The notes beneath the pieces are model-generated. The model was not told where the DNA came from. It saw nothing but the letters and a program-made list of their open reading frames with translations, and did no database searches. Below, piece by piece: positions 1 through 64,000 of a stretch of DNA of 64,000 nt. The position numbers and the translations under genes were made by a program. The stretch is from Bacteroidota bacterium (lineage in GTDB: Bacteria > Bacteroidota > Bacteroidia > Chitinophagales > Saprospiraceae), in assembly GCA_020160935.1 (NCBI GenBank), contig JAIUPL010000001.1, positions 310,001-374,000 of the forward strand, read 5' to 3'. Positions within the stretch are counted from its first letter, which is position 1. Each line of letters opens with the position of its first letter.

Positions 1-579
1 CTCAGCCGCCCCAAAAAAGAAAGCAGCGGCGGCGGGCTATTCGGTATTTTTAAAAAATCGACCAGCAACTGGAAAGGAAAAACAGGACGCATCGACGGAC
101 GCATCACGACCCATTTCCTCGATGAAAATATGCCACACGGGCCCGAATCCGATTGCATTTATTTCATCTGCGGCCCCGGCGGTATGACCGATATGGTGAA
201 AGCAACCCTTTTGGCACGCGGTATCGATGCCAAACAGATTCATACCGAACATTTCGTCAATGCAGGCCATGTCGCGGGCGAGTTCGATGCAACGGCCGCC
301 AGCGGCAAACGTGTCATCGTACACCTGAAAGGACAAAAAATTGAACTGACCGTGCCCGATGGCGCCACCATTCTGGATGTATTGGTCAAGGAAAAATTCG
401 ATCCACCCTATTCCTGCACTGCCGGCGCCTGCTCTACCTGCATGGCCAAACTGATCAGTGGCCAGGTGAAAATGGATGCCTGCTACGCCCTCGACGATGA
501 AGAGGTGAAAGCCGGTTATATCCTTACCTGCCAGTCGCACCCCGAAACGGCCGTGGTGGAGTTGAGTTATGACATGTGA
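1..579 (+). CDS. PaaE-like ferredoxin-NAD(P)H reductase, C-terminal part
   Basis: The gene is cut by the left window edge; the frame is open from base 1 to a TGA at 577-579. The visible part has the end of an FNR-type NAD(P)-binding domain (motif FICGPGGM, near 166-189) followed by a plant-type 2Fe-2S ferredoxin domain. Its cysteines fall at codons 415, 430, 439 and 529, a C-x4-C-x2-C-x29-C spacing. This reductase-then-ferredoxin order is that of PaaE/HcaD-like proteins, which pass electrons from NAD(P)H through flavin to an oxygenase or other acceptor in the cytoplasm. The partner enzyme is not visible, so the substrate pathway is unknown. A run of Ser/Gly and Lys residues near the left edge (LFGIFKK) looks like a lineage-specific insertion in the reductase domain. 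The call is firm for the fold and loose for the role. Confidence 0.85.
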   Translation, partial: LSRPKKESSGGGLFGIFKKSTSNWKGKTGRIDGRITTHFLDENMPHGPESDCIYFICGPGGMTDMVKATLLARGIDAKQIHTEHFVNAGHVAGEFDATAASGKRVIVHLKGQKIELTVPDGATILDVLVKEKFDPPYSCTAGACSTCMAKLISGQVKMDACYALDDEEVKAGYILTCQSHPETAVVELSYDM

Positions 580-589
580 AACACGGATT

Positions 590-797
590 GGAAACACGGA
601 TTACGCGGATAGGACGGATTTACACGGATTGGAAACACGGATTGCGCGGAGAGCACGGATTTACACGGATTGGATTCCTGGATTGAAAATTCTCCACTTT
701 ACCGGAATCCAATCCAATCCGTGTAAATCCGTGCTCTCCGCGCAATCCGTGTTTCCAATCCGTGTAAATCCGTCCTATCCGCGTAATCCGTGTTTCC
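590..797. repeat. 87-bp perfect inverted repeat with 34-nt loop
   Basis: Bases 590-676 and 711-797 are exact reverse complements over 87 bp. Each arm is built of degenerate copies of a 9-mer, ACACGGATT (variants ACGCGGATA, GCACGGATT). The element lies between two convergent genes and its right arm contains the stop codon and last codons of the GSCFA gene. It could act as a very strong bidirectional terminator, but the U-tract of a classical terminator is absent. Confidence 0.9.
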
Positions 798-1761
798 GTT
801 TTTCCTCCTCAAAGTCCATTCCCGGATATTCCTCTTCCATCTGACGGATGGCATCCAGTTGCACCTGCACAAAAGCCTGATGCTGCTGCGTATTCGGGTG
901 AAATGGCCGATGCTGCGCTGCGGCCCTGATTTTTTCCACCCTGGCCAACAACTGGTTCGTTTCTTCGGTAAAAAACGTTTTTTTGAAAAATTCCCACACG
1001 TACTCTTCGGCAACTTCGGATGGATGCACCATATCGGTATCGTAAAAACGATAATCGCGCAGATCGTCCATCAATAATTCATATGCCGGAAAATAATGGG
1101 CGTAAGGCAACACACGGCATATTTCCTCGCAAGCCAGCACCAAAACGGCTTTGCTCCGCTGGTTTTCCAGCAGTCCGCTCCGGAGGTGGCGCACAGGACT
1201 TACGGTTAGCACGACCTGAAGATCAGGATTTCGTTTTTTCATTTTTTCCAGAACAGCCTGCACGGTTTCCGTTGTTTCCGACACCGAAAGCCTGCGTTGT
1301 TCAAACAGGGCGCCCGGCATTTTGTGGTTGTTGGCCACCACCTGCCTGGTACTGCGCAGCGTGAAAACATCGGATGTTCCAAACGTCAGCAGCAGTCGGT
1401 TGGTGGCTTTCAAATGCGCTGAAAATATCTGCCAGGCATCTGAAATTGCCGTCAAAGTCTCCTTTCGGTCCGGCCTGGAAAAATGCCCGTGGTGTTCCCA
1501 ACTGTGCCAGAGTCCGGCATTTTCGAACAAATCCGATTCCGCAAAAGGGCACTGATCCAACAACAGATCATCCAAGCTGCGCGCCATCGAGACAGGGTTG
1601 TACACGATACCGAACGGGTTGGTGAGCGCCTGAAACTTGTGTTCCTGCAGTCGCTTCCCCATATTTTCCGTGAAACACGAACCCACCAGCAGGAGCCGAT
1701 CGGCATAAGCGATGGAAAAAGGTGCCCGAACGGGCGGTAGAATGGTGCGGAAATCGTTCAT
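775..1761 (-). CDS. GSCFA domain-containing protein
   Basis: This 328-residue protein carries the signature Gly-Ser-Cys-Phe at residues 27-30 (LLVGSCFTENMG), after which the GSCFA family is named. The family resembles SGNH/GDSL hydrolases, with the motif serine as likely nucleophile, but no reaction is established. A later AYELLMDDLRDYRFYDTDMVHPS segment near residue 240 fits the Asp/His block of such hydrolases. The ATG at 1761 is the only convincing start, and no signal peptide is visible. The last five residues and the TAG stop are encoded inside the right arm of the 87-bp inverted repeat, so the natural C-terminus may have been replaced when the repeat arose. It is divergent from the gene at 1899. 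Confidence 0.85.
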   Translation of the reverse strand: MNDFRTILPPVRAPFSIAYADRLLLVGSCFTENMGKRLQEHKFQALTNPFGIVYNPVSMARSLDDLLLDQCPFAESDLFENAGLWHSWEHHGHFSRPDRKETLTAISDAWQIFSAHLKATNRLLLTFGTSDVFTLRSTRQVVANNHKMPGALFEQRRLSVSETTETVQAVLEKMKKRNPDLQVVLTVSPVRHLRSGLLENQRSKAVLVLACEEICRVLPYAHYFPAYELLMDDLRDYRFYDTDMVHPSEVAEEYVWEFFKKTFFTEETNQLLARVEKIRAAAQHRPFHPNTQQHQAFVQVQLDAIRQMEEEYPGMDFEEEKRKHGLRG

Positions 1762-1898
1762 TTTTATGGGTTTTTACGACTATGAAGTTGTTGCCGAATG
1801 CACGCACAAATTTCAGCGCAAACTTGCTACTTTTACCGCTCGCATTGCTCTGTCCATCGGGGTATCGGCGTTTTTTATTCTACTGCAAACCATCTTTC

Positions 1899-3221
1899 AT
1901 GAGTCTGTTCGATCGCCTTTTCGGCGCTTCCAAGAAAAATCAGCCCGACATCGTGTTCGGTCGCTATACGGATGCGTATAAATCCGAGGCACAACAGGAA
2001 GCATTTGACCGCTCTCTGGAAGCATTTGAACGCGGTGAACGCATGAGTGCTTACCGAGATTTCCTTGCGTTTCTGAAAGACGAACATACAGAGAATATCA
2101 CCTGGCAAGAATCGGGCGACACGATTCACTTTGAATTTTGGCAGGGCTCCCGGCGTGTAACAGGCTTTGCCAACAATGAAAAAGTGAAAGTGGAAAGCAA
2201 GGTGGCTCGTGCCGACGACCTCAACGTAGGCTTTTTGCGACGCCTGATGGAATACAATTTCAACCTCAAGTTCAGCCGTTTCGCCCTCGACCCCGACAAT
2301 AACTTGTGCATCGTCTTCGACACCCATACGCTCGATGGCGCGCCGCACAAACTCTTGCAGGCCATGCGCGAACTGGCCATCCATGCCGACAAGCAGGACG
2401 ACCTGCTGCTCGACGAGTTCAAAATGCTGCGCCCGGCGGAAGAACGTACCTACGGCGATATTACCGACGCCGAAAAAGAGGTGAAATACGAGTACCTGTG
2501 CCAGGAAATCCGCCGTGCACTGGAAGAACTCGATAAGGGCAAACCCGATCCCAATCAATTCCCGGGTACCTATGCCTACATGTTGCTGGCATTGGCTTTC
2601 CGACTCGATTATCTCGTGCGGCCAGAAGGCTTTATGATGGACGTGTTGGAGCGCATCCACTCCATTTATTTTGCCAAAAACAACCAGACACCGCAGGTGA
2701 AGGTGCAAAACATCCGAAAGGAATTTCTAAAACTGCTGGATAGGCCCAAAGAAGCCTTTTTTAAGGAAATGTACCGCACCCGCAGCACTTTTGGTGTAAA
2801 TCCGCCTGTCAACCACGGTACCGTCGTTGGTCTGATTGAAGGAGAAATGCCCAATATGGAATGGCCGATTCAGCAAAACCACGATGTGCTGGCATTGGCT
2901 GTACCTCAATATATTGCAGGTTTTGCCCTGTTTCACTACGCGCCGCCTAAACCTGTACGCGAACTGTTGCACCTGTTTTTTCAGATAACGGAAGCCCCGT
3001 TTTTCCGTTCCGTAGGCTTCGACATTCCTTATATGGATACAGCGGGTTTGCCGAATAAATCGGAAATAACCCGTGCCATGCGGAAAATCATGGATCAAAA
3101 CCGCGCACAGTTTCCACACCTGAAATTCGACCCACAGCGCCTCGATTTCGGCTCCATGGTGTTGTTCTCGAAATCGTACATCCTGATTCTAAAGGATTTA
3201 AACCTGAATAAAGCCGAATGA
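1899..3221 (+). CDS. Protein of unknown function, possible YbjN-like module
   Basis: The protein has 440 residues from the ATG at 1899 (MSLFDRLFG). An in-frame extension upstream to 1722 is open but overlaps the GSCFA gene and looks hydrophobic and random, so I reject it. I recognise no catalytic motif. Residues about 85-165 have the look of a YbjN/type III chaperone-like fold: a short beta-rich stretch, then an amphipathic helix and a segment ending in LAIHADKQDDLLLDE. The remainder is helical with no signal peptide, so it is probably cytoplasmic. The stop codon overlaps the ATG of the next gene as ATGA (3218-3221), so the two are very likely translationally coupled and may act together. The YbjN link is inference from pattern only. 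Confidence 0.75.
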   Translation: MSLFDRLFGASKKNQPDIVFGRYTDAYKSEAQQEAFDRSLEAFERGERMSAYRDFLAFLKDEHTENITWQESGDTIHFEFWQGSRRVTGFANNEKVKVESKVARADDLNVGFLRRLMEYNFNLKFSRFALDPDNNLCIVFDTHTLDGAPHKLLQAMRELAIHADKQDDLLLDEFKMLRPAEERTYGDITDAEKEVKYEYLCQEIRRALEELDKGKPDPNQFPGTYAYMLLALAFRLDYLVRPEGFMMDVLERIHSIYFAKNNQTPQVKVQNIRKEFLKLLDRPKEAFFKEMYRTRSTFGVNPPVNHGTVVGLIEGEMPNMEWPIQQNHDVLALAVPQYIAGFALFHYAPPKPVRELLHLFFQITEAPFFRSVGFDIPYMDTAGLPNKSEITRAMRKIMDQNRAQFPHLKFDPQRLDFGSMVLFSKSYILILKDLNLNKAE

Positions 3222-4303
3222 ATGATTTTGTAGAGACATACCGCAATGTGATCATCCAGATCGCCACTCCGAACAGCACCGGTACGGGTTTTTTCCTCCG
3301 CGACCGCGGTCTGATCGTCACCAATCACCATGTGGTGGAGGGCAATCGCGTGGTGGTGATCGAAGGGGCTAAATTCGGCAAACAATTGGCGCGCGTTTAC
3401 TATGCCGACCAGAAATACGACCTCGCTTTTCTGGAAGGCCCGCACCATCTGGAAGAATTGCCGGAAGTACGGTTGGGCACCGGAAAAACCTTGCGCGAAC
3501 GCGACCAGGTAACTGCAATCGGGCACCCGTTTGGATTAAAATTTTCCGTAAAAAGCGGCATCGTTTCCAATACCCGGGAGGTGCTCAACGGCATCCCCTA
3601 CCTGCACATCGATGCGGCCCTCAACCCTGGCAACAGCGGCGGCCCCTTGGTCGACAACGATGGTGAAATCGTCGGCGTCAACACTTTTGTTATTCAAAAC
3701 GGCGACAATACCGGCTTTTCGCTGCCAGTTAACTATCTGCATGAGTCGCTGGAAGGATATGTCATCGCAGGTTCCGACAATGCCTGCCGATGCACCGCCT
3801 GTCTGAATATTGTAACAGCGGAAACGGTAGAAAACAATTTTTGCAGTTTTTGCGGAAACAAGGTCGAACTGCCCGGCTCCGTGGAGGAATATGTGCCTTC
3901 CGGCATCAGCAAAACCATTGAAAATCTGATTGGCCAATTAGGCTACGACGTCATGATTAGCCGCAGCGGCCCCAATGCCTGGGAAATCAAGCAGGGCAGC
4001 GCCACGATCGTCATCACCTACCATGACAAAACGGGACTGCTTTCCTGCGATGCTGTGCTGTGCCAGTTGCCCAAGGAAAATATCAAACCGTTGTACGAAT
4101 ACCTGTTGCGTGAAAACTACACCAACGAAGCGCTCACGCTCAGCGTACACGAGCAGGACATCGTGTTGTCGCTGCTCATTTTCGATCGTTACCTGAACGA
4201 TGAGACGGGCATGGTTTTGCTGAAAAATCTGTTCGAAAAAGCAGATTACTACGACAACGTGCTGGTAGAACAGTATGGCGCCACCTGGAAAACGCAGGAT
4301 TAG
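3218..4303 (+). CDS. HtrA-like trypsin-fold serine protease with zinc ribbon and YbjN-like tail
   Basis: This 361-residue protein has a trypsin-fold domain at about 1-185. The catalytic triad is visible as His38 (TNHHVV), Asp68 (KYDLAFL) and Ser140 (GNSGGP). Next comes a four-cysteine zinc ribbon at residues 192/195 and 209/212 (CxxC-x13-CxxC). The C-terminal part, about 225-361, looks YbjN-like. There is no PDZ domain and no signal peptide, unlike periplasmic DegP/HtrA, so the protease is probably cytoplasmic. It starts in a 4-nt ATGA overlap with the preceding gene, which also seems to contain a YbjN-like module. I infer a functional pair, perhaps in protein quality control, but the substrate is unknown. 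Confidence 0.85.
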   Translation: MNDFVETYRNVIIQIATPNSTGTGFFLRDRGLIVTNHHVVEGNRVVVIEGAKFGKQLARVYYADQKYDLAFLEGPHHLEELPEVRLGTGKTLRERDQVTAIGHPFGLKFSVKSGIVSNTREVLNGIPYLHIDAALNPGNSGGPLVDNDGEIVGVNTFVIQNGDNTGFSLPVNYLHESLEGYVIAGSDNACRCTACLNIVTAETVENNFCSFCGNKVELPGSVEEYVPSGISKTIENLIGQLGYDVMISRSGPNAWEIKQGSATIVITYHDKTGLLSCDAVLCQLPKENIKPLYEYLLRENYTNEALTLSVHEQDIVLSLLIFDRYLNDETGMVLLKNLFEKADYYDNVLVEQYGATWKTQD

Positions 4304-4355
4304 GGCGCATCTCCATCCACATTTGCCACTTGTTTATTGCCTCTTGCCTCTTTTT

Positions 4356-5123
4356 CTATTGCCCCTTGAGCAACCAGGCTTCCAGCGTTTTCTGATACAA
4401 TTCAAACGAACCCAGGTTGTTGTGCGAGCCGCCATCGATCGTGATGAAGTCATCGCCGGGTTTGAGCACCTGTTTCAGGTTTTCAGCGCAGGCATAAGGC
4501 ACTACGCGGTCGCGCGTGCCGTGAAAAATGAGCAGCGGCAGCGTTGTCGCTTTCAAATAAACATCGTTGGTAAAATGGAATGCCAGTTTAAAAGGCGGGT
4601 CGTCGCGGCGCACATGGCTGGCCAGCAATCCGGCGATATTGTCGAATGGCGTTTCCAGCAGCACCATCCTGGCCGCTACTCGGGCCGCCAGGTAACTGGC
4701 CATACCGGTTCCCAGAGATCGCCCATACAGGATAATTTCTTCGGGTTTGTACTGTTCCCGTAGCCACTGGTATATCTGCATGGCATCGGAAAAATATGCG
4801 TGTTCATCGGGTTCTCCCGTACTTTTTCCGTAGCCGCGGTAATCGGGGGCCAGAAAATCGTATCCCCGGCTGGTAAAATCGCGGTGCATGGCGCCCCAAC
4901 GTTGCAGATTGTCGCGGTTTCCATGAAAATACAGCACGACACCTTTTTTTACAGCAGCAGGACTTGGGAAAAAAAGGGCATTCAGCCGGGCGCCATCGGG
5001 CGTGTCGAAAAAGTGTTCGGTAAATGTTTCCGGAAAATGAAAACGATGATCGGGCGCCAGGATGACCGGGCGAAACAGTGCTTTTTTTTGAAGAAATTTG
5101 GAAAAAACCGAGGGCATGGGCAA
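4356..5123 (-). CDS. Alpha/beta hydrolase, BEM46/ABHD13-like
   Basis: A 255-residue alpha/beta-hydrolase. The nucleophile elbow is GRSLG with Ser136, the acid is Asp205 (GTRDRVVP) and the histidine is His234 (GGSHNN). The oxyanion motif is YFHGN at 65-69, followed by the PDYRGYGKS block typical of the BEM46/ABHD13/YfhR-like group. Members are mostly uncharacterised serine hydrolases, often membrane-associated; a short N-terminal basic/hydrophobic segment here could be peripheral. It starts 5 nt after the stop of the MazG-like gene, so the two are probably one operon. The substrate cannot be read from sequence. Confidence 0.85.
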   Translation of the reverse strand: MPMPSVFSKFLQKKALFRPVILAPDHRFHFPETFTEHFFDTPDGARLNALFFPSPAAVKKGVVLYFHGNRDNLQRWGAMHRDFTSRGYDFLAPDYRGYGKSTGEPDEHAYFSDAMQIYQWLREQYKPEEIILYGRSLGTGMASYLAARVAARMVLLETPFDNIAGLLASHVRRDDPPFKLAFHFTNDVYLKATTLPLLIFHGTRDRVVPYACAENLKQVLKPGDDFITIDGGSHNNLGSFELYQKTLEAWLLKGQ

Positions 5124-5128
5124 TGCGA

Positions 5129-5467
5129 CTATTTCAGTTTTTCATTGTTCGCATGGCGGTCGGCATCCCGGCGTGTTTTTTTATCGAGGTTTTTTTGAAG
5201 CGCTTCGGTCAGGTCGATGCCGGTCTGGTTGGCCAGGCATACGAGTACAAACATCACATCGGCCATTTCATCAGCCAGGTCTTCGCGGGCAGTAGCCGCC
5301 AATTCGGGCGTTTTAAACGATTGCTCGCCATATATCCGGGCCATCAGGCGCGCCACTTCGCCCACTTCTTCCATCAGGATGGCTGTATTGGTCAGTTCGT
5401 TGTAGTAACGAATGCCAATGGTGTTGATCCATTGGTCGACGGTATTTTGCGCTTCCTGAATGGTCAT
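5129..5467 (-). CDS. MazG-like nucleotide pyrophosphohydrolase
   Basis: A 112-residue all-alpha NTP pyrophosphatase of the MazG/dUTPase-C superfamily. The metal-binding helices are visible as LMEEVGEVARLMA (EExxE, about 33-40) and DEMADVMFVLVCLAN (ExxD, about 66-70). Such single-domain proteins hydrolyse non-canonical or excess (d)NTPs to NMP and pyrophosphate. The length matches the short YpjD-like subgroup. It is followed at a 5-nt gap by the hydrolase gene and preceded by the terminator of fadN, so it probably begins its own transcript in the 5468-5483 stretch. Confidence 0.88.
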   Translation of the reverse strand: MTIQEAQNTVDQWINTIGIRYYNELTNTAILMEEVGEVARLMARIYGEQSFKTPELAATAREDLADEMADVMFVLVCLANQTGIDLTEALQKNLDKKTRRDADRHANNEKLK

Positions 5468-5483
5468 GTTGAAATGAGTAAAA

Positions 5484-5517
5484 GAGGAGGTACGGGCGAA
5501 AAAACCCGTACCTCCTC
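5484..5517 (-). terminator. Rho-independent terminator of fadN
   Basis: A perfect 13-bp stem (5484-5496 with 5505-5517) and 8-nt loop sits just beyond the fadN stop. Read on the minus strand it is followed by TTTTACTCATTT, a short U-tract. It separates fadN from the MazG-like gene. Confidence 0.8.
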
Positions 5518-5522
5518 CTGAA

Positions 5523-7922
5523 TTAATTCCTCAAGGGTTTGCCGTTTTCCAGCATAAACTGAATACGTTCCAGCGTTTTTTGTTCGCCGCAAAGTGACAG
5601 GAACATTTCGCGTTCGATATCGAGCAGGTATTGCTCCGACACCTGCTGCGGGCTGGTGAGGTCGCCACCGCACAGCACATAGGCTACCTTTTTGGCAATT
5701 TTTATATCGTGCTCGGTAGCGTAATTACCCAGTTGCAGCGAATGCGCAGCGATGTAGAGCGCGCCCAGGCCGGTGCGGCCCAGCACATACACGTCTTTGC
5801 GCTGGATGGGCCTGACATAGGTGTCGGCCATTTCGAGCACTTTTTTCTTGGCTTCACTGATATTTCTGGCCGCATTGGGTACTACCTGGTCTTTTGTAGA
5901 CAGAAGGTATCCGTAGTTGAAGGCTTCATGGGCCGATGTGGCTACCTGTGCCGTGGCAATGGTTTTGAATTTGTCGATCAGGCGTGGAATCTGTACATCA
6001 CCTTCCTTGCTGATTTCGTCGGAAAGGCGCACAGCAAACTCTTTGGTGCCGCCACCACCGGGGATAATGCCCACGCCGACTTCTACCAGACCAATATAAC
6101 TTTCCGCAGCAGCAACTACCGCATCGGCGTGCATGGAAAATTCGCAGCCGCCGCCAAATACATAACCTTGCGTAGCAATCACCACCGGAATTGCCGAGTA
6201 GCGAATGCGCATGGACGTTTGTTGGAACAGGTGAACGGCCATATTCAGTTCATCCCATTCCTGCTGATAAGCCATCATGGCAATCATCATCAGGTTGGCG
6301 CCTACGGTAAAGTTCTGGGCATTGTTGCCGATCACCATCCCTTTCCAGCCCTGCTCTTCTGCTATTTGGATCGAATCATTGATGCCCCGCAAAATACCCT
6401 CGCCAATGGAGTTCATTTTGGAGTGGAATTCGAGGCACAATACGCCATCGCCAATGTCGTGCAAGGTGCATTCGGCATTGGTGTACACAGGCTTGTTGGA
6501 GCGATAGGTATCGAGTATCACAAACGAATCGCCGCCGGGCAAGGGCTGGTACGACTTCCGGATGGGGTCGTAGCACAGGCGTTTGCCATTTTCCACTTTG
6601 TAGAAAGAGGTATGGCCGGCTGCCAGCATGTCTTTTACCCAGTCTGCTATTTTTTCACCTTGTTCTTCCGCCAGGCGAACCCCTTCGGCCACGCCCACCA
6701 TGTCCCACAACTGGAACGGGCCTGCCTCCCAGGCAAAACCGGCGCGAATGGCATCGTCGATGGCATAAGCGGTATCTGAAATTTCAGGAATACGATTGCT
6801 CACATAGGCAAACAGCCCCAGGTGTGCGCGTTGCAGCAGTTGCGCGCCCTTGTCGTCGCCTTTGAACACGGCGCGGATACGGCGTGGCAGTTCCTCGATC
6901 TGTTTGAGGGTTTCTAGGATAGGCAGTTTTTCCTTCTGTGAAACGCTGTATTCAAGCGTGTCGAGGTTGAGGGCCAGCACAACCGGGCGGCCTTTCGCGT
7001 CCTTTTCTGCCGTTTTTTTGTAAAATCCCTGGCCGGTTTTATTGCCAAGAAATTTGTTGTCGATCAGGAATTGGAGGTATTTCGGAATGACAAATGCGCC
7101 GATTTGTTCGTCATTCGGGCAGTTTTCGCGCATGCCGTTCAGTACGTGTACGGCAGTATCCATGCCTACCAGGTCGCCGAGACGGAACGTGCCCGTTTTG
7201 GGGCGGCCGACAGCCGGGCCGGTCAGCGCATCTACGGTATCGATGCCAAGGCCCATTTCCTGTGTCAACTGGTAGATGCGCGCCATGGCATACACCCCCA
7301 CACGGTTGGCGATAAACGCGGGGGTATCTTTGCAGAGCACGGTTTGTTTGCCCAGAATGACATCGCCATAGTGCATGAAAAACTCGGTGACGGCCGGGTC
7401 GGTATCCGGTGTGGGGATTATTTCCAGCAGGCGCATGTAGCGCACAGGGTTGAAGAAGTGCGTGCCGCAAAAGTGTTTTTTAAAATCTTCGCTACGCCCT
7501 TCGGCCATCATGTGGATGGGGATACCGGAGGTATTGGAAGTAACCAGCGTGCCCGGAGTACGATACTTTTCGACTTTTTCGAACACCTGTTTTTTGATGT
7601 CGAGCCGCTCTACCACGACCTCTACAATCCAGTCGTATTCTTTTATTTTGGGTAAGTCGTCTTCAAAATTGCCGATGGTAATCCGGCTGGCAAATTTATT
7701 GTCGTAAAACGGCGCAGGCTTGGCTTTGAGCGCATTTTGCAACGAATTGGCGGCCATTCGGTTGCGGGCAGCGGGCTTCTGCGCTTCGTTCTCCGCGAGA
7801 TCGGGCGGCAGAATATCGAGTAGGAGTACTTCAATACCACAACCGGCGAGTTGTGCGGCAATTCCTGTTCCCATCAGGCCGGAACCCAGCACGGCCACTT
7901 TACGAATATGTTTGTTGAGCAT
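5523..7922 (-). CDS. fadN: 3-hydroxyacyl-CoA dehydrogenase / enoyl-CoA hydratase fusion, FadN type
   Basis: A 799-residue bifunctional beta-oxidation enzyme with the dehydrogenase half first, as in FadN and the reverse of E. coli FadB. The NAD-binding loop GSGLMGTGIA is at 13-22. The 3HCDH C-terminal domains follow to about residue 420. The last third is a crotonase-fold domain with FGGGCEFSMHADAV and GLVEVGVGIIPGGGGTKE, containing the oxyanion-hole glycines and the glutamate pair region. It converts enoyl-CoA to 3-ketoacyl-CoA in the cytoplasm; a thiolase and acyl-CoA dehydrogenase partner are not in view. The gene ends at a clear terminator (5484-5517). It is preceded by a TATCTTCG -7-like box at 7957-7964. 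Confidence 0.93.
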   Translation of the reverse strand: MLNKHIRKVAVLGSGLMGTGIAAQLAGCGIEVLLLDILPPDLAENEAQKPAARNRMAANSLQNALKAKPAPFYDNKFASRITIGNFEDDLPKIKEYDWIVEVVVERLDIKKQVFEKVEKYRTPGTLVTSNTSGIPIHMMAEGRSEDFKKHFCGTHFFNPVRYMRLLEIIPTPDTDPAVTEFFMHYGDVILGKQTVLCKDTPAFIANRVGVYAMARIYQLTQEMGLGIDTVDALTGPAVGRPKTGTFRLGDLVGMDTAVHVLNGMRENCPNDEQIGAFVIPKYLQFLIDNKFLGNKTGQGFYKKTAEKDAKGRPVVLALNLDTLEYSVSQKEKLPILETLKQIEELPRRIRAVFKGDDKGAQLLQRAHLGLFAYVSNRIPEISDTAYAIDDAIRAGFAWEAGPFQLWDMVGVAEGVRLAEEQGEKIADWVKDMLAAGHTSFYKVENGKRLCYDPIRKSYQPLPGGDSFVILDTYRSNKPVYTNAECTLHDIGDGVLCLEFHSKMNSIGEGILRGINDSIQIAEEQGWKGMVIGNNAQNFTVGANLMMIAMMAYQQEWDELNMAVHLFQQTSMRIRYSAIPVVIATQGYVFGGGCEFSMHADAVVAAAESYIGLVEVGVGIIPGGGGTKEFAVRLSDEISKEGDVQIPRLIDKFKTIATAQVATSAHEAFNYGYLLSTKDQVVPNAARNISEAKKKVLEMADTYVRPIQRKDVYVLGRTGLGALYIAAHSLQLGNYATEHDIKIAKKVAYVLCGGDLTSPQQVSEQYLLDIEREMFLSLCGEQKTLERIQFMLENGKPLRN

Positions 7923-7986
7923 AACTATTGGTTAGAGCGTCAGCGAAAATTCGTTGCGAAGATAGGGATTATTAGTCAACTGTCAA

Positions 7987-8122
7987 TAGTGCTGAGTAGT
8001 AAGTCCTGAGTCCTGAGTCTGTAGAGTACACCTTATTACCCCAAGCGTTCATGTTTGGGAATCCCCGGGGTAATAAGGTGTACTCTACAGACTCAGGACT
8101 CAGGACTTACTACTCAGCACTA
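7987..8122. repeat. 56-bp perfect inverted repeat with heptad outer arm
   Basis: Arms 7987-8042 and 8067-8122 are exact reverse complements, with a 24-nt loop. The outer part of each arm is a 7-bp array (GTGCTGA, GTAGTAA, GTCCTGA, GTCCTGA, GTCTGTA from 7989). The inner part (ACACCTTATTACCCC) is not repetitive. The right arm ends on the TAG stop codon of the purF-like gene. A 26-bp block of the outer arm recurs in the repeat at 18712-18847. Confidence 0.92.
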
Positions 8123-10012
8123 ATATGCTCTGGCGTCTTTGTTCTCCACAAAGTTCATAAAAGCCCGATTGGCCACCCGATTACCGCCCGGGGTAGGGTA
8201 TTTGCCTGAAAAATACCAGTCGCCGCTGTTTTTTGGACAAGCGGCATGCAAGCCGTCGAGCGTTTGAAAAATGACGTCGAGTTGAGGCTTAATATCTTTT
8301 GGGCGAACGATTTCGGCAATTTTTTGGCTGATTTGCTCGTATTCGAAGTGCTCGTACAAGGGCGCCACTTCGTTCATCACCGCTTCGATGGGCAGGAATT
8401 CAGAGTTTTTGCAGCGTTCGTAGGTTTCCTGCAGCAGGTGCTCCTTGCCATTTTCTTTCAGGAGGGCTACCAGTGCCTGAAATGCAACAAAATCCCTCAT
8501 TTTGCTCATGTCGATCCCGTAGCAATCCGGGAAACGAATTTGCGGTGCGCTACTCAGAATAATAATACGTTTGGGTTTGAGGCGAGCCGTAATGCTCACA
8601 ATGCTGTCGCGCAGGGTGGTGCCGCGCACAATGGAGTCGTCGAGCAGCACCAGGGTATCCGCATGGTCGTTGCAAATACCGTAGGTCACGTCGTAGACAT
8701 GGCTGACCATGCTGTTGCGCGCTTTTTTGTCGGCAATGAAGGTGCGTTGCTTGTCGTCTTTGTGTACAAGTTTTTCATTGCGTGTATGAACGGTCAGTAT
8801 TTCAAGCAGTTTTTCCGGCGTCATGTCTTTGCCTTGTGCCAGAATCTGTTCCTGTTTCCACCTGTTCATTTCCGCGTCCAGTCCTTCCATGAGCCCGTAG
8901 TAGGCAGCTTCGGCAGTATTGGGAATATAGGAAAAAACCGTGTGTTTGATATCGTAATTGACCGCTTCCAGGGCACGGGAGGCCAGTTGATAGCCGAGTT
9001 TTTTGCGCTCCTGATAAATTTCGCGGTCATTGCCCCGGCTAAAATAAATGCGCTCAAAAGAGCAGGCGCGGTTTTCCCGGGGTTCGATGAACGGCAGTTC
9101 CTCTACTTTACCATTGTATTTGATGATAAGCGCGTGGCCCGGTTTGAGTTCGCGAACGTTTTTATACCGAATATCAAAGGTCGACTGAATAGCCGGGCGT
9201 TCGGAGGCGCCCACCACCACTTCATCATCCATGTACCAGTAAGCCGGGCGAATACCGTTGGGGTCGCGCATGAGGAATGCGTCTCCATGACCGATTAATC
9301 CTCCCAACACATAACCGCCGTCAAATTTTTTGCTGGCGCGCCGGAGGAGGCGCTGCACGTCGAGGTTTTCAAAAATGAGTTGATTGAGGTTTTGGTTGGA
9401 ATAGCCGTCGGGCTTGAACCAGGTGTGCAGGCGTTGTACCTCATCGTCGAGGAAGTGGCCGATTTTTTCCAGCACGGTCACCGTATCGCTTTTTTCCTTG
9501 GGATACTGACCCAGTTCTACCAGTTCTTCGAACAATTCATCCACGTTGGTCATGTTGAAATTGCCGGCCAGCAAGAGGTTTCGGGTAATCCAGTTGTTCT
9601 GGCGATGGAAGGGGTGTACACGTTCGATGCTGTTGTCGCCGTGGGTGCCGTAGCGCAGGTGGCCCATCAGCACTTCTCCCATGTAGGGCATGTTGGCTCT
9701 CAGCCAGGCGGGATCGTTGCGTTGTTCGGGGGTTGTTGCATTGAGGCGCGCCCACACCATATCGAACAAGTCGGTCAGGTAGTTGGTGGCGTTGCTTCGC
9801 TTGCGGCTGATGTAGCGGGTACCCGGCTCGGGGTTTAGTTTGATGGTAGCGATGCCGGCGCCGTCCTGGCCTCGATTGCGCATTTTTTGCAGCAGGAGCT
9901 GCATTTTTTGCACCCCGTAGAAGGCCGTACCATATTTTTTGTGGTAATAATCGAGTGGTTTGAGCAGTCGCACCACCGCGATGCCGCATTCATGCTTGAT
10001 AGGATCGCTCAT
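8120..10012 (-). CDS. purF: Amidophosphoribosyltransferase-like protein (PurF family, long form)
   Basis: The N-terminal class II glutamine amidotransferase domain begins with a cysteine at residue 9 (KHECGIAVV) and has NRGQDGAGIA at about 46-55. The C-terminal phosphoribosyltransferase domain holds the PRPP-binding motif VLLDDSIVRGTT. PurF makes phosphoribosylamine from PRPP and glutamine, the first step of purine synthesis. At 630 residues it is about 130-150 longer than usual PurF, with extra sequence in the glutamine domain and a long C-terminal tail. Cys9 would need removal of eight residues to become the N-terminal nucleophile. It could be a paralogue of a conventional PurF elsewhere. 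A TATCTTTG promoter box lies at 10062-10069. The gene terminates in the 56-bp inverted repeat. Confidence 0.85.
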   Translation of the reverse strand: MSDPIKHECGIAVVRLLKPLDYYHKKYGTAFYGVQKMQLLLQKMRNRGQDGAGIATIKLNPEPGTRYISRKRSNATNYLTDLFDMVWARLNATTPEQRNDPAWLRANMPYMGEVLMGHLRYGTHGDNSIERVHPFHRQNNWITRNLLLAGNFNMTNVDELFEELVELGQYPKEKSDTVTVLEKIGHFLDDEVQRLHTWFKPDGYSNQNLNQLIFENLDVQRLLRRASKKFDGGYVLGGLIGHGDAFLMRDPNGIRPAYWYMDDEVVVGASERPAIQSTFDIRYKNVRELKPGHALIIKYNGKVEELPFIEPRENRACSFERIYFSRGNDREIYQERKKLGYQLASRALEAVNYDIKHTVFSYIPNTAEAAYYGLMEGLDAEMNRWKQEQILAQGKDMTPEKLLEILTVHTRNEKLVHKDDKQRTFIADKKARNSMVSHVYDVTYGICNDHADTLVLLDDSIVRGTTLRDSIVSITARLKPKRIIILSSAPQIRFPDCYGIDMSKMRDFVAFQALVALLKENGKEHLLQETYERCKNSEFLPIEAVMNEVAPLYEHFEYEQISQKIAEIVRPKDIKPQLDVIFQTLDGLHAACPKNSGDWYFSGKYPTPGGNRVANRAFMNFVENKDARAY

Positions 10013-10061
10013 TGCGAGACGTCAGTATGTGGTTGGAAAAGTACATCCGGGAAAAGAGCCG

Positions 10062-10069
10062 CAAAGATA
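10062..10069 (-). promoter_or_regulatory. -7 box TATCTTTG for the purF-like gene
   Basis: Exact match to the Bacteroidota -7 consensus TAnnTTTG on the minus strand, giving a leader of about 45 nt before the ATG at 10012. Confidence 0.6.
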
Positions 10070-10151
10070 GTACGAACTGCGAAGTTGTCAGAGCGAAGTC
10101 GTTCAGCATTTCAGATATACTTGAAGAAGAGGGCATCGATTAACAGAATTA

Positions 10152-10916
10152 TCACCGTCGTTTTTGTTGCACTGCTTCTTCCTTTGGTGCGGTCATTTTA
10201 ATATTGGCAAGGTCGAGCAATTGCTCTTTGTTTTCCTTTTTCAGCAAAACGAGGAGATCGCAGCATTGTTTAAAAAAGGTCTCCGCTTCTCCGGGGGATA
10301 ACATTTTATTAGGTTTGTAGGCAATCAGATAGTAATTGCTGCCTTCGATGTGAACGGGCGGTTGCTCGGTCAGAAAGTCGCGAATTTCAGGCGTGAATTT
10401 TTCTCGAATGAGGTCGGTAAACTCGCTGTTGAGCCAGAATTTATCCGAAAACTCCTTGTTTTCCTCAAAATTCACATCTGAATCCCAGCCGATGTAGGCC
10501 AGCACTTTATGCCACCATGTTTCGGGTTTGAGCCGAAAATCGGGCAGGTACCAGTTTTTATCGTCGGCAAAAAAGACTGTTTGTGTGATGCGTCGCGAAC
10601 TTTTTCCTGTAGAAACCACATAGGAGTAATCGAACAAGTACACCTGAGTGCCATCCACTTCTCCGCGGAGGATATTGGCAACCGATCCATTTCTAAACCA
10701 GGCAGAACGCTCCCGTGAAAACAGGTCGAATGACTGCAATTGGCGCGTTAATCCCAGGGAGTGATCGGTCACAGCCATTAAGTTGAGTTGTCGGCCAAGT
10801 TCCTCCGTTTCTGCTTTTCGCTGTTTTGCACGCCTTGCTTTCCAGGCATAAATCATGGTGAAGGCGCCGGCAAATGTCAGCAGAACAGGAAGGACATCAA
10901 AGATCGTGAGCAGCAT
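10152..10916 (-). CDS. Single-pass membrane protein of unknown function
   Basis: 254 residues from the ATG at 10916 (MLLTIFDVLP). The frame is open further upstream but that part overlaps the divergent acyltransferase gene and is not protein-like. Residues about 5-24 form one membrane helix, followed by a basic segment (KARRAKQRK), so the bulk probably faces the cytoplasm. Conserved-looking parts are VYLFDYSYVVSTGKSSRRITQTV and an ENKEFSDKFWL...FTPEIRDFL stretch; similar layouts occur in widespread uncharacterised membrane proteins. No catalytic motif is seen. It lies between purF and the acyltransferase with its own likely promoter in the divergent gap. Confidence 0.7.
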   Translation of the reverse strand: MLLTIFDVLPVLLTFAGAFTMIYAWKARRAKQRKAETEELGRQLNLMAVTDHSLGLTRQLQSFDLFSRERSAWFRNGSVANILRGEVDGTQVYLFDYSYVVSTGKSSRRITQTVFFADDKNWYLPDFRLKPETWWHKVLAYIGWDSDVNFEENKEFSDKFWLNSEFTDLIREKFTPEIRDFLTEQPPVHIEGSNYYLIAYKPNKMLSPGEAETFFKQCCDLLVLLKKENKEQLLDLANIKMTAPKEEAVQQKRR

Positions 10917-10982
10917 AGGTCTGGAGGAATGAGGCCGTAAAAATGCAAAAAAGTATCGGGATTTGCATTGCACAAGCCTCCG

Positions 10983-10990
10983 TACTTTTG
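10983..10990 (+). promoter_or_regulatory. -7 box TACTTTTG, 4 nt before the acyltransferase ATG
   Basis: Exact TAnnTTTG match with a TTTG at 10962-10965 spaced 17 nt upstream as a -33 element. The box ends only 4 nt before the ATG at 10995, which predicts a leaderless or nearly leaderless mRNA. Confidence 0.65.
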
Positions 10991-10994
10991 CGGC

Positions 10995-11867
10995 ATGGCA
11001 CAAATCAAGCAATTTCTTTTGAATGCATCCCTGAAGGTGTTTGGGCTGCTTCCGTTCCGCCTTCTCTATATGCTGTCCGATATGTTGGCGTTTATCCTGT
11101 ATTTTTTGGTGGGTTACCGCAGCAAGGTCGTGTCTGAAAACCTGCGCCGTGCATTTCCGGAAAAAACGGATGCCGACATCAAGGTTATTACCAGGCGTTT
11201 TTACCACCACCTGACCGATATTTTGCTGGAATCGCTCCTGGTCCCCTCTCTTTCCAAAGAGGAGGCAATCAGGCGTTGCAAACCTGTAAATCCGGAAGTT
11301 GTCAATCAATATTTGGATCAAAAACGCCCCGTTATCCTGGCGGGCAGCCACCTGGGCAACTGGGAATGGGGTGGGCAATCGATGCCGCCATTTTTTCATG
11401 GCGCCACCATTACGGCATTCAAACCCCTGACGGACAAAACGATGGAAGTTTATTTAAACAAAATTCGTTCGCAAACGGGCATGGAACTGGTCAGCATGGA
11501 GGAGTTTTTCAGGGTCATGCGAAAACGTAGCGAAGAAGCAGCCGTATATATTTTATTGAGCGATCAATCGCCCAGCAGCCGGAAAAGCGCTCATTGGGTG
11601 CAGTTTTTCGGGCAGCCCACCGCCACCTTACCAGGTCTCGACGTGTTGGCACGCAAATTTAACTGGCCGGTGGTGTATTACCGCACGGTGCGCCTCCGGC
11701 GCGGGTATTATGAAATTGTATTCGAAGATTTGTGTGCTGAACCCATTGGCATGCCCGACCAGGCCATCACCCAGGTATATACAGATATGCTGGAACGCGA
11801 CATACGCCAGCAGCCCGAGTCGTGGCTGTGGAGCCACAAACGCTGGAAAATGAAGTGGGAAGAGTAG
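10995..11867 (+). CDS. LpxL/HtrB-like lysophospholipid acyltransferase
   Basis: 290 residues from the ATG at 10995 (MAQIKQFLL). The family motif HxxxxE is HLGNWE in GSHLGNWEWGG near residue 110, and a second block, LLSDQSPSS, is near 178. LpxL/LpxM enzymes add secondary acyl chains to lipid A on the inner membrane; homologues in Bacteroidota also make other acylated lipids. An N-terminal hydrophobic helix (LLYMLSDMLAFILYFLVG) anchors it. It ends 3 nt from the convergent lgt gene. The upstream in-frame ATG at 10968 lies before the promoter box, so it is not used in this model. Confidence 0.88.
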   Translation: MAQIKQFLLNASLKVFGLLPFRLLYMLSDMLAFILYFLVGYRSKVVSENLRRAFPEKTDADIKVITRRFYHHLTDILLESLLVPSLSKEEAIRRCKPVNPEVVNQYLDQKRPVILAGSHLGNWEWGGQSMPPFFHGATITAFKPLTDKTMEVYLNKIRSQTGMELVSMEEFFRVMRKRSEEAAVYILLSDQSPSSRKSAHWVQFFGQPTATLPGLDVLARKFNWPVVYYRTVRLRRGYYEIVFEDLCAEPIGMPDQAITQVYTDMLERDIRQQPESWLWSHKRWKMKWEE

Positions 11868-11870
11868 TTT

Positions 11871-13055
11871 CTAGGCCACGCGCTTGCTCCGCTGCCACAG
11901 CACCAACATACCGATAGCGCTTAAAGAAAACAACCCGATGGAAATGATTTCTGCTTGCGTGAGTTTCATACCCCACACGTCGTGCAATACATTTACCCGG
12001 ATTTTTTCGATCAGAAAACGCTCTATGGCGATCAGGCCGAGGTAAATGAAAAACAACATGCCCAGAATTTTCACCCGGGTGCGCAAAAACCATAAAATGG
12101 CAAATACCACCGTCATCATCAAAATTTCATAAAACGGGGTAGGAAAAACAGGTTGCGACAACTGCATACAGTAGTCCCAGGTGCAATGCGGAATGGGCTC
12201 GCTCATCACTGGATCGGTCGAAGGCGTATTGAGCACGTGATGTGGATATTTATACGCCCACATCCAGTCGGGAAGAAATGACATCCAGCCGGGTTTTGGG
12301 GCTGTATTGACAATACCCCAGTCGCCGTCGCCACTGAGTTGGCACCCGATACGCCCTACGCCGTATCCTACTGTCAGCGATGGTGCCACGGCATCGGCTG
12401 TTTGCAGGAACGGGATGCGATGGCGGTACATATAGCCAACCACGGCAATAAATCCGAGCACCAGGCCGCCGAAAAAGGCAAGTCCGCCGCCAGAGGTAAG
12501 CGTTCCAATAGGGTCGGCGATGAACGTTTCCCAATTGTCGAACACGTCAAATAACTTGGCGCCTACGATACCACCGATGGCGGCCGCCACGGTCATTTCA
12601 TTGATGCGGTCATGCGGCCAGATTTGAACCTCTTTTGTAACCGGCTCTTTTTTCTTGTTTTTATTGGCTTCCCACCAGGTGAGCCCTGCGAGAAATGCAG
12701 CCCCTACAAGTGCAGCAGGCCAATGCATCTTGGCCGACAGAATGATGGATGCCGGATCCTGCCGGAATTCGTGATAGTGTGCATATGCATAAAAACCTTT
12801 GCCTCCAAGGAGCAATCCAACCAGGGCATTCCCGGCGATTTCGCCCGGCGTAGCAGGCGCCCCTTCGGTAATCGTTTTTTTATCAGGCCGATACAAACCT
12901 TCTTTTGCCTTTCGCTTCAATTCAACATAAAAGACTACTGCACTGGCCAAAAAAGCCATTGCCAGTACAAAGCCGAACATTTTAAAAATGGCCAGCCAGT
13001 TGTCGGGCGCAGTACCAAAAAGATCGTGAAAGAGATAGGATAGATCAGGATACAT
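11871..13055 (-). CDS. lgt: Prolipoprotein diacylglyceryl transferase
   Basis: A 394-residue multi-pass inner-membrane enzyme that moves diacylglycerol from phosphatidylglycerol to the lipobox cysteine of prolipoproteins. The Lgt signatures are GGLAFFGG (about 212-219), VGRIGCQLSGDGDWG (the RxGCxxxGxG block, about 254-268) and a late IERFLIEKIRVN. It is longer than E. coli Lgt (about 290) because of extra N-terminal helices and a Lys-rich loop near 130-140, a form common in Bacteroidota. It would serve lipoproteins such as the one at 26693-30247. A TATCTTTG box lies at 13099-13106. Confidence 0.92.
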   Translation of the reverse strand: MYPDLSYLFHDLFGTAPDNWLAIFKMFGFVLAMAFLASAVVFYVELKRKAKEGLYRPDKKTITEGAPATPGEIAGNALVGLLLGGKGFYAYAHYHEFRQDPASIILSAKMHWPAALVGAAFLAGLTWWEANKNKKKEPVTKEVQIWPHDRINEMTVAAAIGGIVGAKLFDVFDNWETFIADPIGTLTSGGGLAFFGGLVLGFIAVVGYMYRHRIPFLQTADAVAPSLTVGYGVGRIGCQLSGDGDWGIVNTAPKPGWMSFLPDWMWAYKYPHHVLNTPSTDPVMSEPIPHCTWDYCMQLSQPVFPTPFYEILMMTVVFAILWFLRTRVKILGMLFFIYLGLIAIERFLIEKIRVNVLHDVWGMKLTQAEIISIGLFSLSAIGMLVLWQRSKRVA

Positions 13056-13098
13056 AATGTAATTTTCTGAAAATCAGCGTTTTGCAACAATATTGTGG

Positions 13099-13106
13099 CA
13101 AAGATA
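13099..13106 (-). promoter_or_regulatory. -7 box TATCTTTG for lgt
   Basis: Exact TAnnTTTG match on the minus strand, with TTTG 15 nt further upstream, giving a leader of about 40 nt. Confidence 0.6.
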
Positions 13107-13263
13107 GAAAACACCGTAGCGCAAAGTAGCAGATCGGGTTAAATTCATGTGTAGTATGAAACGAATTGCGCTGTGCTTCGCGCCTGAAAAGGGTCTATTT
13201 TTTAAAACTATTCTGAAAAAGCGAAAAAAATAGCCGCAGTGGCGGATTCTCCCCGACGCTTTC

Positions 13264-13271
13264 TATTTTTG
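13264..13271 (+). promoter_or_regulatory. -7 box TATTTTTG for the 43-residue membrane protein
   Basis: Exact TAnnTTTG match 33 nt upstream of the ATG at 13305. It supports this small gene being real. Confidence 0.5.
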
Positions 13272-13304
13272 CCGCACTTTTTTAGCAACACACAACCGGA
13301 CAAA

Positions 13305-13436
13305 ATGGATAATATTCAAAATACCCGTGGCAAAGGCTATTGCATGCTGTACCTGTTCATGATCCTGTTCTTCCTGATCGGACTGATTCTGATGCTGTAC
13401 AACCGCAATAGCATTCTGGATTTTCCGAAAATGTAA
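13305..13436 (+). CDS. Small single-span membrane protein, 43 residues
   Basis: From the ATG at 13305 the frame encodes MDNIQNTRGKGYC followed by one strong membrane helix (about 14-34) and a short polar tail ending in DFPKM. An exact -7 box lies 33 nt upstream. The basic N-terminal side suggests the N-terminus is inside. It is convergent with feoB (gap 5 nt). I do not recognise a family; tiny single-span proteins of this type are often left out of annotation. Reality of the gene is supported by promoter and composition only. Confidence 0.6.
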   Translation: MDNIQNTRGKGYCMLYLFMILFFLIGLILMLYNRNSILDFPKM

Positions 13437-13441
13437 CTGCC

Positions 13442-15607
13442 TCAGGAAAAAATCCGGTAAACGGCCCAGGCGCCGAAATAAGCCAGCAAACTCATCGCAA
13501 CAAACTGCATGGCAGCCCACTTCCAGCTGCCCGTTTCTCGCCGTACCACGGCCAGGGTGCTGAAGCATTGCATCGCCAAGGCGTAAAATACCAGTAGCGA
13601 CAAGGCTGTCGCCAGCGTATATACCGGTTGGCCGGTATCGCTGAAGGTTTCCACTTTCATTTTGCTTCGCAAGGTGGCCTTGGCAGCATTCTCGGTGCGA
13701 TCGTTGATGTCGCCTTCCTCAGAACCCATATTGTATAATACGGCCAGTGTTCCAGTAAATACTTCGCGGGCAGCAAAAGAGGTGAGCAAGGCTATGCCTA
13801 TTTTCCAGTCGTAGCCCAGCGGCCGAATCAGCGGCTCGAACGATTTGCCCATTTGCCCTGCAAAGGAGGCTTCCAGGCGGCGTTGTTGCACAAAATCTTC
13901 TGTCTGCGTGGAATCGAGTCGCATTTCTCGGGCTTCCTGATGCGCTGTAAGGGTAGCGTCGCTGATAGCATTGCCAGGTCCGAATCGCGACATGGCCCAT
14001 AATACAATCGACACCACGAGGATGATTTTACCGGCGCCGGCTACGAAGGCCACTACTTTTTCCCATACCGACAACCACACGTTTTTCCAGTGCGGCATGC
14101 GGTATTCGGGCAGTTCGATCGCCAAAAAAGATGGTTCGCGCGTACGCAGCCATTTTTTCATGGCCCATCCTGCCAGAAAAGCCGTCAGAACACCCAGGGC
14201 ATACATACTGCCAAAAACAAGCGACTGTGCATTGAAAATGCCGCCCACTTTAACGGCTGGTACTGCCAGCCCGATCAATACCAGATACACCGGAATGCGT
14301 GCGCTGCAACTGACAAACGGCGTTACCATAATCGTGATAAGCCGTTCCTGCCAGTTGCCGATGGTACGGCTGCTCATAATGGCAGGCACTGCACAAGCAC
14401 TTCCACTAATCAGGGAAATGACACTGCGGCCGTTCATCCCGAACCTGCGCATGGTTTTGTCAAACATAAACACCACACGCGCCATGTAGCCCACTTCTTC
14501 CAGAATGGAAATGAGCAGGAAAAGCAGTGCAATTTGTGGCACAAATACCAAAATGCCGCTCATGCCGGCTAAAATTCCATCCGTGAGCAGTTCTGTAAAC
14601 CAGCCTTCACCCAGGGCAGACGCTACCCATTCACTCAGTAATCCGAAGCCATTCTCAATGGCATCCATCGGATACCCGCTCCAGTCGAATATTGCTTGGA
14701 AGATCAGGAGCATAACCGCTATAAAAATCACAGGGCCACCGATACGGTGGGTAAGTACGGCATCGAGTTTGTCGGTAGTTGTGCTGGGAAAAGCCGGAGG
14801 CTGATGGATCGACTCCCGCACAATCGGCATAAATTTGTCATACCGGTCAAGCGTTTCATCCACCTGTGTGCGTAGCGACTGAAAATCCTTGGTAATCGCA
14901 ATGGCATCGAGTACCTCTTTTTGCTGCTTTTTCAAAAAAGGCAACCACTGGTGGTGGTGCAAAATGAGCAAAGCCCGATAAGGATTCTCGATGGAAAGAT
15001 TGTGCCGGATGGCATCCGTAATTTGTTTCTCCTGATCCGTTAATTTGTAAAAAGGCTTGTATTCGCTTGCTTTTTCTGGCGCTTTCAACATTTTTTCCAA
15101 TTCCGAAAGCAGGCGCTGGATATTGTCTTCCTTCCGGCCGCTGATGGAAATAACCGGCAAGCCGAGTTGGTCGCTGAGTTTGGCAGCATTTACCTTTATG
15201 CCCATTTCCGAGGCAGTATCCGACATATTGAGCGCCAGAATGACCGGCAGGTTCAGGTCGAGCAACTGCGTCAGCAACAGCAAATGACGCTCCAGGTGCG
15301 TCACATCGGCAATGTAAATGAGGGCGTCCGGGAAAAAAGTGTCGGCAGGGTTTGTCATTACCGCTGCCACCAGTTTTTCATCCGAAGAGGTAGGATACAA
15401 ACTATATGTGCCGGGAAAATCAATGAGCGTGGCTTCGCTTCCGCTTGGAAAACGCATCCGTCCGGTTTTAATTTCAACCGTAACGCCCGGGAAATTGCCC
15501 GTATGCTGTCGCAATCCCGTCAGCAAATTGAATACCGTAGACTTGCCTGCATTTGGATTGCCCACCATCCCGACTTTGGGCAATCTGTCTTCTTCTTTCC
15601 ACATCAT
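13442..15607 (-). CDS. feoB: Ferrous iron transporter FeoB
   Basis: A 721-residue Fe(II) transporter. The N-terminal G domain has G1 GNPNAGKST (17-25), G3 DFPGTYSL (about 63-70) and G4 NMSD. A helical spacer domain follows, then about eight membrane helices with paired Gate motifs such as VPAIMSSRTIGNWQERL and SCSARIPVYLVL. It imports Fe(II) across the inner membrane, controlled by GTP. The start overlaps the feoA stop (ATGATG), so the two are translationally coupled. Length matches the family. Confidence 0.96.
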   Translation of the reverse strand: MMWKEEDRLPKVGMVGNPNAGKSTVFNLLTGLRQHTGNFPGVTVEIKTGRMRFPSGSEATLIDFPGTYSLYPTSSDEKLVAAVMTNPADTFFPDALIYIADVTHLERHLLLLTQLLDLNLPVILALNMSDTASEMGIKVNAAKLSDQLGLPVISISGRKEDNIQRLLSELEKMLKAPEKASEYKPFYKLTDQEKQITDAIRHNLSIENPYRALLILHHHQWLPFLKKQQKEVLDAIAITKDFQSLRTQVDETLDRYDKFMPIVRESIHQPPAFPSTTTDKLDAVLTHRIGGPVIFIAVMLLIFQAIFDWSGYPMDAIENGFGLLSEWVASALGEGWFTELLTDGILAGMSGILVFVPQIALLFLLISILEEVGYMARVVFMFDKTMRRFGMNGRSVISLISGSACAVPAIMSSRTIGNWQERLITIMVTPFVSCSARIPVYLVLIGLAVPAVKVGGIFNAQSLVFGSMYALGVLTAFLAGWAMKKWLRTREPSFLAIELPEYRMPHWKNVWLSVWEKVVAFVAGAGKIILVVSIVLWAMSRFGPGNAISDATLTAHQEAREMRLDSTQTEDFVQQRRLEASFAGQMGKSFEPLIRPLGYDWKIGIALLTSFAAREVFTGTLAVLYNMGSEEGDINDRTENAAKATLRSKMKVETFSDTGQPVYTLATALSLLVFYALAMQCFSTLAVVRRETGSWKWAAMQFVAMSLLAYFGAWAVYRIFS

Positions 15608-15837
15608 ACTTCCAACAGAATACTGGCCGCCTCTTCTTCCCGCAGTGCAATGCGAATTCCGTCTACCTTGATATAATAGGCTTTCCCAAAAGGAGAAGTA
15701 CGCACCATTTCAATGCGGGTACCCGGCAATACACCCATGGCAGTAAGTTTGCAGGCCAGGGTAGCATCGGTAATAGAAATCGTTCGGGCGCTTTCGTTCG
15801 TCTTTAAATCGGGGATGGTTCTGTAACGACGTTGCAT
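15604..15837 (-). CDS. feoA: FeoA, ferrous iron transport accessory protein
   Basis: A 77-residue SH3-like domain with the typical core KLTAMGVLPGTRIEMVRTSPFG and ending in IALREEEAASILLEV. FeoA binds FeoB on the cytoplasmic side and is needed for Fe(II) uptake. The stop codon overlaps the feoB start by the shared ATGA. The upstream stretch is AT-rich and should hold the promoter; I could not identify a Fur or other operator with confidence. Confidence 0.93.
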   Translation of the reverse strand: MQRRYRTIPDLKTNESARTISITDATLACKLTAMGVLPGTRIEMVRTSPFGKAYYIKVDGIRIALREEEAASILLEV

Positions 15838-16175
15838 AAACTTGGTAGGGTGAAATTAGACAAAATCTAAACACGGCAAATGTATGGGTTGTTTTCCATT
15901 TGCCTGTAAAAGTTATGCAAGAGATTTGTCAGACCTTCCGTTGCGCGGCTTTCCTGCGGCGCAAATCCATGAATTCTCCACTTTCATCTGTTTTTTCCGG
16001 GCATGCATCAACTGTTTGGAGCATTAGCCGTTTAGCACTGATGCTGGTAATCATGGCATTCGGGACGTTCAGAATGTGCAACAAAGATATGGTGTAACAA
16101 GCAATACCCTTGTTCATTGTAGCACATTATACTACTTTTTATACACCGACGCCGATACCCTAATATTGCATCGAC
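15838..16175. other. 338-bp gap between feoA and the permease gene
   Basis: This divergent gap should contain promoters for both flanking genes. On the plus strand TAATATTG (one mismatch to TAnnTTTG) lies about 10 nt before the permease ATG. On the minus strand an exact TATCTTTG box (16082-16089) precedes a possible 41-codon frame (15929-16054, starting MITSISAKRL) with no recognisable similarity. I do not call that frame a gene. Confidence 0.4.
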
Positions 16176-18707
16176 ATGAATTTTATTCTAAAAATGGCCT
16201 GGCGCGACAGCCGCCGCAATCGCAGCCGCCTCTTGCTGTTTATTTCCGCTATCACCGTCGGCATTGCTGCACTTACCGCCGTACGTTCTTTTTCGGTCAA
16301 TTTGATGGGCGATATCGATCGGGAAGCCAAAACATTGCTGGGCGCCGACCTGCTGATCGATGCCAACCAGCCAGCCCCGGATTCTATTCTTTCCAAACTG
16401 GAATCGGGCGCTACGGAAAAAGCCAGGGTGCTGAATTTTGTCAGCATGGTGCGTTTTCCGAAAAATGGCGGTACAAGGCTTTCCATGATCCGTTCGCTGG
16501 AAGGCAATTATCCTTTTTACGGAAAATGGAAAAGCGAGCCCGAACAATCGTGGCAAACGTTTCGGAAAGGGAAAAAAGCGCTGGTCGACCATGCGCTGAT
16601 GCTTCAATACGGCATTCAACCCGGCGACAGCATCCAGATCGGCGACGTTACTTTTCTGGTAGAAGGCGATCTGCTGTCTTCTCCCGGGCGAGCGGGTATT
16701 GCTTCCAGTATTGCGCCGGTGGTATTTATCACCTCCGAATGGCTCGATAGCACCCACCTGATTCAGCGCGGCAGCCGCGTCGATTATCAGTATTTTTACC
16801 AAATGCCTGCCGGGAGCGATCCTGATGCGCTGGTAAAAGGCATGGAAAAACAACTTGAAAAAGCCAACCTGAACTCCGACACCGTGAAGAGCCGGAAAGA
16901 AAGCATCGGTTCTGCTTTTGGCAATTTTGGCACCTTCCTGAACCTGGTTGGTTTTATTGCCCTGCTATTGGGTTGTATCGGCGTGGCGGGCGCCGTACAT
17001 ATTTACATCAAAGACAAACTGCCTACGGTAGCCATTTTGCGTTGCCTGGGCGCCAGCGGGCGCAAGGCATTTTATGTGTATCTGGTGCAAGTGGCCGGTA
17101 TTGGTTTGCTGGGTGCACTGGCCGGCGCTATCGGCGGGTCACTCATTCAAAAACTGTTGCCCTGGGTGCTGCGCGACCTGTTGCCGATCGAATCTGTCAG
17201 CACCGATTTTTCTCCGGGTGCGATCGCGCAAGGGGTACTTCTGGGTCTTTTTGTAGCCGTACTGTTTGCATTGTTACCCTTGTCGGGCATTCTTAAAACA
17301 TCTCCTTTACGCACTTTGCGCGCCTCTTATGATGAAAGTGAGGGCAGTGGCCGCCGTTTTGATCCGTTGCGTTGGGGCGTTTATTCCTTGATCACGCTGG
17401 CTATTTTCGGATTTACATGGTGGCTGGTGCGAGACTGGATGGAAACGCTGTTTTTCATGGGTGGCATTGCGGCCGCTTTCCTGATTCTGTGGGGTATATC
17501 CAAAATGCTCACGTTTTCATTGCGTCGGTTTTTCCCGAAAAAATGGAGTTATATCGCCAGACAAGGCATTGCCAATTTGTTCCGGCCCGAAAACCAGACG
17601 GTATTGCTGGTGGTCACCATCGGACTGGGTACCATGCTATTGTCGACCCTGTTCCTGATTCAAAACCTGTTGTTGAAACAAGTAGAGTTTTCCGGCAGCG
17701 GCAGTCAGCCCAATATGATCCTGTTCGATATCCAGTCGAGTGAAAAAGACAGCGTGGCTGCCCTTGTTCGCGCCAATGGTATGCCCGTCATGCAGCAGGT
17801 GGCTATTGTCACCACCCGTATCGAAACCATCGACGACCGCACCAAAGCGCAGGATGAGGCCGACACCACCAATGCCATGCCGCGCTGGGTGTGGGATCGC
17901 GAATACCGCGTCACATTCCGCGATACTTTGATTGAAACGGAAAAAGTTATAGAAGGACAATGGGAAGGTGTTTACACGCCCGGACAACCCATCAAGGTGT
18001 CCATTTCCGATGGACTTCAGCGCGCCATGAAAGCCAAAATCGGCACCAAACTCGTTTTCAACGTGCAGGGCACCCGCCTGGAATGTGAAGTGGGCAGCGT
18101 GCGAAAAGTAGATTTCAACCGGGTTCAAACGAACTTTCTGGTTGTTTTCCCAACCGGCATACTGGAAGACGCACCCCAGTTTCATGTAATTGTATCCAAA
18201 GTAGCCAGCGCCGAACAATCGGCTCGTTTCCAAAGCCAACTGGTGCATCGATACCCGGGTATCTCCGCGATCGATCTGACACAAATCCTCAAATCGGTGG
18301 ATGAAGTGCTGCGCAAAGTGTCTTTTGTTATCCGTTTTATGGCGTTGTTCAGCATTCTTACCGGTTTGCTGGTACTCATTAGTTCCATTTACCAGGGTAA
18401 ATACGCCCGTATTCGCGAGAGTGTGCTGCTGCGTACCCTCGGCGCCAGCCGCCGCCAGATTTTGCTCATCAATGCACTCGAATATTTCCTGCTCGGCGCA
18501 CTGGCTTGCCTGGCAGGTATTGGCCTGTCGGTAGCAGGCGCCTGGGCCCTGGCTCGTTTTGCCTTCAAAATTCCTTTCGAACCGCAATGGTGGCCCTTGC
18601 TACTCACCTTTGCCATCATCGCCGCCATCACGGTTTTGATCGGCCTGTTCAACAGCCGGGAAGTGGTGAACAAGCCGCCGCTGGAGGTGCTGCGGGCGGA
18701 AGCGTGA
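16176..18707 (+). CDS. FtsX-type ABC transporter permease, YbbP-like
   Basis: An 843-residue membrane protein with two FtsX/MacB-type permease modules. Membrane helices are visible at about 20-40, 255-280, 315-340, 345-380 and 410-460 in the first half, and at 480-500 and 715-840 in the second. A large extracytoplasmic domain (about 45-250) follows the first helix. This layout is that of YbbP-like permeases, which act with a YbbA-like ATPase in lipoprotein or lipophilic-substrate handling. No ATPase gene is adjacent, so its partner must be encoded elsewhere. The stop is followed at once by the inverted repeat at 18712. Confidence 0.88.
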   Translation: MNFILKMAWRDSRRNRSRLLLFISAITVGIAALTAVRSFSVNLMGDIDREAKTLLGADLLIDANQPAPDSILSKLESGATEKARVLNFVSMVRFPKNGGTRLSMIRSLEGNYPFYGKWKSEPEQSWQTFRKGKKALVDHALMLQYGIQPGDSIQIGDVTFLVEGDLLSSPGRAGIASSIAPVVFITSEWLDSTHLIQRGSRVDYQYFYQMPAGSDPDALVKGMEKQLEKANLNSDTVKSRKESIGSAFGNFGTFLNLVGFIALLLGCIGVAGAVHIYIKDKLPTVAILRCLGASGRKAFYVYLVQVAGIGLLGALAGAIGGSLIQKLLPWVLRDLLPIESVSTDFSPGAIAQGVLLGLFVAVLFALLPLSGILKTSPLRTLRASYDESEGSGRRFDPLRWGVYSLITLAIFGFTWWLVRDWMETLFFMGGIAAAFLILWGISKMLTFSLRRFFPKKWSYIARQGIANLFRPENQTVLLVVTIGLGTMLLSTLFLIQNLLLKQVEFSGSGSQPNMILFDIQSSEKDSVAALVRANGMPVMQQVAIVTTRIETIDDRTKAQDEADTTNAMPRWVWDREYRVTFRDTLIETEKVIEGQWEGVYTPGQPIKVSISDGLQRAMKAKIGTKLVFNVQGTRLECEVGSVRKVDFNRVQTNFLVVFPTGILEDAPQFHVIVSKVASAEQSARFQSQLVHRYPGISAIDLTQILKSVDEVLRKVSFVIRFMALFSILTGLLVLISSIYQGKYARIRESVLLRTLGASRRQILLINALEYFLLGALACLAGIGLSVAGAWALARFAFKIPFEPQWWPLLLTFAIIAAITVLIGLFNSREVVNKPPLEVLRAEA

Positions 18708-18711
18708 CTTT

Positions 18712-18847
18712 AAAGTCCTGGGTCGGGAGTCCTGAGTCCTGAGTCTGTAGAGTTGACCACGTTACTCTAGGATTCCATTTGTAGTATGCCAGAGTAACGT
18801 GGTCAACTCTACAGACTCAGGACTCAGGACTCCCGACTCAGGACTTT
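18712..18847. repeat. 57-bp inverted repeat with heptad outer arm
   Basis: Arms 18712-18768 and 18791-18847 match over 57 bp with one mismatch (a G/A difference that still allows G-U pairing); the loop is 22 nt. The outer arm is a 7-bp array (GTCCTGG, GTCGGGA, GTCCTGA, GTCCTGA, GTCTGTA from 18715). The inner stem TGACCACGTTACTCT differs from that of the 7987-8122 repeat, while a 26-bp outer block is shared with it. It separates the permease from rsmA and ends 4 nt before the rsmA -7 box. Confidence 0.92.
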
Positions 18848-18851
18848 TACA

Positions 18852-18859
18852 TACCTTTG
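18852..18859 (+). promoter_or_regulatory. -7 box TACCTTTG, 4 nt before the rsmA ATG
   Basis: Exact TAnnTTTG match ending 4 nt before the ATG at 18864, predicting a leaderless mRNA. The box lies directly beside the long hairpin, so the -33 region would fall inside the right arm of the repeat. Confidence 0.6.
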
Positions 18860-18863
18860 GCGC

Positions 18864-19649
18864 ATGCAAGCCAAAAAGTCCTACGGTCAACATTTTTTAA
18901 AAGACGACAGCATTGCAGCCGGCGTAGCCGATGGGTTGTTGCAAGCGGCCCAAACCGGCCGCGTATTGGAAGTAGGCCCTGGCATGGGTATGCTGACCAA
19001 GCACCTGCTGGCCCACAAGGATTTTGAAACCTGGGCTGTGGAAGCCGACGGCGATATGGTAGCCTATCTGCAAAAACACTACCCGGATTTTTCAAGCCGC
19101 CTGATTTTCAAGGACTTTCTGGAATTTGATCCTGCAACTACTTTTGGAACAGCGCCGTTTTGCCTGATTGGCAATTTCCCGTACAACATTTCCACCCAGA
19201 TTCTTTTCAAGCTGCTCGATTACAGAGCGCAGATTCCTGAAATGGTGGGTATGTTTCAAAAAGAAGTGGCCGACCGCGTGGTGGCAGGGCCAGGCTCCAA
19301 AGTGTACGGCATTACCAGTGTTTTTGCGCAGGCTTCCTACGACACAGAGTATTTGTTTACGGTTAAACAGGATGCTTTCAACCCGCCGCCCAAAGTGTTG
19401 TCGGCAGTGATCCGGCTCACACGAAAAGCGGTGTTTGAACCTGGCTGTGATGAAAAATTGTTCCGGCATCTGGTAAAAACGGCCTTCAACCAGCGCCGTA
19501 AAATGCTGCGCAATACACTCAAGCCTTTTTTACCCGCCGAACAATTGATGGACGATCCCTTTTTCCAGAAACGTCCGGAAGAACTGAGTTGGGAACAATA
19601 CCGGGATTTGACGCTTATGGTTCAGTCGGTTGCCAAAACCAAAGCCTGA
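18864..19649 (+). CDS. rsmA: 16S rRNA dimethyladenosine transferase
   Basis: A 261-residue KsgA/RsmA methyltransferase that dimethylates two adjacent adenines in the 3' hairpin of 16S rRNA using SAM. The start SYGQHFLKD, the SAM loop EVGPGMGMLT (about 36-45) and the catalytic GNFPYNIS (NLPY variant, about 103-110) are all present, followed by FQKEVADR and the C-terminal helical domain with NQRRKMLRN. Length fits the family. The preceding promoter box implies little or no leader, and no Shine-Dalgarno is visible. Confidence 0.96.
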   Translation: MQAKKSYGQHFLKDDSIAAGVADGLLQAAQTGRVLEVGPGMGMLTKHLLAHKDFETWAVEADGDMVAYLQKHYPDFSSRLIFKDFLEFDPATTFGTAPFCLIGNFPYNISTQILFKLLDYRAQIPEMVGMFQKEVADRVVAGPGSKVYGITSVFAQASYDTEYLFTVKQDAFNPPPKVLSAVIRLTRKAVFEPGCDEKLFRHLVKTAFNQRRKMLRNTLKPFLPAEQLMDDPFFQKRPEELSWEQYRDLTLMVQSVAKTKA

Positions 19650-19669
19650 TTTTTCGTACCGCCATTGCC

Positions 19670-20017
19670 ATGAAAGAACAACCCACCTACTACGATCTGG
19701 TATTTGCAGTCGTTCGGGAAATTCCACGCGGCCGCGTAACCAACTATGGCGCTATTGCCGACTTTTTGGCCCTCGGCGCTTCCCGTATGGTCGGCTGGGC
19801 ACTCAACAACTGCCAGCCGGGCGATCGGGTGCCTGCCCACCGCGTACTCAATCGAAAAGGAGAATTGAGCGGCCGGCATCACTTCAACCCGCCCGGGCTC
19901 ATGCAACAACTCCTCGAATCGGAAGGTGTAGTAGTGGAAAACGATCAGGTGGTCGATTTCAAACGGCTTTTCTGGAGCCCCGCCGAAGCGCTGGGAATGG
20001 AGTGGGAACCATTTTAG
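19670..20017 (+). CDS. Alkyltransferase-like (ATL) DNA-binding protein
   Basis: 115 residues from the ATG at 19670 (MKEQPTYYDL). It matches the DNA-binding domain of O6-alkylguanine transferases: IPRGRVTNYGAIADFLALGASRMVGWAL, then VPAHRVLNRKGELSGR. The alkyl-accepting Cys of the usual PCHR motif is replaced by Ala (PAHR). ATL proteins bind O6-alkylguanine lesions, flip the base and flag it for nucleotide excision repair instead of repairing it directly. It starts 20 nt after rsmA, so both may share a transcript. Its TAG stop lies at the outer end of the 57-bp inverted repeat. Confidence 0.88.
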   Translation: MKEQPTYYDLVFAVVREIPRGRVTNYGAIADFLALGASRMVGWALNNCQPGDRVPAHRVLNRKGELSGRHHFNPPGLMQQLLESEGVVVENDQVVDFKRLFWSPAEALGMEWEPF

Positions 20018-20164
20018 TTATTGAGTTATTGGTTATTAAGTTATTGGGGGTGGTAAGGGTCCATCTGTACGAATCCTGGGTATTCTTTTTTGTGAATCCA
20101 GACTTTTGTACAGATGGCCCCTTACCACCCCCAATAACTTAATAACCAATAACCCAATAACTAA
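20014..20164. repeat. 57-bp inverted repeat containing both convergent stop codons
   Basis: Arms 20014-20070 and 20108-20164 are complementary at 55 of 57 positions, with a 37-nt loop. The outer portion is made of GTTATTG/GTTATTA units. Each arm begins with the same TTAGTTATTG, so the TAG stop of the ATL gene (20015-20017) and the TAG stop of purU (20161-20163) are mirror images within the same palindrome. It is well placed as a two-way terminator. Confidence 0.92.
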
Positions 20165-21003
20165 TCAAAGATGATCGTCTTGTTCCCATGCACCAGCACC
20201 TTGTCTTCAAAAACCATTTTCAGGGCACGAGCCAGTGAAATTTTTTCCACGTCCTTGCCGGTTTGAATCATGTCGCGCACAGAATAGGTGTGGTCGACCG
20301 GGATAACATTTTGTACGATAATCGGCCCTTCGTCGAGGTCGTTGTTGACGAAATGGGCCGTAGCGCCGATGATTTTCACACCGCGCTCGTATGCCTGCCG
20401 ATATGGGCTGGCGCCCACAAATGCAGGGAGAAAAGAGTGGTGAATATTGACAATCCGATTGGGGTGCTGCGCCACAAACTCCGGCGAGAGAATCCGCATG
20501 TATTTTGCCAACACCAGGTATTCCGGATGGTATCGGCGGATAACTTCCTGCAGTGCTGCTTCGTGTTGTTCGCGACTCAAGCCTTCATGTGATACCAGGT
20601 GAAAATTCACACCAAACTGGTGGGTAAATTTTTCCAGGGTATCGTGGTTGCCGATTACGGCTGCTATGTCAGCGTTCAATTCATCGAACTGGTGCCGCAC
20701 GAGCAAATCGCCGAGGCAATGCTGCTCTTTGGTGACGAGCAACACAATTTTTTTGCGGCGTTTGGGCGTAAGCCGTACCCACGCGCCGGGAGGTAGCACT
20801 TTGCGAATTTTTTTCAGCATCAGTGTTTCGTCCACCGCTCCAGAAAAGGTAGTTCGCATGAAAAAACGCTCCTGCTCATGCTCCACAAATTCCTGATTGG
20901 CTGTGATATTCAAGCCCTGCCTGTAAATCACGCCCGTAATGTTGTGTACAAGTCCGGTGCGGTCAGGGCAATCAATCAGCAATACGTAAGTTGGTTGGTT
21001 CAT
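20161..21003 (-). CDS. purU: Formyltetrahydrofolate deformylase
   Basis: A 280-residue protein with an N-terminal ACT domain (about 1-80, LLIDCPDRTGLVHNITG) and a C-terminal formyltransferase-fold hydrolase domain. The active-site blocks are NIHHSFLPAFVGASPY and IGATAHFVNNDLDEGPII, with the conserved Asn, His and Asp. It hydrolyses 10-formyl-THF to THF and formate, balancing the one-carbon pool and supplying formate for PurT-type purine synthesis. The last codons and stop lie in the inverted repeat at 20014-20164. Confidence 0.95.
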   Translation of the reverse strand: MNQPTYVLLIDCPDRTGLVHNITGVIYRQGLNITANQEFVEHEQERFFMRTTFSGAVDETLMLKKIRKVLPPGAWVRLTPKRRKKIVLLVTKEQHCLGDLLVRHQFDELNADIAAVIGNHDTLEKFTHQFGVNFHLVSHEGLSREQHEAALQEVIRRYHPEYLVLAKYMRILSPEFVAQHPNRIVNIHHSFLPAFVGASPYRQAYERGVKIIGATAHFVNNDLDEGPIIVQNVIPVDHTYSVRDMIQTGKDVEKISLARALKMVFEDKVLVHGNKTIIFD

Positions 21004-21012
21004 GTTTTAAAT

Positions 21013-21047
21013 AGTCAACAGTCAGCAGTCAGCAGTTGTCAGTCGGT
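21013..21047. repeat. Array of five 7-bp units (AGTCAGC type)
   Basis: Units AGTCAAC, AGTCAGC, AGTCAGC, AGTTGTC and AGTCGGT run without gaps, beginning 10 nt upstream of the purU start. It is in the region where the purU promoter or leader would be. Confidence 0.8.
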
Positions 21048-21106
21048 GCGTTGGGTGAGGCTTTAAGGAGTTGTTTAAGTTAGAGGTTCATCTGCCCTCA
21101 CTTTCA

Positions 21107-21114
21107 TATTTTTG
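21107..21114 (+). promoter_or_regulatory. -7 box TATTTTTG for the RidA gene
   Basis: Exact TAnnTTTG match on the plus strand. It gives a leader of about 80 nt that contains the hairpin at 21132-21187. Confidence 0.55.
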
Positions 21115-21131
21115 CACTTTCATTTGAAGCC

Positions 21132-21187
21132 GTCAGTCAACAGTCATAAGTGGGTGATTTACTGATGACTGTCGACTGTTGACTGAC
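21132..21187 (+). repeat. Hairpin of heptad units in the RidA leader
   Basis: GTCAGTCAACAGTC (21132-21145) is an exact reverse complement of 21174-21187, a 14-bp stem. The right side is three 7-mers, GACTGTC, GACTGTT and GACTGAC. It lies between the predicted RidA promoter and its ATG at 21199, so it would fold in the mRNA leader. Confidence 0.75.
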
Positions 21188-21198
21188 AACTTTACAAT

Positions 21199-21618
21199 AT
21201 GGCAACTGAAAAAATTGACGCGGATAAAGCCCCCAAACCGGTTGGTTTGTATCCGCATGCGCGCCGGGCGGGCAATCTGCTGTTTCTGTCAGGCATTGGC
21301 CCGCGCGACCCTGAAACGGACGGCGTACCCGGTCTGACGCGTTCGCCCTCGGGCAATTTTACCAGTTTTGATTTCGAAGCGCAGGTGCATTCTGTGTTCC
21401 GCAATGTGCGGGCTGTGCTGGAAGCCAGCGGCGCCCGATGGGAAGATTTGGTGGATGTGACCGTATTCCTGACCAATATGGAACGCGATTTTCACACCTT
21501 CAACCGCATTTACGCAGAATATTTCAAAGACAACCTGCCGTGCCGCACGACGGTAGGAATCGATTCACTGCCTACGCCCATCGCCATCGAGTTGAAGTGC
21601 ATGGCCGTGATTTCCTAA
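21199..21618 (+). CDS. RidA/YjgF family deaminase
   Basis: A 139-residue RidA-fold protein. The conserved core LLFLSGIGPRDPET, the middle VDVTVFLTNMERDF and the catalytic-arginine block PCRTTVGIDSLP are visible. RidA proteins hydrolyse reactive enamine/imine intermediates. The PCRTTVG form resembles 2-aminomuconate deaminases of tryptophan/3-hydroxyanthranilate degradation more than canonical RidA, so either role is possible. The neighbouring genes do not decide it. It is divergent from purU. Confidence 0.82.
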   Translation: MATEKIDADKAPKPVGLYPHARRAGNLLFLSGIGPRDPETDGVPGLTRSPSGNFTSFDFEAQVHSVFRNVRAVLEASGARWEDLVDVTVFLTNMERDFHTFNRIYAEYFKDNLPCRTTVGIDSLPTPIAIELKCMAVIS

Positions 21619-21629
21619 GAGGCAATTGC

Positions 21630-23273
21630 TTACCTTCTTTTTTTCCGGTCGCCATTGAATGGTGGCCGGCCGTCGTTGCGGCGTTCCTGCCGATTCCGGT
21701 CTTCGCGTCTGTCGCCGCCTTGTTTCTGGGGGCGATCCTGTTTTTCAATTCCTGCAACTTCCAGAATAGAGGCAAAACGATTGTTGCGACTCATAAAGGA
21801 GTTGGATGCTTCTGTTTTGTGCTGTGCTGGTTTTTGCTCTCCGGCACCTGCAGGGCGATCCCTGCGCTCGTGTTTGGGAGGGCGGCTTTTGTTTTGGGCC
21901 GCATTCCCCTGTTGCTGATTTTTAGGTTCAGCCGGCTTCTCATGGGGTCGGTTTTGGCCGCTGTTTGCAGGTTTTTGCTGGCCGCCGCCTTGCTTCTGAC
22001 GTTGGTTATTGTAATGCTTGTCGGGTCGGCGTTCAGGAAGCAGAATCGTATCAGGACGTTGCGAGGCAGGTGTTTTTTCGACTGCTGGCTTGGGAGCCGG
22101 CTTTTCTTTGCCACGCGGTGCCGGCAAGGCCGGTGCAGTCAGATCGGCCGCATACGGATGATCCGTAACCACCGGTACCTGTTGGCCGATTAGTTTCTGA
22201 ATATCTTTCAGGTACGGGATTTCTTCCGCTTCGCAAAATGACAGTGCGATACCACTGGCACCGGCACGGCCAGTTCGGCCAATGCGGTGTACATAGGTCT
22301 CGGGCACATTGGGCAATTCGTAATTGATGACGTGCGAAAGTTCCTCGATGTCGATGCCACGCGCAGCAATATCGGTAGCCACCAGCACGCGGGTTTTGCC
22401 GTTTTTGAAATTGGCAAGCGCCGCCTGGCGGGCATTTTGCGATTTGTTGCCGTGAATGGCTTCCGCATGAACACCGGATTTTGTAAGATCACCTGCTACT
22501 TTGTTGGCCCCGTGTTTGGTGCGGGTAAAAACGAGCACCGAACGTATGGCGCTGTCTTTCAGCAGGTGTTTCAGCAGGTGTCTTTTATCGGCTTTTCCTA
22601 CAAAATACACTTCCTGGCTTACCTTTTCAGCCGTGGAAGAAACAGGAGTCACTTCTACCCGGAGCGGGTCTGTCAGGATCGAATTGGCCAGATTTGAGAT
22701 TTCCGGCGGCATGGTGGCCGAAAAAAACAGGGTTTGGCGTTTTGCAGGCAATTTGGCAATCACTTTTTTCACATCATGGATAAAACCCATGTCGAGCATG
22801 CGGTCGGCTTCGTCGAGTACAAAAATCTCGATGTCTTTCAGCGAAATGTAGCCCTGGTTCATCAAATCCAGCAAACGACCGGGCGTTGCTGTCAGAATTT
22901 CAGGGTGGCGCTTCAGACCTTCAGTTTGTGCATATTGCGAAACACCACCAAAAATAACCTGGTGTTTGATGTGGGTATTTCGGCCATATGCCTTGATGCT
23001 ATCGTCGATCTGGATAGCCAGTTCGCGGGTAGGCGTCAGGATGAGGCAGCGAATGGCTTTCGGATGAGCGGCTTTTTTGGTGTACAAGTGTTGCAGAATG
23101 GGCAGCGAAAATGCCGCTGTTTTTCCGGTTCCTGTTTGCGCGCAACCCAGCAGGTCGCGGCCTTGTAACACAATAGGGATGGATTGTTCCTGAATAGGAG
23201 TAGGGCGTTCATAACCCTCGGTTGCGAGCGCACGCAGAAGTGGCTCGATGAGCGATAATTGTTTAAATGACAT
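21630..23273 (-). CDS. DEAD-box RNA helicase, RhlE-like
   Basis: 547 residues from the ATG at 23273 ([10 protein letters not shown]). All DEAD-box motifs are present: Q motif [10 protein letters not shown], Walker [27 protein letters not shown] and HRIGRTGR. The last 150 residues are a low-complexity tail rich in Gln, Lys, Pro and Arg, typical of RNA-binding tails in RhlE/CsdA-like helicases for ribosome assembly and cold growth. A likely -7 box at 23483-23490 predicts a 5' leader of around 200 nt, a feature often seen in cold-inducible or self-regulated helicase genes. Confidence 0.92.
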
Positions 23274-23482
23274 CAAAAATATTGTTACCGGAATCGTACG
23301 CGCGGGCCAAAATCAAGGCCCTTCATGGGGTAAAGTCATGCGCACTCAACGAAAAATCAATTGACAAGAAGGGTATTGCTTTTGCGTCAATCATTACCTT
23401 TTTCAGGTATTTCGTGGCGTTTTCTATCGAAAAACAGACTTGTTGTCCAGGCGGACAAACACCGGATGGGTGAATTATTCGA

Positions 23483-23490
23483 CAAAGGTA
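23483..23490 (-). promoter_or_regulatory. -7 box TACCTTTG for the DEAD-box gene
   Basis: Exact TAnnTTTG match on the minus strand, 210 nt upstream of the ATG. Read on the minus strand the surrounding 16 bases, AACTCCCCTACCTTTG, differ by one base from the lpd promoter region at 49216-49231. Confidence 0.5.
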
Positions 23491-23496
23491 GGGGAG

Positions 23497-24930
23497 TTAG
23501 TTGAAATTTGCAATTTCATTCCTTTTCATGCACTCCATCCTCGTACCGATTTCCCTGATTTTTCCGGCATCTACCTGCCCATCGGTTTCAATTCCGGAAG
23601 CCACATCTACTCCGATACAGTGTATGAATGCAAGCACCCGGTCGAGGTTTCCGGAATGCATACCACCGGCCAACAAAAAGGGATAGGGGAAGTCGGCCGG
23701 GATGGCGGTTTCGATGCTTTGACCGCTACCGGGCACAGCCCCGTCGAGAATAAAACAGTCCACATCGGCTGCAAAATCTTCTACTTGTGCCAGGTCGTCG
23801 GGCGTGCGTACTGCTATGGCCAGCAACACGCGCTGTTTGAGGCTGCGCACCAATTCAGGCGTTGCATCGCCGGCATACAACTGGATGGTCTGAAAAGGGA
23901 AGGTTTGCAAGGTTTCCCGGATTTCAGTTTCCGTATTTTTGTAAAAAACAGCCGTCCAGTGTGGCGGAAACTGCTGCATGTCCCGCAATTTTTCCAGCAA
24001 TGCAGGCTCGGGGCGGCGTTTGCTGAGGGGAGAAAAGTTGATTCCAATCCAGTCGGGTTCTGCAGCCGTCAGCATGTCGGGCGTTCGGATACCGCAGGCT
24101 TTGAACAGGTATTTGCCGCCGGTTTGAAAAAAGGCCGGGAACGTGTCATGCTCCTCATTTTGAAGCGCTTTGCTGCGGCGCATAAGTCCGGTGCCGATCA
24201 AAAACCCGTCTGCGCCGCCAACCAATTGAAAATCAATGGCATCGCGCACCCCGGATTCGGAAATGATATAGCGCTTTTGTTGCTGTTTCAGCACATTTAC
24301 ACGGTTCAGGGAGGTACGGAAGGTTTTTAGATCCCGATTGTTGACGCCCAGCACCGGAAAATCAAGCTGGTCAATTTTTTCCAGTTCTTCCTGATCGTGT
24401 ACTTCCACGAGCACGCCCATTCCGAGCGACTCGGCGGTATTTTTTAGGCTTTGCAGGTCGGAAGGTTCCAAAATGGCTGCAATGAGCAGGATCATATCGG
24501 CGCCATGCAGCCTGGCCAGGTAAATTTGGATAGGATCGAGCACAAAATCCTTTTGCAAAAGCAAAGGCCTGGGCTGAAGCGCGCCAAGGGTGTCGGCTGC
24601 CAGAGCGAGGTCGGAATAGGTGCCACCAAAAAACTCGGTATCTGTCAGGACAGAAATGGCCCCTGCACCTGCTTTGGCATAGGCGCGCAGTTGGGCAGGC
24701 AGGTCGGCATGCTGGTTGATCCAGCCTTCCGAAGGGCTTTTCCTTTTGAATTCGCTGATGAAAAATGCGTCCCCACGCTGCCTTGCCTCAGCCAGCGAAA
24801 CATAAAAGAGCGGTGTTGATGGCCTCGGCTTCTGTACACACTGTGCCTGTAAATCGGCCACATTGTATTGGCGGTACAGCGACTCGATTTCCTGTTTTTT
24901 TACCGCCACTATTTTGGATAGAATATTCAT
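23497..24930 (-). CDS. trpCF: Indole-3-glycerol-phosphate synthase / phosphoribosylanthranilate isomerase fusion
   Basis: A 477-residue two-domain enzyme. The TrpC domain (about 1-255) shows SEFKRKSPSEGWI, LLQKDFVLD and ISESGVRD. The TrpF domain (about 265-477) starts with KACGIRTPD and ends with FLLAGGMHSGNL and VASGIETDGQVD. It carries out two consecutive steps of tryptophan synthesis in the cytoplasm. It starts 28 nt after the stop of trpGD, so the four activities are packed into two adjacent genes. The native C-terminus (ECMKRNEIANFN) looks ordinary. Confidence 0.95.
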   Translation of the reverse strand: MNILSKIVAVKKQEIESLYRQYNVADLQAQCVQKPRPSTPLFYVSLAEARQRGDAFFISEFKRKSPSEGWINQHADLPAQLRAYAKAGAGAISVLTDTEFFGGTYSDLALAADTLGALQPRPLLLQKDFVLDPIQIYLARLHGADMILLIAAILEPSDLQSLKNTAESLGMGVLVEVHDQEELEKIDQLDFPVLGVNNRDLKTFRTSLNRVNVLKQQQKRYIISESGVRDAIDFQLVGGADGFLIGTGLMRRSKALQNEEHDTFPAFFQTGGKYLFKACGIRTPDMLTAAEPDWIGINFSPLSKRRPEPALLEKLRDMQQFPPHWTAVFYKNTETEIRETLQTFPFQTIQLYAGDATPELVRSLKQRVLLAIAVRTPDDLAQVEDFAADVDCFILDGAVPGSGQSIETAIPADFPYPFLLAGGMHSGNLDRVLAFIHCIGVDVASGIETDGQVDAGKIREIGTRMECMKRNEIANFN

Positions 24931-24958
24931 TTTGTTGCAGTTACATCACTTTTTGACA

Positions 24959-26572
24959 TCACGCTTCCATGACCACTTCGCTGTACGCTGTTTTGTAATG
25001 ATCCAGCACCTGGCCTGCAATACCGGAGAAAATAAGTGCTTCCATTTTTTTGTACGCTTCGGGCAAAGGAATGGGGTCGATCAGTTTGTTGTAAATAAAC
25101 GCCGCATTCACAGCCACCAGTTTGTAGTGTTCGCCCTGCGGTTTTCCGGCCAGTATGTCTTTTGCCACTTCCACACAGGTATCCTGGTTGTCGGCGCTTA
25201 CCAGATGAAACGGGACTGGTTTGAGGCCAAAATCTTCGGGTTTTACCTCATAATCATAGGTTTTTCCATCGCGATATTCCAGCACACGGGTAGGAGCGCT
25301 TACCGATATTTCATCCAGTCCATCTTGGCCACGCACCACAATCAAGTGTTTTTTGCCCATTTTGATACCCGTTTCAAAAATAACATCCATCAGATCGGCA
25401 AAAGCGGTGCCTATAAACTGCCGTTCGGGTTGGTAAGGATTCACCAGCGGCCCCAGCACATTGAACACAGTCGGGACGCCAATCTTGGCACGAACCGGCG
25501 CAAAATGCCGGAATACCGGATGTACGTCGGGCGCAAATACAAATGCAAGATTGGATGTTTCCAGCGCATTGGCTGCCAGTCGGGTATCAAAACGAATCGG
25601 TACTTCCAGGCTTTCCAGCAGGTTGAAACTTCCAAAACGGCCAGCCGCCGCCCGGTTGCCGTGCTTGGCTATTTTCAGTCCGTTGTGGGCCAGCAGCAGG
25701 CTCGCCAGGGTAGAGGTATTGATGCGGGGCAAACCCGAGCCGCCCGTGCCGCAAATATCGACGGCCTCCACGAGTAAATCATCTTCCACTTGCTTGCTAA
25801 AGGCCATCAACGCGTCGATAAATGTTTTTAACTCGCTGGTATTGCGCAGTTTGTGGCTCAATGACACGAGTAGTATCTGTTTCTGGTCGTCCGATAATTG
25901 GCCTTCTTCCACTGCCCGCAAAAACAGATAGAGCGTTTCTTTGGAAAGAGGTGTATTGGCTTGCAATTTTTGGGATAAATCGTGGTAAATACGGTTTCCG
26001 GAAGCCAATCGGCCTTCCACCACATTTCGAAGCATCCGCATGCCCACGCCGTTTTTCATGCTCAACACAGACTCCGGGTGAAACTGGATGCCTTCAATGG
26101 GCAAACGTTTGTGGCGGATAGCCATCACAACACCGTCGGCAGAACGGGCGCTCACCTCAAACTCGGCGGGTATCTGCACACCCGCCCATGAATGATAGCG
26201 GGCAATTTGGCATCCTTGTTCCAGGCCCGTGAAAATGCCGCGGCCATCGTGCTCGATCGGCACCGATTTGCCATGTACCGGCGCAATATTGGCAAGAGTT
26301 CCGCCAAAAAACTCGATCAAAGCCTGATGCCCCAGACAAACGCCCAATATGGGTTTTGTCTGGTAAAACCGCCCTATCACAGCCATCAGGTTGCCGGCAT
26401 TGCGCGGCACCGAAGGCCCGGGCGACAGCACCAGCAAATCAAACTCTACCTGTGCCAGCACTTCCGGATCAACCGTATTGCGATATACCGTAACCGTACA
26501 GCCCAATTGTCGAAAAAAGTCAACCAGGTTGTAGGTGAATGAATCGAAATTATCGAGCAACAGTATTTTCAT
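24959..26572 (-). CDS. trpGD: Anthranilate synthase glutamine subunit / anthranilate phosphoribosyltransferase fusion
   Basis: 537 residues from the ATG at 26572 (MKILLLDNFDSFTYN). The class I glutamine amidotransferase domain (about 1-190) has Cys79 in GVCLGHQ and the His/Glu motif FHPESVLS. The phosphoribosyltransferase domain follows, with CGTGGSGLPRINTST and KHGNRAAAGRFGS. It supplies ammonia to TrpE and then attaches phosphoribose to anthranilate. TrpE and TrpBA are not in the window. A palindrome GTATCA-N6-TGATAC sits just upstream. Confidence 0.95.
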   Translation of the reverse strand: MKILLLDNFDSFTYNLVDFFRQLGCTVTVYRNTVDPEVLAQVEFDLLVLSPGPSVPRNAGNLMAVIGRFYQTKPILGVCLGHQALIEFFGGTLANIAPVHGKSVPIEHDGRGIFTGLEQGCQIARYHSWAGVQIPAEFEVSARSADGVVMAIRHKRLPIEGIQFHPESVLSMKNGVGMRMLRNVVEGRLASGNRIYHDLSQKLQANTPLSKETLYLFLRAVEEGQLSDDQKQILLVSLSHKLRNTSELKTFIDALMAFSKQVEDDLLVEAVDICGTGGSGLPRINTSTLASLLLAHNGLKIAKHGNRAAAGRFGSFNLLESLEVPIRFDTRLAANALETSNLAFVFAPDVHPVFRHFAPVRAKIGVPTVFNVLGPLVNPYQPERQFIGTAFADLMDVIFETGIKMGKKHLIVVRGQDGLDEISVSAPTRVLEYRDGKTYDYEVKPEDFGLKPVPFHLVSADNQDTCVEVAKDILAGKPQGEHYKLVAVNAAFIYNKLIDPIPLPEAYKKMEALIFSGIAGQVLDHYKTAYSEVVMEA

Positions 26573-26588
26573 ATTAAAATGTAATGAT

Positions 26589-26613
26589 GTATCAGTACAA
26601 TGATACAAAGATT
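26589..26613 (-). promoter_or_regulatory. trpGD promoter-operator candidate
   Basis: On the minus strand an AATCTTTG box (one mismatch to TAnnTTTG, 26606-26613) is followed by the palindrome GTATCA-N6-TGATAC (26589-26606), which would overlap the transcription start. This is the position of a repressor site, but I recognise no specific regulator. Confidence 0.35.
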
Positions 26614-26617
26614 CAAT

Positions 26618-26654
26618 AAAAAATCCCGGGCGCGCAAGTACCCGGGATTTTTTT
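26618..26654 (-). terminator. Rho-independent terminator of the ThuA multidomain gene
   Basis: Stem AAAAAATCCCGGG (26618-26630) with CCCGGGATTTTTTT (26641-26654), 10-nt loop, ending in a U-run in the minus-strand transcript. It lies 38 nt beyond the stop at 26693 and just upstream of trpGD. Confidence 0.85.
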
Positions 26655-26692
26655 TGACATATTTTTTTTGAAGTGATCTCAAAAAGGCTGCT

Positions 26693-29600
26693 TTACCGCA
26701 CCATCATATCGAACCGCACCCAGTCGAGTGCCGTGATCGGGTCAGATGCTACCTGATCGTTTCTGAATACGAGATACAGGTCGTGGAATTTTCCGTCTGA
26801 TACTTGTTGAATGGGAACGGGAATTTCAGAAAATTCCATACGCGTGGTGTTTTTGGCAGGAATATCCGCTTTTCCCAGCAAGGCGCCGTTGGGAGAATCC
26901 AGGTGGATTTCTACCCTTCCGCCGGCAAACTTGTTGCGGCCATCGCCCAGCCCTACGCCGATGGCAAGCGCGTGTATTCCGTTCATGTCGTTGTGTTTAT
27001 ACATGACAAAACTTTTATTTTTCAAATCCCGCAGTACAACTGTATCCCCCCCGAATGGCCGGAAGGTAGTGATGCCTTTTGAAAGGCTGTCGGCTTGTTC
27101 AGCCTGTTGGAAAGCAGGGCGCAGGGCCAACACTTCGCCGCGTTCAAGGGCACTCTGAGAGCCGTTTCCTTTGTCTTTGTAGGAAGTTTTGAAAATAAAG
27201 GTGCCGGGAACGAGCGGTCTTCCAGGTTCAGGCGCTTTGGGCGACAGGGCATAGGAGCCACTGACGGGCATCGATTGCTTTGGTTTTTCAGAAGAGCCAA
27301 GTGACAATATCCAGCGCACCATTTCTCCTGCATCCTCTAATGAAAGTTGCGGGTGGGCGCTCATGACGGTTTCTCCCCAGTTGCCTGCGCCGCCCTTGAG
27401 CACTTTTGCAGAAAGGTTTCGGACGGCAAATTCGTTGTTCCGGTAGCGCTCCGCAATATCCTGGAAGGAGGGTCCATTGATTTTCCGATCGACGGCGTGG
27501 CAGGTTTTGCAGTCCGATTTGTCAATCAGTGTTTTTCCCTTGGCATATTCGGCTTGCTGCATGGCCGCCTGGTGGCCCTGTGCAATGCTGGTAATGTCGA
27601 ATCCTGTTTCCAGGTAATCGATCGTAGTGGCTACGGAAGCCGGGGCGATACGGCCGCTTTTCAAAGAGCCATCTTCTGCATCTTCTACCACCACCTGATA
27701 ATTGATAACATCGCCCGACTGGTAAAAACTGCGGTTTTTACCTCCAAAATCCCAATACACCACAGGCGGTTCGTTGCCGACATTCACCGTTTGTTTGATG
27801 GTTTTGAAGGCGCCCGAGGGGTCGGTTACTTTGAGTTCGGCCATGTAGTTGCCCGGTTTTTGGTACGTGTGCACTATGCTGTCTAAAGGGTTCTTTTTCA
27901 CCGGTTTCCCTGCACCCGACAAGCCGGCGTGGGCCACTGGTGTACGCATATAATCGGATTTCCACATCGTGCCATCGCCAAAATCAAGTTCATATTTCAA
28001 ACGATCCTTGTCGTAATCCTTTGTTCCGGAAGCATTGAACACCACTTGTAGCGGAGCGCCGCCAGCCTTTTTATCGAGTTGCAGAGAAGGAATGGGCGGT
28101 CGGTTGCCACGCACATATTCGATACGGCTCAGTCGCGCATCGGGGTTGGAAGAAAACCATTGTGTACCGTATTCCAACAGCCAGATGACGCCTTTTTTAT
28201 CGACAATCATGTCCATCGGGCGCGAAAAACGCAGCGAATCAGCAAAAGGCTCCATGCGGCTGAAGTTGCCGAGCGAGTCGATCGTCACCGCCATCATCCA
28301 GTTGCGCATCCAGTCGTACGTGATGAGTTTGCCATTGTAATAGTCCGGAAAACGGGTTTCTTCCGGATACTGATCGCAGTAATAAATAGGGCCTGCCATG
28401 GCATTGCGGCCACCGTTGCCGACCAGCGGGAATTCATTCGAATTTCCGTACGGGTACCAGATAAATGCAGGTTGCGCCGGCGGCAATTCACGACTGCCTG
28501 TGTTGTTGGGGCTGTCGTTGATGGGGTGCATGGGGTCGAACGGATTACCCGAGGTTTTACTGGCAAAGTTGTAATGACGATACGCTTTGTTGTTGCCAAC
28601 AAAATATGGCCAGCCAAAAAATCCGGCAGCGCGGGCACGGTTCACCTCGTCGTGACCGGCCGGGCCGCGACTGCTGTCGGGCTCGCCGGCATCGGGGCCT
28701 ACTTCACCCCAGAACAGGAGGTTGCGGCGGCTATCGATGGAAAGCCGGTAAGGATTGCGGCAGCCCATGACATATATTTCAGGCCGCCCGAATTGCTGGC
28801 CATTGGATGTCATTTGCTGGCTTTCGGGCGTACCCCAGCGCAGGGTGACAGCATTTTTGGTAAACAAATTGCCCGCAGGGCAGGTATAGGTGCCATCGTC
28901 ATGCGGTTTGATTCTCAGGATTTTACCCCGCAGGTCGTTGGTGTTGGCCGACGATTTTTGGGCATCCCAGGCGCTGCGCCCCGGCTGCTCATCTGAGGGG
29001 GAATATCCTTCGGAAGCGAATGGATTCGTGTTGTCGCCGGTACTCAGAAACAGGTTTCCGTCTTTGTCAAACTCGATACAACCGCCAGTGTGGCAGCACT
29101 CCTGACGCTGAACGGCGACGCGCAGAATAACTTTTTCGGAAGCGCGGTCGAGTGAGTCTCCCCGAAAAACAAAGCGAGACAGGGTATTGAACGATTCATC
29201 GCCTACGGAAGAGTAATACAGGTAAATCCAGTTGTTTTTCTCATAATTCGGGTCAATAGCCAGTCCCATCAATCCGTCTTCCTGTTCGGAATACACCGGT
29301 AGCCGGTGCGCGATGGTCACCAGCCCGGTGGCCGGATTGAACAGTTTGATATTTCCACGGCGCTCGATAAAAATGATTTTTCCGTCGGGAAACATATCCA
29401 GTTCCATCGGTTCGGTGAGTTCGCTGGCCAGCACCGTCTTCACAAAACGGGTGGGGTCGGGCTGCTCGGGCGTACGCGTCGCCGAATAGTTAAGTCGTTT
29501 TTGTTTGCCAATGGCATAGCGGATGCCACCCAGTACATGCTGCATAAATTCCGGCTCGGCATAACTCTCATTGGTGTGGCCCAGCGCGGTGTAGAATGCG

Positions 29601-30247
29601 CGCCCGCCATCGTATTCGTGATACCAACTCATGGGATGCGTGTTCCCATTGGTACCGCCTTCGTAACTTTTTTCGTCGATCGTCAGCAGCACATTGGTTT
29701 TCGGGTTGAGGTCTTTAAAATTGTACCACTCGTCAAAACGCGTCCAGTCGTTGCCTTTGAGGTGGCGGGTAGCCGGGTGGTCGTGGTTTTCCACATGCAG
29801 GGTGGCATTTTGCTGCTTGGGATGCCCATTGAAATAGGCTCCGACGAGGCCGCCAAACCAGGTCCAGCCATATTCGGTATCTGTAGCGGAGTGAATGCCC
29901 ACAAATCCGCCGCCTGCCTGAATATATCTTTCAAAATCAGCCTCTTGCGTGGGAGTGAGTACATCGCCGGTGGTACACAAAAACACCACTGCGTTGTACC
30001 GTTTGAGGTTGTTTTCGGTAAAATCTTCCGATTCCTCTGTAGTGTCTACGGCAATACCGTGCTCGGTACACATTTTACGCAGCGCAGCGGTAGCGGTCGG
30101 TATGCAGGCATGCCGATAGCCTGCCGTTTTGGAAAAAATGAGTATGCGGGGCGGAATATGGTCGGAGCAGGATTGCAGGCATAAAAGTGCTGCGACGAAA
30201 AGACCGGGCAAGAGCCGCAGACGGACATAAGAGGGAATCGAATGCAT
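26693..30247 (-). CDS. Lipoprotein with ThuA, sugar-dehydrogenase propeller, PKD and cytochrome c modules
   Basis: An 1184-residue secreted protein. A lipobox LCLQSC gives a lipidated Cys27. Next come a ThuA-like domain (about 33-245; GGGFVGIHSATD), a six-bladed glucose/sorbosone-dehydrogenase-type propeller (about 270-690; LTEPMELDMFPDGKIIFIER), a PKD domain (about 705-800; ELDFGDGT) and a c-type cytochrome motif CKTCH near 912. A C-terminal beta-sandwich resembling a carbohydrate-binding module ends the protein. This architecture suggests oxidation of sugars or sugar-like compounds at the cell surface with electrons passed to the attached haem. The substrate is unknown. A terminator follows at 26618-26654. 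Confidence 0.9.
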   Translation of the reverse strand: MHSIPSYVRLRLLPGLFVAALLCLQSCSDHIPPRILIFSKTAGYRHACIPTATAALRKMCTEHGIAVDTTEESEDFTENNLKRYNAVVFLCTTGDVLTPTQEADFERYIQAGGGFVGIHSATDTEYGWTWFGGLVGAYFNGHPKQQNATLHVENHDHPATRHLKGNDWTRFDEWYNFKDLNPKTNVLLTIDEKSYEGGTNGNTHPMSWYHEYDGGRAFYTALGHTNESYAEPEFMQHVLGGIRYAIGKQKRLNYSATRTPEQPDPTRFVKTVLASELTEPMELDMFPDGKIIFIERRGNIKLFNPATGLVTIAHRLPVYSEQEDGLMGLAIDPNYEKNNWIYLYYSSVGDESFNTLSRFVFRGDSLDRASEKVILRVAVQRQECCHTGGCIEFDKDGNLFLSTGDNTNPFASEGYSPSDEQPGRSAWDAQKSSANTNDLRGKILRIKPHDDGTYTCPAGNLFTKNAVTLRWGTPESQQMTSNGQQFGRPEIYVMGCRNPYRLSIDSRRNLLFWGEVGPDAGEPDSSRGPAGHDEVNRARAAGFFGWPYFVGNNKAYRHYNFASKTSGNPFDPMHPINDSPNNTGSRELPPAQPAFIWYPYGNSNEFPLVGNGGRNAMAGPIYYCDQYPEETRFPDYYNGKLITYDWMRNWMMAVTIDSLGNFSRMEPFADSLRFSRPMDMIVDKKGVIWLLEYGTQWFSSNPDARLSRIEYVRGNRPPIPSLQLDKKAGGAPLQVVFNASGTKDYDKDRLKYELDFGDGTMWKSDYMRTPVAHAGLSGAGKPVKKNPLDSIVHTYQKPGNYMAELKVTDPSGAFKTIKQTVNVGNEPPVVYWDFGGKNRSFYQSGDVINYQVVVEDAEDGSLKSGRIAPASVATTIDYLETGFDITSIAQGHQAAMQQAEYAKGKTLIDKSDCKTCHAVDRKINGPSFQDIAERYRNNEFAVRNLSAKVLKGGAGNWGETVMSAHPQLSLEDAGEMVRWILSLGSSEKPKQSMPVSGSYALSPKAPEPGRPLVPGTFIFKTSYKDKGNGSQSALERGEVLALRPAFQQAEQADSLSKGITTFRPFGGDTVVLRDLKNKSFVMYKHNDMNGIHALAIGVGLGDGRNKFAGGRVEIHLDSPNGALLGKADIPAKNTTRMEFSEIPVPIQQVSDGKFHDLYLVFRNDQVASDPITALDWVRFDMMVR

Positions 30248-30640
30248 TGTTTATGGTTAAAAAACGACGGGATGAATGATATTCGGCGAAAAATAAACAA
30301 GTCCGCGAATTTGGCCGGTATGTAAAAACATATGACGGTGTATTTCTCCTGCCTTTTTGTCGCTTCCGATCGTTTTTTCCTGCCAAAACCCTCGATTCTT
30401 CATCATGGCAAATTATTTGAATGACTATGGGGTTCATTCATCCTGCAATTTTTGCTGCCAGTTTGACACAAATGATTATTTACTACCATCTTTTAAGTAA
30501 ATTTGTGAAGGTTTGCGTTTAACATTGCAGGTATTACAAGGCTGCACGTGGTTTCGGGAAAGTATTTGTGTGGAAAGGGAGCAATTTTTTAATCCTGATG
30601 AATATTCCTGTATGCCCGGCTATCATTTTGCAAGTTAATT
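30248..30640. other. 393-bp divergent promoter region between the ThuA gene and lon
   Basis: The stretch contains no convincing gene. TAAATTTG at 30498-30505 matches the -7 consensus on the plus strand and would start a lon leader of about 130 nt. The remainder is AT-rich near 30400-30500. I see no CIRCE-type heat-shock palindrome. Confidence 0.45.
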
Positions 30641-33112
30641 ATGAGTATGTTTGAAAATTGGTTGATGTCGCAACAGTCTGATGACGAGCCCGACTTCGTT
30701 CCGCTTTTTTCCCTGGAAGAGGAGGAAGAAGCGCGGCAGGGAGAGGTATTTCCGGATGTGCTTCCTATTCTACCACTGAAAAATACAGTACTGTTTCCTG
30801 GAATTGTAACGCCCATCACCGTAGGGCGCGACAAGAGTATACGCGCCGTACAAAAAGCATATGAAGACAATCGTTTTATAGGCGTTCTTTCCCAGAAAGA
30901 TGTAAAGATTGAAAGTCCTTCTGACCACGATTTGTATCGCGTTGGTACAGTAGCCCGCATTTTGAAGTTGCTGAAAATGCCTGATGGCTCTACCACTGCC
31001 ATTTTGCAAGGCCGCAAACGCTTCCGTCTGGATGCCATGATCAGCGATGATCCGCACATGATCGGGCAAATTACTACCCTCGAATACGATCAACCCAAAA
31101 ATAAACTGGAGTTCAAAGCCCTGTTGAGCAGTGTCCGAGATGCTGCCAAACATATCATCGAACTCTCTCCGCAAATTCCGTCGGAAGCCGTTGTGATGCT
31201 TAAAAACATCAACAACGACAACTTTCTGTTGAATTTTATAGCCTCTAACCTTGGAATCAAGATTGAGGAAAAACAGGCCATTCTCGAAATCAACAACCTC
31301 CGGGAAAAAGCCAGCGCCATCCTCATGCATATGGACGGCGAATTGCAATTGCTCGAACTGAAAGACCAGATCGAGTCGAAAGTGCGCACCGATATTGAAA
31401 AACAACAGCGCGATTATTTCCTCAACCAGCAACTGAAAACCATTCAGGAAGAACTGGGCCAAAACCCGCAGGAAGAGGAAATCAACGACTTGCTACGCAA
31501 GGCGGCCAAAAAGAAATGGCCCAAAAATGTGCGCGAAACCTTTGATCGCGAAATCAATAAACTCCGCCGCGTCAATCCGCAGGTGGCCGAATACGCCATC
31601 GGGCTGAACTACCTCGAAACGCTGCTCGATTTGCCCTGGGAAGATTTTACCAAGGACAATTTCGACCTCAAAAAGGTAAAAGACGTGCTCGACCGTGACC
31701 ACTATGGCCTGACCAAAGTGAAAGAGCGCATTCTCGAACACCTGGCCGTGCTGAAACTGAAAGGCGACATGAAAGCGCCGATTCTTTGCCTGACCGGCCC
31801 TCCGGGTGTGGGTAAAACATCTCTGGGCGCCAGCATCGCCAAAGCGCTCAAACGCAAATACATCCGCATGAGCCTCGGCGGCCTGCACGATGAAGCCGAA
31901 ATTCGCGGTCACCGCAAAACCTACATCGGCGCCATGCCCGGCCGTATCATCCAGTCGCTGAAAAAAGGCAAATCGGGCAATCCGGTGTTTATTCTCGACG
32001 AAATTGACAAAGTAGGCAAGGATTTCCGGGGCGACCCGTCTTCCGCGCTGCTGGAAGTACTGGACCCGGAACAAAACACCACTTTCCACGACAATTACCT
32101 CGAACTGGAATACGACCTGTCAAAAGTGCTGTTTATTGCCACGGCCAACTCGCTTTCCACCATTCAGCCCGCCCTGCTCGACCGTATGGAAATCATCGAG
32201 ATTTCGGGTTATTCGCTCGAGGAAAAGGTAGAAATTGCCAAGCGACACCTCGTTCCCGAGCAACGCAAGGAACACGGGCTCAAACCTGCGCAGGTCAAAA
32301 TAAGCGACAAAGCGCTGGTACGCATCATCCGCGACTACACCGGCGAAAGTGGTGTGCGCAGCCTGGCCCGCGAAATCGGCTCGGTTATGCGTTCCGTAGC
32401 CAAACGGGTTGCCATGGAAGAAACCTACGATGTGACCATCAAACCGGAACACTTGCACAGCATCCTCGGCCCCACGAAATACGACGCGGAGGCTTATCAG
32501 GAAGTGCAAACACCGGGGGTGGCCATTGGCCTGGCCTGGACTTCCATTGGTGGCGAAATTCTGTTTATCGAAGTCAGCCTCAATAAAGGAAATGGCCGCC
32601 TGCAACTCACCGGCAACCTGGGCGAGGTGATGAAAGAAAGCGCCAGCACCGCACTCAGTTACCTGAAAGCGCATGCTGAACAACTGGGTATCGACCCGGA
32701 AAAATTTGAGAAAAACGACATCCACATACACATTCCGGAAGGCGCTATTCCAAAAGACGGCCCTTCGGCAGGTGTTACGATGTTGTCGGCACTTACCTCG
32801 GCTTTCACCGGGCGTTCGCTGAAACCTTATCTGGCCATGACCGGCGAAATCACCCTGCGTGGCAAAGTGCTGCCCGTGGGCGGTATCAAGGAAAAAATCC
32901 TGGCCGCCCGCCGAGCCGGCATCAAGGAAGTAATTCTTTGTCGCGAAAACCGCAAACACGTAGAGGAAATCGAGCCGGAATACATCAAAGGCCTGAGTTT
33001 CCATTATGTGGATCGCATGGAAGAGGTGCTTCAACTGGCTATCGGCCTGAATACCTCTTCCAAACCCGGAGAGAACGGAACGGCCAAAATACGCCGGAAA
33101 AAAGCAGCATAA
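30641..33112 (+). CDS. lon: ATP-dependent protease Lon
   Basis: An 823-residue LonA protease. The N-terminal substrate domain (about 40-240; LPLKNTVLFPG) is followed by a coiled-coil region, the AAA+ module with Walker A GPPGVGKTS (386-394) and Walker B FILDEIDK, and the proteolytic domain with the Ser-Lys dyad at Ser709 (DGPSAG) and Lys752 (GGIKEK). It degrades misfolded and short-lived regulatory proteins in the cytoplasm. ATG 30641 and the ATG two codons later are both possible. ruvA follows after 21 nt. Confidence 0.97.
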   Translation: MSMFENWLMSQQSDDEPDFVPLFSLEEEEEARQGEVFPDVLPILPLKNTVLFPGIVTPITVGRDKSIRAVQKAYEDNRFIGVLSQKDVKIESPSDHDLYRVGTVARILKLLKMPDGSTTAILQGRKRFRLDAMISDDPHMIGQITTLEYDQPKNKLEFKALLSSVRDAAKHIIELSPQIPSEAVVMLKNINNDNFLLNFIASNLGIKIEEKQAILEINNLREKASAILMHMDGELQLLELKDQIESKVRTDIEKQQRDYFLNQQLKTIQEELGQNPQEEEINDLLRKAAKKKWPKNVRETFDREINKLRRVNPQVAEYAIGLNYLETLLDLPWEDFTKDNFDLKKVKDVLDRDHYGLTKVKERILEHLAVLKLKGDMKAPILCLTGPPGVGKTSLGASIAKALKRKYIRMSLGGLHDEAEIRGHRKTYIGAMPGRIIQSLKKGKSGNPVFILDEIDKVGKDFRGDPSSALLEVLDPEQNTTFHDNYLELEYDLSKVLFIATANSLSTIQPALLDRMEIIEISGYSLEEKVEIAKRHLVPEQRKEHGLKPAQVKISDKALVRIIRDYTGESGVRSLAREIGSVMRSVAKRVAMEETYDVTIKPEHLHSILGPTKYDAEAYQEVQTPGVAIGLAWTSIGGEILFIEVSLNKGNGRLQLTGNLGEVMKESASTALSYLKAHAEQLGIDPEKFEKNDIHIHIPEGAIPKDGPSAGVTMLSALTSAFTGRSLKPYLAMTGEITLRGKVLPVGGIKEKILAARRAGIKEVILCRENRKHVEEIEPEYIKGLSFHYVDRMEEVLQLAIGLNTSSKPGENGTAKIRRKKAA

Positions 33113-33133
33113 CCCTGCCACACCATATCTGAT

Positions 33134-33730
33134 ATGTACGCTTATCTGAAAGGCGAAGTCACTTTTCGCAGCCCTGCCTACGTCGTCATGGAAGTACACG
33201 GCGTGGGCTACCATGTGAATATTCCACTGAGCACCTTCACTGCCATTCAGGGTCAGGAAAAAACCACCCTGTACACGCACCTGATTGTCAAGGAAGACTC
33301 ACACACCTTGTATGGCTTCGCTACACAGGTGGAACGCAGTATGTTCACCCAACTGATCGGCGTGACAGGCGTGGGCGCTACTACGGCCCAACTTATCCTG
33401 TCGTCTATGACCGTCGATGAAGTACGCGCGGCGGTTATCGGCGAACAGGCGCATGTGCTGCAACGCGTAAAAGGTATCGGCGCCAAAACAGCCAAACAAA
33501 TCATTCTCGATCTGAAAGGCAAACTCAGTAAGGAAGCACCGGAAGTGGGCGTTATGTTCCCGACTGCCGTCGACAACGCCGTCCGCGAAGAAGCGCTTTC
33601 CGCTCTGATGGCGCTGGGTTTCAACCGAATTGCGGTGCAAAAAGCCCTGAACGCTGTTACCAAAGACAATCCAAATGTTTCCAAAGTGGAAGAACTGGTA
33701 AAACTGGCGCTGCGGGCGCTGGCCGTGTGA
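33134..33730 (+). CDS. ruvA: Holliday junction branch migration protein RuvA
   Basis: A 198-residue protein starting MYAYLKGEV. It has the OB-fold domain (1-65), two helix-hairpin-helix motifs (LIGVTGVGATTAQLIL and LQRVKGIGAKTAKQI, about 72-125) and the C-terminal RuvB-binding domain (about 150-198). RuvA binds four-way junctions and loads RuvB. It follows lon by 21 nt and probably shares its transcript. Confidence 0.96.
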   Translation: MYAYLKGEVTFRSPAYVVMEVHGVGYHVNIPLSTFTAIQGQEKTTLYTHLIVKEDSHTLYGFATQVERSMFTQLIGVTGVGATTAQLILSSMTVDEVRAAVIGEQAHVLQRVKGIGAKTAKQIILDLKGKLSKEAPEVGVMFPTAVDNAVREEALSALMALGFNRIAVQKALNAVTKDNPNVSKVEELVKLALRALAV

Positions 33731-33751
33731 TAGAGGTGAGAAGGGAGAAGG

Positions 33752-34705
33752 TCAGGAGGTGGCGCAGAGGATGAGTACACCAATCACAAAAATGGCGAGC
33801 AGTGCCTGAGCCAGGCGTTTTTCCATTCTTATGACAGCCTTCACCGGTTTATCCTTTGCCGTAATATTTCCGGCCCGGATGATCTGCAACAATACAACCG
33901 AAATCAGGATGTAAGCCAGCAGGTAAATTTTATCCATCAACACCATATATCCTGTATCGGGCAAGGCTCCGCTGTACGACTGTTGTAAAAAAACCGCGGT
34001 CAGCAGGCCGCCGATGGGCAGTGAAGACCGCGAATCGATATGCGTTGGATGCAGCAGCAAACCTCCAATGCTCACCAGCATAACAATGAACAGGGGCAGC
34101 AGCATTTTTAACAAAAAATAACTGAGCGGCCGCGCAAGATTAATCTGGTAACTCAGGTTGCTGTATCGCTGGGCATTTTCTTCCGGATTTCCGAAATTGC
34201 TGCCATAATCGTGCACTTTTGATACAATTTCACTGCCTTTCGTATCCCAGCCAACCATGTTCAGCGTATTGCGGATTTGTGCGCCCAAAGTATCAGCCAC
34301 ATACTGAAGCGAATCCGCCGGAAATTCCGGATTTTCAATTTGAATGTCGAGTTGGTGCTGATCAAGCGGGAAACGATTGAGCGAAAAAGAATGAAAAAAA
34401 CGCCCTTCGATCCTGAAAATCTTGTATTTCTCACCGGTTTTAAGGGAGACCGGCGTACTATCTCCGTCAAAAGTAGCTTTGTCCATGCTCCATTTTTCAA
34501 TGGCATTCACAAACTCGATATTAGTAGGATCGATGCGCCCTTTCCACTTGAACCAGATGTAAAAATCTGCGTAGAACGAATGCTCGTCCATGTTCAGGTC
34601 GTACAAATTCATCAGGTAAACACCGGTTTTCACCTGTTGAGGTTGTGCCCGCGCCTGAAAGGTTAGAAACAGGGCAATGGAAAGGAGGAAAATCAAGTGG
34701 CGCAT
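33752..34705 (-). CDS. Pentameric ligand-gated ion channel homologue (Cys-loop superfamily)
   Basis: 317 residues from the ATG at 34705 (MRHLIFLLS), with a signal peptide ending near AQA/RAQ. The extracellular beta-sandwich shows VYLMNLYDLNMDEHSFYADFYIWFKW and FPLDQHQLDIQIENP, the prokaryotic counterpart of the Cys-loop without its cysteines. Four membrane helices follow: M1 (PLSYFLLKMLLPLFIV), M2 with a pore-like SSLPIGGLLTAVFLQQ, M3 (YMVLMDKIYLLAYIL) and M4 (LLAIFVIGVLILCA). Bacterial relatives GLIC and ELIC are gated by protons and amines. It is convergent with ruvA. Confidence 0.85.
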   Translation of the reverse strand: MRHLIFLLSIALFLTFQARAQPQQVKTGVYLMNLYDLNMDEHSFYADFYIWFKWKGRIDPTNIEFVNAIEKWSMDKATFDGDSTPVSLKTGEKYKIFRIEGRFFHSFSLNRFPLDQHQLDIQIENPEFPADSLQYVADTLGAQIRNTLNMVGWDTKGSEIVSKVHDYGSNFGNPEENAQRYSNLSYQINLARPLSYFLLKMLLPLFIVMLVSIGGLLLHPTHIDSRSSLPIGGLLTAVFLQQSYSGALPDTGYMVLMDKIYLLAYILISVVLLQIIRAGNITAKDKPVKAVIRMEKRLAQALLAIFVIGVLILCATS

Positions 34706-34846
34706 GTTGGAACTTTTTCCGGGAGAATGCCCTTGTTTTGGCATGTCTCTTGAACAAGAAGGTTATTCGTAATGTAATCACTGCCAAAAATAGTTTTTTT
34801 TCACAAAAACCCGCTACGCTACGCAGCCTCCCGCTCGTCTTCGTAT

Positions 34847-34854
34847 TAACTTTG
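34847..34854 (+). promoter_or_regulatory. -7 box TAACTTTG, 7 nt before the cysS ATG
   Basis: Exact TAnnTTTG match. The start of transcription would fall only a few bases before the ATG at 34862. Confidence 0.55.
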
Positions 34855-34861
34855 CGCCCTT

Positions 34862-36367
34862 ATGAAACAACCGCGCGTCCTCAAATTATACAACAGCCTC
34901 AGCGGCAAAAAAGAGATTTTCAATCCCATCACCCCCGGTTACGTCGGCATGTACGTATGCGGCCCTACCGTGTACAGCGATGTGCACCTGGGCAACTGCC
35001 GCACCTTCACCAGTTTCGATGTCATTTATCGCTACCTGCTCCATCTGGGATACCGGGTGCGATATGTACGCAATATCACCGATGTAGGTCACCTCACCGA
35101 CGATGGGGAAGACCGCATGGCCAAAGGCGCCAAAGTAGCGCAAATAGAACCCATGGAAGTGGCCCAGCGCTATGCCGTGGGCTTCCACGACATGATGCGG
35201 ATTTTCAACAACCTGGCGCCCAGTATCGAGCCGCGCGCCACCGGCCACATTCCGGAGCAAATCGAAATGGTGCAAGACATCCTCGAACGCGGGTATGGCT
35301 ACGAACGCAACGGTTCGGTGTACTTCAATGTCATAAAATTTTCGCAGGATCACCCTGGTGTGTACGGCCAATTGTCGGGCCGCGTGATCGACGAACTGAT
35401 GGCCGAAAGCCGCGATAACCTGAAAAATCAGGATGAAAAAAACCACCCGGCCGACTTTGCTATTTGGATGAAAGCCCGGCCGCAAGACCTCATGGTGTGG
35501 AAAAGCCCCTGGTCGACCGGCTTCCCGGGCTGGCACCTCGAATGCAGCGCTATGAGTACCAAATACTTGGGCAAAACATTCGACATCCATGGCGGCGGCA
35601 ACGACCTCAAGTTTCCACACCACGAAAACGAGGTGGCGCAAAGCAACGGCGCCTGTGGCTGCTCGCCTGCCAACTACTGGCTGCACACCAATATGCTGCT
35701 CCTGAACGGCAAAAAAATGTCGAAATCCGATGGCAACACCATCAATCCGCCCCAACTATTCAGCGGCGACAGCGAGCACATCAGCAAAGCCTACTCGCCT
35801 ATGGCCGTGCGCTTTTTTATGCTCCAGGCCCACTACCGCAGTACGCTCGACATTACCGACGACGGGCTGCAGGCCGCAGAAAAAGGGTTTAAAAAACTGA
35901 TGGACACCTACGCGCTCCTGCAAAAACTGCCGGTAGACGCCCGCGACTTCGACGGCTCAGAATCGGAACACGACCGCGCCATCCTCGCCCTCATCGAAGA
36001 TGCATACGAGGGCATGGACGATGATTTCAACACGGCTATTGCCATCGCTGCCCTCAATGAACTCGGCGGATATGTGAACAAACTCACCCACGGCCAGATT
36101 CCGCACAACGACGTAGCACCCTGGGTAATCGAACGCCTGAAATCAGTGTTCAGCACCTTCCTGTTCGATATTTTCGGTTTGCGGGAAGAAGCCGCCCGGG
36201 AAGACAATGGCACTGTAGACAATCTGATGAACCTGATCCTCGAACTGCGCGCCAATGCCCGCGCCCAAAAAGACTGGACTTCGAGCGATAAAATTCGCGA
36301 TGCCCTGGCTGCTGCCGGTATCCAGGTGAAAGATGGCAAAGAAGGCGTTTCCTGGGAGAAGGTTTAG
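34862..36367 (+). CDS. cysS: Cysteinyl-tRNA synthetase
   Basis: A 501-residue class Ia synthetase. The first active-site motif is VHLGNCRTF (HIGH-type, with Asn in place of the last His), zinc ligands include CGP near 31, WHLECSAM and the [15 protein letters not shown] block, and KMSKSDGN forms the second motif. It charges tRNA-Cys. The TAG stop is the first three bases of a 42-bp hairpin. The protein is slightly longer than E. coli CysS (461), mostly in the connecting region. Confidence 0.96.
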
Positions 36368-36452
36368 TGGTGGCATGGGATATAAATTTAAAGGTGGTTT
36401 TTCTCCCATAGGAGAAAAACCACCTTTAAATTTATATCCCATGCCACCACTA
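36365..36452. repeat. 42-bp perfect hairpin with 4-nt loop
   Basis: Arms 36365-36406 and 36411-36452 are exact reverse complements around the loop CATA. The left arm begins with the cysS stop codon; the right arm ends 2 nt before the stop of the convergent cyclase-like gene. It probably ends transcription in both directions. Confidence 0.93.
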
Positions 36453-36454
36453 CG

Positions 36455-39400
36455 TTACACCCGTCCTTCTTTTTCCAACTCATCCAGCCGCATCCGATAA
36501 ATATGCTGCGGTGTGCGGTCGTACAGTGATTTGTACAAAGTCATAGCCCGCAGGTGGTGTGGAACCGGATTGTCGGCCACACGCCGCAGTTCAAAATGCA
36601 CGGCCGCTTCTTCCCGCTCGGTGCGGGCCAGTGCCAGCAGTTGCTGGAGCTGGCGCAAGGCTTCCGGTTTGTTGCCTTCAGCGATAATCACCTGGGAACG
36701 CAAGATATTGGAACTAAAGGTAAGATCGGCATTGCCGAGGGCCAGCGCGATGTCGCGGCCTTCTTCGAGCAATTGGCGGGCAGCGGCAATTTCACCGGAA
36801 TGCAGGTGAACCAGCCCTTTTTCTACCAGGGAATAGCCCAGCACAAGGCGGTTGCCCATTTCGCGGGCATATTCGATGGCTTCGTTGTAGTAGCGAATAC
36901 TTCTGGCGTAATCCCGCTTGAAAAACCAGGTATCGCCCAGTGTGTTCAGCGCTTTGGCGATGCCTTTTTTATAATTGAGTTCGCGGCTGAGCGCCAAATT
37001 CTGATCCAGGTATTCGATAGCGGCATCGAATTGGCCCATGGTAGACAACAGGTCGCCGATGAGTCCACATGCAATGGCCGTCCCCTGCTTGTCGCCCAGT
37101 TCGCGGGCAAGCAGCAGGTCGCGCTCGAAGTTTTGCATGGCTTTGGCATAGTCGCCTTTCTTTTCCCACACGGAACCGATTGAGCCGATGCAAATCGTCA
37201 TAAACAGTTTGTTGCCCAGTTCTTCGGAATAGGCGAGGCCTTTTTCCAGGCAGAGCAGGGCGCTGTCGAGGCTGTTTTTTTCCAGATAAATGATGCCCAG
37301 GTTGGTGTACAGGGTAGTGAGGCCCTGTTTGTCGGCTACGCGCTCTACGATGTCGAGTTGTTCTTCGAGCCAGCGGATACCTTCATCGTAGTGGCCTTGG
37401 TTCATAAAAATGAGACCCAGATTGGCGACGATGGAGGCATTTTCTGTTTCGCGGTTGTTGGCGCGGTTGATTTCGATGGCTTTGGCGAACCAACTTTTGG
37501 CCGCGTCGTAACTGCCCTGCCGGAAGAAGAAGGTGCCGAGGTTGCCGTATGTTTTGGCAATGCCGATCTGGTCATTGGCGAGGTCGAAACAGGTGATGGC
37601 TACGTCGAGGTATTTTTTGGCTTCCGGGTAATTGCCGCGCAGCATCAGCAACTGCCCCAGTCGGCGGTTGCTGCGCCCGATCAGGTACCAGTCGTTCAGG
37701 TTTTTGGCGCGTTCGAGCGCCAGGCGATAGTCGCGTTCGGCCTCATCCCATTGCCCGACCAGTTCATGTACCGTGCCTTTCCGGAGGATGAGTTTGATTA
37801 CTTTTTTGCCTTTTTTATCCTTGTCGAGGGTATTGGCAATCAGTTTTTCATAAAAAGACAGTGCCTGTCTGTTCAGGAAATTTCGCTGGGAGTACCGAGC
37901 GGCTTTCTCCAGATATTTATTCGTTTTACGATCGTCTTCTGCCTGCTCATAGTGGAAAGCAAGGTCGACATATCGTTCTTGCGAGTTGGGGTAGAGATGC
38001 TCGATGGCGTCGGCAATAAGTTGGTGCAGTTCGCGCAGGCGGGTGCGCAATTGCATATCGTATGCGGCTTCGCGCAGGAGCGAGTGCCGGAAAATGTAGC
38101 GCAGTTCGTTCATCGCATACCACACTTGCCATTTCTCGGCGGTCTGGATTTGTTCGCGCAACACCGTTTCCATGTCGCCGTTTTTTCGGATAAATTCTTC
38201 CTGTTTGGCCATGACGGCAGACAGCACCGGAAGTTCAAATTCGCGGCCGATCACCGCTGCTGCCTTCACCGTTTCTTTCACCAGTCCGCTGAGCCGGTCG
38301 ATACGTGCCATCATGATTTCCTTGACGGAATCGTTCATCTGCACGTCCTGGTTTTTCAGTTGCAGCAGGCCGCCGTTATTTTTCAGCAAATTGGCTTCCC
38401 GGAAATATTCAGCCATCTGTTCGATATAGAACGGATTGCCCTGTGTCATGCGTTGCAGCAATTCGAGCAGTTCCGGATGGAGGTTTCCGCCCAGCCGGGC
38501 TTCTGCAAAAGCCTTCAGGTCTTCGGGGTGCAGGAAGTTGAGGTCGACTTCCACATTTTGGATCGACAGTTCTTCCAGTACATTTTTTTTGAACAGGTAC
38601 GATTTGGATCCATCATCTTCGTAGCGGCTGGTGGCCAGAAAAAGCAGCGGATAGGCTTGTGCGCGCCGGATGAATTGTGCCAAAAATTCATGGCTCATTT
38701 CATCGTACCAGTGTGCATCTTCAAGTTCTATAACAACGGGCTGCAACAGTGATTCGGCCACAAACAAATTGGCCATGGCAGCCAGGCCATTCTGATAACG
38801 GCCGCGGCCGTCGAGTTGTTCCCACAAGGAGCCCGGGTAATGTATGCCGAGCATGGCAGCGAGCACGCTTTGGGTACGGCTGATTTCGCGACGAACGGCA
38901 TCTGCTTCAGGGTGCTTGCTTTCGGTGAGTTCGAATTGCAGTTCGATAAAATTCTGCTCAAACAATTCCCTGTTGCGGCCGTGTGTGTTTTCCGGACTTT
39001 GCTCGAAGTAGTTTTTGAGCAAATAGATAAACGGATTGAAGGGTTTGCGCAGGATCTGGTCGCTCTGACAGGTAAACCAACTCACCGTCATGGCATCGCG
39101 CATTTGCCGGCGAAACTCGTAACTAAGCCGGCTTTTGCCAATACCTGCCTCGCCAAAAACATACGCTACGCCCGCAAAATGCCCGTCGCGAAGGGGCGAG
39201 GCAAATTCTACCAGTTGGCGCAGTTCGGCAGCCCGGCCAAAATAATCGCCGGAAAAACTTGCCCGCCCCAACAGGTTTCTACCTGTCAGTACGTAGGTAG
39301 GTATTGGTTTGGTAAATCCCTTGTATTGTCCTTCTCCCCGATATGTAAATTTGAAATTGCGGTTGCGCTGCACGTTTTCATCCACCATCACTTCGCCCCA

Positions 39401-40528
39401 GCCGGCCTTCATCATGAGGCGTGCGCCCAGGTTGACACGGGCGCCTACGGCAGCATACTGGCAGCGTTCGGCGCTTCCGATGACACCCGTAAATGCCAAC
39501 CCGGAAGTTATGCCAATGCGGTATTTGGCGCCTGTCAGGTTTTCCAGCGAGCCCATTTGCTCCTGAATGGCAGCCACAAATTCCAAAGCGCGCTCTACGT
39601 TATTTTCAAATGAAATAGGCGCACCAAAAAGGCAAAAAATTACGCCGCCCTTGTCGCCAAAGTCAATTTCTTTCAGGTAGGCGCCAAAATTGTCGCATTC
39701 CTGCAGTACCACGCTCGCAAAATGATCAAGCGCAGTGTGGTATTCCACTCCTGCAAAGGATATAAATACGCTTACTACGTTGCGAAACTCCCCGATTTCC
39801 TGATTTTCGAATACTTCTTTGGGAAGAAATTGCACCATCAAATGCGGGTCTGGAACAGGAAGCGGTTTGAGGTCAGGAGCAACAATCGGCTTTTGTTCTT
39901 TTTCCGCATTGAGGATGATTTTGTAATATTCATCTGGCAATTCCTTCGTTTCCAGTTGAAGTGGATGCAGAAATGGTTTCAACAAAGCATCGCCCACTAT
40001 TTCCAGGCTGGCCGCTTTGCCCTGTGCCTGGGCGCACCCGTCGATAGGCGCTCCTCTGAAGTAATATGCTTTGCGGTCTTTACCTACGATGCCCCATTCT
40101 ACGGTTCCCTGCGAAAGCCCGATTTTGATACCTATGTGATGCTGGAATAGCAGTGATTCCTCATTGGCCTGCGCTTCGGCAAAACGGGTAAGCGACGACT
40201 GTGCGGTTGAAATGACACGACGCCCGACTTCCAGATTTTCCAGAGAGGCTGCACTATTGGATGTTGTCGGAAATATTGCCGTAAAACTGTCGCCTGCGAA
40301 GTATGGAATGAAACCTCCCTGCTCGTATACCAGGTGCACCATCGGCTGGAAAATATAATTGAGCGCCACCGACAATTCTTCGGCGCCTTCAGAGCCTTTG
40401 CGCATAAGTGTCTCCGTCAGTTGGGTGAACCCACTGAGGTCGACGAACATGGTGAAGGCATTGAGTTGGCCTTCCTGAATGCCGTTTCGGTAATTTTCCT
40501 GGATAAAATGTGGCAGGAAGTGTTTCAA
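36455..40528 (-). CDS. Soluble-adenylyl-cyclase-like protein: two cyclase domains, NTPase and TPR array
   Basis: A 1357-residue cytoplasmic protein. Class III nucleotidyl cyclase domain C1 (about 20-200) keeps both metal aspartates (FVDLSGFT and YFAGDSF). C2 (about 245-420) starts VFISFAGVE, lacking the first aspartate, but has GVIFCLFGAP and AAVGARVNLGARL. An AAA/STAND-type ATPase with Walker A GEAGIGKS is near 460. About a dozen TPR repeats fill about 840-1340. This C1-C2-NTPase-TPR order matches mammalian sAC (ADCY10) and bacterial relatives, so cAMP production at the C1/C2 interface is plausible. What it senses is not visible. Confidence 0.88.
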   Translation of the reverse strand: MKHFLPHFIQENYRNGIQEGQLNAFTMFVDLSGFTQLTETLMRKGSEGAEELSVALNYIFQPMVHLVYEQGGFIPYFAGDSFTAIFPTTSNSAASLENLEVGRRVISTAQSSLTRFAEAQANEESLLFQHHIGIKIGLSQGTVEWGIVGKDRKAYYFRGAPIDGCAQAQGKAASLEIVGDALLKPFLHPLQLETKELPDEYYKIILNAEKEQKPIVAPDLKPLPVPDPHLMVQFLPKEVFENQEIGEFRNVVSVFISFAGVEYHTALDHFASVVLQECDNFGAYLKEIDFGDKGGVIFCLFGAPISFENNVERALEFVAAIQEQMGSLENLTGAKYRIGITSGLAFTGVIGSAERCQYAAVGARVNLGARLMMKAGWGEVMVDENVQRNRNFKFTYRGEGQYKGFTKPIPTYVLTGRNLLGRASFSGDYFGRAAELRQLVEFASPLRDGHFAGVAYVFGEAGIGKSRLSYEFRRQMRDAMTVSWFTCQSDQILRKPFNPFIYLLKNYFEQSPENTHGRNRELFEQNFIELQFELTESKHPEADAVRREISRTQSVLAAMLGIHYPGSLWEQLDGRGRYQNGLAAMANLFVAESLLQPVVIELEDAHWYDEMSHEFLAQFIRRAQAYPLLFLATSRYEDDGSKSYLFKKNVLEELSIQNVEVDLNFLHPEDLKAFAEARLGGNLHPELLELLQRMTQGNPFYIEQMAEYFREANLLKNNGGLLQLKNQDVQMNDSVKEIMMARIDRLSGLVKETVKAAAVIGREFELPVLSAVMAKQEEFIRKNGDMETVLREQIQTAEKWQVWYAMNELRYIFRHSLLREAAYDMQLRTRLRELHQLIADAIEHLYPNSQERYVDLAFHYEQAEDDRKTNKYLEKAARYSQRNFLNRQALSFYEKLIANTLDKDKKGKKVIKLILRKGTVHELVGQWDEAERDYRLALERAKNLNDWYLIGRSNRRLGQLLMLRGNYPEAKKYLDVAITCFDLANDQIGIAKTYGNLGTFFFRQGSYDAAKSWFAKAIEINRANNRETENASIVANLGLIFMNQGHYDEGIRWLEEQLDIVERVADKQGLTTLYTNLGIIYLEKNSLDSALLCLEKGLAYSEELGNKLFMTICIGSIGSVWEKKGDYAKAMQNFERDLLLARELGDKQGTAIACGLIGDLLSTMGQFDAAIEYLDQNLALSRELNYKKGIAKALNTLGDTWFFKRDYARSIRYYNEAIEYAREMGNRLVLGYSLVEKGLVHLHSGEIAAARQLLEEGRDIALALGNADLTFSSNILRSQVIIAEGNKPEALRQLQQLLALARTEREEAAVHFELRRVADNPVPHHLRAMTLYKSLYDRTPQHIYRMRLDELEKEGRV

Positions 40529-40587
40529 AATACAGGCAATGCGTTTTGGAATGGTGAAGATAGAAGGATTTGGCGGTATGCGCGGGG

Positions 40588-41865
40588 TTACAAAGCCTCT
40601 AAATCCTTGCCTATGTCGCGCCGATAGTATTTTCCGTCAAACTGAACCACTTTTGCATTGCGGCGCGATTTCCGAAGGGCGCTTTTTAAATCCTTGCCCA
40701 GGCTCGTGAGGGCCAGTACCCGCCCGCCATGGGTAAGTACTTCATCGCCCTGCCGGCGCGTGCCGGCATGAAATGCAAGGCTGCCTTTCACTTGATCCAG
40801 CCCGCTCATCACTTTGCCTTTTTCATAGTGATCCGGGTAACCGCCACTCACCAGAAAAATAGTCGTTGCTATTTTTTTATCGGCCCGTATGCGTACCCGG
40901 CCCAGGGTTCCTTTCGCACAGTTCTCAAATAATTGTACCAGGTCATTTTTCAGGCGCGGCAGCACTACCTCCGTCTCCGGGTCGCCCATGCGGCAATTGT
41001 ATTCTATGACATAGGGTTCGCCGCCTACATTGATCAGGCCAAAAAATATAAATCCTTTGTACACGATTTTTTCTTTCCGCAGGCCTTTGACGGTAGGTGC
41101 AATAATGCGCTCTTCTACTTTTTGCCACATGGTATCGTCCACAAATGGTACTGGGCTCACAGCGCCCATACCACCCGTGTTGGGGCCTGTATCCTTTTCG
41201 CCGATGCGTTTGTAGTCTTTCGCTTCCGGCAGTATTTTGTAGGTTTTACCATCTGTGAGGACAAAAACACTGAATTCTATGCCTGTCAGGAATTCTTCTA
41301 CCACTACGCGTTCGCCTGCAGCGCCAAATTTGCCATCGAGCATGTCCCTGAATTCCTGTTCGGCTACTTTGTGTTTCTCGCAAATAACCACCCCTTTGCC
41401 AGCAGCCAGTCCGTCGGCTTTGAGCACAATGGGCAGGGGATGTTGACGCAGGTACTCTACGCCGGATTCCAGTTCAGCAGCCGTAAATTCGCGGTAAGCG
41501 GCCGTTGGAATTTTGTGGCGTTGCATAAATTTTTTCGACCAGGCTTTGCTGCCTTCCAGTACGGCGCCTGCTTTGGACGGGCCGATGACCGGAATGTTTT
41601 TGAGGGCTTCGTTTTCCTGAAAATAATCCCAAATACCGCGAACAAGCGGTTCTTCAGGGCCAACCACCACCATTTCCACCTTGTTTTCGAGCACAAAACG
41701 GCCTACTGCATTAAAATCCAGCGGGTCGATCTGCACATTTTCTCCGCATGTAGAAGTGCCTGCATTGCCTGGTGCAATAAACAGCCGACTGCATCTTTTG
41801 CTTTGTGCCATTTTCCAGGCAAATGTATGTTCACGGCCACCGGAGCCGAGTAAAAGGATGATCAT
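40588..41865 (-). CDS. purD: Phosphoribosylamine-glycine ligase
   Basis: A 425-residue ATP-grasp enzyme that joins phosphoribosylamine and glycine, the second step of purine synthesis. The start ILLLGSGGREHTFAWKM, the middle VLKADGLAAGKGVVI and the metal block VIEYNCRMGDPETEVVLPRL are all present. Immediately upstream of the ATG, where a ribosome site would be, there are four copies of a 7-bp repeat. It lies 59 nt upstream of the cyclase-like gene on the same strand. Confidence 0.96.
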   Translation of the reverse strand: MIILLLGSGGREHTFAWKMAQSKRCSRLFIAPGNAGTSTCGENVQIDPLDFNAVGRFVLENKVEMVVVGPEEPLVRGIWDYFQENEALKNIPVIGPSKAGAVLEGSKAWSKKFMQRHKIPTAAYREFTAAELESGVEYLRQHPLPIVLKADGLAAGKGVVICEKHKVAEQEFRDMLDGKFGAAGERVVVEEFLTGIEFSVFVLTDGKTYKILPEAKDYKRIGEKDTGPNTGGMGAVSPVPFVDDTMWQKVEERIIAPTVKGLRKEKIVYKGFIFFGLINVGGEPYVIEYNCRMGDPETEVVLPRLKNDLVQLFENCAKGTLGRVRIRADKKIATTIFLVSGGYPDHYEKGKVMSGLDQVKGSLAFHAGTRRQGDEVLTHGGRVLALTSLGKDLKSALRKSRRNAKVVQFDGKYYRRDIGKDLEAL

Positions 41866-41866
41866 A

Positions 41867-41894
41867 GTGAGTGGTGAGTGGTGAGTAGTGAGTG
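41867..41894. repeat. Four 7-bp units (GTGAGTG) abutting the purD start
   Basis: Units GTGAGTG, GTGAGTG, GTGAGTA and GTGAGTG occupy 41867-41894, one base from the purD start codon on its upstream side. They fill most of the 39-nt gap to the DUF4159 gene. Confidence 0.85.
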
Positions 41895-41904
41895 GGGGCG
41901 TTTT

Positions 41905-42561
41905 TTACTGTTGAAAGACGTATTGAACGATGTTGGCGCCCATTTGCAGTGCTTTGGTGCGAAGTTCGAGTGGATCGTTGTGAACATCATCCCATCCGTC
42001 GCCCAGGTCGGTTTCAAAATCGTAAAAACAAACCAGTCGGCCCTGCCAGATGAGTCCAAACCCTTGCGGGGCTTTGCCATCATGTTCGTGTATTTTGGGC
42101 AGCCCGTTATTGAAGTTGTATTTCTGGTGATAAACAGGGTGGTTGAAAGGTAATTCCACGAAGTCGAGTTCGGGAAATACTTTTTTCATGGCTGGCCGCA
42201 CAAAAGGATCCAGTCCGTAGTCGTCGTTCAGGATCAGGAAACCACCGCCCTCCAGATAGGCCCGCATGTTGCGTGCTTCCATATCTGTAAAAAGCATATT
42301 CCCATGCCCGGTCGCATACACAATCGGGTAGTTAAAAATTTCAGCGCTGCCCGATTCCACAGTCGCAAACTCCAGATCGAAATTGGTGCGCAGGTTGTCG
42401 TTGCAAAACTTGGCCAGGTTTTTCAGCGAATTGACGTCATTGTACCAGTCGCCGCCGCCAGCATATTTCAGCAAAGCGAGTTTGAGCGTTGGCGGCTGCT
42501 GGTTCAAAGGCGTCCATGCCGACTGTACCAGGAGCAGTAGAAAAAGAATTGCGGTTCGCAT
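41905..42561 (-). CDS. DUF4159 domain protein, secreted
   Basis: 218 residues from the ATG at 42561 (MRTAILFLLLLVQSAWT), with a signal peptide of about 20 residues. The DUF4159 signature LLKYAGGGDWYNDVNSL is near the mature N-terminus, and the middle YATGHGNMLFTDMEARNMRAYLEGGGFLILND has the look of a glutamine-amidotransferase-like Rossmann fold without its catalytic Cys. Related domains are found beside large transmembrane or MoxR-associated proteins; here it stands between purD and an outer-membrane protein. The function is unknown. Confidence 0.82.
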   Translation of the reverse strand: MRTAILFLLLLVQSAWTPLNQQPPTLKLALLKYAGGGDWYNDVNSLKNLAKFCNDNLRTNFDLEFATVESGSAEIFNYPIVYATGHGNMLFTDMEARNMRAYLEGGGFLILNDDYGLDPFVRPAMKKVFPELDFVELPFNHPVYHQKYNFNNGLPKIHEHDGKAPQGFGLIWQGRLVCFYDFETDLGDGWDDVHNDPLELRTKALQMGANIVQYVFQQ

Positions 42562-42635
42562 ATAATAGTCTTTGTGCATTTTATGGGCTTGGGGTTCTGC
42601 TATAAAACCTTACTTTTCGCCCTAAAAACGATTTT

Positions 42636-43376
42636 ATGATGCGTTTTGTATATGTATCAGCATTAATTGCATGCACTTGGCTTTCTGTACGGGCCCAATC
42701 CACGGCATACGTATTCCAGTTTGGCCCGACGATCGGACTGCAAAAGTGGGATAATTCTTTTGAGCGCGAGCCACTTTTTAAATACCATGGCGCTTTGAGT
42801 ATCGAATCTGTCGATAATGAAGAGGATAAAAATTCTCTTTTTATGCAAATTGGATACCATATAAAAGGCAGTGCCAATCGGTTCAGGTATTACAACATCA
42901 ATTCGGGAGCACCGGCAGGTACTTTCACCGAAGAATTCAGGTTCAACAACCTTTCGCTGGTGCTGGGCGCCAAACAAAAACGACCTTTCGGCGCCAGTGG
43001 CAATGCCCGGTTTTATTATGGCGGCGGACTTCGCGTGGATTACACCTTGTCGACCAATATCGACAACCTGAGCAATAACAATCCCTCTCTGGTACTTTTT
43101 TACCCAAGCGTAGGATTTATGAACCGCTGGATGGCCGGGTTTACCGTCACCACCGGTATCGAATTCAAACTCAGCGAACTCATCGGCGGCGAGTTAAAAC
43201 TATCGATACAACCCGACGTGACCTTGCAATACAACCAGCCGGCCATCGGCAATGTGATCGATCCATTTACCCCCGGCAATATCATCACCATTTCTGAACG
43301 CCGCATTCGCAATGCCGCGGTTGAACTGGGTGTTGGTTTGCGCCTCCTGCGTAAAGTAGAGTACGTAGATGAATAG
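42636..43376 (+). CDS. Outer-membrane beta-barrel protein
   Basis: 246 residues with a signal peptide cut after VRAQ (about residue 21). The mature part alternates aromatic and polar residues in strands separated by turns, as in 8-12 strand barrels of the PorT/OmpW-like type found widely in Bacteroidota (for example FMQIGYHIKGS and FYYGGGLRVDYTL). No specific family is certain. A TACTTTTC -7-like box lies about 20 nt upstream. It is divergent from the DUF4159 gene and convergent with the next gene (8-nt gap). Confidence 0.78.
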   Translation: MMRFVYVSALIACTWLSVRAQSTAYVFQFGPTIGLQKWDNSFEREPLFKYHGALSIESVDNEEDKNSLFMQIGYHIKGSANRFRYYNINSGAPAGTFTEEFRFNNLSLVLGAKQKRPFGASGNARFYYGGGLRVDYTLSTNIDNLSNNNPSLVLFYPSVGFMNRWMAGFTVTTGIEFKLSELIGGELKLSIQPDVTLQYNQPAIGNVIDPFTPGNIITISERRIRNAAVELGVGLRLLRKVEYVDE

Positions 43377-43384
43377 CAGAATGC

Positions 43385-43726
43385 TCAGGCATTTTGCAAC
43401 TCGTCCCAGTATTCCACTGCCCGACGGGTGTGCGGAATGCAAATGGAACCGCCAACCATATTGGCCACTGCAAATATTTCAAAAATCTGGTCGGTGTTCA
43501 CGCCCAGTTCGTGGCATTTGCCCAGGTGGTATTTGATACAATCATCGCAGCGCAACACCATGGAAGCAACCAGGCCCAGCATTTCCTTGGTTTTTACATC
43601 GAGCGCGCCTTCCTGATAGGTCTGGTTGTCCAGGCTCCAGAAACGTTTGATTACTTTGTTGTCGGTTGCGAGGATGCGCTCGTTCATGCGGGCGCGGTAG
43701 TCGTTGAATTCTTGTACGAGTGACAT
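43385..43726 (-). CDS. Carboxymuconolactone decarboxylase/AhpD-like protein
   Basis: A 113-residue all-helical protein with the AhpD-type redox motif C-x2-C followed by His (RCDDCIKYHLG, about 60-67). It belongs to the CMD superfamily, whose CxxC members act as alkyl-hydroperoxidase-like peroxidases or disulfide reductases. The length matches small cytoplasmic CMD proteins. Four 7-bp GTTATCA units lie just upstream of the ATG at 43726. Confidence 0.9.
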   Translation of the reverse strand: MSLVQEFNDYRARMNERILATDNKVIKRFWSLDNQTYQEGALDVKTKEMLGLVASMVLRCDDCIKYHLGKCHELGVNTDQIFEIFAVANMVGGSICIPHTRRAVEYWDELQNA

Positions 43727-43736
43727 TCTGTTTTTT

Positions 43737-43764
43737 GTTATCAGTTATCAGTTATCGGTTATCA
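43737..43764. repeat. Four 7-bp units (GTTATCA)
   Basis: GTTATCA, GTTATCA, GTTATCG and GTTATCA run from 43737 to 43764, 10 nt upstream of the AhpD-like start, in the divergent gap with dtd. Confidence 0.85.
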
Positions 43765-43829
43765 AATTGGATAATTGTTCAATTTTATGATAACCGGCTG
43801 CAAAAGTCTTACAATTTCCACATTTGATC

Positions 43830-44282
43830 ATGCGTGTCGTATTACAAAGGGTTTCTCAGGCATCCGTTACCATCGATGGAGTGGAAAAATCCCGCATCGG
43901 CTGGGGCTTTCTCATTTTGCTGGGTATAGAACAGGAAGACCAACAGGACGATATAGACTGGCTTTGCAAAAAAATCAGTGCTTTGAGAGTCTTTTCCGAT
44001 GAAGAGGGGCTAATGAACCGTTCGGTGCAGGACATCGGGGGCGAAATGCTCGTAGTAAGCCAGTTCACTTTGCATGCAAGTACCAAAAAAGGCAACCGAC
44101 CGTCTTTTATCAAGGCAGCGCGCCCTGAAACCGCCATTCCCTTATATGAACGTTTTGTCGAAGTGCTTCAGCAGGAGTCGGGGCGACCTGTATCAACAGG
44201 TTCTTTTGGCGCTGATATGAAAGTGTCGTTACTCAACGACGGTCCGGTTACGATCCTCATCGATTCCAAAAACAGGGAATAG
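43830..44282 (+). CDS. dtd: D-aminoacyl-tRNA deacylase
   Basis: 150 residues from the ATG at 43830 (MRVVLQRVSQASV). The active-site blocks SQFTLHAST and NDGPVTILIDS (the Gly-cisPro motif region) are intact. DTD removes D-amino acids, and glycine from tRNA-Ala, to keep translation accurate. A CACATTTG box (one mismatch to TAnnTTTG) ends 3 nt before the ATG, consistent with a leaderless mRNA. It is convergent with the SRAP gene. Confidence 0.95.
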   Translation: MRVVLQRVSQASVTIDGVEKSRIGWGFLILLGIEQEDQQDDIDWLCKKISALRVFSDEEGLMNRSVQDIGGEMLVVSQFTLHASTKKGNRPSFIKAARPETAIPLYERFVEVLQQESGRPVSTGSFGADMKVSLLNDGPVTILIDSKNRE

Positions 44283-44332
44283 GCAGAAACGTTGCATCGG
44301 CCACACCTATATATATTAGGATACAGCCGGTG

Positions 44333-45013
44333 TTAAAATAATCGCAAAGCATCTGCTACTTCCTCGTGCAACGTCGGATCGTCTACACCCGTGCTGTTCA
44401 ACCGCTCTGATACGCGATACATATCGAGCAAGCCATCAGCAGGAGGCGCCAGCATTTCCACAAGAGATTCCTCCGACAATTTTCCAAGCCATTTTTGTTG
44501 CGCCGCTTCGGTTGGCAATATGAGCGGCATCCGGTTGTGCAGTGGAGCCATTTCGGCATTGGGCCCGGTGGTAAGAATGGAAAATGTGTTTTGCACCTCG
44601 GTGCCGCTTCCCCAACGTTCCCATATTCCTGCCATCATGAGCAAGTCGCCGTTTTTCAGAAAAATGCGATAGGGTAGTTTTCGCCCGTCCGGCTCTTTAC
44701 GCCATTCATAAAAACTGTCGGCCGGCACGAGACAACGCCGGCTGAACACGGCATCCCGGAAAGACGGTTTTTCAAAAATGGTTTCGGAACGGGCATTGAT
44801 CAGTTTTCCATTGTTGACGCCATCCCGGCTCCAGGAAGGAACGAGCCCCCAGTTCATTTCTTTGATCTCGGCAGGGCTATCACTGGCAATGACATAGGCT
44901 GACTGCGTGGGCGCCAGGTTGAAACGAATTTTCCACACAGGGGGCTGTTTCAAAGCATCCAGTTGTTGGGCTTTTTGCTTTTTGGTAGGAGCTAAGGAGT
45001 AACGACCGCACAT
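44333..45013 (-). CDS. SRAP-domain protein (YedK/HMCES)
   Basis: 226 residues from the ATG at 45013. The mature N-terminus is Cys2 (MCGRYS), the residue that forms a thiazolidine crosslink with abasic sites in single-stranded DNA. The other active-site elements are LINARSET, SFYEW and APLHNRMPLIL with the catalytic His. SRAP proteins shield abasic sites at stalled forks. An open extension to 45109 would bury the cysteine, so I reject it. One exact DnaA box (44929-44937) lies within the gene, which borders the origin candidate. Confidence 0.93.
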   Translation of the reverse strand: MCGRYSLAPTKKQKAQQLDALKQPPVWKIRFNLAPTQSAYVIASDSPAEIKEMNWGLVPSWSRDGVNNGKLINARSETIFEKPSFRDAVFSRRCLVPADSFYEWRKEPDGRKLPYRIFLKNGDLLMMAGIWERWGSGTEVQNTFSILTTGPNAEMAPLHNRMPLILPTEAAQQKWLGKLSEESLVEMLAPPADGLLDMYRVSERLNSTGVDDPTLHEEVADALRLF

Positions 45014-45673
45014 ATGGATGGAAAACGTGGATTTTGTTTTAAAAAACACAGTATAAATGAAAATGTTCTCCCATCTAAAGCAAAGTTTTATTCTGTTTTC
45101 AGGAGGCAAAAATTTACAATTTCTTCATTTTGAACACTTTCAGCAAGTCAACTTCTTGTTTGAAATAGTTACAAACATAATAAATGATAATATTTATAAC
45201 AAACTGAAAAAGAACATCATAAACCTAATACAACAATGTGGAAAAGCCAGCATTTCATCAACTGTCATCCACATAACCCCGAAGAAAATATACACATGAG
45301 CGGTTTTCAATAGCCAGCGTGTTTGTAACCTCCATGTTGCAAACGATAGTTAACAACACCCGGGATGGAGAAAAGACAAACGTTGTCTTTTTCAACATTT
45401 TCAAGGAATACTGTGAACAACTTTACAAAATGCTGATTACAAAGACCCGTTTTTCCACATTCTTTGTAGAAAAAGGTGGTAACTACTGGTAGTCTGGCAG
45501 AATACATGTGCAGTTATGAGGTTTTCCACAAACTAACACCCCTGATGATGGCCGTAGGCTTTTTAATTTAAAATCATCTAAAATTAATAAAGGGGTATCA
45601 CCCTTGAGAAAGTAGCCGCATCAAACGCTCTATTTTTGTGTCAAAATTCATCGAATCAAAAAATCCATTTCAG
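45014..45673. other. oriC: Candidate chromosomal replication origin (oriC)
   Basis: This 660-bp stretch has no credible gene. Three exact DnaA boxes TTTTCCACA lie at 45237-45245 (minus), 45451-45459 and 45522-45530 (plus). One-mismatch boxes are at 45265-45273 (TCATCCACA), 45288-45296 (ATATACACA) and 45412-45420 (minus, TTGTTCACA). A further exact box is inside the SRAP gene at 44929. The adjoining 45110-45235 stretch is strongly AT-rich and could unwind first. Three parS sites lie within 10.5 kb. dnaA is not adjacent, which is not unusual in Bacteroidota. The call is inference from motif clustering. Confidence 0.72.
45631..45638 (+). promoter_or_regulatory. -7 box TATTTTTG for ctaA
   Basis: Exact TAnnTTTG match, 35 nt before the ATG at 45674. 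A GTG codon that could extend the protein overlaps this box, which argues against the longer start. Confidence 0.6.
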
Positions 45674-46768
45674 ATGTTTCGATTTTCGGAAGATACCGCC
45701 ATACCTCGAGCGGTAAAAATATGGCTCGTCACGGGGCTGGTCATGATTTTAATTCAAATTGCCCTGGGCGGCATTACCCGACTCACTGGAAGCGGGCTGA
45801 GTATCACCCGTTGGGACATTGTAACGGGCACCTTGCCACCTCTTTCGGAAGCCGCCTGGCAGTCGGCATATGAACTGTATCAACAGACGCCGCAGTATCA
45901 CAAGATCAATCAGGGCATGAGCCTCGATGCGTTCAAGTTTATTTATTTCTGGGAGTACTTTCATCGGCTGTGGGCGCGCCTCATGTTTCTGGTCTTTATC
46001 GTTCCATTTGGCTGGTTTTTATCGAAAGGAATGTTTTCCAGGCGCCTGCTCCCCAGGTTGCTGATCGTAGTAGCCCTTGCCGGTCTGGAAGGTTTTTTTG
46101 GATGGATCATGGTGGCCAGTGGACTGATTAAACGCCCGTGGGTAAATGCCTACAACCTCACCCTGCACCTGTGTATGGCGATCGTCATTTTCTCTTATTT
46201 GCTGTGGACTACATTCATTGCCTTTAAACCCGATGGCATTCGGAAGCAGGCCGAGGTAATGAAAAAGAGCGGGCTTGTTTTTTTATGGACCCTGGTCGGA
46301 TTGGCATTTTTACAGATTGCATTGGGCGCCATGATGTCGGGTACCAAAGCGGGCCTTTCGTATCCTACCTGGCCCGATATGCACGGCACTTATCTGCCGG
46401 CTTTGTTGCTGGATCCGGCGAACTGGACCGCTGAAAATTTTCAGCACTACGACAGCGACATTTTTATGCCGACGCTCATTCAGTTTCTTCATCGCAATAC
46501 GGCTTACCTGCTTTCAGCCCTGATGATTTATTTCATTTGGCGGACTGCTCCCGACACGCGGAAGGTGCCTGTACTGCGTTCGGGTACAATTGCGTTGTTG
46601 AGTATGCTTGGCATTCAGGTTTTGCTCGGTATATTTACACTGATCAACTGCAACGGCGGCATACCGGTTGTGCTGGGAGTGCTGCATCAGGCGGGCGCCA
46701 TCTTGCTATTGGCTGTTCTGTTGTATGTGACCTATCAGTACAAATTGACATTTGAAACAAAAAACTGA
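45674..46768 (+). CDS. ctaA: Haem A synthase, COX15/CtaA family
   Basis: 364 residues from the ATG at 45674 (MFRFSEDTAIP). About eight membrane helices carry the conserved haem ligands: EYFHRLWAR, NLTLHLCM, FLHRNTAY and LHQAGA. The first-loop signature GGITRLTGSGLSITRW is that of the COX15-type (alpha-proteobacterial/mitochondrial) enzymes. It oxidises haem O to haem A for cytochrome c oxidase in the inner membrane. It is the first gene right of the origin candidate. Confidence 0.94.
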   Translation: MFRFSEDTAIPRAVKIWLVTGLVMILIQIALGGITRLTGSGLSITRWDIVTGTLPPLSEAAWQSAYELYQQTPQYHKINQGMSLDAFKFIYFWEYFHRLWARLMFLVFIVPFGWFLSKGMFSRRLLPRLLIVVALAGLEGFFGWIMVASGLIKRPWVNAYNLTLHLCMAIVIFSYLLWTTFIAFKPDGIRKQAEVMKKSGLVFLWTLVGLAFLQIALGAMMSGTKAGLSYPTWPDMHGTYLPALLLDPANWTAENFQHYDSDIFMPTLIQFLHRNTAYLLSALMIYFIWRTAPDTRKVPVLRSGTIALLSMLGIQVLLGIFTLINCNGGIPVVLGVLHQAGAILLLAVLLYVTYQYKLTFETKN

Positions 46769-46844
46769 TTGGAGTACGATTTCCTGCAGACTCTATGCTG
46801 ATGAGCCTCATTTTCTACAAATGATTTAGTTTGGCGGTTTTTGC

Positions 46845-46852
46845 TATTTTTG
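46845..46852 (+). promoter_or_regulatory. -7 box TATTTTTG for the hydrolase gene
   Basis: Exact TAnnTTTG match 25 nt before the ATG at 46878. Confidence 0.55.
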
Positions 46853-46877
46853 CACATCTTATATCGAACCACAACGA

Positions 46878-47657
46878 ATGACTTTATCAACTAAAGAAGA
46901 AAACGGTTTCCGTTATATCGAATCCGGAACACAGGGTGAAACACTGCTTCTCCTGCATGGATTGTTTGGAGCATTGAGTAATTTTCAGGGAATCATCGAC
47001 CATTTTTCAGATCGCTACAACGTGGTAGTTCCACTGTTGCCTATTTACGAGATGCCTATCTTTCAGGTATCAGTAATGGGATTGGTCGATTTCACAACCA
47101 AATTCGTGGAGTACAAAGAATACGACAAGGTGCATCTCCTGGGCAATTCACTTGGAGGGCACGTGGCTTTGTTGTATGCGCTGGCGCATCCCGAGCGCAT
47201 TGCTTCCATTACACTGACCGGTAGTTCCGGTTTGTTTGAAAGTGCTTTCGGGACAGCCTTCCCGAAACGAGGCGATTACGAATATATCAAAAACAAAACA
47301 GCCGAAACGTTTTACGACCCGGCCGTTGCCAGCAAGGAACTGGTGGATGAAGTATTTGATATTGTCAACGACCGCAACAAGGCTATCCGCGTTGTTGCCA
47401 CAGCCAAGTCGGCTGTTCGCCACAACCTCGGCGACAAATTACATAACATCAAAGCACCTACCTTGCTCATATGGGGCAAGCAGGATGCGGTAACACCGCC
47501 GTTTGTGGGAGAGAAATTCCACGAACTGATTTCCGATTCGCGCCTGTATTTCCTTGACGCATGCGGTCATGCGCCGATGATGGAAAAACCCGAAGATTTT
47601 AATGCTATCCTGGATGGATTTTTAAAAGAAGTATCGGAAAAGAACACAGTTGCTTGA
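46878..47657 (+). CDS. Alpha/beta hydrolase
   Basis: A 259-residue alpha/beta-hydrolase with oxyanion motif LLHGLFG, nucleophile elbow GNSLGG (Ser about 92), acid in IWGKQDAVTPP and histidine in CGHAPMMEKP. The lid region is short (about 125-190). It resembles MhpC/BphD-like C-C or ester hydrolases, but such proteins in Bacteroidota rarely have known substrates. A strong hairpin terminator follows. Confidence 0.88.
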   Translation: MTLSTKEENGFRYIESGTQGETLLLLHGLFGALSNFQGIIDHFSDRYNVVVPLLPIYEMPIFQVSVMGLVDFTTKFVEYKEYDKVHLLGNSLGGHVALLYALAHPERIASITLTGSSGLFESAFGTAFPKRGDYEYIKNKTAETFYDPAVASKELVDEVFDIVNDRNKAIRVVATAKSAVRHNLGDKLHNIKAPTLLIWGKQDAVTPPFVGEKFHELISDSRLYFLDACGHAPMMEKPEDFNAILDGFLKEVSEKNTVA

Positions 47658-47670
47658 TTTACAACGTTTT

Positions 47671-47726
47671 AGATACAATAAAAAAAGCGATTCACAAAGT
47701 TGTGAATCGCTTTTTTTATTGTATCT
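47671..47726. terminator. Bidirectional rho-independent terminator
   Basis: A perfect 27-bp inverted repeat (47671-47697 with 47700-47726) whose stem includes A-run and T-run tracts flanking GCGATTCACAA. It works for the hydrolase gene on the plus strand and lpd on the minus strand. Confidence 0.9.
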
Positions 47727-47753
47727 AATTGATTATCAGTTAGTTGTGTTTAT

Positions 47754-49154
47754 TTACACGTGAATAGGCCTGTTGGCTGTGGCTGCCAGGCATGCTTCCT
47801 TGAATGCTTCCGTGTAAGTCGGGTGTGCATGACTCATACGGGCCGCATCTTCTGCTGAGGCGCGGAATTCCATCAGGGCTACAGCCTCTGCAATCATATC
47901 GGCCGCACGAGCGCCTACGATATGAACGCCGAGAATTTCATCGGTTTCTTTGTGTGCCAACACTTTCACCATTCCATCCAAGTCCATGGAGGCACGAGCG
48001 CGGCCCAATGCACGGAATGGAAATTTTCCAGGCTTGTAAGGCGTACCCATTTCTTTCAACTGTTCTTCGGTGTAACCAACGCTCGCCACTTCGGGCCAGG
48101 TGTACACCACGCCTGGTATCAGGTTGTAGTGAATATGCGGTTTTTGGCCAGCCATCGTTTCTGCCACAAACACACCTTCTTCTTCTGCTTTGTGTGCCAG
48201 CATGGCGCCTTGAATTACGTCGCCAATAGCGTACACCCCGGGCGCGGAAGTTTGCAAATGCTGGTCAACCGGAATGCGACCTTTTTCATCCAAAGTGATA
48301 CCGATATTTTCGAGCCCAAGATTATCGGTATATGGCCGGCGGCCAATGGCTACCAGGCAGTAGTCGACATTCCATGAAAGCGTTTTGGATTCGTCGTCAC
48401 GGCTTTTGGCTACCACCTTTACTTTGGTTTTGGATGGAGTCACCTCGGTGACGGCGTGTCGAAGGTGAAACTGCATTCCCAATCCTTTCAAACTTTTTTG
48501 AAGTTCGCGGCTGCAGTCGGCGTCCATACCTGCAATGATCCGATCCATAAATTCCACCACATGCACCTCTGTGCCAAGTCGTGCATATACACTTCCAAGT
48601 TCGAGGCCGATCACTCCTCCGCCAATAATCACTATGCTGCCGGGTACCTTTTCAAGGTTGAGCGCTTCGGTCGAAGTAATCACTCGTTGCTTGTCATAGT
48701 TGAAAGCAGCAGGCACGATGGGTTTGGAACCCGTTGCGATAATGACTCGTTCTGTGTCTATTTCCACAACTTCCTGGGCTGTGATCCGGATACGATTTTT
48801 ATTGACAAAGGAGCCATGTCCGTGAAAGACATCGATCTTGTTTTTCTTCATCAGAAACTCGATGCCTTTGTTGTTTTCCAGCACAACCTCTTTTTTGCGC
48901 TTGATCATTTGAGGCATGTCTACTTTCAAATCCTTTATGTTGATGCCATGGGTTTTGAAAGTTTTCTCGGCGTTGTGATAGTGTTCAGATGAGTCCAGCA
49001 AGGCTTTCGAGGGAATACAACCTACGTTCAGGCAAGTGCCGCCAAGTACAGCGTAACGTTCTATCAAGGCTGTCTTCATGCCCAGTTGGGCGCAACGAAT
49101 AGCGGCTACATATCCTCCCGGACCAGAGCCGATGACGGTAACGTCGTATGTCAT
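47754..49154 (-). CDS. lpd: Dihydrolipoyl dehydrogenase
   Basis: A 466-residue flavoprotein, the E3 component of 2-oxoacid dehydrogenase complexes. The FAD motif GSGPGGYVAAI (8-18), the redox disulfide GGTCLNVGCIPSK (about 38-50), the NAD motif IGGGVIGLELGS (about 177-188) and the C-terminal HAHPTYTEAF with the catalytic His are all present. Full family length. A TACTTTTG box at 49216-49223 gives a leader of about 55 nt. Confidence 0.96.
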   Translation of the reverse strand: MTYDVTVIGSGPGGYVAAIRCAQLGMKTALIERYAVLGGTCLNVGCIPSKALLDSSEHYHNAEKTFKTHGINIKDLKVDMPQMIKRKKEVVLENNKGIEFLMKKNKIDVFHGHGSFVNKNRIRITAQEVVEIDTERVIIATGSKPIVPAAFNYDKQRVITSTEALNLEKVPGSIVIIGGGVIGLELGSVYARLGTEVHVVEFMDRIIAGMDADCSRELQKSLKGLGMQFHLRHAVTEVTPSKTKVKVVAKSRDDESKTLSWNVDYCLVAIGRRPYTDNLGLENIGITLDEKGRIPVDQHLQTSAPGVYAIGDVIQGAMLAHKAEEEGVFVAETMAGQKPHIHYNLIPGVVYTWPEVASVGYTEEQLKEMGTPYKPGKFPFRALGRARASMDLDGMVKVLAHKETDEILGVHIVGARAADMIAEAVALMEFRASAEDAARMSHAHPTYTEAFKEACLAATANRPIHV

Positions 49155-49215
49155 GTATGAAAATTATTAAAGTGGTGGAACAGGTTTTGAATGGAACTGC
49201 ATTTGGAAATGCTTC

Positions 49216-49223
49216 ACAAAAGT
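49216..49223 (-). promoter_or_regulatory. -7 box TACTTTTG for lpd
   Basis: Exact TAnnTTTG match on the minus strand. The 16-base context AACTCCCCTACTTTTG is one base different from the DEAD-box gene promoter. Confidence 0.55.
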
Positions 49224-49276
49224 AGGGGAGTTGCCACTACTTCGAGGAACAAGAGCAGGAATTTTTACGCTATCAA

Positions 49277-49292
49277 TGTTCCACGTGGAACA
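49277..49292. promoter_or_regulatory. parS: parS site 1 (ParB-binding centromere)
   Basis: TGTTCCACGTGGAACA, a perfect 16-bp palindrome matching the bacterial parS consensus TGTTNCACGTGNAACA. It is the centre of a longer 34-bp perfect palindrome (49268-49301) in the gap between thrC and lpd. ParB binds such sites near the origin to partition the chromosome. Confidence 0.9.
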
Positions 49293-49357
49293 TTGATAGC
49301 GACCGTTTCATTGGATAAACTACTTACAGTAAAACAAGGATAGGCGCGATGTGGTTC

Positions 49358-50659
49358 TTAAAAATGCCCCAACAACCAGGCCTTAAAGTTGTCATATTGA
49401 GTATTCATTTTCACCGACACTTTCTGCGCATCATGTAGCACAGCCAGTCTTTCGGGAATAGGTACTTGCTTTTCCAGGATACTTTCCACGTCTTCGATAA
49501 ACTTGGAAGGGTGAGCCGTTTCCAATATAATACCCAAATGATCGGGATGAGCCGCCTGGTATTTTTTGAGGGCAAGATAGCCTACGGCGCCATGCGGGTC
49601 GATGACATAGTTATACCGGGCATGTATTTCTTTCATCGCTTCGATGGTCGCTGCATCGCTGAAGCCATACCCGCTTATGTCGCTTTTCATAATGTTCCAC
49701 GTGGAACAATACAGGTCGAGCATACGGGCAAAGTTGGAAGGGGCTCCTACATCCATAGCGTTAGACAAGGTGCGCTGCGATGGGCGAGGGGTGTATGTAC
49801 CGGTGCTCAGGTATTCGGGCACTACGTCATTACTGTTGGTGGCGGCTATGAAATGTGCTACAGGTAAGCCCATTTTCTGGGCCAGCAGGCCAGCAGTCAG
49901 GTTGCCAAAGTTGCCGGATGGAACTGAAAAAACAACTGGTTTGCCCTGGTTCATTACCTGCTTGTATGCCTCAAAGTAATAGAATGACTGGGGGATGAGT
50001 CGTGCAATATTGATACTATTAGCCGAACTCAGGCGTACCGATCGGGTTACTTCCTGATCCAGAAAAGCCTTTTTTACCAATGCCTGGCAATCATCGAAAG
50101 TGCCATCAATTTCCAACGCGGTGATGTTATGGCCCAAGGCAGTAAGTTGTTTTTCTTGCAAGGGGCTCACTTTGCCGGAAGGGTAGAGGATAACAACCTG
50201 GATGCCGGGGGTTTTGTAAAAACCTGCCGCTACCGCTCCGCCTGTATCTCCGGATGTGGCTACCAGGATAACCAATTCTTTGTCCTCCGATCGGTTGAAG
50301 TACGACATGGTTTGTGCCATAAAACGCGCCCCGAAATCCTTAAATGCCAAAGAGGGGCCATGAAACAATTCCAGTACGCAGGTATGGTCGTCCAGTTGTA
50401 CTACCGGCGCAGGAAAATCAATGGCAGTATCGATGATTTTTTTCAAATCACTCGCCGGAATATCTTCATGCAAAAGGGCATTGGCTACCTCAAATGCAAT
50501 TTCCTGAAAGGAATAATTGGCCAGGTTTTTCAAAAAAGAGTCTGACAAACGAGGTATTTCAAGAGGCATGTAAAGACCATTGTCGTCGGGCAAACCTTTA
50601 AATATGGCTTCCTGTAAACTTGCGCGCAGGGCAGGAGTATTGGTACTATAAAACTGCAT
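49358..50659 (-). CDS. thrC: Threonine synthase
   Basis: 433 residues from the ATG at 50659 (MQFYSTNTPALR). The PLP lysine is in SLAFKDFGARFM, the phosphate loop in SGDTGGAVAAGF and the later SGNFGNLTAGL. It converts O-phosphohomoserine to threonine. The N-terminal form (FYSTN...SLQEAIFKGLPDDNGLYMP) is the longer type I class. A parS site is embedded in its coding sequence at 49693-49708. Confidence 0.95.
   Translation of the reverse strand: MQFYSTNTPALRASLQEAIFKGLPDDNGLYMPLEIPRLSDSFLKNLANYSFQEIAFEVANALLHEDIPASDLKKIIDTAIDFPAPVVQLDDHTCVLELFHGPSLAFKDFGARFMAQTMSYFNRSEDKELVILVATSGDTGGAVAAGFYKTPGIQVVILYPSGKVSPLQEKQLTALGHNITALEIDGTFDDCQALVKKAFLDQEVTRSVRLSSANSINIARLIPQSFYYFEAYKQVMNQGKPVVFSVPSGNFGNLTAGLLAQKMGLPVAHFIAATNSNDVVPEYLSTGTYTPRPSQRTLSNAMDVGAPSNFARMLDLYCSTWNIMKSDISGYGFSDAATIEAMKEIHARYNYVIDPHGAVGYLALKKYQAAHPDHLGIILETAHPSKFIEDVESILEKQVPIPERLAVLHDAQKVSVKMNTQYDNFKAWLLGHF
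49693..49708. promoter_or_regulatory. parS: parS site 2, inside thrC
   Basis: An exact TGTTCCACGTGGAACA within the thrC reading frame, 400 bp from site 1. The codons read through it without disturbing the protein (CSTWNIM). Confidence 0.9.
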
Positions 50660-50733
50660 AACGTACGATTCGTTGTTTGCTGAATGAATGAAGTGCAATG
50701 AAAAGGCTAATATCTGGTGCGGGCAAGCAAGTA

Positions 50734-52380
50734 CTATATTTTTGTAATGACGATTTCTACCCGGCGATTCTGCCGGCGCAGGTCATCGGTGCTGTTATCA
50801 GTTAGAGGGTATTTGGGGCCGTGTCCAACGATACTTACCCGACCAGGGGTAATGCCTTTTTGTACGAGAAAGTCGCGTATAGCAGCAGCCCGTTCTTCTG
50901 ACAAGCGGAGCAGGTCTTCGGCCTTACCTACATTATCCGTGTGGCCTTCGATGCGGATTTCAAGGTTTGGATTCTCTTGCAAAACGGCATACAAGCGCTC
51001 CAGTTCCGGGTAGGAACTTTCCAGAATAAGTGCCTTGGATTGCTGGAAAAAGATCGCGTGCAAGGGGATGCGTTCGTTTACTTCTGCCGGATCCAGGTAA
51101 AGGTCGATGTAATGCTCCTGGAAATAATAGTGGTCGCGGCGGAAAAGAATCGTATCCGTTTCGCCCCAGAAGGCCGGCTTGGAAGGCGTAAGCACGAAAG
51201 ATATGCCTTTCGGTATCTTCAAACGGAAGGCGCCGTTTTCTGAACGGATGGTATGAACAGGCTCGCTATTGTCGGCCGTACCGTATTGTACGCTCACATT
51301 TTTCATGAGGGCGCCGGTCTTTCTATTCAAGACACGTCCGATTACCTCGATTTCTGTAGGCTGTGGAGGCGCTATCTGTACCCGATAAATATCGCTGTTT
51401 CCACCTCGACGAGAGGTGAAATACAGGTATCCAGATGTCATATTGAAATAAGGTTGACTATCGTCTGCCGCAGAGTTGATAGGCTCTACGAGGCGTACAG
51501 GAGTCGTCCAGTGAACCCAGGTATCATCCAGTCGTTTGCACATAAAGATGTCATTGCCACCGGAACTTTCTCCGCGGTTGGAAGAAAAGAACAGGGTCTC
51601 ATTGTCTTCCGATAAAAATGGAGTGGTTTCGCGGCGTGCAGAATTCACTAAATAACCCAGATGCTGGGGTGCACTCCATTGGTGTTTGCCTTCGCGGAAG
51701 CAGACGTACAGGTCCATATCTTTGGAATCGAAGCGGGTGGCCGACAAGATCAGTACCTTCCCGTCGAAACTCATGGTCAGGCTCACATCCGAAGTGATGG
51801 TGTAATAGTCTTTGATTTCCACAGGCTCGGGCAAAGACCATGCTCCTGTACTATCCGGGTTCTGCTGAATCACAGAAAAGCCCTTGTTCAAGCCACCGCG
51901 ACGTGGATACTGGTTGATGATATAGTAGGCGCCCGGGGTAGGGGTGGCCGCTACAAGGCTGTTAGGCAATGCATTGTTGAGCGGAAAACCTGGATGAACT
52001 ATTTTTGTGAATTGCCCGACAGAATCTCCCTGAGCCATCCAGATATCCTGGTTGAAACCAGAGCGAACCGGATTGTACACATTTTTCCCGTTGATTTCCG
52101 TGTACACCTGCGCCAGCAATTCTGTATAGGCTGAGGGGGAAAGTTTTTTAAACAGATCGACGGAATCGATGAGCAAAGTGTGATCGAACTCCGGGTACCC
52201 TACCCGTGTAAAAAACAAGGTTTTTCCATCTCTACCGGGTACCGGAGAAATTTCTTCGTACTCCGAATTGATAAAATCAGGCAGTTTTTCCAGCGTAAAA
52301 TCCTGCGACCAAACAGTACCAGCCATGCATAAGCAGGCCATTAAAAAACAAAAAATCCGGGCTGTGTGAAATAAAGTCAT
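50734..52380 (-). CDS. OmpA-family protein with PD40 propeller and CRD, PorE-like
   Basis: 548 residues from the ATG at 52380, with a signal peptide ending near VWSQ. A beta-propeller built of PD40/WD40-like repeats (about 30-350; TLFFSSNRGESSGGNDIF, YLYFTSRRGGNSDIY) is followed by a carboxypeptidase-regulatory-like beta domain (about 355-440; VIGRVLNRKTGALMKNVSV) and a C-terminal OmpA peptidoglycan-binding domain (about 440-548; IEGHTDNVGKAEDLLRLSEERA). This order matches PorE of the type IX secretion system, but PorE usually also has N-terminal TPRs that are missing here. An envelope anchor role is likely; T9SS involvement is uncertain. Confidence 0.85.
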   Translation of the reverse strand: MTLFHTARIFCFLMACLCMAGTVWSQDFTLEKLPDFINSEYEEISPVPGRDGKTLFFTRVGYPEFDHTLLIDSVDLFKKLSPSAYTELLAQVYTEINGKNVYNPVRSGFNQDIWMAQGDSVGQFTKIVHPGFPLNNALPNSLVAATPTPGAYYIINQYPRRGGLNKGFSVIQQNPDSTGAWSLPEPVEIKDYYTITSDVSLTMSFDGKVLILSATRFDSKDMDLYVCFREGKHQWSAPQHLGYLVNSARRETTPFLSEDNETLFFSSNRGESSGGNDIFMCKRLDDTWVHWTTPVRLVEPINSAADDSQPYFNMTSGYLYFTSRRGGNSDIYRVQIAPPQPTEIEVIGRVLNRKTGALMKNVSVQYGTADNSEPVHTIRSENGAFRLKIPKGISFVLTPSKPAFWGETDTILFRRDHYYFQEHYIDLYLDPAEVNERIPLHAIFFQQSKALILESSYPELERLYAVLQENPNLEIRIEGHTDNVGKAEDLLRLSEERAAAIRDFLVQKGITPGRVSIVGHGPKYPLTDNSTDDLRRQNRRVEIVITKI

Positions 52381-52410
52381 ACACCTTGTAAATAAGAGGA
52401 ACATGCTGGG

Positions 52411-52908
52411 CTATTTATTCGCTTTGCCCGCCAACAACTGTAAATAAACGTTTTCCTTGTCACGCATCGTCTTTTCGTCCTCAGGAGATTTATCTCCATA
52501 TCCGATCATGTGCAACACGCCATGTACCATCACACGGTACAATTCCTGTAAAAAAGAAACACCATTGGTTTGCGCATTTTCGGCGACGCGCTCCGAACTG
52601 ATGTACATGTCGCCATACACGGCATCATCTTCCTGTGGGAAAGTGATAATGTCTGTATAGTAGTCGTGATCCAGGTATTCGATGTTCACTTGACGCAAAT
52701 ACTCATCCGAGCAGAATATATAGTTTACCTCATAAAAAGGTGTGTCTTCTTGTCTGGCCACATCGACGAGCCATTCCTTGATGAGCGATTCATCAGGGAT
52801 ATCAAACTGAACATCTTCAAAATGAAAAAACACCTCGTTTTCTTCGGGTGTTTCATCGGATGGAAATTCCGGAAATTCCATAACCAAATGGGCGGTAACA
52901 GGTGACAT
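52411..52908 (-). CDS. ybeY: Endoribonuclease YbeY
   Basis: 165 residues from the ATG at 52908; an ATG at 52881 and a GTG at 52932 are alternatives, but the GTG lies inside a hairpin. The metal site motif reads HGVLHMIGYGD, with Asp in place of the third His of the usual HGxLHLxGYDH. This replacement occurs in other Bacteroidota homologues as far as I recall. YbeY takes part in 16S rRNA 3'-end maturation and ribosome quality control. The OmpA-like gene follows after 30 nt. Confidence 0.93.
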   Translation of the reverse strand: MSPVTAHLVMEFPEFPSDETPEENEVFFHFEDVQFDIPDESLIKEWLVDVARQEDTPFYEVNYIFCSDEYLRQVNIEYLDHDYYTDIITFPQEDDAVYGDMYISSERVAENAQTNGVSFLQELYRVMVHGVLHMIGYGDKSPEDEKTMRDKENVYLQLLAGKANK

Positions 52909-52918
52909 TAAATAAAAA

Positions 52919-52965
52919 ACATGAGCCACCACAAATCCCGCTGAAAACGGGGTGATAGCTCATGT
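52919..52965 (-). terminator. Hairpin with U-tract just upstream of ybeY
   Basis: On the minus strand ACATGAGC pairs with GCTCATGT around inner stems (CACC/GGTG and CCCG/CGGG), then GTTTTTTATTTA follows, right before the ybeY ATG. It could be a second terminator of the RsbW-like gene or an attenuator in the ybeY leader. Confidence 0.6.
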
Positions 52966-52980
52966 CTTATCGAAAATAAA

Positions 52981-52996
52981 ATCGGGAAAACCCGAT
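52981..52996 (-). terminator. Terminator of the RsbW-like gene
   Basis: Stem ATCGGG / CCCGAT with a TTTT loop on the minus strand, followed by TTTATTTT. It lies 35 nt beyond the stop at 53031. Confidence 0.65.
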
Positions 52997-53030
52997 CAAA
53001 GATTGAATTCAAAAAGCAATGGCAGGTATC

Positions 53031-53435
53031 CTAAATTTTGAAACGCATTTCAACCGTACTGCCTCCGCGTGTAAACCGACATTCGTCGCTCAGGTTGCGC
53101 ATCAGGAAAATTCCCCGGCCGCCACATTTTTCAAGACACTCGTGATTGGTCGGATCAGGTACTTCCTGCGGATCGAATCCCGGGCCTTCATCCGAAACGC
53201 GGATGGAAAGGGCGTCTTTCTGATGGCGAAGGGAAATACTCACTGTTTTAGAACAGTCGCCACCATTTCCATGAAGAATGGCATTGGTCACTGCTTCTGT
53301 GAGACTGACAAGGATATTGCCATGAGTGCATGAAGAAAGTTTGTAGCGCGTTGCTACGTCATGTACAAATGGTTCGACTCTGGATACACTTTGGGGATCG
53401 GACGTAAGGGTAAGATTCGTGTGTAAGTCGCTCAT
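53031..53435 (-). CDS. RsbW-like ATP-binding protein (HATPase_c_2)
   Basis: 134 residues from the ATG at 53435 (MSDLHTNLTL); in-frame ATGs at 53468 and 53480 are alternatives. GHKL motifs are present: N box LTEAVTNAILHGN (about 45-57), G1 DEGPGFDP and G2 GGRGIFLM. This is the serine-kinase/anti-sigma type (RsbW, SpoIIAB). In Bacteroidota, which often lack sigma-B, such proteins usually act with PP2C phosphatases and STAS anti-anti-sigma proteins in partner-switching signalling. No such partner is adjacent. Confidence 0.88.
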   Translation of the reverse strand: MSDLHTNLTLTSDPQSVSRVEPFVHDVATRYKLSSCTHGNILVSLTEAVTNAILHGNGGDCSKTVSISLRHQKDALSIRVSDEGPGFDPQEVPDPTNHECLEKCGGRGIFLMRNLSDECRFTRGGSTVEMRFKI

Positions 53436-53914
53436 TCGCAAATTTTTGTTATCAAATCCGGCGCTCATTGTTGAATACATCTAAATCGGTTGGTGGGTTA
53501 AAAATGCGGGATGTATGAACAATCAGATTACCGGGTTGGGTTGACCGAACTTTCGGAAACCAGGCAGGATTAAAAATCACCTGAAAGGATAGGCTCATCC
53601 CTTCGCGATGAAAAGAGCTGCAATTTAAGATTTTGTTAATACTCGGCGCAAGAGGCAGCGCGAAAAAAGTTCCTATTTTTTTAGAAAAAGGCGCTTTTCA
53701 GACGTTTTTTGGTCGAAAAGTCACAGGATTAACATTTCCCGTTTGGAGCATTTAGTGTAAAAACACCAATACTGTACGCTGTGGCAACAAAAAGGAGAGA
53801 TGAGCAAATGATAAACATTCGTTAAGGGATTAAACATCGGGCCTGCTTCGTCGTCTTTTATCAAACAACCATCAAACAGGTAATTGCTCATTCATACGCG
53901 ACTATAACAACGAC
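53436..53914. other. 479-bp gap upstream of the DUF1800 gene
   Basis: No gene is convincing in this divergent gap. I see no exact TAnnTTTG box close to either flanking start, no long inverted repeat and no DnaA or ParB site. It presumably holds the promoters of both flanking genes. Confidence 0.4.
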
Positions 53915-55345
53915 ATGGAGAAAAAGATGCAAAAACTAAAACATTTGCTCTGGCGAATGGGCTATGGGCCCCGTACGCAAAGTTGGAACAAATGGATGGC
54001 GCTTCCTGAAAATGCCTGGTGGCCCAAAATGAAAGACGATTCGGCCACCGAGCCGGAGTATTTCGATATTGCCGACAGCGCCGTAAAAGGGCTCCTTATG
54101 GGCATTGGAGAAATAGGGCGCATGGAGCGCCGCGAACTCGATCAGGCTGAAAAAAAACGTCTTCGCGAGCAAAGCCGCGACGACCTGCGCAACCTCAACC
54201 TGCTCTGGCTGGAAGAAATGACCCGCACGCAGGCCCAACTGCGGGAAAAAATGGCTCTTTTCTGGCATGGCCACTTTGCCAGCCGTAATATCAATATTCT
54301 GTACCAGCAGCAATTGCTGCATATCATCCGGCAAAATGCACTGGGCAATTTTCGCGACTTGTTGCGAGGCGTGTCCAAAAGTGCCGCGATGATCGCTTTC
54401 CTCAACAACCAACAGAATAAAAAGCAGCATCCGAATGAAAACTTCGCCCGGGAAGTCATGGAACTTTTCACCATGGGCCGCGGCCACTACACCGAACACG
54501 ATGTAAAAGAGGCTGCACGCGCTTTCACCGGCTGGAGTTTCAAACTCAATGGCGATTTTGTTTTCAGGGCTTTTGACCACGATAAGGATGAAAAAACGGT
54601 GTTGGGCAAATCCGGCAAATTTGATGGCGACGACATCATCGATATCCTGCTTGAAAAACGCGAAACGGCGTATTTCATCGCCCGAAAGGCCTATAAATTC
54701 TTTGTCAACGATACCCTGATACCCGAAGAACGAATTAAATGGCTGGGCGACCGTTTCTATGATTCGGACTATAAAATCCTGCGCTTGCTCGAAGACATCG
54801 TTCGCAGCGACTGGTTTTATGCACCTGAAAATATGGGCAACCGCATCAAATCGCCGATAGAATACTGGGTTGGTATTCGGCGCGTACTGCCCATGGAACT
54901 GGATGCCCCGGAAGTGCAGTTGAAATTACAACACGCGCTCGATCAAACCCTGTTTTTTCCACCCAATGTAGCCGGGTGGCCAGGCGGAAAAGCCTGGATC
55001 GACAGTAGTTCGCTGATGCTTCGGCTTCGTATTCCCCAACTCATCGTAGACAAAGGCGATCTGGATGTGGAAACCAAAGACGACGACGATCAGCAAATGG
55101 GCATGAGGAAAGCAAATCAGCGACGTTTGTTGTCGGCCGATGTAGACTGGCAACCGGTGCTGAAACAATTTTCAACCCTGAAAGAAGATAATATCATATC
55201 GGCCCTTGCTGAATATTTGTGGCAAACTGATTCAAAAGTGCCCTTGAACGTGCTCGAAGAATATACCGATCGGCATAACAAGGAAAATCATATCAAAACG
55301 GCTATGATTCGCCTAATGGCAACGCCGGAATATCAATTGTGCTAA
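53915..55345 (+). CDS. DUF1800 family protein
   Basis: A 476-residue protein with the DUF1800 signatures: REKMALFWHGHFASR (about 109-123), FAREVMELFTMGRGHYTEHDVKEAARAFTGW (about 173-203) and PPNVAGWPGGKAWIDS (about 348-363). No signal peptide is visible with the ATG at 53915; an ATG at 53927 is also possible. DUF1800 genes are nearly always followed by DUF1501 genes, as here (12 nt apart). The pair occurs across Bacteroidota, Planctomycetes and others; its function is not known. Confidence 0.92.
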   Translation: MEKKMQKLKHLLWRMGYGPRTQSWNKWMALPENAWWPKMKDDSATEPEYFDIADSAVKGLLMGIGEIGRMERRELDQAEKKRLREQSRDDLRNLNLLWLEEMTRTQAQLREKMALFWHGHFASRNINILYQQQLLHIIRQNALGNFRDLLRGVSKSAAMIAFLNNQQNKKQHPNENFAREVMELFTMGRGHYTEHDVKEAARAFTGWSFKLNGDFVFRAFDHDKDEKTVLGKSGKFDGDDIIDILLEKRETAYFIARKAYKFFVNDTLIPEERIKWLGDRFYDSDYKILRLLEDIVRSDWFYAPENMGNRIKSPIEYWVGIRRVLPMELDAPEVQLKLQHALDQTLFFPPNVAGWPGGKAWIDSSSLMLRLRIPQLIVDKGDLDVETKDDDDQQMGMRKANQRRLLSADVDWQPVLKQFSTLKEDNIISALAEYLWQTDSKVPLNVLEEYTDRHNKENHIKTAMIRLMATPEYQLC

Positions 55346-55357
55346 TATTCTTTCCAT

Positions 55358-56551
55358 ATGCTGATTAAAAGAAGAGATTTCCTCAAAGCAGGTTCCCTGG
55401 CAACGGCTTCGCTGTTTGTACCCCAGTTTTTGAAAGCGGTGGAAGGGAGAAATACCATTGCCTCAAAAGGCAAAGCACTTGTTGTGCTCCAGTTGAGCGG
55501 CGGAAATGACGGCCTCAATACTGTCATTCCCGTACGTAACGACATTTATTACAAAGAACGCAAACGCATTGCTGTTCCACGTGAAACATCGCTGGCCTTG
55601 GGTACCGAAGCAGGTTTGCACCCGGTGCTGACCGCCCTGAAAAACGCATATGACCAGGGTGAAATGGCGGTACTCAACAGTGTAGGTTACCCCAACCCCG
55701 ATCGCTCTCATTTCAGAAGTATGGATATCTGGCATTCGGCCAGCGCCGCTAACGAATACTGGCAAACGGGCTGGATTGGTCGTTACCTGGATGCCCAATG
55801 TACCGGGCGGCCATTGGCAGCCATTGAAATAGACGATACCCTGAGTTTTGCGCTCAAGGGGGAACAGCGAAAAGGCCTGGCATTGCAGGATCCAAAACGC
55901 TTGTACGATAGTGCACATAGCCAGTATTTTGCCGATTATTCAGCCGCTTACCAGCAAACCGAATCAGAGGCTCCAGTGGCCTATTTGTATAAAACCATGG
56001 CTGAAACGCTTTCGTCGGCCGATTATTTGTACGAACAAAGCAGGCGCAAACCAGCCTCCTCTGCATACCCTTCGACCGGGCTGGGCAAACAACTGAAAAC
56101 GATTGCCTCGCTGATACTGGCCGATACTGATACCTCCGTTTATTACGTATCGCTGGGCAGTTTTGATACGCATATCAACCAGGAAGGTCAGCAAAAACGT
56201 CTTTTTCAGGAAATGAACGATGCGCTGGCTGCATTTATCAAGGACATGAAAGCCAATGGTAAATGGAATGATGTGCTGCTGACCACTTTTTCCGAATTTG
56301 GCCGGCGCGTTTCACAAAATGCCTCCGGCGGCACCGATCATGGCACGGCTAATAACATGATTTTTCTGGGAGGTGCACTTCGGGAAAAAGGACTCTTGAA
56401 TCCATTGCCCGATCTGGCAGACCTGGACGAAGGTGACTTGAAATACCGGATAGATTTCAGGCAGGTATATGCCACTTTACTGCAGGGCTGGCTGGATGCA
56501 GATGCGGAAAAAGTGCTGGGGCGCAAGTTTGACCTGCTTCGTTTCGTCTGA
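55358..56551 (+). CDS. DUF1501 family protein, Tat-exported
   Basis: A 397-residue protein with a twin-arginine signal at the start (KRRDFLKAGSLATASLF). The family core resembles alkaline-phosphatase-fold sulfatases: VVLQLSGGNDGLNTVIP, then DRSHFRSMDIWHSA, SFDTHINQEGQQ and TFSEFGRRVSQNASGGTDHGTANNM. It is paired with DUF1800 upstream. parS site 3 lies within codons 72-77 region (55573-55588). The stop at 56551 directly abuts the end of dprA on the other strand. Confidence 0.92.
   Translation: MLIKRRDFLKAGSLATASLFVPQFLKAVEGRNTIASKGKALVVLQLSGGNDGLNTVIPVRNDIYYKERKRIAVPRETSLALGTEAGLHPVLTALKNAYDQGEMAVLNSVGYPNPDRSHFRSMDIWHSASAANEYWQTGWIGRYLDAQCTGRPLAAIEIDDTLSFALKGEQRKGLALQDPKRLYDSAHSQYFADYSAAYQQTESEAPVAYLYKTMAETLSSADYLYEQSRRKPASSAYPSTGLGKQLKTIASLILADTDTSVYYVSLGSFDTHINQEGQQKRLFQEMNDALAAFIKDMKANGKWNDVLLTTFSEFGRRVSQNASGGTDHGTANNMIFLGGALREKGLLNPLPDLADLDEGDLKYRIDFRQVYATLLQGWLDADAEKVLGRKFDLLRFV
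55573..55588. promoter_or_regulatory. parS: parS site 3, inside the DUF1501 gene
   Basis: TGTTCCACGTGAAACA, an exact match to TGTTNCACGTGNAACA and the classical B. subtilis-type half-site combination. It is about 10 kb from the DnaA-box cluster. Confidence 0.88.
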
Positions 56552-57658
56552 TCAAGCCATCACAATATATCTTTTTCCGGGCAGGGTGCGAATGGCGCCT
56601 TTAAATTCTAACCCAAGAAGTGCGGATGCCAGTTCGCCCGGCGGCATCTGCATGGAGAGCGTAAGTTGATCGATGGCAATTTCCGGGTGCTGTTTTATTT
56701 TTTCGAGCAGGCTGGATTCTTGCAGCGACAGATCGAGCAATAATTGTGTTTGGCGCGGGTTGGTTTTGCCAAATTCTTCCCAGCCCATCGATTCTGCCAC
56801 ATCGGCGGCCGACATAGTAAGCCGGGCGCTACCATTTTGAATGAGGTAATTGCAGCCAATGCTTTTCGAATCATTCGTTCGGCCAGGTATGGCAAAAAGG
56901 TCGCGCGCGTAATCGACGGCCAGTTGGGCCGAAATCATGGAGCCACCGGAGGCGGCAGTTTCAATGACGATCAGGGCATCACACATGCCTGCAATGATTC
57001 TGTTGCGCATTGGAAAATGTTCGCGGTCTGGCTTGGCACTGTGGATATATTCGGTGAGCAGCCCCCCATTTTCCAGCATTTTCAGCGCGATACTCCTATG
57101 CTGGCTCGGATATATACTTCCGAGCCCGTGGCCCAGGATACCAATATTGGGCACTTGTAATGCACATGCCTGGCGATGCGCCGAAATATCAATGCCATAT
57201 GCTAAACCGCTAATAATCAATGTGTTATATGGTTTAAGGCTCTCCACCATTTCTTCACAGGCAGATTTTCCGTAATCGCTGGGCTGTCGGGTGCCTACAA
57301 TGGCTACGATGCGTTCATGGTTGAGCAGTTGAATGGCCGAACCCTTGAAGAAAAGCAAAACCGGGCCATCGGGACACTGTTTCAACCTGAAAGGATAGTG
57401 TTCGTCTGTATAGAAAACAGCCTCCACGCCGTTTTTTTCCATAAAAACCATTTCCTGTTCTGCGGATGGCAATACAGACGAATGAAGAATGGAATTGGTG
57501 ACTACCGAACCAATGCCCGGTATTTTGAGCAATTCCCGGCGGGAAGCCCTGAAAACGGCTTCGGCGCTACCGCAATAACTGACAAGATTTTTGGCCGTCA
57601 TAGCGCCTACCTGAGGCACGAGGGTAAGCGCTATTTGGTATAGCAGATTATCAGACAT
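56552..57658 (-). CDS. dprA: DNA-processing protein DprA
   Basis: A 368-residue protein with an N-terminal helix-hairpin-helix/SAM-like region (about 10-60; LLKIPGIGSVV), the Rossmann DprA domain (about 75-290; VAIVGTRQPSDYG, ISGLAYGIDISAH, FPMRNRIIAG, IPGR) and a C-terminal winged helix (about 305-368). DprA loads RecA onto incoming single-stranded DNA in natural transformation. It is convergent with the DUF1501 gene with no spacer. Confidence 0.94.
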   Translation of the reverse strand: MSDNLLYQIALTLVPQVGAMTAKNLVSYCGSAEAVFRASRRELLKIPGIGSVVTNSILHSSVLPSAEQEMVFMEKNGVEAVFYTDEHYPFRLKQCPDGPVLLFFKGSAIQLLNHERIVAIVGTRQPSDYGKSACEEMVESLKPYNTLIISGLAYGIDISAHRQACALQVPNIGILGHGLGSIYPSQHRSIALKMLENGGLLTEYIHSAKPDREHFPMRNRIIAGMCDALIVIETAASGGSMISAQLAVDYARDLFAIPGRTNDSKSIGCNYLIQNGSARLTMSAADVAESMGWEEFGKTNPRQTQLLLDLSLQESSLLEKIKQHPEIAIDQLTLSMQMPPGELASALLGLEFKGAIRTLPGKRYIVMA

Positions 57659-57750
57659 AAATTTTGGAGTATGAAGCGTGATGATAACGGGATACTGTCT
57701 TTTTTTCCCGTAGTTTTATCCCGTAAAAATAAGAAATCAAGCGTTTAACC

Positions 57751-58383
57751 ATGAAACTCCCACGCATTGAATCTTTGATTATTCTGGTTTTTTTGGGTTG
57801 TGTGGTGCTTTGGGGCATTTCAAAATGCTCTTCCCGTCGTTCTGACCTGGTTCGGCGTGTCAGTGAAACAAGCGATGAGGAAAATGAAGACAGGCCCGTA
57901 CGGCACGACACCATTCGCGTCCCAACTACTACCACCGCTTCGGAAACACCTCAAATGCCAAACCCCAGCCCTAAACCGGTAGAACATAGCACCCCGGCTA
58001 CAACAACGCCCTCGCCTTCCACCATACCTGGCACACGTCCTTCGCGCCCGACACTGAGCAATGAAACACAGCCCAAACCTGCCGCGCCGGCCACGACTGG
58101 CAGCAGCACAAGCAGTGCAAAATACTCCAGTCTGTATGTGACCATCGACGGTCTCAAACTGCGCAAACAACCGGGCTTGAAAGGCGAAGTTGTGGCTACG
58201 CTGGAATTGTATGAAGAAGTGTACTTTCTGAACAAAAAAAGCGAGAAAGCCGAAGAAATCAGCCTGGGCCTTGAAAAAGTGACCGATCACTGGGTAAAAG
58301 TGCGCACCAAGTCGGGCAAGGAAGGCTGGGTATTCGGCGCGGGTGTGCACTACTACAAAATGAAACGAAAAGGAGTCCTGTAA
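57751..58383 (+). CDS. Membrane-anchored bacterial SH3 domain protein
   Basis: 210 residues: an N-terminal membrane helix (about 8-25; LIILVFLGCVVLWGI), a charged stretch, a Thr/Pro/Ser-rich linker (about 60-115), and a C-terminal SH3_3-type domain (about 120-205; LYVTIDGLKLRKQPG, GKEGWVFGAGVHYY). Such domains usually bind peptidoglycan or cell-wall peptides in the periplasm. The stop is followed at once by the ATG of the VanZ-like gene, so it heads a three-gene operon. Confidence 0.83.
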   Translation: MKLPRIESLIILVFLGCVVLWGISKCSSRRSDLVRRVSETSDEENEDRPVRHDTIRVPTTTTASETPQMPNPSPKPVEHSTPATTTPSPSTIPGTRPSRPTLSNETQPKPAAPATTGSSTSSAKYSSLYVTIDGLKLRKQPGLKGEVVATLELYEEVYFLNKKSEKAEEISLGLEKVTDHWVKVRTKSGKEGWVFGAGVHYYKMKRKGVL

Positions 58384-58767
58384 ATGATGAAGGCTTACTG
58401 GCCGGCACTGCTGTGGCTGGTGATTATTACTATTCTTTCCGTGATGCCCAATGTGCAACTGCCATCGTTCAACCTGTTTTCGATGGACAAACTGGCGCAT
58501 GCGGGCGTTTATGGAATATTTACCTGGCTATTATTGCGCGGATATGAGAAGTTCAAGGGGACGCCAGGAAACAGGATTTTTGTCATAATCACCTGTATTT
58601 CAATATTTTACGGTGTTTTGATGGAGTTTGTGCAATTTGCATTTATTCCAGGCCGTTTTTATGAAATCGACGACATGCTGGCCAATGCATTTGGCAGCAT
58701 AGTTGGACTTGCATTTTTCAGAACTCTATTTTACAAGAAGTACATTCATTCAAATAAACACGAATAA
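58384..58767 (+). CDS. VanZ-like membrane protein
   Basis: A 127-residue protein with four membrane helices and the VanZ-family motifs MDKLAHAGVYGIFTWLL (about 35-51) and EFVQFAFIPGRFYEIDDMLANAFGSIVG (about 80-107). VanZ-family proteins are small integral membrane proteins, one linked to teicoplanin resistance; most have no known role. The ATG directly follows the stop of the SH3 gene. Confidence 0.9.
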   Translation: MMKAYWPALLWLVIITILSVMPNVQLPSFNLFSMDKLAHAGVYGIFTWLLLRGYEKFKGTPGNRIFVIITCISIFYGVLMEFVQFAFIPGRFYEIDDMLANAFGSIVGLAFFRTLFYKKYIHSNKHE

Positions 58768-58773
58768 AAAGGC

Positions 58774-59310
58774 ATGGCACTCATTTTACCCTGTCATGGA
58801 ATTGTTCCGCAAATAGGCGAAGACTGTTTTCTGGCCGAAAATGCCACCATCGTGGGCGATGTGGTGCTGGGCGATCAGTGCTCGGTGTGGTTTCAGGCTG
58901 TTCTGCGCGGCGATGTCAATTTTATCCGTATCGGCAACAAGGTTAATATTCAGGATGGCGCCATCCTGCATTGCACCTACCAGAAATGCGGCACGACCAT
59001 TGGCAACAACGTAAGCATCGGCCACCGCGCGTTGGTGCATGGCTGTACGCTGCACGACAATGTACTCATCGGGATGGGGGCCATTGTAATGGACGAGGCC
59101 GTGGTCGAAGAAAACTGCCTGATTGCTGCCGGCGCCGTGGTGCTGGAAAAAACGGTATGCCATGCAGGCGGTGTATATGCGGGTGTTCCTGCGCGACGGG
59201 TAAAAGAAATGACACCCGAACTTTTTAAAGGTGAGGTGCTGCGCATTGCCAACAACTACGTGTTTTACTCCAGTTGGTTTAAAGGTGGAGACAATACTTC
59301 AAAACTTTAG
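58774..59310 (+). CDS. Gamma-carbonic anhydrase family protein (left-handed beta-helix)
   Basis: A 178-residue hexapeptide-repeat protein. The metal-binding histidines are in GAILHCTYQ, SIGHRALVHGC (two His), consistent with the Cam/YrdA/PaaY family. The repeats run from about 15 to 140 and a helix closes the trimer. Activity may be carbonic anhydrase or thioesterase-like; sequence alone does not decide. It follows VanZ by 6 nt and its end overlaps the convergent GT39 gene by 12 nt. Confidence 0.9.
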   Translation: MALILPCHGIVPQIGEDCFLAENATIVGDVVLGDQCSVWFQAVLRGDVNFIRIGNKVNIQDGAILHCTYQKCGTTIGNNVSIGHRALVHGCTLHDNVLIGMGAIVMDEAVVEENCLIAAGAVVLEKTVCHAGGVYAGVPARRVKEMTPELFKGEVLRIANNYVFYSSWFKGGDNTSKL

Positions 59311-60999
59311 TAACCACACGGGTTCGAGGCTTTCCATACGTGTTGCGGGGTTCAAAAAACGCCCGTTGAGCAAAGCCACCTGAAAATGGCCCATTTCATA
59401 CACCATTTCATAGGGAATTTGCGCCCGATCGATTTCCTGCTTGCCTTTTTGGTTGGTGTACACCCAAAGATGGCCTGAATCCTGTACTATTTGGCGTATT
59501 TGCGCAGTGCTGTCGATTCGCTGCGTAATAGTTTGGCTGTAAAAATCGAGTGCGTGGCCATGCCGCTTGAAAAAGGCTACCCGATCCTTAGGTATACCTG
59601 CATTTTCAATATACTGCCCGATCTTGGAAGTGCTTTGAAAGGGGAGTAAATGCGGATAAAAGTGAAAATTCAGTACAAAACCTGCCAGCAGAGAAACCAT
59701 TACACCTCGTTGTACCAACTGATCGGAAGAAATGTGCAAGGGATTCTTAGTGATTTTAAACAGCAGAAAAAACGTTCCGGCCATCAGTACCAGCCAGGCC
59801 ATTACATTTCCCGGAAAAACAAACCCAACCAGCAGAAATGCCGTCGTCAGCGCGAGTAAAAACGTAAAATAGCCTACCCAAACGCCGAAAATAGGCGCAC
59901 GATCCTCTTTTTTCCCTGCATTCAACCAATGCGCTACCATAACCGCTGCCCAGGGCAGGGTGATAAATATGTAGTGCGGCAATTTGTATTTCGATAAAGA
60001 AAGGGCGATAAACGTGAGCAAAAAACCGCCCAGCGAAAATGCTTCCGGCATTTGCGCTATCCGAAAATGAAATATTTTTTGCCAGGCCTGCCTTATCGAA
60101 TACAGCAAAGCCGCCGGAACCAGCAATACCCAGGGCAAAAACGCCCAAAGGTACACGTGCAGGAAATAAAACGGTCCAGCGTTGTTGCGCCATACGTTGT
60201 TGCCCGTGATCCGGCCAAAACTTTGTTCCCAGAAGTAAAAATAGAGTCCGGACGTACTGATTCGGTCGTTGACGGCCTTTTCCGGATGTAAATCAAACTG
60301 ATGATACAGGCCCCAGCACATGGGTAGCAGCACCAGGGCTGTTATAACAAGGCCGAGCAGCCATTGCCAGCGAAAAATATTGACCCAGTCACGCTGCAGC
60401 AGCAAATGCGTCCCGATGGCCAGTATGGGCATCACCAGCCCGATGGGGCCTTTAGCCAGCATGGCGCAGCCAATCCAGAAAAATGCACCCAGGAGGTTTT
60501 TCCAGCGCAGTTTTTCCAGGTATGCCGCCAGTTGCCACACCGCCAGCGAAGTTGTACCCAGCAAGAGTGTGTCGGTGCGTACATCGTTGCAAAGTACTAT
60601 AAAACCCATGCAGGAAGCCAGGATAAATGCAGCTTGCCGCGCCGTCTGTTGCTTGTAAAAAATCAGGCAAAATCGATATATCGCATACACGCCGGCCAAT
60701 GCGCCGAGCACTGAAGGCAGTTTATATGCCCAGGTTTTTAAACCAAACAGGAGGAAAGAAGCAGCAGATGTCCAGAACAAGAGCGGCGGCTTGTCTAAAT
60801 AATCTGCTAACCGGTGTTTGACCTCCAGCCACGACCCGTTGCGGCTCATTTCCATGGCAATCGAGGCATACTGTGATGCATCCACATCCATCACGTCGAG
60901 CCACAAGCCGCGCAACAGCACAGCCATGAATGCTGCACCCAGCCATATCCAGGGGTTTCTGTAGAATTGAGAATCGTTCATCGCCGCGAAGTTCGTCAT
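59299..60999 (-). CDS. GT39/ArnT-like membrane glycosyltransferase
   Basis: 566 residues from the ATG at 60999 (MTNFAAMNDSQFYR), with about 12 membrane helices. The N-terminal loop carries the acidic pair typical of the GT-C fold (VMDVDASQYASIAMEM) and LADYLDKPPLLFW (the DKPP motif of ArnT-like enzymes). These enzymes move a sugar from a polyprenyl-phosphate donor to lipid A, protein or another acceptor on the periplasmic side. Its ATG overlaps the stop of the GH2 gene (TGATG), so translation is coupled. The acceptor is unknown. Confidence 0.88.
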   Translation of the reverse strand: MTNFAAMNDSQFYRNPWIWLGAAFMAVLLRGLWLDVMDVDASQYASIAMEMSRNGSWLEVKHRLADYLDKPPLLFWTSAASFLLFGLKTWAYKLPSVLGALAGVYAIYRFCLIFYKQQTARQAAFILASCMGFIVLCNDVRTDTLLLGTTSLAVWQLAAYLEKLRWKNLLGAFFWIGCAMLAKGPIGLVMPILAIGTHLLLQRDWVNIFRWQWLLGLVITALVLLPMCWGLYHQFDLHPEKAVNDRISTSGLYFYFWEQSFGRITGNNVWRNNAGPFYFLHVYLWAFLPWVLLVPAALLYSIRQAWQKIFHFRIAQMPEAFSLGGFLLTFIALSLSKYKLPHYIFITLPWAAVMVAHWLNAGKKEDRAPIFGVWVGYFTFLLALTTAFLLVGFVFPGNVMAWLVLMAGTFFLLFKITKNPLHISSDQLVQRGVMVSLLAGFVLNFHFYPHLLPFQSTSKIGQYIENAGIPKDRVAFFKRHGHALDFYSQTITQRIDSTAQIRQIVQDSGHLWVYTNQKGKQEIDRAQIPYEMVYEMGHFQVALLNGRFLNPATRMESLEPVWLLKF

Positions 61000-63518
61000 C
61001 AATGCATGGTGTCTACCAAACTTTTTACGCGGAACGCATTTTTAACATCGAGTTCGACTTTGGTGTCGAACTGGATGCTTTTGCGCTCATCGGGCAACAA
61101 GTCAAAGTAGTTGTCGCTGAAAAAACCGTCGGAATCTGTTTCAATTAGTACGTTTCGGGCCAGTTTATTGGACTGAATATCAATCTGGTAGCCTTTTTCA
61201 TTGCGCGTAGCCGTCAAAGTGAAATCCGGGTGTGGCAATTTCTGTTTTCGCGGCGAAGCAGGGTAGTAGAGGCGGCGATAAACGTTTTTTCCACCTTTTG
61301 ACAGCACGATTTCCACCACAACATTTTCTGTTTTACGTCCATCCACGACATTTTTCAAGGCATCTTTCCACAGCAACATGCTGGCATCGGGGCGAAGCGA
61401 AAGGTTTGTAAGCGTGGTTTCACTCAACACTTTGCCATCAAAAAGCAGTCCGCGCACCCGCAAATCGACGGTATCGGCCTGGAGATGGTCATTTACCCCA
61501 TAAATACTGAGCGTATCGTTGTCGAGAGATGGCAGCGCTGCCAGGGGGCTATACGCTTCCCGGACGTAATAGTGCAAGGCTTTCCAGCGGCCAAAGCAGT
61601 CGATACTCGACCACGATGCCACGGGCCATACGTCGTTCAATTGCCAGTACAACGTGCCCATGCAATAAGGTTTGTTGCGGCGGTGTGCTTCGATGCCCAC
61701 CCGCATACCTTCTGCCTGCAGCAACTGGCTTACGTACACAAAATCTTCAAAAGCATCGGGCACTTTGTAGTCGCGTTTCATGTATTCCGCAATCAGGGCG
61801 TTGCCACGCGGGTGTTTCTGGTGCAAAAGCATCACCTTGCTTTCCAGTTTGCGGTCTTCCGGCAGGGTAAACGATTGTATCGTGCGCCATTCCGGGAAAC
61901 TCTGGAAGCCATATTCGCTCATGAAGCGCGGCACTTTTTTGTTAAACTCTTCAAAAGGCTCTTCATCGTGCCAGATGCCCCAGTAATGGCTATCACCTTC
62001 GGTATTGGATTTCGGATTGGCGCGCCCGAAACGGGGTGAACTTTCCCAATAGGGCACTTGCCCGCCGTCGTTGGCAACATAGGTGGGCAGCAGGTCGTTG
62101 AACAGGACTTTATACTCGCGCCACAGGTGGGTGCGCTGGGCTTCGTTGAACTGCATTTGCCAACCCCAATTGTTCCAGGCTTCGTTGTTTTCGTTGTTGC
62201 CGCACCACAGCGCTATGCAGGGGTGTTGGCGCAGGCGTTCTATTTGTTGCAGCGCTTCTTTGGCGGCTGTTTTTAAAAAAGATCCACCACCAGGGTACAT
62301 CGCACAGGCATACATGAAATCCTGCCAAACCAGGATGCCTTTTGAATCGCAAAGGTCATAGAAAAGGTCCTCCTCATAGATGCCGCCGCCCCAAACACGC
62401 AACATGTTCATGCCACCGGCTACCGCGTCGTTGATCGTGCGGCCATATTGGGCAGGCGTGACGCGATCCTGAAATATGTCCTGCGGTATGTAGTTGGCGC
62501 CTTTGATAAACACCGGAACACCATTCAGTTTAAAGTAAAATGTTTCGCCTTTGTCGTCTTTCTCGGTGATCAATTCGATGGTGCGGATGCCTGTCCGCAC
62601 ATAGGATTTTTCCAACACCCGACCGTTTTTCTTGAATTCAAACGAAAAATCGTACAAATTCGGTTCTCCAAGTCCTTGACACCACCACAGTTTCGGGTTT
62701 TCTATTTGCCAGGTAACGGAATCCTCGTGTACGCCTGGGTAAAATTTTCGGTCTTCCAGCGAAACGCCCTTGCCATCGCGGGTAGAAACGAGTACCGGAA
62801 TCACATCATCGGCGCGGTAGCGGAAACGCGCTACCATTTTGGCCAGTTCGGGTGTGACGCTTTGAGTGGTCACAAACATATTTTCAATCAGCAAATCATC
62901 CCAGGCGCGTATTTCCGGCGCATGCAAAATGCCGGTACCCACAAAACGAGGTCCCCAGTCCCAACCATAATGAAACTGTGCTTTGCGGGAAAATGTGCGG
63001 ATACCTCCAGGAAGTTCGTAGCCCAGGTTTTTCCAGTCTTCCTCTACTTTTTTCACCGGGCTCTCAAAATAGATGTGAAGAACATTACCGGCAGGTTTCA
63101 GCCATTTTTTCACATCTACTTCCCAGGTACGAAACATATTATCGGTTTCCAGCACCAGGCTGTCGTTCACATAAATATGAGCATAGGTATCGAGGCCTTT
63201 AAAAACCAGTTCGATGTGTTTTTTTTGAAAAATGGCGGGTTCCACATCAAAAGTTGTCTGGAATTCCCAATCTTCTTTTTCTATCCATTGCAGTTTTTCC
63301 TCATTATCACGGTAAAACGGATCTTCAATCATACCGTTTTTTAGCAGGGCAGTGTGTACGCTAACCGGAATGGCAGTAGGCTTCCAATCGTTGGTATGCG
63401 CTTGCCGAAAAGTCCAGGCATCTGTCGGAAGCGGCTTTCGAACAGGGGTGTAACTGGCGGGTTGGGCTTGCAGGAGCATGGGCAGGAGAGAAACGAGAAC
63501 CAGAATATTTCTGAACAT
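60999..63518 (-). CDS. GH2 beta-mannosidase-like glycoside hydrolase
   Basis: 839 residues from the ATG at 63518 (MFRNILVLVSLLPML), with a signal peptide cut near LQAQ. Domains follow the GH2 order: jelly-roll sugar-binding (about 30-200), Ig-like (about 210-320) and TIM barrel (about 325-630), then Ig-like domains. The acid/base is in WCGNNENNEAW (NE motif) and the nucleophile in FMSEYGFQSFP. The motif set is that of beta-mannosidases more than beta-galactosidases. It probably acts on mannosides in the periplasm or outside. It overlaps the GT39 gene by one base. Confidence 0.92.
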   Translation of the reverse strand: MFRNILVLVSLLPMLLQAQPASYTPVRKPLPTDAWTFRQAHTNDWKPTAIPVSVHTALLKNGMIEDPFYRDNEEKLQWIEKEDWEFQTTFDVEPAIFQKKHIELVFKGLDTYAHIYVNDSLVLETDNMFRTWEVDVKKWLKPAGNVLHIYFESPVKKVEEDWKNLGYELPGGIRTFSRKAQFHYGWDWGPRFVGTGILHAPEIRAWDDLLIENMFVTTQSVTPELAKMVARFRYRADDVIPVLVSTRDGKGVSLEDRKFYPGVHEDSVTWQIENPKLWWCQGLGEPNLYDFSFEFKKNGRVLEKSYVRTGIRTIELITEKDDKGETFYFKLNGVPVFIKGANYIPQDIFQDRVTPAQYGRTINDAVAGGMNMLRVWGGGIYEEDLFYDLCDSKGILVWQDFMYACAMYPGGGSFLKTAAKEALQQIERLRQHPCIALWCGNNENNEAWNNWGWQMQFNEAQRTHLWREYKVLFNDLLPTYVANDGGQVPYWESSPRFGRANPKSNTEGDSHYWGIWHDEEPFEEFNKKVPRFMSEYGFQSFPEWRTIQSFTLPEDRKLESKVMLLHQKHPRGNALIAEYMKRDYKVPDAFEDFVYVSQLLQAEGMRVGIEAHRRNKPYCMGTLYWQLNDVWPVASWSSIDCFGRWKALHYYVREAYSPLAALPSLDNDTLSIYGVNDHLQADTVDLRVRGLLFDGKVLSETTLTNLSLRPDASMLLWKDALKNVVDGRKTENVVVEIVLSKGGKNVYRRLYYPASPRKQKLPHPDFTLTATRNEKGYQIDIQSNKLARNVLIETDSDGFFSDNYFDLLPDERKSIQFDTKVELDVKNAFRVKSLVDTMH

Positions 63519-63660
63519 GAATGGCAATTATCGGATTGAAAACGGGCAAAAGTAGTGGATTCTGCGGAGCGTAGCAGGCTTCCGGGGCTGTGATTGCTGC
63601 GTTTTGATGTTAAAAACAGACGCAAGGCCAAATATTGCAGCAAGTGTGGCACAAACCCTG

Positions 63661-63668
63661 TACTTTTG
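63661..63668 (+). promoter_or_regulatory. -7 box TACTTTTG for the peroxiredoxin-like gene
   Basis: Exact TAnnTTTG match 25 nt before the ATG at 63694. Confidence 0.55.
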
Positions 63669-63693
63669 GCAACGTTTATTTAGCGTGCGTGCC

Positions 63694-64000
63694 ATGTCAG
63701 ATACATACCCAAATCTTCCACAGGTAGGCGACCTTGCTCCGGCGTTTGAATTCTCGACGGACAAGGGCATGATTCAGTTTCCGGAGTACAGTGCCGGTTG
63801 CTGGTGTGTGTTTTTTGCACATCCAGCCAATTTCACGTCTACCTGGACGATGTTTTCTGCATTTCTGGGTATGAAAGAGCGTTGGCTGCATGAGCGGAAC
63901 ACCAAAGTGCTGGGGCTTTCCAACGAGCCGATCTCTCAGAACGACTGGTCGAACAAGGCCCGGCGTTTTATCGGCATCTACCTGAAAGCACCGGTGCTGG
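63694..64000 (+). CDS. Peroxiredoxin-like protein lacking the usual peroxidatic Cys, N-terminal part
   Basis: The gene is cut by the right window edge after 102 codons. The N-terminus (LPQVGDLAPAFEF) and FFAHPANFT are those of Prx6/AhpC-type peroxiredoxins. In this family HPxDFTPVCT holds the catalytic Cys; here the sequence reads HPANFTSTWT, with Trp51 (TGG) at that position. Two other cysteines, Cys36 and Cys38 (GCWCVFF), lie in the preceding strand. It may be a non-peroxidase homologue or use a different thiol. The C-terminal part is needed to decide. Confidence 0.8.
   Translation, partial: MSDTYPNLPQVGDLAPAFEFSTDKGMIQFPEYSAGCWCVFFAHPANFTSTWTMFSAFLGMKERWLHERNTKVLGLSNEPISQNDWSNKARRFIGIYLKAPVL

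Follow-up and report, generated by a model that had tools for sequence, protein, structure and literature searches.

A gene-free gap beside ctaA, very probably the chromosomal replication origin of a Saprospiraceae bacterium

The DNA analysed here (the window) is a stretch of 64,000 nt that corresponds to positions 310001-374000 of contig C43 in a genome assembly of 5,836,501 bp and 51 contigs. It holds a gap with an A+T content of 66%, flanked on one side by an SRAP-family gene and on the other by ctaA, the gene for heme A synthase. The initial annotation had described a gene-free AT-rich gap of 420 bp; the gap is indeed gene-free, but it is wider, extending over 45014-45673, from the SRAP start at 45013 to the ctaA ATG at 45674. 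(We take this ATG as the ctaA start; the longest open reading frame opens earlier, at GTG 45638.) The single open reading frame of at least 80 aa that lies wholly inside the gap (45057-45299) has no Pfam match, a search of Rfam at gathering scores over 43500-47500 gave zero matches, scans for sigma-70 promoters and terminators gave counts close to those in shuffled sequences, and a repeat search likewise yielded nothing decisive. Elsewhere in the window, a minus-strand reading frame of 1357 aa (36455-40528) resembles, by eye, an adenylate-cyclase-like ATPase with tetratricopeptide repeats. The features of the locus are as follows.

44333-45013, minus strand: SRAP-family gene, left neighbour (PF02586, E 3.3e-63)
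44929-44937, plus strand: exact DnaA box TTTTCCACA inside the SRAP gene, at the same place in relatives L033 and L034 and absent in L036
45014-45673, no strand: gene-free gap, taken as oriC
45106-45244, no strand: AT-rich tract, candidate unwinding element 1, parts of it conserved in a 12-locus alignment
45237-45245, minus strand: exact DnaA box TTTTCCACA; 11 of the 12 aligned loci read TGTGGAWAA here
45265-45273, plus strand: one-mismatch DnaA box TCATCCACA
45389-45397, plus strand: one-mismatch DnaA box TTTTCAACA
45451-45459, plus strand: exact DnaA box TTTTCCACA, present in L033 too
45465-45473, minus strand: one-mismatch DnaA box TTTTCTACA; two of the 12 aligned loci, L035 and L036, have exact TGTGGATAA here
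45522-45530, plus strand: exact DnaA box TTTTCCACA, start of the core element
45522-45550, plus strand: core element TTWTCCACAAAYTAACANNNCTRATGATG, an exact DnaA box followed by a conserved tail
45560-45609, no strand: second soft spot, candidate unwinding element 2, 76% A+T, directly after the core element
45631-45638, plus strand: TATTTTTG, probable ctaA promoter, fitting TAnnTTTG about 35 bp before the ctaA ATG
45674-46768, plus strand: ctaA, right neighbour and conserved landmark (PF02628, E 3.1e-89)

The three exact and three one-mismatch DnaA boxes that the initial annotation reported for the gap are all present in the sequence, as is the further exact box that it reported within the SRAP gene. 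The assembly contains 208 copies of TTTTCCACA and 50 of TTATCCACA, of which we placed 196 and all 50, respectively; the placed TTTTCCACA sites comprise all 87 before Y, the first 100 of the 121 before R, and nine more of the R type on the fully read contig C43. In 5000 uniform placements of 208 sites, a group as tight as the four exact boxes of the locus (the SRAP box counted) in 602 bp occurred 0 times, and three boxes within 294 bp were reached by 1.2% of placements. By eye, these four boxes form the densest exact-box group among the placed sites, and the denser cluster elsewhere that the initial annotation had named as grounds for abandoning its reading was not seen among the 196 of 208 placed TTTTCCACA sites. 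Over the whole window, the looser word TTWTNCACA shows no clear excess (11 found vs. 7.06 expected, with 13 of 100 shuffles reaching 11). We conclude that the boxes of the gap are clustered beyond chance, although the window-wide count of TTWTNCACA is ordinary. Among the placed sites the runner-up is a group of three exact boxes in 577 bp on another contig (C31:139975-140551), which could be a DnaA control site. Pairs of TTTTCCACA 0-30 bp apart are absent from the window's own genome.

The boxes adjoin DNA that should melt easily. The AT-rich tract that the initial annotation placed at 45110-45235 is borne out: A+T content is 76% over 45106-45235 and 77% over 45145-45244, compared with 50% for the window, and the least stable DNA of the 64-kb window lies here, both for 50-bp stretches (starting at 45164) and for 100-bp stretches (starting at 45145). 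The second soft spot, 45560-45609, ranks fifth among the least stable 50-bp stretches and contains TTTAAA and TAAAA blocks that are conserved in the 12-locus alignment. An easily melted AT-rich stretch next to the boxes is a criterion for oriC, and such a stretch is thus found at 45164/45145 and again at 45560.

Between these two soft spots, directly before the second, lies the core element. A 42-bp stretch containing it (45512-45553) is kept at 26 or more of its 42 positions in 72 of 107 regions upstream of ctaA (a set in which some species recur, from two sources), whereas none of the 107 reverse complements and none of the 107 shuffles reaches this level. Allowing up to three mismatches, we found TTWTCCACAAAYTAACANNNCTRATGATG in 30 genomes among the 296 from the order, never more than one copy per genome and with 0 control matches; by eye, 28 of the 126 genomes of the window's family and 2 of the 170 outside it carry a match, and within the window's genus 8 of 11 do so. 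In the family, 27 of the 28 matches lie within about 400 bp upstream of ctaA (the genome with the remaining match, G209, has no listed ctaA place), whereas in the two genomes outside the family the distance between match and ctaA is 35 kb (G135) and 384 kb (G038). Since TTWTCCACAAAYTAACANNNCTRATGATG was derived from sequences of the window's genus and most family members lack a match to it, we regard it as a genus-weighted element. A small open reading frame at 45512-45553, codon-like in close relatives, was considered and rejected. The entropies by codon position among 43 distinct sequences are 0.80, 0.65, and 0.83. Stop codons frequently interrupt the frames, which have no start in common; we therefore treat the stretch as a DNA element.

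Boxes of the same kind stand at ctaA throughout the window's family. We searched for ctaA in 60 relatives, the window's own genome included, found it in 55, and took loci from 30 of the best matches, all of the same genus. Of these 30 loci, the window's own counted, 28 have TTWTCCACA in the 1.5 kb before ctaA, and two (L052 and L053) have none upstream; two loci in the set, L045 and L057, provide only 982 and 471 bp of upstream sequence. SRAP was found inside the available upstream flank (1.5 kb) in 15 of the 30 loci, and the boxes therefore go with ctaA and not with SRAP. In a wider set, consisting of the best 80 of 404 relatives and sharing many species with the 30-locus set, 47 loci bear titles of Saprospiraceae or Saprospirales (by eye) and the rest bear titles of Phaeodactylibacter, Lewinella, Flavilitoribacter, Chitinophagales, Bacteroidota, and others. 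Of the 76 loci in this set with 700 bp of upstream sequence available, 70 carry an exact TTWTCCACA within that distance and six do not (L100, L101, L113, L139, L148, and L158). Across the 80 loci, the kilobase upstream of ctaA contains TTWTCCACA at 1.5-2.5 per kb and the region from 500 to 1500 bp past the ctaA start at 1.5-1.6 per kb, compared with 0-0.23 per kb in the remaining 18 of 22 bins, and the reversed word stays at or below 0.061 per kb throughout. One locus of the wider set (L115, JAKLJF010000164.1, titled Thermoanaerobaculia bacterium) has a ctaA of 70% identity and an upstream core of 36/42, like the window's close relatives, although the title of its bin points to a different phylum; it is probably a misbinned contig.

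The association ends at the limits of the family. Two earlier lists supplied 28 genomes, most of them chosen because they have few contigs. All seven that belong to the window's family have boxes upstream of ctaA (G257 has one box there and four more in or after ctaA), whereas the cluster at ctaA is absent from all 21 genomes of the order's other families, 18 of which have no box and three a single stray box within 1.5 kb. Conservation of position among relatives, a further criterion for oriC, is thus observed for the boxes at ctaA.

In many loci of the wider set, the boxes continue into and past the gene. Exact boxes recur at the same places in ctaA (for example, 743 on the minus strand), and pairs of exact boxes 12 bp apart lie directly past the ctaA stop. 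In 47 ctaA genes of the wider set there are 57 boxes, compared with a mean of 5.7 and a maximum of 14 in 300 shuffles of synonymous codons within each gene, and in 32 closer ctaA genes there are 8 boxes, compared with a shuffled mean of 2.3 and a maximum of 6; the genes are related, and the box counts are not independent events. The ctaA of L115, which lacks its stop, was dropped from this analysis, and the reversed word is absent from both gene sets (47 and 32). In the species of the window itself, ctaA and the sequence after it lack exact boxes; there is just TTTTGCACA at 46848. In a relative with a long main contig, G222, 20 kb around ctaA hold 21 TTWTCCACA, with an upstream group at 2052119-2052832; downstream of ctaA, at a distance of about 5.4 kb, there is a second tight group of ten TTWTNCACA, nine of them TTWTCCACA (C1:2044974-2045370).

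In three relatives with long contigs the best raw turn of GC skew lies at the same place, significantly so in one. The clearest case is G144, whose genome is a single contig (7,507,556 bp; ctaA at 2,347,720-2,348,736) and which we sampled in 40 stretches of 20 kb (11%). All stretches between 2.38 and 6.0 Mb have positive skew; outside this range skew is mostly negative, the exceptions being 2.15 Mb (slightly positive) and 6.4 Mb (positive). The best two-point split places the raw rise, i.e. the skew minimum, between 2,338,001 and 2,380,001, with the fall on the opposite side at 6.0-6.2 Mb, a result matched by 0 of 1000 shuffles; after correction for gene direction the rise lies one stretch further on, at 2.38-2.45 Mb. 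The main contig of G150 measures 8,371,686 bp, and its best raw rise likewise falls at the ctaA stretch (3,795,001-3,900,001) with a fall roughly opposite; this turn, taken alone, is not significant (659 of 5000 shuffles), and correction for gene direction shifts the best rise to 2.25-2.70 Mb (849 of 5000). In G222 (main contig 4,345,237 bp) the best raw rise again falls at the ctaA stretch (2,041,001-2,120,001) with a fall roughly opposite, is not significant alone (868 of 5000 shuffles), and stays in place after correction (1280 of 5000). The ctaA stretch is also the one with the most TTWTCCACA in any kilobase (4, 3, and 11 in G144, G150, and G222, respectively), compared with at most one in the other sampled stretches (39, 19, and 19; sampled shares 11%, 5%, and 9%). 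The initial annotation had held that a skew minimum far from the window would speak against an origin; the best raw turn in the three long-contig relatives falls at ctaA.

Closer to the window, skew is weak. Skew inside the 64-kb window is uninformative, and the window's own 439-kb contig, part of an assembly in 51 contigs, shows no clear turn. Of two genomes of the same genus, one (G007) has no skew rise around ctaA and the other (G009) has mixed skew, clearly positive only in two stretches from 1.1 Mb on. It is here, in the genus to which the window belongs, that the argument for an origin has its main gap.

The boxes, as the initial annotation had observed, are not adjacent to dnaA. In the window's genome dnaA lies on a different contig, C19, with no TTWTNCACA around it in 3,486 bp, and in the three long-contig relatives it lies megabases from ctaA (2.35 of 7.51 Mb in G144, 3.80 of 8.37 Mb in G150, and 2.05 of 4.35 Mb in G222). 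The dnaA domain match begins 427-617 bp into the record in six of nine relatives searched (G144, G150, G222, G283, G292, and G322), and the first 20 kb, where dnaA sits, contain 0, 1, and 0 TTWTCCACA in G144, G150, and G222. The arrangement of a dnaA-adjacent oriC, with dnaA beside the box cluster, is thus not found here.

Three other explanations of the boxes have to be weighed. The gap could serve to tune DnaA activity, as DnaA-binding control sites such as datA and DARS do, while the true origin lies elsewhere. Sites of this kind likewise hold several DnaA boxes, and the lack of a GC-skew minimum at this place in the window's contig and genus would agree with such a role. However, the homologous place in G144 is a skew minimum with the maximum opposite, no other sampled stretch of G144, G150, or G222 (11%, 5%, and 9% sampled) has more than one box per kilobase, and the AT-rich soft spots suit unwinding; we give this explanation a slim chance. 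It is most improbable that the boxes serve in regulation, of the ctaA promoter or of the SRAP gene, with no part in initiation. DnaA also acts as a transcription factor, and a conserved promoter-like element does stand before ctaA: TAnnTTTG, which we take to be the Bacteroidota -7 promoter element and on that basis match to TATTTTTG, occurs in 27 of 30 close-relative loci in the 170 bp that immediately precede ctaA (shuffled mean 2.9, largest 8), and its occurrence at 45631-45638 is probably a ctaA promoter beside the origin. Yet the boxes span 600 bp and in relatives reach into and past ctaA, they are present upstream in nearly twice as many loci as SRAP (28 vs. 15 of 30), other families retain ctaA without a box cluster, and skew has its minimum there in G144.

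That the boxes are a chance cluster of short AT-rich words in an AT-rich gap has next to no probability. The window-wide count of TTWTNCACA, only slightly in excess of expectation, speaks in its favour, but uniform placement never reproduced the group, the reversed word is flat across bins, and both box positions and the tail of the core element are conserved in relatives and found in 0 shuffles; because of this conservation, chance clustering can already be regarded as refuted.

We conclude that the gap 45014-45673 is, with high confidence, the chromosomal replication origin (oriC) of this Saprospiraceae bacterium. The proposal of origin function made in the initial annotation gains support from the relatives, in which place and boxes are conserved, skew has its minimum at the homologous locus of G144, and no cluster lies beside dnaA. 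In the mechanism that we propose, DnaA, encoded on another contig, would bind the box array; the core element 45522-45550 would guide DnaA to open one AT-rich stretch, either 45560-45609 or the larger tract 45106-45244; and, after opening, helicase would be loaded and two forks would depart in opposite directions. More tentatively, and at somewhat less than even probability, the Saprospiraceae origin may be built around and into ctaA, with boxes upstream of the gene, boxes at fixed codon places inside it, and 12-bp-apart pairs after its stop, and with the family-specific core (a box plus AAyTAACAnnnCTrATGATG) as the opening site. In the bipartite origins of Bacillus and Helicobacter, the gene between the box clusters is dnaA; in the Saprospiraceae arrangement a respiratory gene would take its place.

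If the preferred reading is true, ctaA, the boxes, and the core element together provide a landmark by which to place oriC in draft genomes and metagenome bins of Saprospiraceae, for which dnaA is a misleading guide, and base 1 is not the origin in six of the nine relatives searched for dnaA, because dnaA sits in their first kilobase. Placement of the origin matters for growth-rate estimates from read depth and for studies of strand bias, and the boxes kept in the ctaA coding sequence make an origin running into a gene a testable proposition. Among the open PMC matches listed, titles and the starts of abstracts mention no oriC beside ctaA or in Saprospiraceae (DoriC may already list such loci), and the ctaA landmark, the family-wide array, and boxes in ctaA do not appear among the literature matches listed.

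The locus is very probably an origin of the ordinary DnaA type; what is unusual is where it lies, next to a gene of heme synthesis and not next to dnaA. The kind of origin is already known, because oriC in Bacteroidetes is commonly far from dnaA, as stated with reference to DoriC (PMC4755523), and the oriC of Flavobacteriaceae strain KMM 8389, predicted by Ori-Finder 2022 with GC skew, lies at mnmG (PMC12843772). The oriC of Prevotella intermedia OMA14 resembles the present locus in being a DnaA-box cluster at the GC-skew turn, away from dnaA, and differs in that the available text names no flanking gene, whereas the landmark here is ctaA (PMC4755523). The KMM 8389 origin belongs to the same phylum and differs in its neighbour, mnmG there and ctaA here (PMC12843772); by eye, mnmG is not recognised among the window's open reading frames (those of at least 80 aa at 38-53 kb and those of at least 150 aa from 52.4 kb on). 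The bipartite origins of Bacillus, Helicobacter, and Clostridioides, as described in two reports (PMC7561715, PMC8235120), share with the present case box clusters that flank a gene, which is ctaA in many relatives; in Clostridioides difficile, in contrast, the flanked gene is dnaA (PMC7561715), and in the species of the window no exact box is found within ctaA or beyond it.

At the level of the opening site, the comparison is with the basal unwinding system and its DnaA-trios. After the box at 45522, an 11-bp spacer is followed on the plus strand by CTG ATG ATG (CTA ATG ATG in many relatives). By eye, this fits the permissive rule of at least three NAN triplets located 0-16 bp from a DnaA box (PMC8287927), irrespective of how the box is oriented relative to the triplets in the Bacillus subtilis original; since about 0.27 such runs per box are expected by chance (17 spacer lengths, our own arithmetic), the match is weak. 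It does not fit the stringent rule of more than three triplets 3'-[G/A]A[T/A]-5' (PMC7561715), as the ATG triplets read 3'-TAC-5' and the first triplet reads 3'-GAC-5'. In Helicobacter pylori, changing the outer trio bases while keeping the middle T stopped opening (PMC8235120), and we therefore do not claim DnaA-trios here. The locus thus resembles the basal unwinding system in its box at 45522, its 11-bp spacer, its three middle-A triplets on the other strand, and its AT-rich stretch, and differs from it in that the first triplet alone resembles 3'-GAT-5' and both ATG triplets fit the permissive pattern only (PMC8287927).
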